Part shown: positions 1 through 46,938 of the stretch, piece after piece
Layout: each line of letters starts with the position of its first letter
How positions within the stretch are numbered: position 1 is the first letter of the stretch
Assembly: GCA_018650445.1 (NCBI GenBank)
Contig: JABIFX010000259.1
Span: 1 to 46,938 of the forward strand
Origin: Fidelibacterota bacterium
Lineage (GTDB): Bacteria > Fidelibacterota > UBA8477 > JABMPR01
Direction: 5' to 3'
DNA length: 46,938 nt
Notes under the pieces: model-generated
What the model was told of the DNA's origin: nothing
Database searches by the model: none
What the model saw: the letters and a program-made list of their open reading frames with translations, nothing else
Translations under genes and position numbers: made by a program

Positions 1-1
1 G

Positions 2-493
2 ATCCTGGGACACTCTGAAAGACGTCATGTCTTTGGTGAGTCCGATGATTGGATTAACAAGAAAGTTCACAGGTCTTTGAAAACAGGTTTGATTCCCATT
101 TTATGTGTGGGTGAGAAGATTGAAGAGCGCGAAGCAAACGATACTGAAAAAGTGATTGCCAGACAGCTTAGAGAAGGCCTAAAAGGTCTATCTAACGCTG
201 AGATGGACACAGTCATTGTAGCTTACGAACCAGTCTGGGCCATTGGCACCGGATTGACCGCCTCACCACAACAAGCCGCTGATGTACACGCCTTTATCCG
301 TGGTGCTATAAAGACACTATTTGATGAGGACGTGGCAGAATCCACATGGATTTTGTATGGCGGGAGTGTCAAACCTGATAATACACAAGGTTTACTGTCC
401 AATAAGGACATTGATGGAGCTCTGGTAGGAGGAGCAAGTATGACACTTGAGGCATTCAAGGGGATCATCGACGAAGCTGGAGCCATCGACTAG
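2..493 (+). CDS. tpiA: Triosephosphate isomerase, C-terminal part (5' end outside window)
   Basis: Interconverts dihydroxyacetone phosphate and glyceraldehyde 3-phosphate in cytoplasmic glycolysis and gluconeogenesis. The frame is open from base 2, giving 163 residues, so roughly the first third of a normal ~250-residue enzyme lies upstream of the window. Visible motifs are GHSERR with the electrophilic histidine near the start, AYEPVWAIGTG with the catalytic glutamate and the flexible loop, and YGGSVKPDN of the phosphate-binding end. A TTG at 77 is only an internal codon, because the GHSERR motif lies upstream of it in the same frame. secG follows after 9 bp, a common arrangement (tpiA-secG-tRNA-Leu) in many bacteria. 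Identity is secure. Confidence 0.97.
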   Translation: MLGHSERRHVFGESDDWINKKVHRSLKTGLIPILCVGEKIEEREANDTEKVIARQLREGLKGLSNAEMDTVIVAYEPVWAIGTGLTASPQQAADVHAFIRGAIKTLFDEDVAESTWILYGGSVKPDNTQGLLSNKDIDGALVGGASMTLEAFKGIIDEAGAID

Positions 494-502
494 GAGAGAT
501 AC

Positions 503-886
503 ATGACATTTTTGTACATTATACTGGTTATCATTTCATTATTACTCATGATGGTGATTCTCATGCAATCTAGTAAGGGTGGCGGTTTAGCCGGTACTTT
601 TGGTGGTGGTAATACTGCAAGCGCCCTTTTTGGTGGTGTCGGTGCAGGAAATTTCCTCACCAAATTGACTGGCGGATTAGCTGTCGCTTTCATGGTAATC
701 ATTATACTCATTGGCGTCCTGAATAAGGGCGGTTCATCGGGTCAGAATGATTTCCAGAAAGAATTGCAAGAAGAAATGATCGTTCCAGGGACTCAGTTTG
801 AAGCAGCCGCGCCTGCTGAACTGGGATTACCTGGTGAAGCAGCCACAACTCCCGCTACCACTGGAGATGCTACAACCGAAGAATAA
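503..886 (+). CDS. secG: Preprotein translocase subunit SecG
   Basis: Small inner-membrane subunit of the SecYEG channel, assisting SecA-driven protein export. It has 127 residues: a first membrane helix (about residues 3-22) followed by MQSSKGGGLAGTFGGG, the family's cytoplasmic glycine-rich loop, then a second helix (about 55-75) and an Ala/Thr/Glu-rich tail. The tail is longer than in short homologues but this is usual in the FCB group. The ATG is preceded by GGAGAG at the proper distance. It probably forms a transcript with tpiA, and the tRNA-Leu begins 8 bp after its stop. Confidence 0.95.
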   Translation: MTFLYIILVIISLLLMMVILMQSSKGGGLAGTFGGGNTASALFGGVGAGNFLTKLTGGLAVAFMVIIILIGVLNKGGSSGQNDFQKELQEEMIVPGTQFEAAAPAELGLPGEAATTPATTGDATTEE

Positions 887-894
887 CTTTTTTG

Positions 895-978
895 GCCGAG
901 GTGGTGGAACTGGTAGACACGCTGTCTTGAGGGGGCAGTGAGCTAACGCTTGTGCGGGTTCGAATCCCGCTCTCGGCA
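895..978 (+). tRNA. tRNA-Leu, anticodon GAG
   Basis: An 84-nt class II tRNA. The acceptor stem GCCGAGG (895-901) pairs with TCTCGGC (971-977, one G-T pair), and the discriminator base is A978. The anticodon stem CTGTC/GGCAG encloses the loop TTGAGGG, which places GAG at 929-931. A long variable arm follows, then the T-arm GCGGG-TTCGAAT-CCCGC. CCA is not encoded: the genomic sequence continues ACAAAA after the stem. The anticodon reads CUC and CUU leucine codons. The last 16 bases of the gene are repeated 149 bp downstream. Confidence 0.95.
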
Positions 979-991
979 CAAAAATCCCTCA
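963..991. repeat. Direct repeat copy 1: tRNA-Leu 3' end plus flank
   Basis: These 29 bases cover the T-arm 3' half, the acceptor 3' strand and 13 bases downstream. They recur without mismatch at 1112-1140. The similarity continues less exactly into the two following terminators. Confidence 0.9.
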
Positions 992-994
992 ACT

Positions 995-1024
995 AGAGAC
1001 CTGATTATTCGGGTCTCTTTTTTT
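995..1024 (+). terminator. Rho-independent terminator after tRNA-Leu
   Basis: AGAGACC (995-1001) pairs perfectly with GGTCTCT (1012-1018) around a 10-nt loop and is followed by a run of seven T. It would end the tpiA-secG-tRNA transcript. Confidence 0.88.
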
Positions 1025-1111
1025 CTATCGGGATGAGAACCCGCAGGGTTTGACCCGGAATGAACGCAGTGAATGGAGAGAGCCGACGAAGACATCAAGT
1101 CTGAGGAAGGC

Positions 1112-1140
1112 AATCCCGCTCTCGGCACAAAAATCCCTCA
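1112..1140. repeat. Direct repeat copy 2: orphan tRNA-Leu 3' end
   Basis: Exact 29-bp copy of 963-991. No 5' half of a tRNA precedes it: the 88 bases at 1024-1111 do not fold into a D-arm or anticodon arm that I can recognise. It may be the far side of an integration event at the tRNA (att-like scar) or an unequal duplication. Confidence 0.88.
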
Positions 1141-1142
1141 TA

Positions 1143-1171
1143 AGAGATCTGAGCAATAGGGTCTCTTTTTT
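1143..1171 (+). terminator. Second rho-independent terminator (diverged copy)
   Basis: AGAGATC (1143-1149) pairs with GGTCTCT (1160-1166, one T-G pair) and is followed by six T. Its position relative to repeat copy 2 and its sequence match the terminator at 995-1024, so the duplication included the terminator. The remaining bases up to 1264 hold no gene I can recognise. Confidence 0.8.
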
Positions 1172-1264
1172 ATTTGTAGAACAGTGGGGGCATTGAGTGG
1201 GGATTTCAATCTCACCATTTATGGCGGGATTGAGTTCACTCTCCGGAGTTTAGTATTCGGTGGC

Positions 1265-1933
1265 TTAACGTTTACGGACGTATACGACCTTGTGATAAAA
1301 GTGAACCGCTTCAGATTTTACACTAAAATCAGCTGCACCGCCCTCATGCCGGGTGAAAAATAAATTGTCCTCAGAAAATTGGATCTTCCTGGAGATCAAT
1401 CGTCCATCGCTGAGTCGGGCAATAACGTGGTCGCCATTTTTTACACTGGCTGCTGGGGAAATGATCATCACATCACCATAGCGTGCATAAGGATCAATCA
1501 GTGGATTTTGTTCCTCATCGATGATGATGGAATAGGCCAGAGGATCCTCAACATCAGGGATACCCTTTAAAGCATGTACAGGTTTCTGGCTGATGCTGCC
1601 ATTTCGTCTGAAAAAATCAGGTTGGCTGCTTTGACTCCAGGTATAGACCTTAATCGTCTGTCGAATATTCTGCAATGGGACATAAGGTCGGAGATTACTC
1701 GCATTCTCATCCTGCCACTCGGCTGTGATATGATCTTCAGATTTTACAAAGCGAACCTGACGACCAGCCAACTGGGCGAGGTGCCTGAGACTATTTTTAC
1801 GAGGGACTGTTTTACCGGTTCGCCACCGGCTTACTGAGGAGCTTTTTATACCCGTTAGTTTGGCAACTTCATAGTCGGACAAGCCGAGCTCATCTATGGT
1901 ATTCAGCGCAAATTCTCGAAAATTATTTTCCAT
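1265..1933 (-). CDS. XRE-type HTH protein with S24 (LexA/CI-like) C-terminal domain, catalytic Ser absent
   Basis: Predicted DNA-binding repressor of 222 residues. Residues 5-60 form a helix-turn-helix of the XRE/Cro type (DYEVAKLTGIKSSSVSRWRTG). Residues about 130-220 resemble the S24 fold of LexA and phage CI repressors (GDVMIISP...GDHVIARLSDGRLISRKI). In active S24 proteins a GDSM-type motif carries the nucleophilic serine; here the aligned segment is DEEQNPLI, with Glu141 where Ser is expected. A lysine (Lys183) remains near the partner position. Self-cleavage is therefore unlikely (inference), and the domain may serve for dimerisation or ligand sensing. The gene stands alone and points left towards the duplicated tRNA-Leu end, a position typical of repressors left by integrated elements. 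Target genes are unknown. Confidence 0.75.
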   Translation of the reverse strand: MENNFREFALNTIDELGLSDYEVAKLTGIKSSSVSRWRTGKTVPRKNSLRHLAQLAGRQVRFVKSEDHITAEWQDENASNLRPYVPLQNIRQTIKVYTWSQSSQPDFFRRNGSISQKPVHALKGIPDVEDPLAYSIIIDEEQNPLIDPYARYGDVMIISPAASVKNGDHVIARLSDGRLISRKIQFSEDNLFFTRHEGGAADFSVKSEAVHFYHKVVYVRKR

Positions 1934-1939
1934 GATTTT

Positions 1940-1958
1940 AATCTATTGAGACTCGATT
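1940..1958. promoter_or_regulatory. Candidate operator upstream of the S24-like repressor
   Basis: Imperfect 19-bp palindrome with AATC and GATT arms, six of nine base pairs symmetric, lying 6 bp upstream of the start codon of the leftward repressor gene. On the minus strand a TATACT hexamer lies just upstream of it. The position would suit autorepression. Support is only symmetry and location. Confidence 0.3.
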
Positions 1959-2368
1959 AGTATAAAAGAAAAATTTCTTCCTGTGTGTAGCAGAGATTTT
2001 GGCAATTTCTGTTGATTTAAGACATCTGGTGGATTCTAAAACTAAAAACCAACTATCCCATAAAAATTGACATCACCTGCCCCTTAAACTCACTTGAAAT
2101 GGAATTGTTATACTGAGTTATTTGATTTATTTCTGCAAAATATTAAGCAAAACACAGGCCTGAGAGATTTACGGCAACTCAGTTGTGGGTCCTTGCTTGG
2201 CTCAACAAAATCAATGACAAAGGCAAGCTCGTCTACTATATTGCACGCCACTTTGTAGCTTGACCCATTGAGATCGAGCAATTTGTGGAGTGAAAGTGAG
2301 TTTAGACTCACCAATGTAATGATACAGACCTTTAAAATAGGTTGATGGACTATAAGGATAAATGTAAG
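1959..2368. other. Intergenic region between divergent genes, no convincing gene
   Basis: About 410 bp separate the leftward repressor gene from the rightward TPR gene and presumably hold both promoters. A 68-codon minus-strand frame (2108-2314) has no recognisable motif, no good ribosome binding site and unusual composition, so I do not call it a gene. AAGGA at 2354-2358 is the likely ribosome binding site of the TPR gene. Confidence 0.5.
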
Positions 2369-3604
2369 ATGAAAAAACTCGCTATATCTGCACTCATATT
2401 AGCATCAATGTTTGGCCAATTATTGGCTCAATACCAGGATGAAGTATTGGTAACCCAAGCTCGTGATGCTATCAAAAACTTTAATATTGTGACTGCTGAT
2501 AGTGCCTATAAAGCTGCTATGAAGGCCGCTCCCGAAAAAGATCGTTACGATGAAATTCAAGCAGAATGGGCTATTTTAGAGCAAATCAATGTTCGTTTGA
2601 CAGACGGTGGTCGTGCCCTTGGACGCAATGAATATGATGATGCATACAAGAAATATGGTGAAGCCATCACTCAAATGGACGCATCTCCTCTCGAAATCTG
2701 GGGTCGCTTTAAAGCCGAGGCATTATTTAGCATGGGTATGGTTCATTTCCGCAAAAAAGAGCCCATCAAAGCTGCTGATAAATTTCGTGAAGCTGCTAGC
2801 CATGATCAAACACAAGACAAATATGGCAAATCCATTGAAATGGTTCGTAACAAGCACTATTCCGAAGGTCATAAATTTCTGAGACGTAAGGATTATGAAT
2901 CAGCACGTGTTGAATATGAAAAAGCTGTGGCAGTAGATCCTGCTTTTGCAAGTGGCTACTATCAACTGGCATATATCGCTAAAAAAGATGGAGATTTAAA
3001 AGCTGCCGAAGGATTTTATCTTGAAGCAGTTACCAGTGATGGTACCCATTATAAAGCCTGGTATGGCCTGGGTAATCTTTATAGCGCAATGGGGAATAAC
3101 GCCAAAGCCATTGAGAGTCTAAAGACTTCAATCTCAATCAATCCCAAATACGAAAAAGCCTATTATGTCCTTGGCAAAGTGTATGAAAGCCAAAAAAGTA
3201 CAGCTCTCGCGATCTCAAATCTAAAAAAAGCAATTGAGGTTGATAAAAAATATTCATTGGCTTATGAACTTCTAGCAAAGATATATGTCGACCAGGAGAA
3301 GTATGACACGACTGTCTCTCTTCTCAGGAGTCTTACTGGATCAACAGTAACCTATAAAACATCATATCACTTGGCTCAGGCTTACAATTCTAAGGGGAAT
3401 TATTCTGCTGCCCTGACTGCATCTTCCACATCTCTTGCCAAAGCCAAAAAGAAGAATTGGGCACCTGCTCAAGTTGAAAAAGGTGATGCCTTAAAAGGTT
3501 TAGGTCGCAATAAGGAGGCCATTGCCTCATACCGTCTGGCTTTGAAGGATGCAAGATGGAAAAGTCTTGCTCAACATCGCATTGATGAGCTTATGAAGGG
3601 ATAA
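2369..3604 (+). CDS. Secreted tetratricopeptide-repeat protein
   Basis: Predicted periplasmic or envelope protein of 411 residues. I place the start at ATG 2369, nine codons after an upstream TTG: from there the protein begins with a clean Sec signal (MKKLAISALILASMFGQLLA, cleavage near residue 21) and AAGGA lies 10 bp upstream. The rest consists of helical repeats; from about residue 150 they show the TPR pattern of A/G, Y/W and P at helix ends (YYQLAYIAKKDGDLKAAEGF; AWYGLGNLYSAMGNNAKAIE; AYYVLGKVYESQKSTALAIS). TPR arrays bind other proteins, so an assembly or scaffold role is plausible, but no partner is evident. It is transcribed alone and followed by a strong terminator. Confidence 0.85.
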   Translation: MKKLAISALILASMFGQLLAQYQDEVLVTQARDAIKNFNIVTADSAYKAAMKAAPEKDRYDEIQAEWAILEQINVRLTDGGRALGRNEYDDAYKKYGEAITQMDASPLEIWGRFKAEALFSMGMVHFRKKEPIKAADKFREAASHDQTQDKYGKSIEMVRNKHYSEGHKFLRRKDYESARVEYEKAVAVDPAFASGYYQLAYIAKKDGDLKAAEGFYLEAVTSDGTHYKAWYGLGNLYSAMGNNAKAIESLKTSISINPKYEKAYYVLGKVYESQKSTALAISNLKKAIEVDKKYSLAYELLAKIYVDQEKYDTTVSLLRSLTGSTVTYKTSYHLAQAYNSKGNYSAALTASSTSLAKAKKKNWAPAQVEKGDALKGLGRNKEAIASYRLALKDARWKSLAQHRIDELMKG

Positions 3605-3639
3605 TGGCTGATTAGCTGATTATCTCAGAATAATTTTTT

Positions 3640-3668
3640 AAGGGCTGCCATTGTGACAGCCCTTTTTT
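3640..3668 (+). terminator. Rho-independent terminator of the TPR gene
   Basis: AAGGGCTG (3640-3647) pairs perfectly with CAGCCCTT (3657-3664) around a 9-nt loop; the T run extends to 3668. It separates the TPR gene from the acpS transcript. Confidence 0.9.
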
Positions 3669-3771
3669 ATTTCTATACACTCAATCCTGTGGAAATTCTG
3701 GTGATATTTAGATTTCTTATCATAGCAAATTCCACTTTTTCCAAAGGTCTTGAAGTATAAATTGGGGACTC

Positions 3772-4131
3772 ATGGCAGTTCGTGGAATAGGCAGTGATAT
3801 CGTTGAAGTCAGTCGCATAAGTCGTCTGAGAAAAAGTTATGGAAGTCGCTTCCTCAAGCGGGTTTTTACAAAAGGTGAGACCGCCTACTGTGAGTCCAAG
3901 GAGCATCCGGAAATACATTTTGCTGGTCGCTTTGCAGCCAAAGAAGCCATTGCCAAAGCTGTCTACCAAAGCGGCTATAATAAGATCATTCCCTTCTCGG
4001 ATATTGAGATTCTAAATGATACTGAAGGACGTCCTCAGGTATCCCTGCTGACACACATCCAGGGTACTTGTCTGGTCACTATTTCACACGAACATTCAAT
4101 GGCCATAGCCTTCGCTATACTGGAGTATTGA
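3772..4131 (+). CDS. acpS: Holo-[acyl-carrier-protein] synthase
   Basis: Transfers the 4'-phosphopantetheine arm of CoA to a serine of apo-acyl carrier protein, activating fatty acid synthesis in the cytoplasm. At 119 residues it has the normal family length. The magnesium-binding residues are present: Asp9 in GIGSDIVEV and Glu58 in FAGRFAAKEAIAKA. The C-terminal part (VTISHEHSMAIAFAIL) also matches the family. nnr begins 4 bp after the stop; the acpS-nnr pairing is common in bacteria. Confidence 0.95.
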   Translation: MAVRGIGSDIVEVSRISRLRKSYGSRFLKRVFTKGETAYCESKEHPEIHFAGRFAAKEAIAKAVYQSGYNKIIPFSDIEILNDTEGRPQVSLLTHIQGTCLVTISHEHSMAIAFAILEY

Positions 4132-4135
4132 TTCA

Positions 4136-5686
4136 TTGCGGGCTTTCCTCACAATGGCAGCCAATCGAGCTGTAGATGAATATGCCATAAAAACTTGTGG
4201 GATCGCCGGTAGCCTACTCATGCAAAATGCCGGTGATGCACTGGTCCAGCAGATGGTCGACCGAGGTTATCTTGATAAATCACCTGAAGTATTGGTCCTT
4301 GCAGGTCATGGGAATAATGGTGGTGATGGTTATGTCATTGCCGCAGGTTTATTAAAGCAGGGGATATCAGTCTCAATAATTTCTGCATCCACTCCGGACA
4401 GAATCAAAGGAGATGCACTCACTCATTTCAATAAACTGAATGGTCTAGGTATCTCGGTGGAATCCTGGATGGATTCTGAAACTCAGCATAATCAGATTCT
4501 CGAAGCTGATATTATCGTGGACGCTCTATTGGGCACCGGGATTTCAGGAGAGATCAGACCTCCTTATGATGTGCTGATAACACTCGCAAATCAGAGCCAG
4601 GCAAAATGCATTGCCGTAGATGTACCTTCTGGAGTCACAGGGGATCAGGGTGAAGTCCTGGAACCTTGTATTCGCGCCGCGCTAACCGTGAGTATGGGTT
4701 TTGGCAAACAGGGCTGTCTATTTGAGCCAGCTCGATCTTATGCAGGAACTGTAATACCAGTAGATATTGGATTCCCTGCGGATAGTCTGGACCATATTAA
4801 CGGAGAAGTCCTCAGACAAAATGAGGAAGTTGATTATCCAAAATCTAGATACAGCCGACTTAGCTACACTCACAAATATACTGCCGGTAAAGTGTTTATA
4901 ATTGCCGGTTCACAAGGCTTTACAGGAGCTGCGCTTCTGGCCTCAACTGCTGCTCTACGATCTGGTGCAGGATTAGTCAGGTTAGCCATTCCTGAATCAT
5001 TGGGTCCTGTTGCTGAATCTCACTCGCTTGAAACCGTCGTGGATTATGTTTCAGAAACCAAAGATCATGGAATTGCCCTCTCAGCATGGAATGATCTCCA
5101 AAGAGGTTGTTTGTGGGCAGATACAGTTGTTATCGGTCCTGGATTGGGTAGACATTCTGAAACCATCGAAATTGTAAAACAAATAGTTAATGAGACGAAG
5201 CAGCCCCTGGTGATTGATGCGGATGCGTTGTTCGCCTTGAGCGAAGACCCTTCCATTTTGCACTCCAGACCCGGACCCAGCATACTTACCCCCCATGCAG
5301 GGGAGTTTAAACGACTTCTTAATAGCACCGACGATCACAAACCATCCTGGCAGGATGCACAAGAGTTTGCCAAGGAATATGGTGTCTCACTCCTGTTAAA
5401 GGGTGCTCCTTCACTCATAGCAGGTCCTTCAGGTGAAATCATTGTTAACTCAACTGGTTATGCCGGCATGGCCACCGCTGGCAGTGGTGATGTGCTCAGT
5501 GGGGTTATAGCCTCATTGTGGTCTCAATGGATTGATGAACCTGACATTCTAAATTTCGCCATGTACATACATGGTAAAGCTGCCGAATTAAACCACGCTC
5601 ATAAAGGTGTCCTGGGATTAATTGCCAGTGATATAGTGGAGGCACTTCCAGTGGCTTTGAAGGAGTATGGTGACCTACCGAATTAA
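4136..5686 (+). CDS. nnr: Bifunctional NAD(P)HX epimerase / ADP-dependent NAD(P)HX dehydratase
   Basis: Repairs hydrated NADH and NADPH: the N-terminal domain epimerises R-NAD(P)HX and the C-terminal domain dehydrates the S form using ADP. It has 516 residues, as usual for the fused bacterial enzyme. The epimerase domain (about 1-215) carries GHGNNGGDG (57-65), LLGTGISGE and DVPSG. The dehydratase domain (about 230-510) carries GSQGFTGAALL, GPGLGR, VIDADAL, LTPHAGEF and TAGSGDVLSG with Asp452. The start is a TTG 4 bp after acpS; an ATG at 4154 is possible but would trim the conserved N-terminus. The 3' end overlaps the next gene by 20 bp. Confidence 0.95.
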   Translation: MRAFLTMAANRAVDEYAIKTCGIAGSLLMQNAGDALVQQMVDRGYLDKSPEVLVLAGHGNNGGDGYVIAAGLLKQGISVSIISASTPDRIKGDALTHFNKLNGLGISVESWMDSETQHNQILEADIIVDALLGTGISGEIRPPYDVLITLANQSQAKCIAVDVPSGVTGDQGEVLEPCIRAALTVSMGFGKQGCLFEPARSYAGTVIPVDIGFPADSLDHINGEVLRQNEEVDYPKSRYSRLSYTHKYTAGKVFIIAGSQGFTGAALLASTAALRSGAGLVRLAIPESLGPVAESHSLETVVDYVSETKDHGIALSAWNDLQRGCLWADTVVIGPGLGRHSETIEIVKQIVNETKQPLVIDADALFALSEDPSILHSRPGPSILTPHAGEFKRLLNSTDDHKPSWQDAQEFAKEYGVSLLLKGAPSLIAGPSGEIIVNSTGYAGMATAGSGDVLSGVIASLWSQWIDEPDILNFAMYIHGKAAELNHAHKGVLGLIASDIVEALPVALKEYGDLPN

Positions 5687-6065
5687 ATATTATTCTCCTG
5701 CGGTATTGTATGTGATCCTCATTTTTGCACTATCCAGCCTGAATCAGCGCATTGTATACAACTACTCCTGGGGTCTTGACGATTTCCTCCTTCATTTCAC
5801 AGAATACCATTTCTACGGTGTGACATTAATCTGGGCTGTCATGAGAGATAAACCCCGGAGCGAGCTAAAATCTTCTTATCGTCTTGCCGTGAGTATCGGT
5901 GCACTTTCAGCTATATCAGATGAATTCTATCAGTCTTTTATACCAAGCCGCTACTCAACCTTAGACGATGTGGTTGCAGATGTATTTGGTGTTCTACTTT
6001 CTGTTATTACTTTCTCCTTACTCATGAAAATTCCATTTTTAGAACGGATAAGAAAGAATGCTTAA
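5667..6065 (+). CDS. VanZ-like membrane protein
   Basis: Small integral membrane protein of 132 residues with four hydrophobic segments. It carries the VanZ-family signatures: DDFLLHFTEYHFYG in the loop after helix 1, and AISDEFYQSFIPSRYSTLDDVVADVFG before the last helix. VanZ of enterococci gives low-level teicoplanin resistance, but the role of chromosomal homologues is unknown. It overlaps nnr by 20 bp and recN by 8 bp, which suggests translational coupling in one operon. Family membership is clear; function is not. Confidence 0.88.
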   Translation: MVTYRIKYYSPAVLYVILIFALSSLNQRIVYNYSWGLDDFLLHFTEYHFYGVTLIWAVMRDKPRSELKSSYRLAVSIGALSAISDEFYQSFIPSRYSTLDDVVADVFGVLLSVITFSLLMKIPFLERIRKNA

Positions 6066-7749
6066 AAGTTTACATATCGAGAACTTTGCCATCGTTGATG
6101 AAGCGAATGTAAGCTTCGACAGCGGCTTGAATGTAATTACCGGTGAAACAGGTGTGGGAAAATCACTCATTGTTGATGCCTTGAGCATTGCTCTGGGTGA
6201 GAGAGCCTTCAAAGATTTCATACGCGATGGCTATCCCAGTGCAGTTGTTGAGGCGGTTTTTGAAGTAAAACCATCTGAATTAAAAAAACTCGCCTCCCAG
6301 GGATTTAATGCCAGCATCATCACAGTAAAACGAGAGATTCGACTTCAAGGCAAGTCTAAAGTCTGGATCAATGGCCAATCCCGTACGGTTCAGGAACTCA
6401 AGGAATTAGGTGATCTTCTGGTGGACCTCCACGGTCAACACGAGCATCAATATCTTCTTAATGAAGAGCACCATGTTGATTTTTTAGATCAGTTTGCCGA
6501 AAGCCAAGACCTGAAACAAGCCGTTGCAGATAAATATCACACCCTGAGTGGTCTGATTCGGGAACTGCGCGAAAGAGAAAAAACGGCTTCCAACAGAAAT
6601 GAACAATTTCAACTCTATACATTCCAGCTACAGGAGCTGAATGAAATTAATCCTCAGCCAAACGAGTTGGATGAGCTGGAAAAGGAACGCCGAGTCCTGG
6701 AAAACGCGTTGACTATCAGTGAACAAGCTTCTGCTCTGTTTAAGGAGGTTGATGGTTCTGACGGTTCTGCCCTGGAACGCGTGAACACTATTATCAGACA
6801 GTTAGAGGGCTTGAGCATCTACACCGGGACGGCTGCCACATTTTTACCTGAAGCACTGGCTGCCCGCGTCACATTACAGGGTATTGCCGATTTTGCATCT
6901 GAATACGAAAAAGAGGTTCAGGCCGACCCACAACGTTTGAGTGAAGTAGAATCTCGCATCAGAATTCTAAGTAGACTATGTCAAAAGTATAATCGATCCT
7001 ATTCTGAATTACTGGACTACTGGGAAGAGATTCGAATTCGACTTGAAAAACAGGATGACCCGGACTGGAGCAAGGCAGAACTCACTCAATCAATCAAGCA
7101 ACACACACAAGCTTACTCTAAGGCATGTTATGCACTGAGTAAACATCGCAAAAAGGAAGCCTCAATTTTATCCAGGACGGTCGTGGAAAAGTTGAGCCAT
7201 CTTGGCATTCCAAAGGCGCGGTTTGAAATTGAAGTGAGCCAGGAAGAGCAAGAAGGGGGACTGGTTGAGCTTGAAAGTAAAATATTCAGAGCTGACGCCA
7301 CTGGCATGGATAAAATTGTTTTCTGGATGCAGGCAAATCCTGGGGAGCCCTTAAGACCACTGGCCCGCATTGCATCAGGTGGTGAAATTAGTCGCATCAT
7401 GCTTTCCATTAAGTCGGCCATGTCGGGCAAAGATGGTATTGGAACCGTCATTTTCGACGAAATTGATACTGGAATTTCTGGTCGTATCGCCCGTGTAGTT
7501 GGTGCTGAACTTAAAGATCTCGGGCGCCATCACCAGCTCATTAGTATCACACACTTACCCCAGATCGCTAGTTTGGCAGATAGCCATTTCCGGGTTGAAA
7601 AACATCTCATCAATCAGAGAACAGTTACCAGGGTTAAAAGACTAGATGAAAATGAACGGATCAACGAAATAGCTACACTGATCGGTGATGGAGCACCTGG
7701 AGAGACGACTCTCTTGGCTGCTAAAGAATTACTAATACAAGAGGATTAA
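6058..7749 (+). CDS. recN: DNA repair protein RecN
   Basis: SMC-like ATPase acting early in double-strand break repair, thought to gather DNA ends on the nucleoid. It has 563 residues. The N-terminal ATPase lobe has FAIVDEANVSF and the Walker A GETGVGKS (29-36). A central coiled coil spans about 150-400. The C-terminal lobe carries the ABC-like signature ASGGEISRIMLSIK and Walker B VIFDEIDTGISGR, followed by ISITHLPQIAS. Length and domain order are normal. No LexA-type operator was recognised upstream, and the tight overlap with the VanZ-like gene argues that it is transcribed with nnr. Confidence 0.97.
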   Translation: MLKSLHIENFAIVDEANVSFDSGLNVITGETGVGKSLIVDALSIALGERAFKDFIRDGYPSAVVEAVFEVKPSELKKLASQGFNASIITVKREIRLQGKSKVWINGQSRTVQELKELGDLLVDLHGQHEHQYLLNEEHHVDFLDQFAESQDLKQAVADKYHTLSGLIRELREREKTASNRNEQFQLYTFQLQELNEINPQPNELDELEKERRVLENALTISEQASALFKEVDGSDGSALERVNTIIRQLEGLSIYTGTAATFLPEALAARVTLQGIADFASEYEKEVQADPQRLSEVESRIRILSRLCQKYNRSYSELLDYWEEIRIRLEKQDDPDWSKAELTQSIKQHTQAYSKACYALSKHRKKEASILSRTVVEKLSHLGIPKARFEIEVSQEEQEGGLVELESKIFRADATGMDKIVFWMQANPGEPLRPLARIASGGEISRIMLSIKSAMSGKDGIGTVIFDEIDTGISGRIARVVGAELKDLGRHHQLISITHLPQIASLADSHFRVEKHLINQRTVTRVKRLDENERINEIATLIGDGAPGETTLLAAKELLIQED

Positions 7750-7755
7750 TCTCAC

Positions 7756-8244
7756 ATGCGTCTGAAAATTAGCTTACTTGTTACACTACTATTATTTTTT
7801 CTATCCTGTTCACAGGAAGTTCAAACAGTTGAATTGAGTAACCCTGGTTTTGGGATCACAGCTTCCAGTATTGATGCTGCTGCTGAAGGAGTTGATATCC
7901 CCGTCTTGATGAAAACAGATGATATTATCAAGGGTATACAATTCACACTCACCTGGGACCCAGGTGTAGGTCAGGTAATCAAACCCACACTAACAGCAGC
8001 AAATCCAGGTTTCACCATCTCATCTAGCGAGGGTGGTCGGGGAGAGATGAAAGTTCTCATATTTAGTATGACGGGTGCTGTTTTCAATACGACAGATCCA
8101 GCTATAATGACGATTCCGGTGAGAATTATTAATCCAGATGCACCAGATTTTACACTGGCTTTCAACAATGCTATCTTTGCAGGACCCAGTGCCACTGCCT
8201 ATGAAATTCCTGTTTTACACGCAAAATTGAAGATCAATCGCTAA
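7756..8244 (+). CDS. Putative lipoprotein with cohesin-like beta-sandwich domain
   Basis: A 162-residue exported protein. The N-terminus is a type II signal peptide ending FFLSC, which makes Cys18 the likely lipidated residue (the -3 position is Phe rather than Leu). The mature part resembles a cohesin-like fold: alternating beta segments such as VDIPVLMKTDDIIKGIQFTLTWDP and MKVLIFSMTGAVFNTTDPAIMTIPVRI, with the typical spacing of hydrophobic strands. Cohesin-like domains mediate protein-protein contacts, classically with dockerins. No dockerin is visible in this window. It lies 6 bp after recN and shares one base with the aldolase gene, so it sits inside an operon of unrelated functions. Confidence 0.65.
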   Translation: MRLKISLLVTLLLFFLSCSQEVQTVELSNPGFGITASSIDAAAEGVDIPVLMKTDDIIKGIQFTLTWDPGVGQVIKPTLTAANPGFTISSSEGGRGEMKVLIFSMTGAVFNTTDPAIMTIPVRIINPDAPDFTLAFNNAIFAGPSATAYEIPVLHAKLKINR

Positions 8245-9269
8245 TGAGTTATATCGATCTACGATCTGATACTGTCACGCGTCCCACAGAGGCCATGAGA
8301 ACTGCCATGTATCAGGCAGAGGTTGGAGATGATGTTTATGGAGAAGATCATCTTGTAAATGAGCTTCAAGGGCGAGTCGCTAATATGCTGGGGAAAGAAG
8401 CTGGTCTTTTTGTGCCCTCAGGAACCATGAGTAATCAACTTGCTATCCGTAGCCAGACTCAACCTGGCGATGAGGTCATCTGCGAATACAATTCGCACAT
8501 TTTCAATTACGAAGGTGGCGGACCTGCATTGCTGAGTGGTGTTCAACTACATCCCCTCTTAGCTGACTATGGTATACTGACCTCAGAACAGATCTCCGAG
8601 GCGAGGCGACCCACTGACCATCATTATGCCCAGACCAGGCTCATTACCCTGGAAAATACTCACAATCGAGCAGGTGGAGTTGTCTACCCCTTACCGATAA
8701 TTGAGGAAATTGCCGCCTATGCAGACAGCCAGAATATTCGTATGCATCTTGACGGCGCGCGTCTTATGAATTCTGTCATAGCAAGTGGTCTTGATCCCAG
8801 TGCCTTCGGTGATCACTTTAATTCAGTAAGTCTGTGTTTATCCAAAGGTCTCGGGGCACCAGTGGGTTCTGTCCTGGTAGGTGATGCTGAATGTATCGAC
8901 AGAGCACATAGATTCCGAAAAATGTTTGGTGGTGGAATGAGGCAAATTGGTATTCTGGCAGCCGCTGGATTATATGCCCTCGATCATCATATTGAACGCC
9001 TTGCTGAGGATCATCAACGTGCTAAAACTCTGGCGGAAACCTGTCTGGAATTGGGATATCTGGAAAATGATATTGCCTGGACCCAGACTAATATTGTTTT
9101 GCTGGCATTTCCAGATGGCAATACAGCAGAGATGGAGCTGAAATTCAAGCAATCTGGTTTGTTGGTGTCGGTGGTCAGTGATCATCGAATCCGCCTTGTG
9201 ACTCACCTCGATTTTCACGATGATCAATTGCTTCAATCCATCGAAATTCTTAAACAAGTGTTAGGCTAA
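8244..9269 (+). CDS. ltaE: Low-specificity L-threonine aldolase
   Basis: PLP enzyme that cleaves L-threonine or L-allo-threonine to glycine and acetaldehyde in the cytoplasm. It has 341 residues, the normal length. It starts with the family hallmark DLRSDTVTRPT and contains GDDVYGEDHLVNELQ, ENTHNRAGGVVYPL, HLDGARLMN with the Asp that contacts the PLP ring nitrogen, and LCLSKGLGAPVGS with the PLP-binding lysine. The ATG overlaps the stop of the preceding lipoprotein gene (TAATG), and trkA follows after 3 bp. The allo or L preference cannot be told from sequence alone. Confidence 0.94.
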   Translation: MSYIDLRSDTVTRPTEAMRTAMYQAEVGDDVYGEDHLVNELQGRVANMLGKEAGLFVPSGTMSNQLAIRSQTQPGDEVICEYNSHIFNYEGGGPALLSGVQLHPLLADYGILTSEQISEARRPTDHHYAQTRLITLENTHNRAGGVVYPLPIIEEIAAYADSQNIRMHLDGARLMNSVIASGLDPSAFGDHFNSVSLCLSKGLGAPVGSVLVGDAECIDRAHRFRKMFGGGMRQIGILAAAGLYALDHHIERLAEDHQRAKTLAETCLELGYLENDIAWTQTNIVLLAFPDGNTAEMELKFKQSGLLVSVVSDHRIRLVTHLDFHDDQLLQSIEILKQVLG

Positions 9270-9272
9270 ATT

Positions 9273-10625
9273 ATGAAAAAGAAGATCGTCATCGTCGGTG
9301 CTGGAAGTGTTGGATTTTATCTGGCCAAAACTCTGGCTGAAATGGGGAATGACATCAGCATTATTGATATTGACCCTGAAAAAGTACTAAGAGCCAAGCA
9401 GGAACTTGATGCCCTGGTTATCGAGGGTAATGGTGCTCAGTCCAATACGCTCGAGGATGCTCAGGTTGAGAGTGCTGATTTATTTTTAGCTGTAACTAGA
9501 ATCGATGAAATTAACATAATCGCCTCTATGAAGGCGAATAAGATGAATCCTGATGCCAAAATATTGGCTCGGGTCAGAAGTGGCGACTACCAGAAGAAAG
9601 ATGCTCTCCTTGATTTGGCTGATCTGGGGATTGAAAAGGTAATTAATCCAGAACAAATCGCAGCCCGAGAAATCCAACACCTCGTACAGCATGCCACAGC
9701 CCAGGAAATCATGACATATAATCATGGTCGGGTCTACATGGTGGCGCTTACCCCAACTGATACCTGCGAGTTGATGCATAAATCTCTGAGAGAGTTGGGA
9801 GCTACATATACAGAGCTACCATTCCGAACTGTGGCTATCGATAGAGACGGAGAAACCATCATCCCTGGTGGCGATCACATTTTTCAACCCGGTGATAAGA
9901 TATTCATCGTCTGTTTGAAGGATAAACTCAAAGAAATGTATCGACTTTGTGGTTTTAAGCAGAAGAAAATGATCAAGACGGTACTGATCATGGGAGCTGG
10001 AAAATTAGGACGCCTCGTAGCTGCTAATTTGAAAGACCAATTTAATGTCCGTCTAGTCGACCACCGGAAAGAGAAATTACTTAAAGCTGCCAAAGAATTG
10101 CCCGATGTGTTGCTTCTTCATGCAGACGGCTTGGATGTCGATTTTCTAGAAAGTGAAGGTATCAGCGAATTTGATGCATTGATCACTTTGACCGATGATG
10201 AGACGACTAACTTGTTTGCTGGTTTGATTGCCAAGAAGAAAGGCGTAGACAAAGTTATCGTCCATATTAATTCACCTGACTATTTGCCTCTTGTAAAAGG
10301 ATTGGGAATAAATTCTGTGGTCAGCAAAAACCTTTCTACCGTGGACGCTTTTATGCGCTATGTCGTGAGGGGACAAGTTCATTCTGTGATGATGCTGGAA
10401 GGTATTGATACGGAGGTTATCGAACTATCACCCTCACCCAATAGTAAAATTATTGGTGTTCCCCTTGAACAGATTGATTTTCCGCCAGATGCCGTGGTAG
10501 GGGGTATTATTAAGGGGGGATATGAGGAGATCGCCATGGGGAGAAGCATTATCGAAAAAGGTGATCGTGCCATTGTTTTTGCAAGAGCTTCACGAGTAAA
10601 CGATGTCGAAGCACTTTTCAACTAA
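9273..10625 (+). CDS. trkA: Trk system potassium uptake regulatory protein TrkA
   Basis: Peripheral NAD-binding subunit that gates the TrkH potassium channel on the cytoplasmic face. Its 450 residues contain two tandem RCK units. The first nucleotide fold begins IVIVGAGSVGFYLAKTLAE with IIDIDPEKV as the acidic end of the second strand; the second begins VLIMGAGKLGRLVAANL. Each is followed by a TrkA-C domain (about 140-225 and 370-450). The gene overlaps trkH by 23 bp, which suggests coupled translation and balanced production. Confidence 0.95.
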   Translation: MKKKIVIVGAGSVGFYLAKTLAEMGNDISIIDIDPEKVLRAKQELDALVIEGNGAQSNTLEDAQVESADLFLAVTRIDEINIIASMKANKMNPDAKILARVRSGDYQKKDALLDLADLGIEKVINPEQIAAREIQHLVQHATAQEIMTYNHGRVYMVALTPTDTCELMHKSLRELGATYTELPFRTVAIDRDGETIIPGGDHIFQPGDKIFIVCLKDKLKEMYRLCGFKQKKMIKTVLIMGAGKLGRLVAANLKDQFNVRLVDHRKEKLLKAAKELPDVLLLHADGLDVDFLESEGISEFDALITLTDDETTNLFAGLIAKKKGVDKVIVHINSPDYLPLVKGLGINSVVSKNLSTVDAFMRYVVRGQVHSVMMLEGIDTEVIELSPSPNSKIIGVPLEQIDFPPDAVVGGIIKGGYEEIAMGRSIIEKGDRAIVFARASRVNDVEALFN

Positions 10626-12096
10626 GCGTTTCAGCCTCATCCCAACACTCAATGTGTTGGCTGCATTGACCCTCTTTATCGGGTTATCTATGGGGTTGTC
10701 GCTATTGGTTGCTTTAGCTTATGGTGATGGCGATAGTGTAGCCCTTTTAGAGGCAATGATCATCACACTTTCCATCGGTGGTCTCGGGTACATTTTCACG
10801 CGCCATACGCATGTCCTGGCCCCTCGACAGGTCTTTCTGAGTGTTAGCCTGAGCTGGGTATCTGCCTCCCTTTTTGGTGCGCTACCCATGTTTTTTGCTA
10901 CAGATATGTCCTATACAGATTGCTTTTTCGAAGCTATGTCTGGATTCACCACCACAGGGGCATCCATTTTGACAGATATCGAGAGTTTACCCCATGGGAT
11001 ACTCTTCTGGAGAAGTTTTACCCACTGGTTAGGTGGAATGGGGATTATTGTTTTTACAGTGACCGTCATGCCCCTGTCCGGAAGAAGTGGAACTTTATTA
11101 TTCGCTGCTGAAGCGCCTGGTCCAGTGAGTGACAAAATCGCTCCCAGAATTTCTGAAACAGCTAAAATACTCTATTTTGTCTACGCGCTCATCTCTGTTG
11201 CAGAGTTTATCTTTTTATGGATTGGACCCATGGATTGGTTCGATTCAGCCTGCCACACATTCGGTACCATGGCTACGGGTGGATTTTCCACTAAAAATGC
11301 TTCCATCGCTCACTTTCAGAGTGCCTATGTGGATTGGGTGATCATCTTCTTTATGATCTTAGCTGGAACCAATTTCTCCCTCCACTATTTTGGACTACAG
11401 GGTAAGGTGATTCGCTATTTCAGAAGTCGTGAATGGCAATTCTGGATGAGTATTTTGGGGATGGCCCTGGCTTTTATGTTGGCAGATTTTTTCCTTTCTC
11501 CATTTTACGAAGGAAGCAGTGCAGCTATTTTAGCCTTCAAAGCCGAACCCCTCAGGCAGGCCGCCTTTCAAGTTGTCTCTATCATCACAACAACAGGTTT
11601 TGTAACTGCAGACTTCGAGCAATGGTCTTATTACGCACAGTTTATTCTATTTGGACTCATGTTTGTGGGTGGTATGGCCGGTTCCACCGGTGGCGGCATC
11701 AAAGCCATCAGAATCCTGCTCTTTACAAAAATGGCTATCACTGAACTCCGGCGTATGATCCATCCCCGAGCTTATTTGCCTATCAAACTACGCAATCAAT
11801 TCGTTGATGATGATGCCGTTCGTAATACAACGACATTCCTCTTATTCTTCATGGTGATATTTGTAGGTTTTGCATTTTTTCTCACTGGATTCGGTCATGA
11901 TTTGGTTACCAGCGCCACAGCATCTATATCCATGCTGTGTAACATTGGACCTGGTCTAGCAGATGTTGGACCCACAGATAATTACTCCTTCTTCAGCAAC
12001 TTTGAGAAGTGGGCCATGGCTTTTGTGATGATGCTGGGACGTTTGGAAGTGCTTACCGTAGTAGTCTTATTTAATCGTCATTTTTGGAGGTCCTGA
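10603..12096 (+). CDS. trkH: Trk potassium uptake channel subunit TrkH
   Basis: Inner-membrane K+ translocating subunit of the SKT superfamily, 497 residues with about ten to twelve membrane segments. The four selectivity-filter loops can be followed: SGFTTTGASIL in the first repeat, FGTMATGGFSTK in the second, SIITTTGFVT in the third and SMLCNIGPGLADVG in the fourth. These glycine-containing turns match the family. The gene begins inside the end of trkA and its stop overlaps the ATG of the enoyl-CoA hydratase gene (TGATG). Confidence 0.95.
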   Translation: MSKHFSTKRFSLIPTLNVLAALTLFIGLSMGLSLLVALAYGDGDSVALLEAMIITLSIGGLGYIFTRHTHVLAPRQVFLSVSLSWVSASLFGALPMFFATDMSYTDCFFEAMSGFTTTGASILTDIESLPHGILFWRSFTHWLGGMGIIVFTVTVMPLSGRSGTLLFAAEAPGPVSDKIAPRISETAKILYFVYALISVAEFIFLWIGPMDWFDSACHTFGTMATGGFSTKNASIAHFQSAYVDWVIIFFMILAGTNFSLHYFGLQGKVIRYFRSREWQFWMSILGMALAFMLADFFLSPFYEGSSAAILAFKAEPLRQAAFQVVSIITTTGFVTADFEQWSYYAQFILFGLMFVGGMAGSTGGGIKAIRILLFTKMAITELRRMIHPRAYLPIKLRNQFVDDDAVRNTTTFLLFFMVIFVGFAFFLTGFGHDLVTSATASISMLCNIGPGLADVGPTDNYSFFSNFEKWAMAFVMMLGRLEVLTVVVLFNRHFWRS

Positions 12097-12872
12097 TGGA
12101 TTTCGTTAAGCTTGAAGTAAAAGGTGGAATTGCTATTGTAACACTTGACCGACAGGCAAAATTAAACGCCTTAAATGGAATGGTACTCAATGAGCTGGAG
12201 GAAACCTTCCAGGAATTGCAAGGCAATGACGAGGTTCGTGTTATTATCGTCACTGGGGCAGGAGAAAAATCTTTTGTCGCCGGAGCTGATATTGGCCAGT
12301 TTCCATCCATGTCGCCTGAAGATGCTCATGCATTCGCAAAGCGTGGTCAGACTGTTTTCTCGCTTATCGAATCAAGCACCAAACCTGTCCTCGCCGCTAT
12401 TAATGGATTTGCACTTGGTGGAGGTTGTGAGCTTGCCCTTTCCTGTCATCTACGATTCGCTTCTGAAAACGCACTTTTCGGTCAACCCGAAGTAAAGCTA
12501 GGTGTCATTGCGGGATATGGCGGAACCCAGCGTTTACCGCGTCTAATTGGAAGAGGCAGGGCCTTGGATTTACTGCTTTCCGGTCGAATGATCAAAGCCG
12601 ATGAAGCACTTCAAATGGGTTTGGTTAACGGTGTTTTTCCTCAGATTGAATTACTATCCAAGGTTGAGGAATATGCAGAAATGCTGATGACCCAGGGTCC
12701 GCAGGCTCAAGCGCTGACCATCAGGGCTGTCTATCGGGGAGTTGAAACCACCTTGAGCAAAGGTCTCGAGGAAGAAGCCGCAGCTTTCCGAGATGTTTTT
12801 GAAACCGAAGATCGAATCGAAGGTGCCACTGCCTTTCTAGAGCGGCGCCCTGCAAAATTTAAAAATCGTTAA
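12096..12872 (+). CDS. Enoyl-CoA hydratase/isomerase family protein (crotonase type)
   Basis: Likely adds water across the double bond of short-chain enoyl-CoA such as crotonyl-CoA. I choose ATG 12096, which overlaps the trkH stop and has GGAGG 5 bp upstream (12086-12090), giving 258 residues; a frame extension to 12084 has no such signal. Both catalytic glutamates of true hydratases are present: Glu112 in GGGCELALSC and Glu132 in GQPEVKLGVIAGYGG. The oxyanion-hole region AGADI is also intact. It is placed between potassium uptake genes and a possible amino acid module, so its pathway is uncertain. A separate crotonase, MenB, is encoded at 35428-36264. Confidence 0.9.
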   Translation: MDFVKLEVKGGIAIVTLDRQAKLNALNGMVLNELEETFQELQGNDEVRVIIVTGAGEKSFVAGADIGQFPSMSPEDAHAFAKRGQTVFSLIESSTKPVLAAINGFALGGGCELALSCHLRFASENALFGQPEVKLGVIAGYGGTQRLPRLIGRGRALDLLLSGRMIKADEALQMGLVNGVFPQIELLSKVEEYAEMLMTQGPQAQALTIRAVYRGVETTLSKGLEEEAAAFRDVFETEDRIEGATAFLERRPAKFKNR

Positions 12873-12882
12873 ATCATCTCAC

Positions 12883-13926
12883 ATGGATCAAAAACGACGA
12901 AGATTCGTACTTTATGCCCAGAATCGTCTCCATCCACTAGGTAGTAAAACTGCCAATGGACTGATCCTTTTTCGCCAGGATGAAGTACAGGTTATTGTAG
13001 ATGCCAGCAAAGCTGGTCAGACAGCTCAGGATGTGCTCGGTTATGGCGGCGCTATTCCCATTGTGGCACATATCTCCGAAGCGCTGAAATTTCAGCCGGA
13101 TACTCTGGCAATCGGTATAGCTCCCATTGGAGGAGCAGCCAAACCTGAATGGATACCAGAAATTAAAATCGCCCTGGAAGCGGGATTGAAAGTTTGGTCC
13201 GGATTACACCAATTCCTGAGCGATGTTGAAGAACTTAGCAAATATACACACCTTATCTGGGATGTTCGTAAAACTCCTCCAGGCTTAAAAGTAGCACGGG
13301 GTCATTGGAAAGAAAGAAAGTCAAAAGTCATTCTCACGATTGGCTCAGACTCCAATGTAGGTAAAATGACTACAGCACTGACACTTCAAAAGCAGCTGCA
13401 GGCCATTGGACTCGATTCCATATTTGTAGGAACTGGTCAAACCGGAATAATGATTTCGGGTCGTGGTGTTGCTGTGGATGCCATTGTATCTGATTTTGTA
13501 AATGGTGCTACAGAAGCTGAGATTGATAAAGTCGATGGACAGGCACCCCTCATTATTGTCGAAGGACAGGGAGCAGTAACCCATTTAGGTTATAGTGGTG
13601 TTACCATGGGTCTAATTCACGGTGCCATGCCAGATGCCTTTGTCCTGGCTCACCAGCCCAGCCGCCTTATGGATGATTACGACCATCCCTTACCAGATAT
13701 TGGCTATTTAATCGATCTTCATGAGACTTTGATGCAACCTTTTAAACCCGCCAAGGTGCTGGGTATAAACCTCTATTCAAAAGACATGAGTAGTGAGGAA
13801 AGCCAGAATTCCTGTGAGAGTATCTATGCAAAAACGGGTTTACCGGTTGAGGATATGATGAAAAGTCCCAAAGGAATTGTTGCCGAAAAAGTACTGCGGA
13901 ATCTTTTTCCCGAACAGAATATTTAG
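12883..13926 (+). CDS. DUF1611 family protein, DgcN-like (putative D-glutamate N-acetyltransferase)
   Basis: Cytoplasmic protein of 347 residues belonging to DUF1611. An N-terminal domain (about 1-135) with GAIPIVAHISEAL and IGIAPIGGAAKPEW is followed by a P-loop NTPase-like domain: GSDSNVGKMTT (154-164), FVGTGQTGIMISGRGVAVDAIVSDFVNG in two adjoining parts, and VEGQGAVTHLGYSGVTMGL. Members named DgcN in marine Gammaproteobacteria are reported to act on D-glutamate together with the epimerase-like DgcA. Here the next gene, 16 bp on, is an enolase-superfamily epimerase, which reproduces that pairing. Family assignment is firm; the substrate is inferred. Confidence 0.82.
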   Translation: MDQKRRRFVLYAQNRLHPLGSKTANGLILFRQDEVQVIVDASKAGQTAQDVLGYGGAIPIVAHISEALKFQPDTLAIGIAPIGGAAKPEWIPEIKIALEAGLKVWSGLHQFLSDVEELSKYTHLIWDVRKTPPGLKVARGHWKERKSKVILTIGSDSNVGKMTTALTLQKQLQAIGLDSIFVGTGQTGIMISGRGVAVDAIVSDFVNGATEAEIDKVDGQAPLIIVEGQGAVTHLGYSGVTMGLIHGAMPDAFVLAHQPSRLMDDYDHPLPDIGYLIDLHETLMQPFKPAKVLGINLYSKDMSSEESQNSCESIYAKTGLPVEDMMKSPKGIVAEKVLRNLFPEQNI

Positions 13927-13942
13927 GAATGTGAGGAAAGTA

Positions 13943-14962
13943 ATGTCCCTGTCTCTTAAGTGGTCCATTCAACGGATTACAACCAAATTTGAATTCAAAA
14001 TTGCCAGGAGTGCTGAAAGCTATTATGATGTCGTCATCCTGGAATTGAGTGATGGTGAGTTTAATGGTTTTGGAGAAGCAGCACCCTCAAAGCGTTATGA
14101 ACAAGGCCCTGAGACTATATTGGAGTTGTTAGCAACCCATAAAAATCAGATTTTGGAAATATCAGTAGATGATGCTGAAAATCGTCAGGATCAGTTAGAG
14201 CAGATGTTTCCTCATAGTTACTCGTTGCAGGCAGCCTTGGATACAGCCTTTTGGGATCTGTATGGGCAGCGCCAGGGGAAACCTCTCTGGAAAATATTTG
14301 GTGCGACACAAAACCTGGTGACTTCTTCCTATACAATTGGGATCTCAGATCTTAGTGTCATTCCAGCTAAAATTAAAGAAGCAATGGATTACCCCATCCT
14401 AAAAATCAAGCTTGGAACTGATTATGACCATGACATCATGCGAGCTATTCGTGCAGAAACGGATAAGGTTTTGAGGGTGGATGTCAACGAAGGCTGGAAA
14501 ACACTGGATGATGCAAAGCGCGGGGCGGAATGGCTGGCTGAGGAAAATGTTGAATTTCTGGAACAACCCATGCCGTCCAACCAGTTGGACGATATAGCGC
14601 AATTGAGAGCGTTTTCACCTTTACCCCTGGTCGCAGACGAGAATTCAGTGCGTCCCCAGGATATACCCGGTCTTGTCGGCGCATATGATGGCATCAATAT
14701 CAAGCTGATGAAATGTGGTGGTCTAACCAACGCGAAGAAAATGGTAGATCTCGCGCATAAACATGAATTTGACATCATGCTGGGTTGCATGGTCGAAACA
14801 TCCATCGGTATTTCTGCCATGTCACAACTTGGATCATATGCCCGTTGGCTAGATTTGGATGGCAATGTTTTATTGGCAGAGGATCCATATAGAGGTGTGG
14901 GAAATCAGGCCGGGAAAATCCGATTGCTCGATAAACCAGGTTTGGGTATTGAGAAAAGCTAA
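13943..14962 (+). CDS. Dipeptide epimerase-like enolase superfamily protein (L-Ala-D/L-Glu epimerase or DgcA-type)
   Basis: Enolase-superfamily enzyme of the muconate-lactonizing subgroup, 339 residues. The start is ATG 13943 behind GAGGAAAG; the longer frame from 13877 overlaps the previous gene and lacks a site. Catalytic residues are all present: KIK (Lys154, Lys156) and Lys254 as the paired bases, and Asp180, Glu207 and Asp232 as magnesium ligands. A DLD motif (304-306, in WLDLDGNVLL) matches the DxD that in L-Ala-D/L-Glu epimerases binds the dipeptide amino group. That favours muropeptide recycling, while the DUF1611 neighbour suggests N-acetyl-D-glutamate racemisation. The sequence alone does not decide. 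MenC in this window is a paralogue of the same superfamily. Confidence 0.87.
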   Translation: MSLSLKWSIQRITTKFEFKIARSAESYYDVVILELSDGEFNGFGEAAPSKRYEQGPETILELLATHKNQILEISVDDAENRQDQLEQMFPHSYSLQAALDTAFWDLYGQRQGKPLWKIFGATQNLVTSSYTIGISDLSVIPAKIKEAMDYPILKIKLGTDYDHDIMRAIRAETDKVLRVDVNEGWKTLDDAKRGAEWLAEENVEFLEQPMPSNQLDDIAQLRAFSPLPLVADENSVRPQDIPGLVGAYDGINIKLMKCGGLTNAKKMVDLAHKHEFDIMLGCMVETSIGISAMSQLGSYARWLDLDGNVLLAEDPYRGVGNQAGKIRLLDKPGLGIEKS

Positions 14963-15016
14963 TCGAAGCCTTAATAGAAATATTGTGATTGAAACCGAAT
15001 TGTTCAGGAGTTCACT

Positions 15017-16528
15017 GTGAAAATATCGACGCGACATATCCTAATCCTGCTTGTATCCGCCTTATTGATTGGTTGTATGACAAAACCACACAATGCCACA
15101 CCACTACCTAAGCATCAATTTATGCGCAATGCCCAACAACAGGTCGCTTTTGAGATTGATACGCTACTGAATCATGCACCAACTGATATGGGTTGGTGGG
15201 GAGTAAAGGTTCAATATGCAAATACTGGTGAGGTGATTTACGAACGAAATTCAGATAGAATGTTTACGCCGGCATCAAATATGAAAATGTATACTACTGC
15301 TGCAGCCTTATGCCTTCTGGGACCCCAATATCGTTATGAAACAGATTTCGTGACCAATGGATCGATAGATAAAGGTGTCCTCAATGGGGATTTAATTATT
15401 AGGGGAAGTGGGGATCCAACCTGGTCTAGACGATTTTATGATGAGAATTATGATTCGGTCATGGTTCGGTTTGTGGATTCTTTAAAGGCAAAAGGAATCA
15501 CCGAAATCAATGGCAATATTGTAGGTGATGATAATGTTTTCGACGATGTTCCCTTAGGAGATGGTTGGTCCTGGGGTTATGAACACCATTGGTATGCAGC
15601 CCAAATATCAGGACTTTCTTATAGTGAAAATATAATCGATTTCACCCTGACTCCTGATATCAATAATATTGGTGGACCTGTAATCATTGAATTTCACCCA
15701 CAGACCTCGTATTTGAATTTACGGAATGACCTCATCACGGTCTCTCATAAAACAACTCAAGGATGGAGACATGGAAGAATTCGTGAAACTAATAATGGTT
15801 GGTTTGAAGGGGAGTATTCCATTAGCGATGGTACGCAGGAGGAAGACCTCACCATTAATAATCCCACTCTTTTTACTGTCTTCGCGTTGAAGAAACACCT
15901 CATCGATAAGGATATTAATGTAGTAGGTGAACCAGTAGATGTTGATGATCTACCAGACGCCATAGACTATGAGCAAACCAGCACATTATTCACTTACTTC
16001 TCTCACCCAATGTCCAGTATCATCAAAGGAGTGAACCGACGCAGCATAAACTTTATAGCAGAACAAGTGCATAAAACTCTGGGAAAAGAATTTGGGGCGA
16101 AAGGTTCTGCCGATGAGGGTGGTAAAATACAGATCGCCTTATTTGACTCTTTAGGCATGGATACAAAAAATTTACATATCCGGGATGGTTCAGGATTATC
16201 TAATTATAACCTTGTCTCTCCCAATACGACCACTTCATTATTGCAGATGATGTGGAACCACCCTTACCGTAGTTATTATCTTGAATCTTTTTCACTTACC
16301 GGAGTATCAGGAGCGACACGTAAAAGATTGCGGGGGACGAGTGCGGAGGGCAATGTTAGAACCAAAACAGGAACCATAGCAAAAGTCAGGACTTTGAGTG
16401 GCTATACCTGGACTCAATCCGGAGAGCCAATAATTTTCTCCATTTTAGTCAATCACCATGTTGTACCCAATTCACAAGTTAACCAAATTCAGGATCAGAT
16501 TGTTGTGATCCTATCAGATATGGAATAA
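15017..16528 (+). CDS. dacB: D-alanyl-D-alanine carboxypeptidase/endopeptidase, S13 family (first of tandem pair)
   Basis: PBP4-type enzyme that trims or cleaves peptidoglycan peptides in the periplasm. It has 503 residues with a GTG start behind CAGGAG. The N-terminus is a lipoprotein signal ending LIGC, with Cys20 the likely lipidated residue. The active site has SxxK as PASNMK (Ser87, Lys90), the DGSGLSNYNLVSP segment that carries the second triad element, and KTG within RTKTGTIAKV. The large insert between the first two motifs (about 110-340) is typical of class C PBPs. The next gene, 4 bp on, is a full-length paralogue. Confidence 0.93.
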   Translation: MKISTRHILILLVSALLIGCMTKPHNATPLPKHQFMRNAQQQVAFEIDTLLNHAPTDMGWWGVKVQYANTGEVIYERNSDRMFTPASNMKMYTTAAALCLLGPQYRYETDFVTNGSIDKGVLNGDLIIRGSGDPTWSRRFYDENYDSVMVRFVDSLKAKGITEINGNIVGDDNVFDDVPLGDGWSWGYEHHWYAAQISGLSYSENIIDFTLTPDINNIGGPVIIEFHPQTSYLNLRNDLITVSHKTTQGWRHGRIRETNNGWFEGEYSISDGTQEEDLTINNPTLFTVFALKKHLIDKDINVVGEPVDVDDLPDAIDYEQTSTLFTYFSHPMSSIIKGVNRRSINFIAEQVHKTLGKEFGAKGSADEGGKIQIALFDSLGMDTKNLHIRDGSGLSNYNLVSPNTTTSLLQMMWNHPYRSYYLESFSLTGVSGATRKRLRGTSAEGNVRTKTGTIAKVRTLSGYTWTQSGEPIIFSILVNHHVVPNSQVNQIQDQIVVILSDME

Positions 16529-16532
16529 AAAT

Positions 16533-18044
16533 TTGAAAACACACGCTAAAATCATTACGATCATAATTGTCGCTACCCTGTTTATCACATGTAGCACAAA
16601 CACTCCCTATGCTACTTCTATTCCCAAACAGAAATTCAGACGTAGTGCCAGTCAGCAAGTGGCCTTCCAGATTGATAATTTACTAAATAATGCACCCACA
16701 CAAATGGCTTGGTGGGGTGTTAAGGTTCAGTATGCCAATACAGGAAAAGTGATCTACGAACGTAATGCCAGCAAAATGTTTTTACCAGCTTCTAATGTGA
16801 AAATGTACACCACAGCAGCTGCTTTATGTCTTCTGGGACCTGAATACCGCTATGGAACTGACTTTGTGACAAATGGAACTCTAGATAACGGTATTCTAAA
16901 AGGAGATTTAATCATCAGGGGCAGTGGTGACCCGACCTGGTCTGAGCGTTTCTATGATAGCAATTATGACTCCGTGATGGTTTGTTTTGTGGATTCGCTA
17001 AAGGCCTTAGGTATCTCAGAGATCAATGGCAAAATCATCGGAGACGATAATGTATTCGACGATTTACACTGGGGTGCTGGATGGATGTGGGATGATGAAT
17101 ATGAATGGCACTATGCCGAGTTATCAGGACTTTCATTCAATGAGAACTATATCGATTACACGCTTATTCCTGATTCTTCAACTATCGGTAATCCTGTCAT
17201 AATCGAACCTTTGCTGAAGACTTCATATATAAATCTACGTAATGATATGGTAACGGTTGGCAGTAAGGCAGAAGAAGATTGGAGGTATGGACGGAACCAC
17301 TCGACAAATGATTGTTGGTTTGAAGGAGATTATAGTATTCAGAGTGGCGTAGATGAAGCTGATCTTACGATTCATAATCCAACCCTCTTTACAGCTCATG
17401 TTTTAAAGGAATACCTACTCGATGCTGGAATCAAGGTGAACGGAAATCCTGTGGATGCGGATGATCTTATAGATTCCATTGATTATGAACAAACATCGAT
17501 ATTATTTACTTACATTTCACATCCCATGTCAAGAGTCATTGCTGAAGCGAATCAGCCGAGCTCGAATCATATTGCAGAAACGCTACAAAAAACCTTGGGC
17601 AACGAGCTGGGAGAAGGCGGTACCTCAAAAGAGGGCTTGAAAATACAGATGGCTTTTTATGATTCATTGGGTATGGATGTCGAAAATTTATACCTCCGGG
17701 ATGGATCTGGATTATCTCGCTATAACCTGGTCTCTCCCAGTAACTCCACTTCCTTGTTACAGGTCATGTGGGATCATGATTATCGGGACGACTTTGTTAA
17801 GTCTTTTCCAATTGCAGGGGTAATCGGGTCTATTGATGATCGCATGATGGGAAGTAATGCTGTGGGTAGCGTACATGCTAAAACGGGTAATATGACAAAT
17901 GTGTCTAGTCTAAGCGGTTATGCCTGGACTAAATCTGGAGAGCCCATGATTTTCTCAATTATGGTGAATAATCATATGACAGGTAATTCTAAAGTAAAAC
18001 CTTTACAAGATAAGATTGCTATCATTCTTTCAGATATGGAGTAA
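16533..18044 (+). CDS. dacB: D-alanyl-D-alanine carboxypeptidase/endopeptidase, S13 family (second of tandem pair)
   Basis: Paralogue of the preceding gene, also 503 residues, with blocks such as GWWGVKVQYANTG (here AWWGVKVQYANTG), MYTTAAALCLLGP and LIIRGSGDPTWS shared and no net length change. Motifs are intact: PASNVK (Ser87, Lys90), DGSGLSRYNLVSP and KTGNMTNVSSLSGY, so it should be active. The signal sequence ends FITC, a poorer lipobox than in the first copy (Thr before Cys20). The start is TTG with only a weak purine stretch upstream, so it may depend on translation of the first copy. Divergence is greatest in the insert domain, which suggests different substrate range or partners. Confidence 0.92.
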   Translation: MKTHAKIITIIIVATLFITCSTNTPYATSIPKQKFRRSASQQVAFQIDNLLNNAPTQMAWWGVKVQYANTGKVIYERNASKMFLPASNVKMYTTAAALCLLGPEYRYGTDFVTNGTLDNGILKGDLIIRGSGDPTWSERFYDSNYDSVMVCFVDSLKALGISEINGKIIGDDNVFDDLHWGAGWMWDDEYEWHYAELSGLSFNENYIDYTLIPDSSTIGNPVIIEPLLKTSYINLRNDMVTVGSKAEEDWRYGRNHSTNDCWFEGDYSIQSGVDEADLTIHNPTLFTAHVLKEYLLDAGIKVNGNPVDADDLIDSIDYEQTSILFTYISHPMSRVIAEANQPSSNHIAETLQKTLGNELGEGGTSKEGLKIQMAFYDSLGMDVENLYLRDGSGLSRYNLVSPSNSTSLLQVMWDHDYRDDFVKSFPIAGVIGSIDDRMMGSNAVGSVHAKTGNMTNVSSLSGYAWTKSGEPMIFSIMVNNHMTGNSKVKPLQDKIAIILSDME

Positions 18045-18049
18045 ACAAA

Positions 18050-18454
18050 TTGAAGGTTAAGAAAATTAGTCATATTGCAGTTGCTGGTGATAACCCGGAG
18101 CAATCTAGAATGCTCTATGAAGATATACTGGGTTTAAAGTTTAGCGGGTCAGAGCTGGTTGAAAGGGAAGGGGTTAATACCCATTTTTACCGTGTGGGAG
18201 AATCCAATATTGAAATATTGGAACCACTATCCCTGGAATCACCTGTGGGCAAATTTCTGGAAAAACGTGGTCCCGGTCTCCACCATATTGCCCTGGAAGT
18301 GGAGGGGTTGGACGAATATGTCCTGAAACTAAAAGAAGCGGGTATTGTCCTCCTCAGCGAGAAACCGACAAAGGGAGCCCACGATATGCGGATTATTTTT
18401 ATCCACCCCAAATCCGCTGGTGGCGTTCTAATTGAACTTTGTGAAAAAGCATAA
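18050..18454 (+). CDS. mce: Methylmalonyl-CoA epimerase
   Basis: Interconverts (R)- and (S)-methylmalonyl-CoA in propionyl-CoA metabolism. The 134-residue protein is a double VOC-type metal-binding fold. It begins KKISHIAVAGDN with the first metal histidine (His8), has NIEILEPL with a glutamate, GPGLHHIALEV with the second histidine, and ends GGVLIELCEKA with the last glutamate ligand. The family signature GPGLHH distinguishes it from glyoxalase I. The start codon is TTG, 5 bp after the dacB copy. The mutase genes are not in this window. Confidence 0.92.
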   Translation: MKVKKISHIAVAGDNPEQSRMLYEDILGLKFSGSELVEREGVNTHFYRVGESNIEILEPLSLESPVGKFLEKRGPGLHHIALEVEGLDEYVLKLKEAGIVLLSEKPTKGAHDMRIIFIHPKSAGGVLIELCEKA

Positions 18455-18546
18455 TCATATTTTTACCATCCAAGTAGTACTTTAAAAGCTAAACACGTGG
18501 GGCACTGCTCGCAATTCACACAAATAAAATTTATTGTGACTAATAT

Positions 18547-18564
18547 TGTAACATTGTAGTTATA
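18547..18564. promoter_or_regulatory. Candidate CRP/FNR-family operator before the DUF2249 unit
   Basis: TGTAAC (18547-18552), six bases, then GTTATA (18559-18564): an inverted repeat with five of six arm positions complementary, 75 bp upstream of the DUF2249 start codon. Spacing and shape resemble sites for CRP/FNR-family regulators, such as those responding to nitric oxide or low oxygen. Assignment is by resemblance only. The rest of the 184-bp gap holds no gene. Confidence 0.35.
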
Positions 18565-18638
18565 ACATTATCTGACAGAAACTACATTGAAAGCTGTTTA
18601 GACTGAGCGCACTATGACAATATTTAAGGAATTTTTTT

Positions 18639-19190
18639 ATGAATGAAATAAACCATGCAAACTTGATCACCCTGGATGTTCGTGCAGGACTAAAGCAAGG
18701 CATTGATCCTTTTACCGAAATCATGGCTGCTGTCAAGCAAATGTCAGATGACAAAACCCTTCAAATCATCAACACCTTTGAACCTATACCGCTCATCAAT
18801 AAACTAAAAACAATGGGATATGAATCCTGGACAGAGCGACCAGAACCTGGTGTTATTCACACCTATTATAAAAAAGTTCAATCAAATGTTCAGGTTGAGG
18901 ATGTATCAGAAAATTTGACTCCCAATGAGCAAGACTTTCAACAGCAGCTGGAATCTTTTTGCAACAAAACACAGACGCTAGATGTAAGACATCTTGAAAT
19001 GCCTGAACCGATGGTGGAAATACTTAAAGCACTGGAATCGCTTCCTGAGAATCATGCCCTATTTGTTGATCATAAAAAGATGCCTCAATTTTTATTTCCT
19101 GAGTTAAAAGATAGAAACTACTCGATTGTAGCAAATGAGATTGATTCCAATCATATCCAATTGCTAATCTATAAATCTACCTCGAGCTAA
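18639..19190 (+). CDS. Protein with two DUF2249 domains
   Basis: Soluble 183-residue protein made of two related halves. Residues about 8-80 (LITLDVRAGLKQGIDPFTEIM...QIINTFEPIPLINKLKTMGYE) and about 112-180 (LDVRHLEMPEPMVEILKAL...HKKMPQFLFPELKDRNYS) both show the DUF2249 pattern of LDVR, an acidic helix, a strand ending in P, and a short L-containing turn. The fold resembles small sulfurtransferase-like (TusA/SirA) domains, and DUF2249 also occurs in proteins linked to nitrosative stress. TATTTAAGGA lies upstream of the ATG. The next two genes are almost contiguous, making a three-gene unit. Confidence 0.75.
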   Translation: MNEINHANLITLDVRAGLKQGIDPFTEIMAAVKQMSDDKTLQIINTFEPIPLINKLKTMGYESWTERPEPGVIHTYYKKVQSNVQVEDVSENLTPNEQDFQQQLESFCNKTQTLDVRHLEMPEPMVEILKALESLPENHALFVDHKKMPQFLFPELKDRNYSIVANEIDSNHIQLLIYKSTSS

Positions 19191-19193
19191 GCC

Positions 19194-20483
19194 TTGAACA
19201 ATTTGCAAACAGGTAACGCCCCATCCCTTTCAGTAGTTGTTCCTCACTTCGTTTATAGTGCCCTGTCCTTCCTGTGCTTAACTGTTTTTATTATTCTTGC
19301 AGGCACTGATGTATTAGGTCCCTATTTCAGTGGTAAGCTTGTGGCAATCACGCATCTCGCTGTATTAGGCTGGGCTTCCATGCTGGCTTTTGGAGCCTTG
19401 TACCAATTGATTCCAGTCGTGTTTGAAACGGCACTCTACAGTGAGCTATTGGCAAAAATTACTTTCTGGATATTTGCTGTAGCCATCCTATTACTGGTAT
19501 ACTCTTTTTGGACAAGCGCTTATGGGACCACTCTCATCTATGCCTCATCTCTCATGTTTACAGCACTTTCTGGATTTATTGGGAATGTTCTATTCTCTCA
19601 GAGAATGGGAAAGCGAAATATTCAATCCAAATATGTGGTTACAGCTATTCTGTGGCTACTTCTGGCGGCATTTTTAGGTTTATTGATTGCCATCAACTTC
19701 AAATATCCATTTCTATCACAGATCCACCTGCATTATTTGAAAATACATGCTCACCTCGGATTGGTGGGCTGGTTTGTTACACTCATTATTGGTGTTTCAT
19801 CATCCCTCATCCCCATGTTCTTGATCTCCCATAACCTGAATGAGGGGAAGCTAAATTTTGCCTATTATTTAATAAATGGTGGGCTTTTACTCCTTGGCCT
19901 TGATTGGTTAGTTCTACAGGGTACTTTGCTCATTCCAGTGTATTGGGTGAGTATATCATTGGGAATTATTCTCTATCTGGTTTTTGTAAGGGAAGTCTAT
20001 CAAAAACGATTGCGGAAAGAACTGGATGTCGGCATGAAACATACTTTAGTTTCTGTCCTATCAATGCTGCTACCAATCCTTCTCAGCTTAACGATCATGC
20101 TGAAACTTGATTTTCAGAACTCATTTCATCTCAGGACCACCACGCTCTATGGCTTTTCTATTATTTTTGGCTTAATTACTCCGATTATCCTTGGTCAAAC
20201 TTACAAAACCCTGCCCTTTATTATCTGGCTCCACAAATACAAGCAATTGGTTGGAAAGTATAAGACTCCCATGCCCAAGGAACTTTATTCCGAACGCCTG
20301 GTAACTTTACAGTTCTATAGCTATAATCTCGCAATCATTGTGCTGGTAACTGCGCTAATTACCGATACTATCTGGATGATCAGATTAGGCAGCTATACAC
20401 TTCTTGTAACTGCAGTCCTCTATAATCTCAATGTATTTAAAATTATATTTCATAAAGTTAAGACAGAAAGAAATCCAATATGA
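19194..20483 (+). CDS. Heme-copper-oxidase-subunit-I-like / NnrS-like membrane protein
   Basis: Polytopic inner-membrane protein of 429 residues with about twelve hydrophobic helices. Histidines sit inside or at the edge of helices in patterns recalling oxidase subunit I: His54 in AITHLAVLGWASML, and His178, His180, His185 and His187 in QIHLHYLKIHAHLGLVGW. I do not find the His-His pair of the copper site or the proton-channel motifs of a functional oxidase, so it is probably a heme-binding relative rather than a terminal oxidase. The start is TTG, 3 bp after the DUF2249 gene, and the 3' end overlaps the DUF59 gene by 4 bp. A role in nitric oxide handling is inferred from the neighbours. Confidence 0.68.
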   Translation: MNNLQTGNAPSLSVVVPHFVYSALSFLCLTVFIILAGTDVLGPYFSGKLVAITHLAVLGWASMLAFGALYQLIPVVFETALYSELLAKITFWIFAVAILLLVYSFWTSAYGTTLIYASSLMFTALSGFIGNVLFSQRMGKRNIQSKYVVTAILWLLLAAFLGLLIAINFKYPFLSQIHLHYLKIHAHLGLVGWFVTLIIGVSSSLIPMFLISHNLNEGKLNFAYYLINGGLLLLGLDWLVLQGTLLIPVYWVSISLGIILYLVFVREVYQKRLRKELDVGMKHTLVSVLSMLLPILLSLTIMLKLDFQNSFHLRTTTLYGFSIIFGLITPIILGQTYKTLPFIIWLHKYKQLVGKYKTPMPKELYSERLVTLQFYSYNLAIIVLVTALITDTIWMIRLGSYTLLVTAVLYNLNVFKIIFHKVKTERNPI

Positions 20484-20800
20484 AAACCCGTGATGAGATA
20501 AAAGAAATCGAATCTGAACTGGAACAAATATTATATGGTGTGATGGATCCGGAGGTAGAACTTAATATTGTGGATCTGGGATTAATATACTCGCTTATCT
20601 ATGATGGCCAGAGTCAAGTTGAGATAAAGATGACATTTTCTACCCCAGCCTGTCCCCTGGGTGATGCCATTTTAATGAATATCAGACAATCCATCACGAA
20701 CGTATACCCTGAGTTTGAAGTTGATATTGAAGTTGTATTTGAGCCCGCCTGGAATGCAGACATGATCAGCGAAAAAGGTAGATTAATGCTAGGGATGTAG
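20480..20800 (+). CDS. DUF59 / MIP18 family protein (Fe-S assembly type, PaaD/SufT-like)
   Basis: Small cytoplasmic protein of 106 residues. It shows the DUF59 core: GVMDPEVELNIVDLGLIYSL near the start, then VEIKMTFSTPACPLGDAIL with the conserved cysteine, and VVFEPAWNADMISEKGRLMLGM at the end, close to the W-x2-D/E-x-IS-x-x-G/A-R/K pattern of the family. Such proteins assist maturation of iron-sulfur proteins. It overlaps the membrane-protein gene (ATGA), so it is probably coupled to it and may serve assembly of a metal centre in the same pathway. Confidence 0.85.
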   Translation: MKTRDEIKEIESELEQILYGVMDPEVELNIVDLGLIYSLIYDGQSQVEIKMTFSTPACPLGDAILMNIRQSITNVYPEFEVDIEVVFEPAWNADMISEKGRLMLGM

Positions 20801-20891
20801 GCCCTATAAAAAAGCTGCAAGCTAAGAGTAAAATCTAGTGAAAGTGGATCTCTAACCTACAAAAGCAATACAATGCTAATTTGAGTATACC

Positions 20892-21317
20892 TTACGGTGG
20901 GTATAGTGAATCACTGATAAGAAAAGTATAATGTCCACTACCTCCACAGGGATTAGAAATAGCGCCCCCATTGTCCCAACCGACATACCTCCACTCACTC
21001 CGATTTCCCGGGGTTTGCACATTCAGAGTATCTCCATCCCTTATCACCATAAACAACTCAATATGTTTTGCGAATTCATTGTCATTCAGGGGTTCAAAGC
21101 AACTGCCAACTGAAGTTTCGTGTATTGTGAGCCATCGACCTGCAACAAGACTTGTATCTGTATTCAAACTATCAAGAATAGTGTAGCTGACATTTACGTT
21201 AGTTGAGCCATTGTTTTCGATTTCAAAATAAAATTCAGAGTGAGGTTCTGTTGGACATGAGAGCATGCATAGGATAGTAAAAAAGAGAACCATTTGAATG
21301 ACTTTTGAAAATACCAT
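20892..21317 (-). CDS. Putative lipoprotein of unknown function
   Basis: Lone leftward gene. I take the start at ATG 21317, preceded on its strand by AAAGGGGG, rather than the in-frame ATG 51 bp upstream; this gives 141 residues starting with a lipoprotein signal that ends CMLSCPTEP, so Cys21 is the likely modified residue. The mature part has beta-strand character (EFYFEIENNGSTNVNVSYTI), with two further cysteines in VGSCFEPL and ISNPCGGSG that could form a disulfide. I do not recognise the family. It faces the DUF59 gene tail to tail, with no evident shared function. Confidence 0.6.
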   Translation of the reverse strand: MVFSKVIQMVLFFTILCMLSCPTEPHSEFYFEIENNGSTNVNVSYTILDSLNTDTSLVAGRWLTIHETSVGSCFEPLNDNEFAKHIELFMVIRDGDTLNVQTPGNRSEWRYVGWDNGGAISNPCGGSGHYTFLISDSLYPP

Positions 21318-21643
21318 ACAAGCCCCCTTTCTTTCTACTTTATAGAACACCTGATGGTCAGATCTCATTTTAGAAAAGATTCTTCAGCATAATATAAGAC
21401 GACCTGCACGTCCATGTGAACAACTCTATACTTTCGGGGGTTTGGTCATTATCAGCCCAATATATTCTATCTACGGCCTGAGAGGTAAGCTCAACTCTTG
21501 AGCTACAGCCAGTTGAATTCCGACATAGCTCCTTAAACCCAATTCTGCTGCATTCAAATTGTGCAAAAGTTAATTAGAAATTTTCGTGGTATACGTTGCA
21601 AGAAAACCCAAGCATTCCCTCTGCATCATTTTAGATTTTCAGC
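21318..21643. other. Intergenic region upstream of uvrC, no convincing gene
   Basis: About 326 bp between divergent genes. The minus strand is open for close to 70 codons (about 21370-21577) just upstream of the lipoprotein gene, but that frame has no start codon near its beginning and no motif I recognise; it may be chance or the tail of a lost gene. Promoters for uvrC and the lipoprotein gene presumably lie here. Confidence 0.45.
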
Positions 21644-23470
21644 ATGAGTACAACTGAAGCCCCCTATAAGGCCAAACTCAAAGATTTGCCAACCCAACCC
21701 GGGGTCTATTTCTACTATGATAAAAATGGTAAAATCATCTACATTGGGAAAGCCAAGGTATTAAAAAACCGTGTAAAATCATACTTTACTGGAACTCCTG
21801 ATAGCCCCAAGACCGCCCGACTCATTGCCAGAATCTGGGATCTTCAAACTCTGGTAACCCGTACTGAAGTGGAAGCCTTGCTTACCGAGGCAAATCTGAT
21901 CAAACAGCACCGTCCCCGTTTCAATATCGATTTGCGTGATGATAAGACTTTCCCCTATATCCGCATTACCAATGAAGATTACCCTCAAGTATTCGTATCT
22001 CGTAACATCGTGAAAGATGGGTCTATCTACTATGGACCCTATACCAATGTTAAGGGGCTCCGTGCTGCTCTGGCTGTTATCAAGCGTATTTTTACCATTC
22101 GGAGTTGTAGCTATCGGATGGATGATGAATCTGTATCTGCAAAAAAGATCCAATTGTGTCTGGACTACCATATTGGCAAATGTGATGGTCCCTGTCAGGG
22201 TCTGATTACCAGGGCTGATTATGCCGAAATGATCAACCGCGTTGAGGACTTCCTGAAGGGGAGGACTGACAATGTGGATACCTACCTCTCAGAAAAAATG
22301 CAGCAAGCTGCTGATAACCAGCAGTATGAACATGCTGCGCGACATCGGGATCAATTAGAAGCAGTCAGGTCCTATGTGAGTCGGCAACGACTGAAAACCA
22401 GTGATTTCGAGGATAGAGATGTTCTTGGCGTCGCCAGACAAGACAATCTTACCTGTGGCATTCTGATTCGTATTAGAGCAGGCAAACTAATAGGTAAAGA
22501 ACAGTTTCGATTCCGTGGAACAGAGGATGAAGGCATGCCCAGCATTCTTAGCCGTATGATTACCCGTGTCTATGAAGATGCCTCCTTTATACCACGGGAG
22601 ATATTGGTCCCAGACGAAATCGCTGATGTGGACATGATCCATGCCTGGCTAAAAGATGTTTCAGGGGTCAAAATTAGCTTTATAACACCTCAGAAAGGGG
22701 AGAAAAAAACTCTTTTGGATCTGGCAGAGCGTAATGCAGAACTGGTATTAAAAGATTGGGCTTTGGAACAGGCTCAACGGATCGAGATCGTGCCCAAAAT
22801 GATTCGTTCCCTTCAGGAAGATCTGAATCTACCAGCACCGCCACGACGCATTGAGGGTTATGACATTTCTCATCTGGGAGGCACTGAAACCGTGGCTTCA
22901 CTCGTTTGCTTTATTGATGGGAAACCAGCCAAACGTGAGTACCGGAAATATCAAATTAAGTCTGTAGATGGAATCGACGATTTCGCCAGTATGAAAGAAG
23001 TCATACATCGTAGATATACTCGAGTGAAAGCGGAAGGTCTTCCAGAGGCAGATTTGATACTTATCGATGGGGGAAAGGGTCAACTAAGTGCTGCTGTAGA
23101 AGTGCTGGCACGATTAGGCTTATCCCATATTCCCATTCTAGGACTGGCCAAACGTCTTGAAGAAGTATTTCTGCCTGGGGAATCCCTCTCTCTGGGTATT
23201 CCTAAAACCAGTCCCTCTATCATATTACTTCGCCGTATTCGAGACGAAGCCCACCGTTTTGCCATCACCTTTCAGAGGAATCGAAGAGGGAAAGCCATGG
23301 TGCACTCAGCCCTTGATGATATTGAAGGGATAGGTCAATCGCGTCGTGTCGCTTTGATCAAATATTTCAGATCACTAAAAAATATTAAAAATGCCAGTGT
23401 TGAAGAACTTGCACACGTTCCAGGGATTTCACTAACTATGGCAACCAGAATAAAAGAGGGCTTGGAGTAG
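21644..23470 (+). CDS. uvrC: UvrABC system protein C
   Basis: Nuclease subunit of nucleotide excision repair; it makes both incisions around a lesion once UvrB is loaded. The 608 residues contain all expected parts: a GIY-YIG domain (PGVYFYYDKNGKIIYIGKAK, about 18-95), the cysteine-bearing segment CLDYHIGKCDGPC, a UVR motif that binds UvrB (about 205-240), the RNase H-like second nuclease with EGYDISHLGGTETVAS and LILIDGGKGQL, and a C-terminal pair of helix-hairpin-helix motifs (DIEGIGQSRR; HVPGISLTMATRIKEGL). Length and domain order are normal. Confidence 0.97.
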   Translation: MSTTEAPYKAKLKDLPTQPGVYFYYDKNGKIIYIGKAKVLKNRVKSYFTGTPDSPKTARLIARIWDLQTLVTRTEVEALLTEANLIKQHRPRFNIDLRDDKTFPYIRITNEDYPQVFVSRNIVKDGSIYYGPYTNVKGLRAALAVIKRIFTIRSCSYRMDDESVSAKKIQLCLDYHIGKCDGPCQGLITRADYAEMINRVEDFLKGRTDNVDTYLSEKMQQAADNQQYEHAARHRDQLEAVRSYVSRQRLKTSDFEDRDVLGVARQDNLTCGILIRIRAGKLIGKEQFRFRGTEDEGMPSILSRMITRVYEDASFIPREILVPDEIADVDMIHAWLKDVSGVKISFITPQKGEKKTLLDLAERNAELVLKDWALEQAQRIEIVPKMIRSLQEDLNLPAPPRRIEGYDISHLGGTETVASLVCFIDGKPAKREYRKYQIKSVDGIDDFASMKEVIHRRYTRVKAEGLPEADLILIDGGKGQLSAAVEVLARLGLSHIPILGLAKRLEEVFLPGESLSLGIPKTSPSIILLRRIRDEAHRFAITFQRNRRGKAMVHSALDDIEGIGQSRRVALIKYFRSLKNIKNASVEELAHVPGISLTMATRIKEGLE

Positions 23471-23601
23471 CATGATATATACACATTATTGCACTCCAAC
23501 TGGCCAAACCCATTAAACTCACAAACTCAAATCCAAATTGTATTACCTTGTTCGGGCAAAAGTGTCATCGGTTGGGAATCATTTTTAAAGGGAACTAGAC
23601 A

Positions 23602-24234
23602 ATGGCCTTTGATTTTACTGAGAAAGAAAAAGGGATTCAGCCACGTACCATCTGGTGCCTGGGGAGAAATTATGCTAAACATGCTGAAGAACTGGGAAAT
23701 ACCGTTGAGGCCAAACCTCTGGTTTTTCAGAAGGGGCTGAATGCTCTAGTCCCCATGCAAAGAATACAGCCCCTTTTTCCCGGTCACGGTGAAGTCCATT
23801 ATGAAACCGAAATTATTGCACTCATGGATCGTGATGACGGTGGATCTTTCATCGCAGCCATTGGATTGGGTCTGGATCTCACCCTACGTGATCTTCAAAA
23901 TGAACTCAAAGCAGCCGGTAAGCCCTGGACATTGGCCAAATCATTTGATGGGGCTGCCATCGTCAGCCGATTTATTTCAGTGAATGAAATTCCCTCCCTG
24001 AATCAAATACGTTTTACCATGCTTTTAAATGGTGAAGTCAGACAACAGGGAGATAGCAGTCAGATGATTCTCCCATTTGAAAAGATTCCTGCCTATCTGG
24101 AGGAATATACTGACTTGCAACCCGGTGATATTATCTTCACCGGCACGCCAGAAGGCGTGGGTGTTTTGAAATCCGGTGATGAGGTAAGTTTGGATTTAGC
24201 CGGTCACCATATGGGAACTATCCGATTTAACTAA
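23602..24234 (+). CDS. Fumarylacetoacetate hydrolase family protein
   Basis: Cytoplasmic Mg2+-dependent enzyme of the FAH fold, 210 residues, similar in length and layout to FAHD1-type acylpyruvases and oxaloacetate decarboxylases. Visible elements are WCLGRNYAKHAEELG near the start, VHYETEIIALM with two metal-binding glutamates, GLDLTLRDLQ with the aspartate ligand, KPWTLAKSFDG with the conserved lysine, and LQPGDIIFTGTPEGVG. Preceded by AAAGGGAAC. Substrate cannot be fixed from the sequence. The 131-bp gap after uvrC contains no gene; a frame there is only a shadow of this one. Confidence 0.88.
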   Translation: MAFDFTEKEKGIQPRTIWCLGRNYAKHAEELGNTVEAKPLVFQKGLNALVPMQRIQPLFPGHGEVHYETEIIALMDRDDGGSFIAAIGLGLDLTLRDLQNELKAAGKPWTLAKSFDGAAIVSRFISVNEIPSLNQIRFTMLLNGEVRQQGDSSQMILPFEKIPAYLEEYTDLQPGDIIFTGTPEGVGVLKSGDEVSLDLAGHHMGTIRFN

Positions 24235-24267
24235 AACATTACATCGGAGCTGAAGATTGAACTATTG

Positions 24268-24314
24268 TCCTGAGCCTTTCGACTTTGCTCAAGATAAACT
24301 CCATCGAAGGACGA
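24268..24314. repeat. REP-like palindromic intergenic element
   Basis: Contains two nested inverted repeats: TGAGC with GCTCA around CTTTCGACTTT, and CCTTTCGA with TCGAAGG. The combination of GAGC and TCGAAGG blocks resembles short dispersed palindromic elements seen in many genomes. Only this copy is seen in the window, so its repeat status cannot be shown here. The remainder of the gap before gltX (24315-24433) holds no recognised feature. Confidence 0.45.
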
Positions 24315-24433
24315 CATCTCCATATTGTGTTCCATTGTACGAGTAGAAAAGATTTGAAAGGACTTCGGTGCTTCCACCTAGCTCAGCAGTTGTCCCGCTA
24401 ACCAAAGTTGAATAGAAAGATAACATTAATAAT

Positions 24434-26017
24434 ATGACCCCGTCTCAAGTCCGCGTCCGTTTTGCCCCAAGTCCTACTGGCTACTTACATATTGGTGGCG
24501 TAAGAACCGCCCTGTTTAACTGGCTATTTGCCCGCCATCATGGTGGTAAATTCATTCTCCGTGTTGATGACACAGATCAGGCTAGAAATGTCCATGAAGC
24601 GCTGCAACCCATCATGGACGGATTCAAATGGCTGGGTATTGATTGGGATGAAGGTCCTGGCATGGGTGGACCCCACGCTCCGTATTTTCAATCTCAACGA
24701 TCTGATATTTATGCAAAAGCTGTTGAAAAGCTGCTTCACAACGGTCATGCTTATAGAGATTTCTCAAGACCGGATGAGTTTGCAGCTGAGCGCCAGGCAG
24801 CTGAGAAAGAAAAGCGGCAGTTCATTTATAGTCGCACCTGGATGGCTGAAACAGATGAAGATGTTAAGAAATATGAGGCAGAAGGTCGAGAATCTATTGT
24901 ACGCCTCAAAATGCCCAGAGATGGCAAATGTGAATTTTATGATATGGTTCGCGGCGATATGTCCTTCGAATGGGGTGGGGAACAAGACCACGTTATTCAA
25001 CGCAAGGATGGATCCTGTCTATATCATTTAACCAGTGTGGTTGATGATGGTGCCTTTGAAATCAGCCATGTGATTCGAGCCATTGAGCATTTGCCCAATA
25101 CGCCACGTCAAATATTTATTGGCGAGAGTCTCGGGCTTGAATTGCCCATCTATGCCCATCTTCCGTTTGTGGCTGAGCCTGGAAGCTCAAATAAACTGAG
25201 CAAACGAAAATTAGATAAATATTTAAAAAATAGAGATTTTAAGGTCCTGTATGATCATGGTGAAAAAATAGCTGAAAAAATAGGGTTCTCTGCTTCGCCT
25301 GAAACTTTTAACCCCGTAATTGTTGATTTTTATCGTGAAATTGGATTTCTCCCTGATGCCATCGTTAACTATTTACTCCTTTTGGGTTGGTCTCTGGATG
25401 ATCATACCGAAGATTTTAGCCGCGAAGCCATGATTCGAGATTTTAGTCTGGACCGTATTAATAAGGCTCCAGCCAGTTTTGACCCCCAAAAACTCACCTC
25501 ATTCCAGAGTCGCTATATGTGGCGACTTGAGATGGATGAAAAATTGGAAATGGTCCTGCCATATCTTGAGAAAGCCGGACTGATACCGACCCCAGTTTCT
25601 ACGGACGCAATAGCGAAAGTTAAAGCGATTCTCGGAGCTGCTAATGAGCGGCTTTCATTTGCTGGGGATATCCTGGAATATGCAGAGTTTTTCCAGACTG
25701 AGGCTACTCTTGAATATGAAGAAAAAGCATTCCGGAAACGTCTGGTCAATGCTGAAGCTCAACGCGAGTTATTGATTAAATTGAGAAGTGTCTTACCCGA
25801 AGTTGAAGATTTCTCGGCTGATAACCTCGATCAATTTCTGCATGATTTCGTCGAACAGAAAAGTGTGGGTATGGGGATGATTGTCCATGCTCTCCGTGTG
25901 GCAATTACGGGTAAGGCAGTAGGCTTTGGTCTATTCGAGATTATGGCCATCATTGGAAAAGATGGCTGCATGAATCGCATTGATCGAGCACTCCAGCTGG
26001 TCGCCCAGCAACAATAA
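24434..26017 (+). CDS. gltX: Glutamyl-tRNA synthetase
   Basis: Charges tRNA-Glu with glutamate in the cytoplasm. Class I synthetase of 527 residues. It opens VRVRFAPSPTGYLHIGGVRTALFNW with the HIGH-type motif and has NKLSKRKLD as the KMSKS-type loop at about 255. The C-terminal half, from about 340, is the helical anticodon-binding part. Because a separate GlnRS gene follows, this enzyme is probably the discriminating type that acts only on tRNA-Glu (inference). The ribosome binding site is weak (AGAAAGATAAC), with the start just after the element-containing gap. Confidence 0.96.
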   Translation: MTPSQVRVRFAPSPTGYLHIGGVRTALFNWLFARHHGGKFILRVDDTDQARNVHEALQPIMDGFKWLGIDWDEGPGMGGPHAPYFQSQRSDIYAKAVEKLLHNGHAYRDFSRPDEFAAERQAAEKEKRQFIYSRTWMAETDEDVKKYEAEGRESIVRLKMPRDGKCEFYDMVRGDMSFEWGGEQDHVIQRKDGSCLYHLTSVVDDGAFEISHVIRAIEHLPNTPRQIFIGESLGLELPIYAHLPFVAEPGSSNKLSKRKLDKYLKNRDFKVLYDHGEKIAEKIGFSASPETFNPVIVDFYREIGFLPDAIVNYLLLLGWSLDDHTEDFSREAMIRDFSLDRINKAPASFDPQKLTSFQSRYMWRLEMDEKLEMVLPYLEKAGLIPTPVSTDAIAKVKAILGAANERLSFAGDILEYAEFFQTEATLEYEEKAFRKRLVNAEAQRELLIKLRSVLPEVEDFSADNLDQFLHDFVEQKSVGMGMIVHALRVAITGKAVGFGLFEIMAIIGKDGCMNRIDRALQLVAQQQ

Positions 26018-26137
26018 ATCCAGCACAGGATTGAGTAAAATTCATCATGGCTAAGCTGTGGATGAAAATGTATGTTATTTGCTGATTAGTTTTTTTGACC
26101 AAGCCCTGAAAAATCAGGCTTAAGATATGAGGATAGT

Positions 26138-27853
26138 ATGGGTGCGAACCTAAACGCAGACACGAACGAGAGCGCTGCCACAGCTCCAGAAAAATCACTG
26201 AATTTTGTTGAAGAAATCATTAATGATCATTTAAAATCTGGCCGTTTTGGCCAGATAGTCCATACACGATTCCCGCCAGAACCCAATGGCTATCTACATA
26301 TTGGACATGCAAAATCAATCGCCCTGAATTTCAGCCTGGCTGAAAAGTATGGAGGGCTGTGCAACCTGCGCTTTGATGACACGAATCCCAGCAAAGAAGA
26401 AGACGAGTATGTTCACTCCATCAAAGAGGACATTAAGTGGTTGGGTTTTGATTGGGAAGATAGAGAGTATTATGCCTCTGATTATTTTGATCAGCTTTAT
26501 GATTGGGCTGTTAAGCTCATAAAAGACGGACTGGCATACGTCTGTGATCTTACTCTCGAAGAAGGCAGGGAGTACCGTGGTACACCAACGGAAGCAGGAA
26601 AGCATAGTCCCTACAGGGATCGCTCAGTTGACGAAAATCTGGATTTGTTTGCCAGAATGAAGGCTGGTGAATTTCCAGATGGTACTCGGACTCTTAAAGC
26701 CAAAATTGACATGGCACATCCCAATTTTCACATGAGAGATCCTATCATTTATCGAATTCTTCATGAACATCATCATCGAACTGGTGATGATTGGTGTATT
26801 TATCCCATGTATGACTTTACCCACGGTCAGTCTGACTCCATTGAAAAGATAACTCAGTCCATCTGTACTCTGGAGTTTGAGAATCATCGACCACTCTATG
26901 ACTGGTTCTGTGACAAACTTGAGATTCACCATCCTCAACAAATCGAGTTCGCCCGCCTAAACCTTACATACACTGTGATGAGTAAGCGGAAGTTTTTGAC
27001 ACTTGTCAATGAGGGTTTTGTGAGCGGTTGGGATGATCCCAGGATGCCCACCATTTCAGGTTTAAGACGTCGGGGCTATACCCCCGAATCCATTCGTAAA
27101 TTTTGTGAATATATCGGTGTGGCTAAACACAATAGCGTGGTTGATGTCACCATTCTTGAGAATCATGTGCGGGAACATCTCAACGCAATCGCGCCACGCG
27201 TGATGGCAGTTCTAAATCCTCTAAAGGTGGTTATTGAAAACTATCCTGAAGGTCAGGTGGAAGAACTCCAGGCCGTAAATAATCCCGAAGACGAGAGTGC
27301 TGGCACTCGAAGTGTGCCCTTCAGCCGTGAACTCTACATTGATCAAAATGACTTCATGGAAGAACCTGTGAAGAAATATTTCCGTCTCGCCCCAGGGAAA
27401 GAAGTTCGATTGCGCTACGGTTATATCCTCAAATGCGAAGATATGATCAAGAATGATGCTGGCGAAATTGTTGAACTCCGCTGTACCATTGATCCCGATA
27501 CTTTGGGCAAACAGCCTACAGATCGACGGGTGAAAGGTGTGATCCACTGGGTTTCAGCTGAGAAGTGTCTGGATGCGGAAGTTCGTCTTTATGACCGATT
27601 GTTTAGCGTTGAACATCCCGACAAAGTTGAAGAAGGTCAGGACTTTAGATCCAACATTAATCCCGATTCACTTGAAATTATCAAATATGCAAAAGTTGAA
27701 CCTGCACTGAGGGGTATCAAGTCAGGCGAGCGTTATCAGTTTGAACGTGTCGGCTATTTTAATGTTGACCAGGATAGTACGCATGATCATCCTGTTTTTA
27801 ACAGGATAGTATCCCTGCGGGATAGCTGGGCGAAGATCGCCCGAAAATCCTGA
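26138..27853 (+). CDS. glnS: Glutaminyl-tRNA synthetase
   Basis: Charges tRNA-Gln directly, which makes a GatCAB amidotransferase route for Gln-tRNA unnecessary. It has 571 residues. The catalytic domain shows [19 protein letters not shown] with [21 protein letters not shown], and [11 protein letters not shown] as the KMSKS loop near 288; [20 protein letters not shown] follows. Residues about 350-565 form the two beta-barrel anticodon-binding domains. GlnRS is confined to some bacterial groups, including Bacteroidota-related and Proteobacteria. A GAGGAT site lies upstream of the ATG. A hairpin with AAGCC and GGCTT arms precedes the start (about 26101-26121) but has no T run. Confidence 0.97.
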
Positions 27854-27947
27854 GAAGGCTGAAAATCGGTTTCAGTATTGGTTCTTGCAAACGTGATGAG
27901 CAAAGAATTATTTTGTTGGCAAGTAATCTGAATAATCTGGGGAGCTT

Positions 27948-29183
27948 ATGAATAAAAAGTTAGTTCTGTGTATCATTTTAGGGATGCTTGTCATTGGCGC
28001 TTTTGGCCAAGAGATTTTGCCTGTCTCAAATAACAACATTCTGGTGTTTATAGAACCGTTTGAAAATCACAGCCCCAGAGGTGAACAAAGTTGGTTGGAA
28101 CAGGGTTTCCCAGGCTTTTTAAAAGCAGGTCTGGCTGAAACCGATTATCTCTATGCCTATTCCATCCCTGACTTTCAAAATGATTTGGTGGATAGACCCC
28201 ATAGACTCCAGGACCTGATCTGGAAATCAGTTTTTCAAAGACAGGTAGATCCAGGTTATGAATCGTATCTGATTCTGGGTCGATACAGTTATATGGAGGG
28301 TGAGCTCACTGTCCAAATGGATCTATTATCCTTGAGAGATACGAAAGTCCTGGCTCGATTTGAGGATAGAGTCCCATACACAAAATTACTCACCTGGAAA
28401 AGTGAGCTGTCTGAGTGGACATTAGCTAGTCTTCGTCTCAAAGATGATCCTGCCTTGAGTTCTAATACGGACATCAAGATGCCCAATCAGGATGCAACTC
28501 CTCTACCAGGGGTGGCTCTTCGAGATCAGCTGACGACTCTTTTTGATACAAAAAAGCAAAACGAAACCGAAGATCTACAACAGAAATATGAGCAACAATC
28601 CAGAATGAAGCTTGGTGCCCAGCTGGAAGCCTTGTGGCATGATATCGCCTATGATCCCTATCTGGCCAACATCCATGACATTCATACGCTGCGTTTACAG
28701 GCGGAACCAGATAGCGTTCTTGTAAATTTCAAAGTAGGTTATCGTATAAATCCACGCATTCTTGATGAAATTGAACATTTCAGCAAAACGCGCTCAGGTC
28801 TGGTTGGTAAAACTGAATCTTTTGAAGGTCATGCGTTCATGGATTTGGGGTATATCGATGCTGATTTCACGCGTGAAGTTGCTGGCGGTGATTGGAGAAT
28901 AGTACCTATAATCACCATGGGACCTGAGAAGCTTGCATTTAGACGGGTCTTCTATCATTCATTCCCCAGACCCATAGAATCTCCTGGCGAGTATTATTAT
29001 AATCAGGGCAAATTTAAGCAATTACTCCTGGCTATCCCCGGGGTAGATGCTCTACGCATTTTTGCACAGGAAGTGCAGCAAGTATATGAATATTCTATCG
29101 TTGTAGGCTATGATGAAATCGAAAGACTTGACAAAATTCAGGTCAAGTTTGTCGCTGAGCAGGATCTGGCAGATCAACTATAA
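27948..29183 (+). CDS. Secreted protein of unknown function, weakly FlgO/CsgG-like N-terminal half
   Basis: Exported protein of 411 residues. A Sec signal (MNKKLVLCIILGMLVIGAFG) precedes QEILPVSNNNILVFIEPF. The first half (about 25-160) has the layout LVFIEPFENHSP...WLEQGFPGFLKAGL...DYLYAY..., then YLILGRYSYMEGELTVQMDLLSLRDTKVLARFE. This recalls outer-membrane-associated FlgO or CsgG-type domains that open with a strand and an F-E-N-x-S turn. A basic, glutamine-rich linker (about 195-220) leads to a second half that I cannot place. It lies between glnS and rmuC without overlap, so the context says little. Confidence 0.6.
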   Translation: MNKKLVLCIILGMLVIGAFGQEILPVSNNNILVFIEPFENHSPRGEQSWLEQGFPGFLKAGLAETDYLYAYSIPDFQNDLVDRPHRLQDLIWKSVFQRQVDPGYESYLILGRYSYMEGELTVQMDLLSLRDTKVLARFEDRVPYTKLLTWKSELSEWTLASLRLKDDPALSSNTDIKMPNQDATPLPGVALRDQLTTLFDTKKQNETEDLQQKYEQQSRMKLGAQLEALWHDIAYDPYLANIHDIHTLRLQAEPDSVLVNFKVGYRINPRILDEIEHFSKTRSGLVGKTESFEGHAFMDLGYIDADFTREVAGGDWRIVPIITMGPEKLAFRRVFYHSFPRPIESPGEYYYNQGKFKQLLLAIPGVDALRIFAQEVQQVYEYSIVVGYDEIERLDKIQVKFVAEQDLADQL

Positions 29184-29225
29184 ATAACCCGCTCTCCCAG
29201 AGAGTGATTCCCTGAGTAGGTAAAT

Positions 29226-30530
29226 ATGGATATAGTTTATACCCTTCTGATTGCTGCTTTAACAGCAGCTGTTACTTTTATTGTTGTACGAAAAACCCAG
29301 GGAAGTGGAGATTTCAAGGATCGGGAAACCCTTACCCGTCTTGAAGTTGAGCGAGGCAATCTTCAAGATCAATTAGGACGTGCTGAAAGTCAGCTTGAAA
29401 AGGTGCGTGGTGAGGCCCAGGAATTGCGTGAGCAAAATGCGACCATTAATACTCGCCTTGAGGAATCCAAGGATCGTCTGGAGGAGGAGAAGAAACGTCT
29501 TCACGAGATGAAGGAACAGCTCCAGGATAGCTTTAAAAGTTTATCCCAGGATGTACTTCGAGATAGCCAGAAAGAATTTTTGCGACTGGCTGATGAAAAA
29601 TTCAAAGATCAAAGTAAACAGAATCAATCTCACCTTGGTGAGAAAGAGAAATTGATTCAGAAATCTCTTGAGAATATGGACGGACGTCTGAAAGATATTG
29701 TCCAACGCTCTACAGAATTGAAAACTGAGCTTGAAACCTCAAAGGATGAGACCCAAAGACTTCGCACAACTACAGAGACCCTGCAGACACTGCTGGCCAG
29801 CTCTCAGAAGCGCGGACAATGGGGTGAACGTCTGGTCGAAGACATCTTGAACTATGTCGGTTTACAGGAGAATATTAATTACACCAAGCAATCCACCATG
29901 GACGATGGACAGCGACCTGACTATACCTTCAAACTGCCTAAGAGTCGTGAAATCAATATGGATGTCAAGTTTCCCCTGGCTCATTACGAGAATTATCTTC
30001 AAACCAGTGATGTTCAATTGCAGGATATTGAGAAGAAAGCCTTTCTTCAGGATGTACGCAAACACTTGAATGAGATCAGCAAACGGGGTTATATCGATAC
30101 GGCCAAAGGCACAGTAGATTATGCCATGATGTTTATACCCAATGAGTCCATATATGGATTTATTAACCAGGAGGATCCTGACTTTATTGGAGAGGCGCTG
30201 AGCAAGAAGATCATGCTCTGCTCGCCCATTACCCTATATGCAGTGTTGTCCCTTCTTAATCAGGCAACATCCAATTTTATGATGGAACAACGTGCTTCCG
30301 AAATCATGAATGAAGTGGTTAAATTCCAGCAACAATGGGATAAATTTTCAGAGGTAATGACCAAAACAGAGAAGAATCTGGATATTGCCGTGCGCCAGTT
30401 CCAGGAACTGATTTCAACTAGATCTAGAGCTCTAGAACGGCCAGTAAACAAGATTCTTGAACTTCAGAAAAAAGAAGCACTGACACCAGGATCTACCCAA
30501 CTTGAACTTGATTCAGGAGATAATGATTAG
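29226..30530 (+). CDS. rmuC: DNA recombination protein RmuC homologue
   Basis: RmuC family protein, linked in E. coli to limiting DNA inversions at short inverted repeats. It has 434 residues: one N-terminal membrane helix (about 3-20), a long coiled coil (about 35-200) rich in Glu, Lys and Gln, then the nuclease-like RmuC core with KRGQWGERLVEDILNYVGL, MDVKFPLAHYENYL, YAMMFIPNESIYGFI and CSPITLYAVLSLL. Length matches the family. It converges on the MATE gene, and the two stops overlap by 4 bp, so there is no room for a separate intergenic terminator. Confidence 0.93.
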   Translation: MDIVYTLLIAALTAAVTFIVVRKTQGSGDFKDRETLTRLEVERGNLQDQLGRAESQLEKVRGEAQELREQNATINTRLEESKDRLEEEKKRLHEMKEQLQDSFKSLSQDVLRDSQKEFLRLADEKFKDQSKQNQSHLGEKEKLIQKSLENMDGRLKDIVQRSTELKTELETSKDETQRLRTTTETLQTLLASSQKRGQWGERLVEDILNYVGLQENINYTKQSTMDDGQRPDYTFKLPKSREINMDVKFPLAHYENYLQTSDVQLQDIEKKAFLQDVRKHLNEISKRGYIDTAKGTVDYAMMFIPNESIYGFINQEDPDFIGEALSKKIMLCSPITLYAVLSLLNQATSNFMMEQRASEIMNEVVKFQQQWDKFSEVMTKTEKNLDIAVRQFQELISTRSRALERPVNKILELQKKEALTPGSTQLELDSGDND

Positions 30531-31912
30531 GAAGCGGCTTGTGCCTTAACTTCTCGCTGTACCCTTCTAGATCGAACAAACAACCAGGTTAGTGACGTTC
30601 CTGCTGCAATAAAAACAGCAATCACTGAAGCATACCAAACCCAGACATAAGGTTTATCAAGCACTACTGCGAAATAGTAGGCGAGAGGTCCACTGACTAC
30701 CGCCACACGAATAGCCGTAATAACCAGTGATGGAATCCCAGTTCCAAGACCTTGGAGTGCTCTACCAGAAATCATTCCTATAGCAATAAGCCAGTAGATT
30801 GGTGAAAAGGTTCTGATGATACTGACTGCAACGGCAAGGACTGTTGGATCATCGGTAAAAATTCTAAAAACATAGGGCGCAATGATGTAAAAAAGTAAAC
30901 CGCTGCCCAAACCGATAAATATCCCATAACGGAGTCCGTCTTTAATGACGCTGTTGATGAGGTCAAAGCGTTGAGCTCCATAAAACATTCCTACCAGCGT
31001 TACCAGCGAACCCGCAATAGCCATAATGGGCAGGAAGAATATCTGATCGAGCCGACCTGCAATCTGGTAGCCCGCAATCACTTCGGGAGAATAATGAACC
31101 AAAATCCAGTTAAACAAAGCAGCGCCCAATGACATGATTATCATTGATAATGAAGAGGGGATACCAATACGGAAGATATCTTTAATAAATTTTGATTTAT
31201 ATTTGAAGTATTTAAGATTCAACTGCAGTAGAGTCACTTTTTTAAAGAGAATCACTCTTGAGTACATTACAACAGCCACAATCATACTCAATACTGTAGC
31301 CAGGGCAGCTCCACGTACCCCCATGTCAAATCCAAATATGAGTATCGGATCTAGAATGATGTTAATGATGGTACTGGTGACCTGAATTTTGACAGGTGTT
31401 TTGGTATCACCCTCTCCACTAAATATTGAGCGAAGGAAGATACCAGTAATCATGAAGATAAACCCACCGGCGATCACCTGGAAGTAGGAGAGAGTATCAG
31501 CCATGAGTTCATCAGGCGTTCCTAAACGGATTAGAATCTCTTCTCCAAAAAGAAGCCCCACCGTGCTGAAAGCTCCACCAATGATCAATCCCAGGAGGAG
31601 TCCATGTTCGGCAACATTTGTTGCAGCAGCATGATCCCTGGCACCGATGAAGCGGGCAATAACAGCAGTTACTCCAGTACCCAGACCAAAACTGATACCC
31701 ATGGCCATCCAGAATAGTGGCAAATTAAAACCCAGAGCTGCGATGGCATTTACAGAGATTCGGGCAACAAACAACATATCTACGATACTGTATAAAGTTT
31801 GAACAGCCATACCGGTCATCACTGGCAATCCGAGTGTCCAGATAGCTTTGCGAGGGTTATCTATAAAGGAATCAAGACGTGAAGTCTTTGAATTTGTGTT
31901 AGCTTTTTCCAT
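30527..31912 (-). CDS. MATE family efflux transporter
   Basis: Inner-membrane drug or metabolite exporter, presumably an H+ or Na+ antiporter, with 461 residues and about twelve helices in two related halves. N-terminal features match the family: WTLGLPVMTGMAVQTLYSIVDMLFVARIS and AIGFNLP-type turns (here IAALGFNLPLFWMAMGIS), with GEGDTKTPVK in the loop before helix 5. It is the last gene of the leftward men cluster, starting 19 bp after menE. Exported substrate unknown; its place behind menaquinone genes may be chance. Confidence 0.9.
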   Translation of the reverse strand: MEKANTNSKTSRLDSFIDNPRKAIWTLGLPVMTGMAVQTLYSIVDMLFVARISVNAIAALGFNLPLFWMAMGISFGLGTGVTAVIARFIGARDHAAATNVAEHGLLLGLIIGGAFSTVGLLFGEEILIRLGTPDELMADTLSYFQVIAGGFIFMITGIFLRSIFSGEGDTKTPVKIQVTSTIINIILDPILIFGFDMGVRGAALATVLSMIVAVVMYSRVILFKKVTLLQLNLKYFKYKSKFIKDIFRIGIPSSLSMIIMSLGAALFNWILVHYSPEVIAGYQIAGRLDQIFFLPIMAIAGSLVTLVGMFYGAQRFDLINSVIKDGLRYGIFIGLGSGLLFYIIAPYVFRIFTDDPTVLAVAVSIIRTFSPIYWLIAIGMISGRALQGLGTGIPSLVITAIRVAVVSGPLAYYFAVVLDKPYVWVWYASVIAVFIAAGTSLTWLFVRSRRVQREVKAQAAS

Positions 31913-31931
31913 GAGGACTAAATAATCATTA

Positions 31932-33386
31932 TTAGAGGGAGTGCAAATGTTTGTTTCCAGAGTGTGTCAGTCTGGTCAGTTCCTTGCGCGAAATTTTCAA
32001 ACTATCCTTGGTTAATTCTGGGGGGAGTTCATAATATGCGATTGGAAGCATATATCCTGGTAAATGACTGCTTAATTGCTGGCTGATTTCTCTACCATCA
32101 GGAACCTCTTGATTGATTTCAAGAAATGCTACCGGTCTAGCACCGAATTCATCATCTTTCTTCGGGATAACAATGGCACTTAAGATTCCTGGAATATTGC
32201 ATAACAATCGCTCAATATGTTCGGGTTGCACATTTTCTCCACCGGATATAAACTGGTTATCCATTCTGCCTGTAACAGTCAGTTCTCCTTGTACATTGGT
32301 ATATCCAACATCTCTAGTGTGGAACCAGCCATCATCATCGCGCAATTCAATGAGATTTGAGTTGAGCAAATATCCCTGAGCAAGGGTTTCTCCCTTAGTT
32401 AAAATCTCACCTTCATGTGAAATGATCAAGTCTCTGCCAGGGAGGACTTTCCCTGAATTCTCCAGCGCTGACTTACGATTATGCCTGGCGGTTGTCGTAA
32501 TCTGCGAGGCCATTTCAGTTGATCCATAACTTACGTGAATGGGAAGATGATGATCCAGAGCCTTCTGAATAAGTGTTGTTGAGATAGCACTCCCACCCAG
32601 AAGTATGGCTTTCATTCCCTGCAGGATCATGGGACCCTGCTCGTCGTTTAGAAGCCTTTGAAATTGTGTCGCTACCAGGGAGATATGGGTAATGCCATAT
32701 TTGTCAATCACCTCTAACATCGAATTTTTTTCCTCGGGAATGATGAGCGCAGCTCCGGTTAAACCTGTTCGATACAGGATGGAGAGACCACCAACATGAT
32801 AGAGGGGTAGACTCAATAGCCAGCTGTCAGAAGCATTGAGTTCGATATTCTGATTTGAACCTTTAGCGCTTTCAATATGATTATGATGACTATGTTGGAC
32901 AAATTTGATATCCCCGGAAGAGCCAGAGGTCATGAGTAGACTAGCAGCCTTGCCGGCATCATAACGAGGTAGGTCAATAGAGCCAAGCTGGCTCGCATCA
33001 GTTATTAATTCGCCAAATATGACTGAGCTGTGGTTTGGATATGAAGAATTCGAAATGATGAGTGAAGGCTTGATATTAGTGAGTATCTGAGCCAGTGAGG
33101 ATTCAGGGAAGCGTACATTTAAAGGGAAAGCGATAAAACCACCCAGGATGCAAGCCCAGACTGATACGATTATTTCCATGGTTTGAAGATCGCCCAAAGC
33201 AATCAGTTGGCCTTTCTGAACTCCTCTCTGGGACAAATCGACAGCAATTTGCTTCGATTTCAAATAAAGATCAGAATATGTGAGTGTCAATTCCCCGAAT
33301 TGCACTGCTGGTCTAGAAGGATGTTGCCGGGCAGCCCCCAATAGGGGATGCTCATCGATTGGCCTAGCTTTGGTAGAGTAATTCAC
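31932..33386 (-). CDS. menE: o-Succinylbenzoate-CoA ligase
   Basis: Activates o-succinylbenzoate with ATP and CoA for menaquinone synthesis. The 484-residue protein belongs to the adenylate-forming superfamily. The P-loop is LLMTSGSSGDIKFVQHSH (near 155), the A5 motif is SYGSTEMASQ, then GWFHTRDVGY with the ribose-binding aspartate, GRMDNQFISGGENVQPEHIE at the hinge, and TKDSLKISRKEL with the catalytic lysine near the end. The start overlaps the end of menC by 23 bp. A general acyl-CoA ligase is possible from the sequence alone, but the gene context makes menE close to certain. Confidence 0.94.
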   Translation of the reverse strand: MNYSTKARPIDEHPLLGAARQHPSRPAVQFGELTLTYSDLYLKSKQIAVDLSQRGVQKGQLIALGDLQTMEIIVSVWACILGGFIAFPLNVRFPESSLAQILTNIKPSLIISNSSYPNHSSVIFGELITDASQLGSIDLPRYDAGKAASLLMTSGSSGDIKFVQHSHHNHIESAKGSNQNIELNASDSWLLSLPLYHVGGLSILYRTGLTGAALIIPEEKNSMLEVIDKYGITHISLVATQFQRLLNDEQGPMILQGMKAILLGGSAISTTLIQKALDHHLPIHVSYGSTEMASQITTTARHNRKSALENSGKVLPGRDLIISHEGEILTKGETLAQGYLLNSNLIELRDDDGWFHTRDVGYTNVQGELTVTGRMDNQFISGGENVQPEHIERLLCNIPGILSAIVIPKKDDEFGARPVAFLEINQEVPDGREISQQLSSHLPGYMLPIAYYELPPELTKDSLKISRKELTRLTHSGNKHLHSL

Positions 33387-34521
33387 AATGGCTAAGATCC
33401 AGGTCCTGCGTAGTTAATGATCGTGGAGACATCCACCCATCTTTAATTGCTGCGGGTGATTTGGTGGTTCCGGAAGTAAGCGCAGCTCGGGTATCCAATC
33501 CGGCTGCAATATCCTCCCCACTGATTGAACCTGCCAGTTGGGCCAGCATGGTTAAACCAACATCACTTTCGTAGCTTGAAGATAAAACCGGGAGTACACC
33601 CTTTCCCTTTGCCTGATTGACCAATGAAATGAGCCTGGCAGTGCAAGCAATGAGGGTAGGCTTTAGAACCAGGGCTCGTAATCCGGTGTAGGATTCAAAT
33701 GAAATCGTTGGATCCATGATCTGGTGCAATGTTTCATCAAAGGCGAAGGGCACACCACATGCATCAAAAAATCTTGGAAGATCGACTGGCTCGTCGAGGG
33801 GCTCCTCAATGTACTCAATGTCGGCGGACTCTACAGCCTTACCAAACTCAATGGCAGTTGCCAGATCCCAGCTTCGATTCGCATCTAAACGTAGTTTAAT
33901 ATCGGGACCTACAAACTTCCGAATATCCTGAATACCTCTGGCTTCAAGAATACTATTTATTCGACCAACTTTTACCTTAAGCGTTTTATAGCCGTCCCTC
34001 ATCATTCTCTCGGCTTCTGGAACCCAATCTGAAAGCGATCCTCGAATCAATCCATTGATAGGAACTCTCGCGCTGGATTTTCCAAAAATTAGCTCACCAG
34101 GACCTACATTTTTTGAATCGGCGAGGAGTGATAAAATTGCAGTTTCCACCCCAAAATATGATACAGCTGGGGCGACACTATCTTGCCATCCTCCTTTTTT
34201 TTTGGAGCAGTAGTGTGCCGTAAATTCACCTGACCCAATCATTTCATCCAGGAGTAAGGTTGTATTGAGTAAAGCTGTTTCCAGCGTTTCACGGCTAAAT
34301 CCAGGAAGGGGGCTAATTTCACCCATGCCAGTGTGTCCATTTATATCAGTCAATACAAGAATGAGGCCCTCCCTCTCTCGGAGAGTGGTATGTTTTAAAA
34401 CCAGAGGATTTTTAAATGGGAGAGAATATTTGTAAATCCGGGCTGATTTTAATTCCAGAGGAATATCCTGGAATCGGGGCAAGAGGGTAATTCCTGCGAA
34501 ATTTGGGGTATGAAATTCCAT
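33364..34521 (-). CDS. menC: o-Succinylbenzoate synthase
   Basis: Dehydrates SHCHC to o-succinylbenzoate. Enolase-superfamily protein of 385 residues. Active-site elements are KVKVG (general base lysines, near 200), LDANRSW, EEPLDEP and DETL as magnesium ligands, and ALVLKPTLI with the second lysine. An N-terminal extension of about 25 residues precedes the family's usual start (ARIYKYSLPFKNPLVL), but the preceding GGGGAA on its strand supports this ATG. It is separated from menA by 16 bp and overlaps menE. Confidence 0.94.
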   Translation of the reverse strand: MEFHTPNFAGITLLPRFQDIPLELKSARIYKYSLPFKNPLVLKHTTLREREGLILVLTDINGHTGMGEISPLPGFSRETLETALLNTTLLLDEMIGSGEFTAHYCSKKKGGWQDSVAPAVSYFGVETAILSLLADSKNVGPGELIFGKSSARVPINGLIRGSLSDWVPEAERMMRDGYKTLKVKVGRINSILEARGIQDIRKFVGPDIKLRLDANRSWDLATAIEFGKAVESADIEYIEEPLDEPVDLPRFFDACGVPFAFDETLHQIMDPTISFESYTGLRALVLKPTLIACTARLISLVNQAKGKGVLPVLSSSYESDVGLTMLAQLAGSISGEDIAAGLDTRAALTSGTTKSPAAIKDGWMSPRSLTTQDLDLSHCELLYQS

Positions 34522-34537
34522 ACTCTGGAAAATTCCC

Positions 34538-35431
34538 CTATATCACCCAGGTGATAATGAAAATGACTGTGAAGATAATCTGCAATTTGCTCGTCATTTT
34601 TAAAACCGCATATAACTCCGATGCTTCCCTGTAGTTGATGGTAATCCGAAGCGCATGGAGAGCCATGAGACTTGAAATGGCCGTAACTCCTATCATGGAA
34701 TGAGTTGGTGCAAAGTAGATGAACAATAGGGGCACTAGTGTTGCTGACAACACTGAAAAACCATATTCTACTACACCAAATCGACGACCAAAAAGTGCGA
34801 TTAAGGTACGCTTTCCAACTTTTCTATCTTCTTGATAATCTCGGAGATTGTTGATGGAAAGTAGAGCTACTGAAAAAAATCCAGCTGAGATGCCTGCAAT
34901 CAGAGCAGCGGTGCTCCAGGTTCCGATTTGAACATAAGTGGTTGTGGCGCAGGCGATGGGTCCAAAAAAAAGGAAAGCTGGAAGTTCTGCCAGACCATAA
35001 TAGGCCAGGGGGAAAGGACCTCCAGTATAAATCACGCCCAATAAGAGGGAGAGTAGGCCAATAACAACAATAGGCCAGCCCCCTAAGTAGACCAGATAAA
35101 TGCCGAGGACAAACGAAAGCCCGAAGCAGGCTATGAACCCATTTCTTACTGCCTCTGGGGCGATGAGTCCAGACTGAGTAACCCTTTGTGGTCCAACTCT
35201 TGATTGGGTATCTGCACCTTTTTTAAAATCAAAATAATCGTTAGCCAGATTGGTCCCAATCTGAATGAATATACCACCAAGTAGGGCTGCTATGGCAGCT
35301 AGCCATTGAATGCCACCTTGTGTATGTGCAATGGTTGTCCCCATAAGGACAGGGGATATCGCAACACCAAGTGTCCATGGCCGTGCAGCCTGAACCCATG
35401 TAGCAAACTCAGGTTTATTTGGAGTGGTCAA
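34538..35431 (-). CDS. menA: 1,4-Dihydroxy-2-naphthoate polyprenyltransferase
   Basis: Integral membrane prenyltransferase of the UbiA family that attaches the isoprenoid tail to DHNA, forming demethylmenaquinone. It has 297 residues and about eight to nine helices. The substrate and magnesium motifs are [15 protein letters not shown] (near 65) and [18 protein letters not shown] (near 190). The opening [20 protein letters not shown] is typical. It overlaps menB by 4 bp. The final methyltransferase (MenG/UbiE) is not in this window. Confidence 0.95.
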
Positions 35432-36264
35432 GGGCGCCAGGGGTATTTCTTGAAGTTTGGTTTACGCTTTTCATTATAGGCATTTCGCCCTTCCTGAGCT
35501 TCTTCGGACATGTAGTACAAGAGGGTCGCATTACCAGCAAGTTCTTGCAGACCAGTTTGTCCATCAACATCAGCGTTAAAAGCTGACTTCAATAATCGGA
35601 TCGAGAGGGGAGAATGCTCCAGGATTCTCTCGCCCCAGGCCACAGTTTCTTTTTCAAGATCTTTGTAGGGGACCACCGTATTTACCAGCCCCATGTCAAG
35701 AGCTTCCTGAGCAGAATATTGTTTGCAGAGGTACCAGATTTCCCTGGCTTTTTTCTGACCCACGATACGTGCCATGTAACTGGATCCGTAGCCACCATCA
35801 AAGGAGCCGACTTTTGGTCCGGTCTGGCCAAAAATGGCGTTATCAGCAGCAATGGTAAGATCACAAACAAGGTGTAGAACATGACCACCCCCGATGGAGT
35901 ATCCAGCAACCATGGCAATCACAGGTTTGGGAAGTGTGCGAATCTGGCGTTGTAGATCGAGTACATTTAATCTGTGTACACCTTCCCCATCTTCGTACCC
36001 TGAATCTCCACGAATGGATTGATCCCCACCGGAGCAGAAGGCTTTTTCTCCCTCGCCAGTCAGAATAACCACACCTACTTCAGGATCCTCACGAGCATCC
36101 TCAAACGCCTTTATCATTTCCATGACTGTTAGAGGTCTGAATGCATTACGCTTTTCTGGTCGATTGATAGTTACTTTGGCAATTCCATTGTATTTATGGT
36201 AACGAATATCGGTGTACTCGCCTGCAGATTCCCACTTAATAGATGTCACACTATTCTCCTTCAA
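35428..36264 (-). CDS. menB: 1,4-Dihydroxy-2-naphthoyl-CoA synthase
   Basis: Crotonase-fold enzyme that closes the second ring of the naphthoquinone. It has 278 residues and resembles the E. coli enzyme closely at the motifs: [48 protein letters not shown] and [18 protein letters not shown]. The glycine in QTGPKVG marks type I MenB, which uses bound bicarbonate as the catalytic base, unlike type II enzymes with an acidic residue there (from family knowledge). It overlaps menH by 14 bp and menA by 4 bp. Confidence 0.97.
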
Positions 36265-37066
36265 TTATTTCGCTCAGAAAATGTCTAATTATACGAGCTG
36301 TTTCCAATGGTTTTTCAAGATGAAAGGCGTGGCCTGCATCGGCGACCTGATTGTGGATGCTTCCAGCTATTTTCTGATTTATCTCCTGATTGAGTTGAAA
36401 ATATTTTGAGTCCAACTCACCTGTCATAAGCAAAGTTGGAACTGCAATATCCTCCAAATTATCCCAGAGGGAAGGTAACGCTCCATTTCCCATCAATGCC
36501 AGAGCTTGACGCAACTGTTCTGTATCATTATTTGATCTTGTATGGCACAATTCACTGAAAAGGATTGCATTATTCTTGATTTTACCAAACAAGTCAGATG
36601 AATACCACTCCTTCAGGAAGGGAGAAACCCCAATGCTAGCCAGCTTGTTCATTAACTGAACGTCATCAATGGTGCGCTGCTCTCGTTCATTCCTGGTCTT
36701 TAATCCTGGAGCACTGGACAGAAAAACCAGTGCTGGGATTTTCTCTGGAGCAAGTTGCTGAAGATGAAATCCAATACGACCTCCCATGGAGTAGCCGATG
36801 GGAGTGAACATCTCAAATCCTGAATTCGAGAGTTGCTGGGGAAGGGCAGTAAGCATGTTTGCGAAGATTGAATCGGTAGGCATTATAGATCCACTATGAC
36901 CTGGTAAATCTACGAGAATATTACAATAGTCTGAAAAATGAGTTCGGACAAGTTCTAACCAATCTTCTCCAGCGCCCAAAAAACCATGTAGCCATAGCAG
37001 GGGATACCCCTCTGTATTTCCTTCAATCCGGTATTTCCAATCATACGTGGAGCTAGGGAGATTCAC
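36251..37066 (-). CDS. menH: SHCHC synthase (alpha/beta hydrolase)
   Basis: Eliminates pyruvate from SEPHCHC to give SHCHC. The alpha/beta-hydrolase fold shows [14 protein letters not shown] at the oxyanion loop, [14 protein letters not shown] with the nucleophile serine, [12 protein letters not shown] with the acid and [11 protein letters not shown] with the histidine. I prefer the GTG at 37066 (271 residues), because the ATG at 37129 would overlap menD by 77 bp and add a stretch unlike the family; the ribosome binding site is weak in either case. Translation is probably coupled to menD. Confidence 0.85.
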
Positions 37067-38774
37067 GAAGACTTTCAAAAATATTTTGATGGAATCGGTG
37101 GTTCTCGATTCGGTCAGAATCCAACTCAATTAGGATGGATTCAGCCTGTTGAGTTGCCTTGACATAAGTGGTTTTAAATGCATCCATATCTGTAGGATTT
37201 GAATAGGCCAGACCAAACATTGATGCTGCATGCTCAAGGGTCAGCCCGTGGGGAGTCCCAAAGAATGGTTCAAAGACATCAGTTTCGTTCCGCACTGGCA
37301 GAAAGCTGAAGATGCCGCCACCATCATTATTGACAACAACTATGATGATGGGTTGTTGGGCTGTTTTGATCAATTGGAGTGAATTCAAATCATGTAAGAA
37401 TGCCAGATCTCCGATAAGAATAGTGATTGGACATTCTGAGCCAGCTTCATATCCAGCTGCTGTAGCCAGTAGGCCATCTATTCCGCTACTTCCCCGGTTC
37501 GCGAAGATTTCGCCCTCGAAATGACCTTTGGAGGCAAACATCTCCATCTCCCGGATGGACATGCTGTTTGCCAACATGAGTGCGTGGTGACTGGGAATCA
37601 ATTTCGAAAGCTGGTAACTTGTTCCTGGTTCAGTGAGTTGAGACTCATCCTTTAATAGCTTTGAAATAGAGATCGCGGTCTGCTCTTCAACCATTTGCCA
37701 TGATGGTAGCCACTGATTATCCCGGTCAATTTCTTGAGGGTCTAGGCTTTGGCAAAATTCTTTAATATCAGTATGAAGCTCAATGTTCACTTGGTGGTTT
37801 GGATCAATTCGCTCTGGGGTTTCTTTTACTGAGACATAGAAAATATTAGTATCATCAAGGTAATTCAGGAGCCGCTTTGAAGTAAAAGCCCCACCAAAAT
37901 GAATAACGAAATCTGGTTTTAATAATTGAAGGTCATCAGAAAGAAGAGCCAGATCAAAATGATTGATAATAAGCGGATTGTCAGCAAACCTCAAATGTGA
38001 TTGAACATCTGGGAATACTGGCAAATTCAAGGTTTCTGAGAGCTGTAGAATAGAATCGATGCACTCATCTCTAACCGACCTGCCCACAATGATAAGACCT
38101 CTTTTGGCCTGCTCCACGTTCTGAAACATGGGCTGTAGCCTTTTAGCTAGCAAAGGTGGGAAGGTTGGAGACGCAGACACAAATTTTGAATTATTATGCA
38201 CCCACTCAGCATCAAAAGTTGGCGAATCGGAACTTTCGATCCTCTCGGGTAATAAGGGCTCTCTAAATTGACAGTTCAGGTGGACTGGGCCTGGATGTGC
38301 TCCCGTACTGGCATCAAATAACCCATCGACCTGGTTAAGGATGTCTGTTGCTATTGTCTCAGCCACAGGGGGTTGAAGATTCAGTGCAAGTCGAGGATAC
38401 ACACCATAAATATTTTGCTGGAAAATGGCCTGGTTGGCGCCAACATCAATGAGCTCAGGGGGACGATCAGCACTGAGGATGATCATGGGGATATTGTCCA
38501 TGGAAGCTTCGATTACAGCCGGGTAGTAGTTGGCCACTGCGGTTCCTGAAGTGCAAACCAGAACTGCTGGCAACCGGGTGGCACGTGCATAACCTAAAGC
38601 AAAGAATGCTGCTCCGCGTTCATCATAATGAACAATGGTCTTTGCCTTTGGATGCCTGGCAATTGCCACGGTTAGCGGTGTGGATCTGGATCCTGGGGAG
38701 ATGATAAATTGAGTGACTCCCACTCGCGAGAGCTCTTCAATAATTATCTGAGCAACATCAAGGTTGGTCATCAT
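37053..38774 (-). CDS. menD: SEPHCHC synthase
   Basis: Thiamine-diphosphate enzyme, first committed step after isochorismate: adds a succinyl semialdehyde unit from 2-oxoglutarate. It has 573 residues. Motifs include QFIISPGSRSTPLTVA near the start, AVLVCTSGTAVANYYPAVIEA, a central domain, ILIGDLAFLHDLNSLQL with the GD of the ThDP/Mg site, and VVNNDGGGIFSFLP closing it. The gene heads the tightly overlapping men transcript; 129 bp separate it from menF. Confidence 0.96.
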   Translation of the reverse strand: MMTNLDVAQIIIEELSRVGVTQFIISPGSRSTPLTVAIARHPKAKTIVHYDERGAAFFALGYARATRLPAVLVCTSGTAVANYYPAVIEASMDNIPMIILSADRPPELIDVGANQAIFQQNIYGVYPRLALNLQPPVAETIATDILNQVDGLFDASTGAHPGPVHLNCQFREPLLPERIESSDSPTFDAEWVHNNSKFVSASPTFPPLLAKRLQPMFQNVEQAKRGLIIVGRSVRDECIDSILQLSETLNLPVFPDVQSHLRFADNPLIINHFDLALLSDDLQLLKPDFVIHFGGAFTSKRLLNYLDDTNIFYVSVKETPERIDPNHQVNIELHTDIKEFCQSLDPQEIDRDNQWLPSWQMVEEQTAISISKLLKDESQLTEPGTSYQLSKLIPSHHALMLANSMSIREMEMFASKGHFEGEIFANRGSSGIDGLLATAAGYEAGSECPITILIGDLAFLHDLNSLQLIKTAQQPIIIVVVNNDGGGIFSFLPVRNETDVFEPFFGTPHGLTLEHAASMFGLAYSNPTDMDAFKTTYVKATQQAESILIELDSDRIENHRFHQNIFESLRESP

Positions 38775-38903
38775 AGTTCAGTAGACCAATTAAATGGGGT
38801 TAAATGAATTAATCTCATGGCCTGCAATCTAATGAAGATGGACTTTGAATAAAGTGACAAAACAGAGTTACGAGATAACCTGGAAAATTGGTAGAAAGTG
38901 TGT

Positions 38904-40271
38904 TTAGAGATCCAGTGCTTTTAAAAATTTGCTAATTTTATCTTCGATCTCTTGCCATTCGTCGGCGGGATCTGAACCCAATACTATCCCTGCACCAGAA
39001 TATAGGGAAACTCGTTCCTTTTCAATTAGTGCGGAGCGAATTGCAACTACAAACTCAGTATGATCATGTCCTACAAACCCGATGGGAGCAGCATACCAAC
39101 CACGATTAAATGGCTCAAGGTCCTCAATCGCTTCCAGTGCAATATCTGTGGGGTAACCACCCATGGCAGGCGTCGGATGCAAAGCTTTGATCAAATCTGC
39201 GTCACTGGTTTCGGGATCCAACTCACCCTTGAAATGTTTACATAGATGCTGAACGTGTGAAAGTCGGGTGATTTGAACTTCTTCGTCCATTACCAGGTTA
39301 TGGCAGTATTTTTCGAGTACATTCTGGATCATATCAACAACGATGCTATGCTCTCTGACTTCTTTCTCTGAATTCAACAAAGCCCTGGCATAACGTTCAT
39401 CATCACGGGTTGTTAATCCCCTGGGGCGAGTACCTGCGATGGCCTCGGTATGAAGCGTACGTCCCTGACGCTTGAACAAGCGCTCAGGTGTTGCTCCCAA
39501 AAAAGCATGTCCCTCATCCGCCTGGAAATAAAAATTAAAGGTTTCTTCAGTCATTCTTCTCAGACGAAGCAGATAGGCGACTGGATCAACGGGGTCATTG
39601 AAAGTTAAAGTAGCTTTTCTAGCTAGAACCACCTTCTCGTATTTACCCTCACCCATTTCTTCGAGAGCAGTATCGAGTGAGGATTGCCATTCAGCCCGGT
39701 CTGGAATATCTCGCCGGTGTAAAATGGTACGTTCTTCCCAATCACTCAGAGTAAGTTCAAATTGAACATCCGCTAGCTGCTTAACTATTGCTTCAGGAGG
39801 ATTGCAATTCTCTGCGCTCTGGAGAAAGTTGCAGACCAGAAAGGTTCCCTCATCGGAACGATGCAGTTCGAATTGAGGAATAATAAAACGGTAGGCGCCA
39901 AAACTTTTCCACTCCTGAGAGGGTTTGCTATCCTGATTGAATTGGAAACCACCATAATAACGAAGATCTGGATACTTTGGGTCCAGGAAAACCCGCAATT
40001 CGGTGAAGAGTTTTGTCAGGTCTGGGGTTTGCTGCCCAGAAATTTCATGGGCAACTCCAAGCCCGGCCATTTTGAATTCCTGGTTACGATTTGCCCAGTA
40101 GGTCTTGATAGGAATAGATTGGCAGGCAAGCCACTGCATAGCAGCCACATTTTCGACTTCCACTTTACAGCGAATCATTCGCGGGGTGTCATGTGACTGA
40201 GACTCCGAACAGGCATTTCGAATTTGCTCAAGAAGGCGGAGTTTAGCAGTTGAAAATGCGTATGGGTCCAT
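38904..40271 (-). CDS. menF: Menaquinone-specific isochorismate synthase
   Basis: Converts chorismate to isochorismate. The 455-residue protein has the chorismate-binding domain in its second half: YEKVVLARKATL, HTEAIAGTRPRG, HPTPAMGGYPTDIALEAI, FNRGWYAAPIGFVG and YSGAGIVLGSDPADEWQEIEDKI, which holds the magnesium glutamates. An entC-type siderophore function is unlikely because all other men genes follow in the same direction. Upstream lies a 219-bp divergent region shared with the NlpC/P60 gene. Confidence 0.95.
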   Translation of the reverse strand: MDPYAFSTAKLRLLEQIRNACSESQSHDTPRMIRCKVEVENVAAMQWLACQSIPIKTYWANRNQEFKMAGLGVAHEISGQQTPDLTKLFTELRVFLDPKYPDLRYYGGFQFNQDSKPSQEWKSFGAYRFIIPQFELHRSDEGTFLVCNFLQSAENCNPPEAIVKQLADVQFELTLSDWEERTILHRRDIPDRAEWQSSLDTALEEMGEGKYEKVVLARKATLTFNDPVDPVAYLLRLRRMTEETFNFYFQADEGHAFLGATPERLFKRQGRTLHTEAIAGTRPRGLTTRDDERYARALLNSEKEVREHSIVVDMIQNVLEKYCHNLVMDEEVQITRLSHVQHLCKHFKGELDPETSDADLIKALHPTPAMGGYPTDIALEAIEDLEPFNRGWYAAPIGFVGHDHTEFVVAIRSALIEKERVSLYSGAGIVLGSDPADEWQEIEDKISKFLKALDL

Positions 40272-40476
40272 ATTAGCCAGTTTTACTTCTCAGAATGTAG
40301 ATGCGGGATATCGTTGAAAGAGTTGAAGTGTTTCATCTAACATGGCGACTATTTACTGTAAAGCCTAGAGGTGGGCAAACACTATTTTTCATACAATGAG
40401 TACATTAAGTTTTGCAGAGATGCCAGATTTTAGCAACTCTTGTTTCACCGTTATCAGCGATTAAATTCCTGCTCGC

Positions 40477-40484
40477 AAAGGAGG
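40477..40484 (+). promoter_or_regulatory. Ribosome binding site that sets the NlpC/P60 start
   Basis: AAAGGAGG, a near-perfect match to the anti-Shine-Dalgarno sequence, 6 bp before TTG 40491. It decides against the upstream in-frame TTG at 40440. Confidence 0.75.
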
Positions 40485-40490
40485 GGCTAT

Positions 40491-41282
40491 TTGGCCTTGC
40501 AGATGTTAACAAATGTCAGTATTGCATCCATATACCGGGATGCGGCTTTTAAATCTGAAACGACTTCACAAACTCACCTGGGTGAGACATTGGAAGTGCT
40601 CGAAGATAGGGGTGATTGGCTTCGGGTAAGACAAGAAGATGATTATGAAGGATGGGTAGCTCGGTTTTTTATCGTGGATAAGCCCACTTCATGGGAGAAT
40701 CACACCTTCTATCATCACGGCGAGCAAATTTCCTGGATTTTTCAGAGTCCTGACACCCAATCAAACAGTATTCGTGATATTACCCTTTTATCACGACTCC
40801 CGATGCTAGACCAACATGAGGGATGGGTACAATTACTGCTCCCCGATGGTGTTCAAGGATGGGTTCAAAATAGTCCTCGCCCTCTCGTGCATTCTGTTGA
40901 TTTTGAGCGACTCATTCAAACCGCTTTCAGGTTTCAGGGGATTCAATATTATTGGGGCGGTCGGTCTCCAAAAGGATTCGATTGCTCTGGCTTTGTTCAA
41001 ACTGTTTATGGATTAAATGGATTGCGACTGCCTCGGGATGCCCATCTGCAAGCTGATGTGGGCACCAGGGTTGACGATGATTTTTCAAATTGGGAAGTTG
41101 GAGACTTGATTTTCTTTGCAGAGAGATCTGAAAAGGTCACCCATGTTGCCATAGCACTTGGCGAAGGCGATTTTATTCATGCCTCAGGTTTTGTAAAATT
41201 GAATAGTATGAACCCTGATCATCCTGATCTTTATCTTGAGAAATATGGAAAAATATTCACCAGGACCATGCGAGTAATATAG
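40491..41282 (+). CDS. NlpC/P60 peptidase, YkfC-like (gamma-D-glutamyl-L-diamino acid endopeptidase)
   Basis: Cysteine peptidase expected to cut between D-Glu and the diamino acid of murein peptides. From TTG 40491 it has 263 residues. Two SH3-like regions lie at about 1-65 (LEVLEDRGDWLRVRQEDDYEGWV) and 65-135 (HEGWVQLLLPDGVQGWV). The NlpC/P60 domain follows with GRSPKGFDCSGFVQTVYG (catalytic Cys), LRLPRDAHLQADVG, VGDLIFFAERSEKVTHVAIALG (catalytic His) and FIHASG (third polar residue). No signal peptide is seen, so it is probably cytoplasmic like YkfC and would act on imported peptides, releasing L-Ala-D/L-Glu dipeptides of the kind the epimerase at 13943 could use. It diverges from menF. Confidence 0.88.
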   Translation: MALQMLTNVSIASIYRDAAFKSETTSQTHLGETLEVLEDRGDWLRVRQEDDYEGWVARFFIVDKPTSWENHTFYHHGEQISWIFQSPDTQSNSIRDITLLSRLPMLDQHEGWVQLLLPDGVQGWVQNSPRPLVHSVDFERLIQTAFRFQGIQYYWGGRSPKGFDCSGFVQTVYGLNGLRLPRDAHLQADVGTRVDDDFSNWEVGDLIFFAERSEKVTHVAIALGEGDFIHASGFVKLNSMNPDHPDLYLEKYGKIFTRTMRVI

Positions 41283-41301
41283 AATTGAAGATATTTAAAT
41301 T

Positions 41302-42324
41302 ATGAACGACGTACCAAAAGATAAAAAACCAATCCTGCTTTCAGGCATTCAACCTTCTGGGCACTTAGCTCTCGGAAATTATGTAGGAGCGATGCGTAAT
41401 TGGGTGCAGATGCAACAGGATTACCTCGGCATTTTTATGGTTGTAGATATGCATGCAATCACAGTTCGCCAGAAGCCTGCAGACTTAAGAAACAGATGTT
41501 TATCCTTTGCCGCACAATATCTGGCGGCGGGTATTGACCCAGAAGAGAACGTCATTTTTATTCAATCTCATGTACCTCAGCACGCTGAACTTGCCTGGGT
41601 ATTGAACTGTTATACCTATATGGGTGAATTGAATAGAATGACTCAGTTTAAGGATAAATCAAAGCGACATGAGGACAATATCAATGCAGGCCTGTATGCC
41701 TATCCGGCTTTGATGGCCGCTGATATTCTGCTCTATCAGACAGATCTTGTTCCTGTGGGAGCAGATCAAAAACAGCATCTTGAATTGACCCGAGATATTG
41801 CGAATCGATTTAACAATACTTACAGCCCAACCTTCAAAGTGCCTGAGCCATTTATCCCCAAAGCGGGAGCGAGAATCATGAGTCTCCAGGATGTTGATAA
41901 AAAGATGTCTAAATCTGATAGCAATGTGAATAATTACATATCGCTACTGGATCCGCCAGATGTATTGCGACGCAAGATCAAGCGCGCGGTCACTGATTCA
42001 GCAAGTGAGATCACACCTGAGTCTCTGAATCGATCTGGAATTGGGAATTTGTTGTCTATTTATGCTGTGTTGAATGATATGCAGCCGGCTGAAGTTGTGG
42101 ATCGTTTCGAAGGTCAACAGTATAGTGGCTTTAAAGGCGATCTGGCAGATTCTCTGGTTGCTTTTTTAGAACCTTTTCAACAACGCTATGATAAAATCAT
42201 GGGCGACAAGGGCTATCTCACAGGAATCTTGGATGAAGGCTCAATGCGAGCCAGGCGTATGGCTTCAAAAACCATCAGTAAAGTCTATAGAAAATTAGGA
42301 TTTGTACCCGCCGGACGCTCCTAA
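41302..42324 (+). CDS. trpS: Tryptophanyl-tRNA synthetase
   Basis: Charges tRNA-Trp. Class Ic synthetase of 340 residues. SGIQPSGHLALGNYVGAM carries the HIGH-equivalent, PALMAADILLYQTDLVPVGADQKQHLEL the substrate pocket, and KKMSKSDSNVNNYISL the KMSKS loop. The first base of the scpA ATG is the last base of its stop (TAATG), so the two are probably co-translated. Confidence 0.97.
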   Translation: MNDVPKDKKPILLSGIQPSGHLALGNYVGAMRNWVQMQQDYLGIFMVVDMHAITVRQKPADLRNRCLSFAAQYLAAGIDPEENVIFIQSHVPQHAELAWVLNCYTYMGELNRMTQFKDKSKRHEDNINAGLYAYPALMAADILLYQTDLVPVGADQKQHLELTRDIANRFNNTYSPTFKVPEPFIPKAGARIMSLQDVDKKMSKSDSNVNNYISLLDPPDVLRRKIKRAVTDSASEITPESLNRSGIGNLLSIYAVLNDMQPAEVVDRFEGQQYSGFKGDLADSLVAFLEPFQQRYDKIMGDKGYLTGILDEGSMRARRMASKTISKVYRKLGFVPAGRS

Positions 42325-43055
42325 TGAAGAATCAACTCCATCGTATTGATCTGGATATGTTTGAAGGTCCCTTGGACCTGTTATTGTTTTTAATTAAACG
42401 TGATGAATTGAATATTTATGACATCCCCATCGCTCAAATTACGAAAGATTTTCTTGAATATGTTAATCTGGCCAAAGAACTGAAACTTTACTCTGCTGGC
42501 GATTTTGTTCTCATGGCAGCCACACTGATGAAAATCAAAGCCCGGATGTTGTTGCCTATCGAGGCCAATGGTGATGATGAGATTGAAGACCCGCGTACCG
42601 AGTTGATGAATATGTTGCTCGAGTATAAGCGTTACAAAGAGGCGACGGCTACATTTTCTGAAATGGAAAGATTTGAACGACCACACTATTATCATATCCC
42701 AGCCACGTGGAGTCCCCAACAGGAAGACAATACGGCTATTTTGGAAGATGTCAAACTGTATGATATCATGCTAACTTTTCAATATCTCATTAAAAACTAC
42801 GAAGAACCTGCCACTCATTCAGTCGCCGTTGAGGAAGTTACGCTGAGTGAACAGGTAGGATTTCTGAATGGCTTGCTTCAGGCAAAAGCCAAATTGAGTT
42901 TTGCAGGTCTATTGGAGAAATTTGATTCTCGTTTGGTTGTGGTTGTCACTTTTTTGGCCATTCTTGAGATGTTGAGAAATCGTCAGGTTAAAGTAAAGCA
43001 GTCGAAATTATTTGATGATCTACTTATATCAAGGGGTAGCACTTTTGGAAATTAA
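42324..43055 (+). CDS. scpA: Segregation and condensation protein A
   Basis: Kleisin subunit that bridges the SMC dimer in bacterial condensin for chromosome segregation. The 243 residues begin with the hallmark DMFEGPLDLLLFLIKRDELNIYDIPI, followed by FLEYV, AGDFVLMAATLMKIKARMLLP, and the C-terminal winged helix with VVVTFLAILEMLRNRQVKVKQ that binds the SMC head. It overlaps trpS by one base and scpB by about 11 bp. An smc gene is not in the window. Confidence 0.95.
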   Translation: MKNQLHRIDLDMFEGPLDLLLFLIKRDELNIYDIPIAQITKDFLEYVNLAKELKLYSAGDFVLMAATLMKIKARMLLPIEANGDDEIEDPRTELMNMLLEYKRYKEATATFSEMERFERPHYYHIPATWSPQQEDNTAILEDVKLYDIMLTFQYLIKNYEEPATHSVAVEEVTLSEQVGFLNGLLQAKAKLSFAGLLEKFDSRLVVVVTFLAILEMLRNRQVKVKQSKLFDDLLISRGSTFGN

Positions 43056-43599
43056 TGAATTAAAACAGATTGTTGAAGCCTTGTTGATTGCCACACCTGA
43101 GCCATTAACGGAAGCTCGCTTTAATACCTGTCTCGGTGATAGTAATAGCAAAATACCTCTCCAGGAGGTGATTCGCGAGCTGGCTTCTGATTATGAGAAG
43201 TCCGGTAGAGCATTCTTTATCAAAGAAGTTGCTGGCGGTTATCAGATCGTAACCAACGCAGAGTTTGAATCTTATATCAAGGGTCTTTTCTCCAAATCAG
43301 GGAAACTCCGATTGTCTCAGGCTGCTCTGGAAACACTGGCTATAGTGAGCTATAGACAACCAGTCACCAGAAATGATATTGAGTCCATTCGTGGTGTCAG
43401 CTCTGATTCCTCATTGCGAACCCTCCTTGATCGGAAATTATTGGAGATTCGAGGCCGTGAGGACGGTCCAGGTCGTGCCCTTTTGTATCGGACCAGTACG
43501 GAGTTTTTACAGTATTTTGGTCTTAATTCTGTCAAAGATTTACCGCGACTGAAAGAAGTAGAAGATATTCTGGCTGAGGATGACGGCGAGTTGGTTTAA
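43045..43599 (+). CDS. scpB: Segregation and condensation protein B
   Basis: Partner of ScpA; dimers of tandem winged helices clamp the kleisin. I choose TTG 43045, preceded by AAGGGG at 8 bp, giving 184 residues; the open frame reaches back to 43012 deep inside scpA without a site. Features are LKQIVEALLIATPEPLT at the start, AGGYQIVTN, LRLSQAALETLAIVSYRQPVTRNDIESIRGV (the family signature) and LLDRKLLEIRGREDGPGRALLYRT. Confidence 0.94.
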   Translation: MEINELKQIVEALLIATPEPLTEARFNTCLGDSNSKIPLQEVIRELASDYEKSGRAFFIKEVAGGYQIVTNAEFESYIKGLFSKSGKLRLSQAALETLAIVSYRQPVTRNDIESIRGVSSDSSLRTLLDRKLLEIRGREDGPGRALLYRTSTEFLQYFGLNSVKDLPRLKEVEDILAEDDGELV

Positions 43600-43643
43600 T
43601 CAACCAATTGATCCCTGGGATCACATACAAAATCTTGAGTGAT

Positions 43644-44384
43644 ATGACTAAAAAATCTGATGAACAGATACGTTTCAACCGATATCTGGCAATGGCTGGT
43701 CTGGGTTCGCGACGAGTCTGCGATGACCTTATTCAAAAAGGTTTGGTGACAATCAATGGACAGGTTGAGAGTAATCCGGCAACGCGTGTAAATCCCTTAT
43801 CTGATGATGTTGTATTTCAAGGTAAGCAGGTCATACTCGAACCAGACTACCAATATTTTCTCCTCAATAAGCCCACTCAGGTGATCACCACAACCAACGA
43901 TCCCTATGGCAGGACCACCATCATCGATTTAATTCCCTCAAAGGATAGAATATATCCTGTGGGGAGGTTGGATTATGACACGACCGGGGCGATTATCCTG
44001 ACCAATGACGGAGATCTGGCTTATAGCCTGACCCATCCAAAATTTCAAATCCCCAAAACATATGCGGTACGAGTGTTGGGGCAGGTGAGTTCGGATGACC
44101 TGGATCGTCTGCCACTTGGCATAAATATTGAAGCTAAAACACCTGCAATCGCAGAGGTTCTTGACTACAACTATTTCGATAGATTTACAGAGGTCAGACT
44201 CATTCTTCGAGAGGGTCGTAAACGCGAAATAAAGAGAATTTTTATGGCTCTGGGTCACAAGGTGGTGAAACTCCACAGAGAGCAATTTGCATTTTTAAGA
44301 GTAGATGATCTCTCCCTGGGTAAGTATCGGGTAATATCAGCTGCTGAGGTCGCAAAATTGAAGGAATTGGCACATGGACATTAA
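43644..44384 (+). CDS. rluB: 23S/16S rRNA pseudouridine synthase, RsuA/RluB family
   Basis: Isomerises a specific uridine in ribosomal RNA. The start is ATG 43644 (246 residues), where the S4 RNA-binding domain begins as FNRYLAMAGLGSRRVCDDLI; an upstream TTG at 43608 would add 12 residues unlike the family. The catalytic domain has YPVGRLDYDTTGAIILTNDG with the nucleophile Asp, HPKFQIPKTYAVRV, and GRKREIKRIFMALGHKV. Position after scpAB is the usual one for RluB (23S rRNA site near 2605); RsuA-like specificity cannot be excluded. It overlaps the next gene by 11 bp. Confidence 0.9.
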   Translation: MTKKSDEQIRFNRYLAMAGLGSRRVCDDLIQKGLVTINGQVESNPATRVNPLSDDVVFQGKQVILEPDYQYFLLNKPTQVITTTNDPYGRTTIIDLIPSKDRIYPVGRLDYDTTGAIILTNDGDLAYSLTHPKFQIPKTYAVRVLGQVSSDDLDRLPLGINIEAKTPAIAEVLDYNYFDRFTEVRLILREGRKREIKRIFMALGHKVVKLHREQFAFLRVDDLSLGKYRVISAAEVAKLKELAHGH

Positions 44385-46083
44385 AGGCAAACGCGTATTA
44401 ATATTTGGTGGTTGGGGACTGGTTGGTCAAGCCATTGCTAAACAATTACTTGAAGAAAAACCATCTGAATTAATCGTAACATCTTTACGGGAGAATGAGG
44501 CTGCAGAAATACAGACCATTCTCGAAAATCATCCTCTCAATCAAGGGACAAAAATAATTTCGGTTCATGGCGACCTTTTTGTACGAAATGAATTATCCTT
44601 TTTATCCAAGGCAGATATCTATTCCAAACCTGAGCAGGTTGAATTGATGATCCATGATATTTACGATGATCTTGGTCCTGATATCATCAATAACTCCAAA
44701 TTGTATCAGATCATGGATGCTCATAAACCACAAATACTCATTGACTGTATCAATACAGCCACAGCTTTTGCTTACCAGAATGTTTATCAGATAGTTGCTG
44801 AGCTGCGAGCTCAAATAAATGACATTCGCAAGGGCAGATCTGGTGATGATAAGCTGATTGAGACTGTAGAGAGAATGATTTCCACCCTCTATATCCCACA
44901 ATTAATTCGTCACGTACAAATACTCATCGAAAGTATGCGTCAGGCTGATACGAAACTTTACTTGAAGGTGGGTACCAGCGGAACAGGTGGAATGGGATTT
45001 AATATTCCTTACACACATTCTGAAGATAAACCTTCTAAAATGCTCATGAGCAAGTCCTCGCTAGCTGGAGCCCATACTATGTTGCTGTGGTTATTAGGCC
45101 GCACGCCGCATGCACCCATCGTCAAAGAAATAAAACCTACTGCAGCCATAGCCTGGAAAAAAATTGGCTACGGAAAGGTTGTTAAGCGTGGAAGTCACAT
45201 TCCACTCTTCGATTCAGTACCCAGTGAAGCAACTGTATTAGGCAATACTCTGAGTAAGTCTCCAGAATCGACATGGGATCGGCTCGGGGACGATTGTCTG
45301 GAATCCGTCTATATCGATGCTGGAGAAAATGGCTATTTCTCTGCTGGGGAATTCTCAGTATTGACTGGAGAAGGACAAATGGAATTTGTCACTCCAGAGG
45401 AAATTGCTGACTTGACGCTTCTAGAGATAAGAGGTGGCAACACGGGTAACGATATCATATCCAGTCTTGATTCATCCGTCTTGACTCCTTCATATCGAGC
45501 TGGTCTGATTCGCAAGGATGCCCTGGAAAAGATGGAGGCCCTTGAGGAAAAGACCGGGAAAGATAGTGTGGCTTTCGAGTTGTTGGGACCACCCCGATTA
45601 ACAAAACTGCTGTATGAAGTGTATATCTTAAAGCAACTCAAAGGCAATATCTCGGCTGTTTTGAGTGCGGATCCTGCCGAACTGGCAGCTCAGATGGAAG
45701 CTGAAATTCTTGGTAATAAAGAGTTGCGATCCACAATCCTCTCTGTTGGCACACCGATTTTGTTGAAAGATGGTCTCACATTTTTACGTGGTCCTGATAT
45801 ATCAGTCCCCAATTTTGAGGGCCGAACAGTGCTGGATATTACTCCTGAAAATATTGAGAAGTGGACCAGCGGTGGTTGGCTGGACTTACGCAAAACGAAT
45901 GTCATCAAATGGCAGGAAAGACTTGCAGCATTGGGTGATGATATGGAGAAGGAAACCAAGCAGGATTATTCTTCATATTACTTCCGGAACAGACGTTTTC
46001 TCGGAGCAACCCAACGTATGGATATTGGTATCATTGTAAACTGGGTTCTAGAGTACGAAGATAAAGGGTATCGAATTAAATAG
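44374..46083 (+). CDS. Large Rossmann-fold protein of unknown function (NAD(P)-dependent epimerase/SDR-like)
   Basis: Cytoplasmic 569-residue protein. It begins as an NAD(P)-binding fold: RVLIFGGWGLVGQAIAKQLL (7-26) with the glycine-rich turn GGWGLVG, then ELIVTSLRE and ILIDCINTATAFAYQNV. After about residue 190 it carries a conserved-looking stretch, LKVGTSGTGGMGFNIPYTHS, then KSSLAGAHTMLLWLLGRTP and IKPTAAIAWKKIGYGKV. The C-terminal 350 residues have no domain I can name. It is much longer than a normal SDR (about 250) or extended SDR (about 350). Overlap with the pseudouridine synthase gene suggests co-expression. The reaction is unknown. Confidence 0.65.
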   Translation: MDIKGKRVLIFGGWGLVGQAIAKQLLEEKPSELIVTSLRENEAAEIQTILENHPLNQGTKIISVHGDLFVRNELSFLSKADIYSKPEQVELMIHDIYDDLGPDIINNSKLYQIMDAHKPQILIDCINTATAFAYQNVYQIVAELRAQINDIRKGRSGDDKLIETVERMISTLYIPQLIRHVQILIESMRQADTKLYLKVGTSGTGGMGFNIPYTHSEDKPSKMLMSKSSLAGAHTMLLWLLGRTPHAPIVKEIKPTAAIAWKKIGYGKVVKRGSHIPLFDSVPSEATVLGNTLSKSPESTWDRLGDDCLESVYIDAGENGYFSAGEFSVLTGEGQMEFVTPEEIADLTLLEIRGGNTGNDIISSLDSSVLTPSYRAGLIRKDALEKMEALEEKTGKDSVAFELLGPPRLTKLLYEVYILKQLKGNISAVLSADPAELAAQMEAEILGNKELRSTILSVGTPILLKDGLTFLRGPDISVPNFEGRTVLDITPENIEKWTSGGWLDLRKTNVIKWQERLAALGDDMEKETKQDYSSYYFRNRRFLGATQRMDIGIIVNWVLEYEDKGYRIK

Positions 46084-46166
46084 TTCTTCAGTCATTCGCT
46101 TATAAAATTCAATTATTTAGGTCAGGTATTCTGGGTTGTGTTGGCATCAATGGTCGTCTATATTGC

Positions 46167-46215
46167 GCCGCTTTGAAACGAGTATATAAAATAATATTGA
46201 TTAAAGCGGCTTTTT
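46167..46215 (+). promoter_or_regulatory. Inverted repeat just upstream of cmk (terminator or leader hairpin)
   Basis: GCCGCTTT (46167-46174) and AAAGCGGC (46203-46210) are a perfect 8-bp inverted repeat, extendable by G-T and A-T pairs, enclosing an AT-rich 28-nt loop and followed by five T. It ends 4 bp before the cmk start codon, leaving no normal ribosome binding site. It could terminate the upstream operon, or form a leader structure that limits cmk translation. Confidence 0.5.
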
Positions 46216-46218
46216 GAA

Positions 46219-46938
46219 ATGATTATTGCTATTGATGGCCCTGCGGCATCCGGCAAGAGCTCAACGGCTCACGGTGTTGCTCAAAAATTGAATTTTCGAC
46301 ACATCGATACCGGTGCAATGTACCGGGCTATTACCTTAAAGATAATCAATGAAAACATGGACTTATCAAAGCTTGATGACCTTCAGGCATTATTAGATGG
46401 TCTTGATCTACAAGTCACATTCAATGAGGACATCCAGGAAATCTACCTGGATGGGGAACTCCTGGGTGACGAAATTCGATCACCTCAAGTTACTAATCTT
46501 GTGGCTGATGTTAGCGCCATCGCCGGGGTCAGAAATCACTTGCTGGGGATTCAACGTGAAGTAGCTCAATCCCATGATGTTGTACTTGAAGGACGCGATA
46601 TTGGGACGGTTGTTTTTCCAGATGCTGATATCAAGATTTACATGGTGGCTGAAGCTCGAATCCGAGCCCTACGCAGGCAGAAAGATTTTGCCCTTCAGGG
46701 TATTGAAAAGTCCATAGAAGAATTAGAAAAAGAGATTCTCGAAAGAGATGAACACAATGCCAAACGCAAATTGGCACCAATGAAAGCCGCAAAAGATGCA
46801 ATTACTCTCGATACGACAGAATTAAGTATCGATGATCAGATAGAATTTATTGTCTCCAGGGTGGAGACAGCGAAGTCAAATGGAGGAAACTTAATGACCA
46901 AGAAACAAGACATGGATGCAAAAGCTGAAGAAGTAAAA
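46219..46938 (+). CDS. cmk: Cytidylate kinase, frame open to the window end (possible Cmk-S1 fusion)
   Basis: Phosphorylates CMP and dCMP. The first 225 codons form a complete Cmk: IAIDGPAASGKSSTAHGVA (P-loop, residues 3-21), HIDTGAMYRAITLKI, LEGRDIGTVVFPDADIKIYM, and an arginine-rich lid (RIRALRRQKDF). Usual length is about 225-230 residues. However, no stop codon occurs: the frame continues through GGAGG and an ATG (46894) to the last base. cmk is commonly followed by rpsA, so either the two are fused here or they share one frame and S1 is made from its own start. The 3' end lies outside the window. Confidence 0.92.
   Translation, partial: MIIAIDGPAASGKSSTAHGVAQKLNFRHIDTGAMYRAITLKIINENMDLSKLDDLQALLDGLDLQVTFNEDIQEIYLDGELLGDEIRSPQVTNLVADVSAIAGVRNHLLGIQREVAQSHDVVLEGRDIGTVVFPDADIKIYMVAEARIRALRRQKDFALQGIEKSIEELEKEILERDEHNAKRKLAPMKAAKDAITLDTTELSIDDQIEFIVSRVETAKSNGGNLMTKKQDMDAKAEEVK
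46894..46938 (+). CDS. rpsA: Probable start of ribosomal protein S1 (partial, 15 codons)
   Basis: ATG 46894 has GGAGG (46882-46886) at 7 bp and begins MTKKQDMDAKAEEVK, a charged start like that of S1 in many bacteria. It is in the same frame as cmk with no stop between. Fifteen residues are too few to confirm S1; the assignment rests on the widespread cmk-rpsA gene order. Confidence 0.45.
   Translation, partial: MTKKQDMDAKAEEVK

Follow-up and report, generated by a model that had tools for sequence, protein, structure and literature searches.

The fused frame at the end of the contig

The window, by which we mean the whole 46,938-nucleotide stretch of DNA that was analysed, is contig C255 of a genome of 273 contigs that is 86.75% complete. 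At its right-hand end lies cmk and, as the first-pass annotation had claimed, positions 46219-46938 form a run of 240 codons without a stop, in which GGAGG at 46882-46886 and an ATG at 46894 (codon 226) follow a full-length Cmk in the same frame. Past 46938 the frame can be followed by way of contig C89, whose first 128 bases match the last 128 bases of the window exactly; in a search of the window's own assembly, this stretch occurred at two places only. There the frame enters a complete six-domain S1, with the six S1 domain matches in frame with cmk, which excludes the alternative that rpsA lies in another frame. The resulting Cmk-S1 ORF runs for 1054 codons to its stop across the C255/C89 overlap. 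The features of the locus are as follows.

46219..46893, + strand: cmk (225 codons), the (d)CMP kinase portion of the fused ORF (PF02224, TIGR00017)
46819..46926, + strand: block A, codons 201-236, with synonymous sites nearly frozen (excess codon identity)
46850..46870, + strand: predicted hairpin P0 (TTGTCTCCA / TGGAGACAG), ending 11 bases upstream of the SD (folds, covariation, RNAalifold)
46882..46887, + strand: GGAGGA, the putative SD of the internal S1 start, in cmk codons 222-223 (GGA conservation, 16S tail)
46894..46938, + strand: the opening 15 codons of rpsA (S1), continuing the cmk frame (contig overlap, S1 domains on C89)
46914..46927, + strand: predicted 5' arms of stems P1 (GGATGC) and P2 (AGCTG) (P2 covariation)
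Contig C89, locus L009 from base 129: remainder of rpsA, to codon 1054 of the fused ORF
Contig C89, L009:208-221: predicted 3' arms of P1 and P2
Contig C89, L009:234-263: block B, 30 bases, containing a predicted hairpin (codon identity, alignment)

The assembly break directly precedes a 24-base tandem repeat of 3.9 copies (L009:114-206). This repeat belongs to the S1 N-terminal coding region, its length differs among relatives, and its units can fold as small hairpins inside the P2 loop. The assembly is a metagenomic draft, and both the contig end and the tandem repeat are close by, so an assembly or sequencing error that deleted a stop codon has to be considered. However, the same open frame recurs in 14 more genomes of the genus and in other families, which excludes a missing base as the source of the frame, and the error reading is refuted with next to no probability left to it.

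The Cmk part is full length (PF02224 positions 1-210 of 211, E 3e-66; TIGR00017 match of 223 bits against a cut-off of 136), and the domain is complete, with P-loop and GRD motif. The genome holds one Cmk match and one multi-domain S1 gene; two further frames with S1 domains, one of 705 and one of 521 codons, carry a single domain match each. A Pfam search of the fused protein of genome G012 gave six S1 stretches, and an IspH domain is absent from the six Pfam families listed for it. The IspH-S1 model NF000907 scores this protein below threshold (491, where the cut-off is 624), and the best-matching part aligns profile positions 277-599 of 671 with residues 417-730. In an AlphaFold model of the same fusion (mean pLDDT 71, pTM 0.38), Cmk is confident over about residues 1-221, residues 222-397 fall under pLDDT 50 and the S1 domains lie mostly at 75-91, so that Cmk and S1 could function while joined through a linker of about 175 residues that is predicted to be disordered. 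The 240-residue protein of the window, modelled alone, has a mean pLDDT of 42.3.

Fusion and separation among relatives

Among the matches listed, the nearest named records are MAGs of Candidatus Neomarinimicrobiota, a lineage of uncultured marine bacteria, with up to 95% identity over 240 residues. A cmk match was found in 16 of the 18 same-genus relatives searched (the search found none in G005 and G013), giving 17 genomes once the window's own is added. In 15 of these 17 cmk is fused in frame with an S1 match, one of them (G008) being counted as fused with its S1 cut by a contig end. Because the frame is kept across the genus in this way, a chance open frame is excluded. In G016 the frame is open through the junction to the contig end (318 codons), and G017 is the sole genus member seen with a stop, a TGA immediately 5' of the S1 ATG; its junction (L134) carries a 3-base insertion after the SD and keeps the downstream RNA element described below. 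The fusion is also present in the one genome of the sister genus and in all three genomes of the second family of the order (f2), whose Cmk parts are 52-56% identical to that of the window.

Beyond the order, in-frame fusion was confirmed on DNA in genera g5, g7, g22, g28, g35 and g61. In two further g61 genomes (G190 and G191), read over the S1 part only, the frames that hold S1 are 873 codons long, as is the fused frame of G189. Many other families of the phylum have separate cmk and rpsA genes; in this survey 220 of 245 genomes had a match, and fused or separate status was taken from among the matches listed. The comparison with relatives that the first-pass annotation proposed thus shows the fusion in 15 of the 17 genomes of the genus, and a stop between the genes in G017 and separate genes in these families. 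Since separate relatives exist, the fusion is dispensable there, and the open frame in the window stands regardless. In genus g17 the stop adjoins the start as GGA GGA AAA TGA ATG in four of the five genomes read. The codon preceding the ATG in fused genomes is TTA, TGG, AGA, TTC, TTG or AAA, several of which lie one change from a stop. We also observed that, in a Bacilli metagenome genome (isolate RGIG5470; L112), cmk runs in frame into S1-like matches over 685 codons.

On a Cmk plus S1 protein tree of 58 chosen rows (32 fused and 26 separate, the latter including G017), at least seven changes between the fused and separate states are required, or six when four long rows are left out; the exact count is uncertain, given the weakness of some inner branches and the joining of some long ones. 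A single group of all fused rows plus G017 was rejected (p-AU 5e-74, from two trees under a quick search). The rows combine the fused cases that were found with a selection of separate ones, and their proportions are not frequencies. G033 and G078, both cut by contig ends, were left out of the tree, and G016 is in the codon and RNA alignments and was left out of the tree and the parsimony count. As G017 is nested in a fused genus, its stop was most simply regained. The ancestral state may have been a pair of abutting genes in which the rpsA SD lay within cmk, whose stop adjoined the rpsA ATG (GGAGGA-AAA-TGA-ATG), an arrangement that persists in g17, and the cmk stop would have been lost through substitution more than once. 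As far as we have searched, the fusion in Neomarinimicrobiota and its apparent recurrence there are new.

The internal start and the RNA around it

Nucleotide-level constraint was measured as synonymous codon identity minus the amino-acid expectation, in 15-codon windows of the 17-genome codon alignment. This excess peaks at codons 212-227 (0.415) and codons 270-284 (0.417), against a maximum of 0.295 in 10,000 column permutations and a best window of 0.239 outside blocks A and B. In a test on 16 genomes, at fourfold sites with the first two bases fixed, 9 of 11 sites in the two blocks are unchanged on the genus tree, compared with 4 of the 207 outside them (Fisher p 1.5e-11); on average, a fourfold site outside the blocks changes 6.0 times in cmk and 4.5 times in S1. 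The permutation test is the fairer of the two, because the blocks were chosen on the same alignment.

GGAGGA, the six-base spacer AACTTA and the ATG are nearly unchanged on the genus tree. Of the two Gly codons that carry the SD, one is GGA in 17/17 and the other in 16/17 genus genomes, whereas in the remainder of the 17 genes, taken together, 207 of 875 Gly codons are GGA; codon use thus rules out that the SD was retained for Gly-Gly coding. Met226, the S1 start, is invariant in all 22 aligned fused proteins (seven genera, several families) and is the sole invariant column between I211 and E359; G024, which is fused and lies outside this alignment, has GTG near the S1 start position. The SD is weaker in g7 (AAGGAGTCTTTC-ATG) and likewise in some other fused families. 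An ordinary gene-junction constraint is unsupported by a control junction between two neighbouring genes, at which the maximum windows were 0.104 for the end of ybbR (13 rows) and 0.128 for the start of tsaD (14 rows, most of them truncated where a locus ends). The gene 5' of cmk peaks at 0.107 (15 rows), and the second gene 5' of cmk reaches 0.221 away from its ends (11 rows, four of them under 10 codons). Thus tested, the SD and the start codon are conserved beyond coding needs, and use of the internal ATG as a functional initiation site is strongly supported by these comparisons.

The 16S tail CCTCCTT (anti-SD) is present in all three 16S genes found in seven genomes searched; a 16S gene was not found in the window's own assembly. 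In 206 kb made up of the window and three relatives (L204-L211), an SD 5-mer precedes the first ATG in 10 of 128 long ORFs, a sample in which some genes are homologous, with 2.8% expected by chance, and no SD-like word was found before the cmk ATG. Given a strong internal SD, the scarcity of SDs and an SD-less cmk start, the internal S1 start looks favoured over that of cmk. The scarcity of SDs despite the anti-SD in the 16S tail recalls Bacteroidia. An internal sigma-70 promoter was rejected, as positions 46000-46938 gave no match on the + strand and four on the - strand, against 2.3 expected for both strands, in a scan that may not suit this phylum. Just 5' of the cmk ATG, at 46167-46215, an inverted repeat (GCCGCTTT...AAAGCGGC) is followed by TTTTT; it is terminator- or attenuator-like with a long loop, and only some members of the genus preserve its pairing. 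A conserved word at 46158-46176, CTATATTGCGCCGCTTT, is recognisable in the sister genus and altered in f2, and by eye it may represent either the last codons of a short hydrophobic ORF (...VVYIAPL) or a DNA or RNA site.

Around the internal start lies what we predict to be a conserved RNA structure with covariation at the rpsA start, as judged on an alignment of 21 genomes (the 17 of the genus, G019 and G020-G022); one of five measures lay at shuffle level. In this alignment 93.1% of cells are paired and 10 of 29 pairs show both-sided changes, and in neither respect did any of 500 shuffles score as high; further pair types number 25 against 23.7 in shuffles, a value that 106 of the 500 reach. 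The paired percentage is biased upward because these same sequences had been folded to derive the structure, and the both-sided changes in P2 are better evidence. These involve three P2 pairs (A-U/G-C/U-A, C-G/U-A and U-A/C-G), with 5 to 7 sequences each, and covariation lies mainly in this stem, within the genus. Outside the genus most of the P2 alignment is gapped, and the f2 folds show a shifted stem. The distance between the P2 arms varies, and the 24-base repeats found there are able to self-fold. P0 is a genus-level feature; in the four genomes from other groups it is largely disrupted, and its few both-sided changes there may be due to chance. RNAalifold, unprompted, gave P0, P1 and the block B hairpin without recovering P2, and added a three-pair helix of the SD with its spacer.

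The P1-P2 stem begins at +21 from the rpsA ATG, and block B begins about 70-150 nt into rpsA. Block B is near-identical in f1 and f2, despite the low identity of their Cmk parts, and occurs once in the genome even when up to 3 mismatches are allowed, which rules out a dispersed repeat. Rfam 15 gave no match up to E 1 in 46000-46938; over L009:1-700 it gave four matches far below gathering scores, none of them over the element (L009:39-270). An RNA model of the element (R1) scores at least 102 bits in its 21 source genomes, where a match is built in, and no more than 28.8 bits elsewhere in 60 relatives and the window's own genome, under filters that lose weak matches. Weak matches (E 1e-4 to 0.02) fall at cmk-rpsA junctions of other families, e.g. 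L153-L155, L185 and L188, and the alignments of L154, L155 and L185 rest mainly on SD-ATG rather than on P1/P2 or block B. With no clear R1 copy in other fused families, the element is ruled out as a general companion of fusion. Moreover, G017 has the element plus a stop, and therefore the element is independent of the fusion and the fusion is not indispensable. The conserved nested start together with its putative RNA element is, as far as searched, new.

Two probable products from one frame

Cmk-S1 fusion itself is an already known kind of protein. In Escherichia coli, cmk and rpsA form a gene pair in the same order, with rpsA directly after cmk, and the separate cmk-rpsA pairs of Neomarinimicrobiota likewise keep the order of the fused gene but have a stop codon. 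In a table of PMC3373638, Treponema pallidum TP0279 appears as a 'bifunctional cytidylate kinase/ribosomal protein S1' of 863 aa; like the gene of the window it places Cmk and S1 in a single annotated ORF, but it belongs to another phylum and is considered here by annotation alone. The first-pass remark that other enzymes are fused to S1 agrees with the 'Rosetta stone' IspH-RPS1 proteins, which the consulted passages of PMC4746011 describe together with a CMP-IspH-RPS1 in Candidatus Arthromitus. According to those passages, the authors found no further ispH or rps1 genes in the organisms concerned and considered that the roles of the fusions remain to be determined (PMC4746011). In these proteins the enzyme is also N-terminal to S1, but the enzyme is a different one, the tested protein has four S1 repeats, and a nested start is not mentioned in the same passages. 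In open-licence PubMed Central text no paper was found for cmk, rpsA and Marinimicrobia together, and in that literature no nested S1 start was found by title or abstract opening. A parallel for the start signal may lie in Bacteroidia, in which ribosomal protein genes such as the autoregulated rpsU have a strong SD (extract of PMC9976891). As at the internal S1 start, a strong SD at a ribosomal protein gene stands there against genome-wide rarity; the parallel differs in that the gene encodes bS21 rather than S1 and, in that extract, the mechanism works via bS21-less ribosomes.

The first-pass annotation had left a choice between a fusion, a separate S1 from internal initiation, or both, and both is the best supported answer: the sequence evidence for the internal start is strong, and a Cmk-S1 product, which follows from the frame, is to be expected because the open frame is common to the genus, the sister genus and the second family. 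We put at about two in three the probability that this is a nested two-start gene, with free S1 made from the internal site and Cmk-S1 from the cmk start. Under this model, 30S subunits would bind the internal GGAGGA to give free S1, probably the main product, and ribosomes starting at the SD-less cmk ATG would read through to give Cmk-S1, in which Cmk carries S1 behind the long disordered linker. Structured RNA (P0 upstream of the ATG, P1/P2 and block B downstream) would tune the internal start. The first-pass annotation further proposed, as a hypothesis, that such an arrangement would tie nucleotide supply to the ribosome.

It is also conceivable, though improbable, that Cmk-S1 is the sole product, the SD and ATG being left over from a time when the genes were separate. 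The frame runs uninterrupted in two families of the order with such diverged Cmk parts, which speaks for this, as does the annotation of TP0279 as one protein. However, an unused SD and ATG would be expected to decay and both are conserved, which disfavours the relic: GGAGGA, AACTTA and ATG are nearly unchanged where other cmk fourfold sites change about six times each on the genus tree, and Met226 does not vary. Somewhat less improbable, but still unlikely in our view, is that the locus works effectively as two genes, S1 having its own start, the stop having been lost neutrally and any read-through product being rare, degraded or cut. The contrast between the strong internal SD and the SD-less cmk start fits this, and so do the stop in G017, the repeated changes between fusion and separation, which are expected when stop loss is harmless, and the predicted disordered linker, which could be cleaved. 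On the other hand, Cmk must come via the fused frame because only one Cmk was found, and the frame is open in 15 of 17 genus genomes and in the four sister-genus and sister-family genomes sampled.

Within the nested two-start model, the RNA element is most likely an operator through which S1 would control its own synthesis, S1 being its putative ligand. Because S1 targets are placed 5' to the SD with affinity for U- or AU-rich sites (extract of PMC10931766), block A is A/U-rich 5' of P0, and rpsA autoregulation is mentioned in PMC3858243, autoregulation appears to be the likeliest role, which we hold with moderate confidence only. Also compatible with two starts, and not far short of an even chance, is that the element acts as a ribosome-holding enhancer, as a site for another ligand or as a processing site of the cmk/rpsA message. 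P1, at +21, lies near the leading edge of an initiating ribosome, in keeping with such roles; the present data separate none of them from autoregulation, and autogenous control is common among ribosomal protein genes. A more far-reaching scheme, which we regard as speculative and rather doubtful, is that an intracoding cis-regulatory RNA responds to S1 and thereby adjusts how much free S1 is made relative to Cmk-S1; the S1 supply would then govern the tethering of the cell's one CMP kinase to ribosomes, and stop loss would recur in this phylum because the tether is useful.

The kept S1 start makes the role of an S1-enzyme fusion testable, as two products would come from one frame and a defined RNA element should control their ratio. 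Finally, fused, separate and apparently re-separated states occur side by side in this phylum, which thereby offers a natural experiment on how gene fusions begin.
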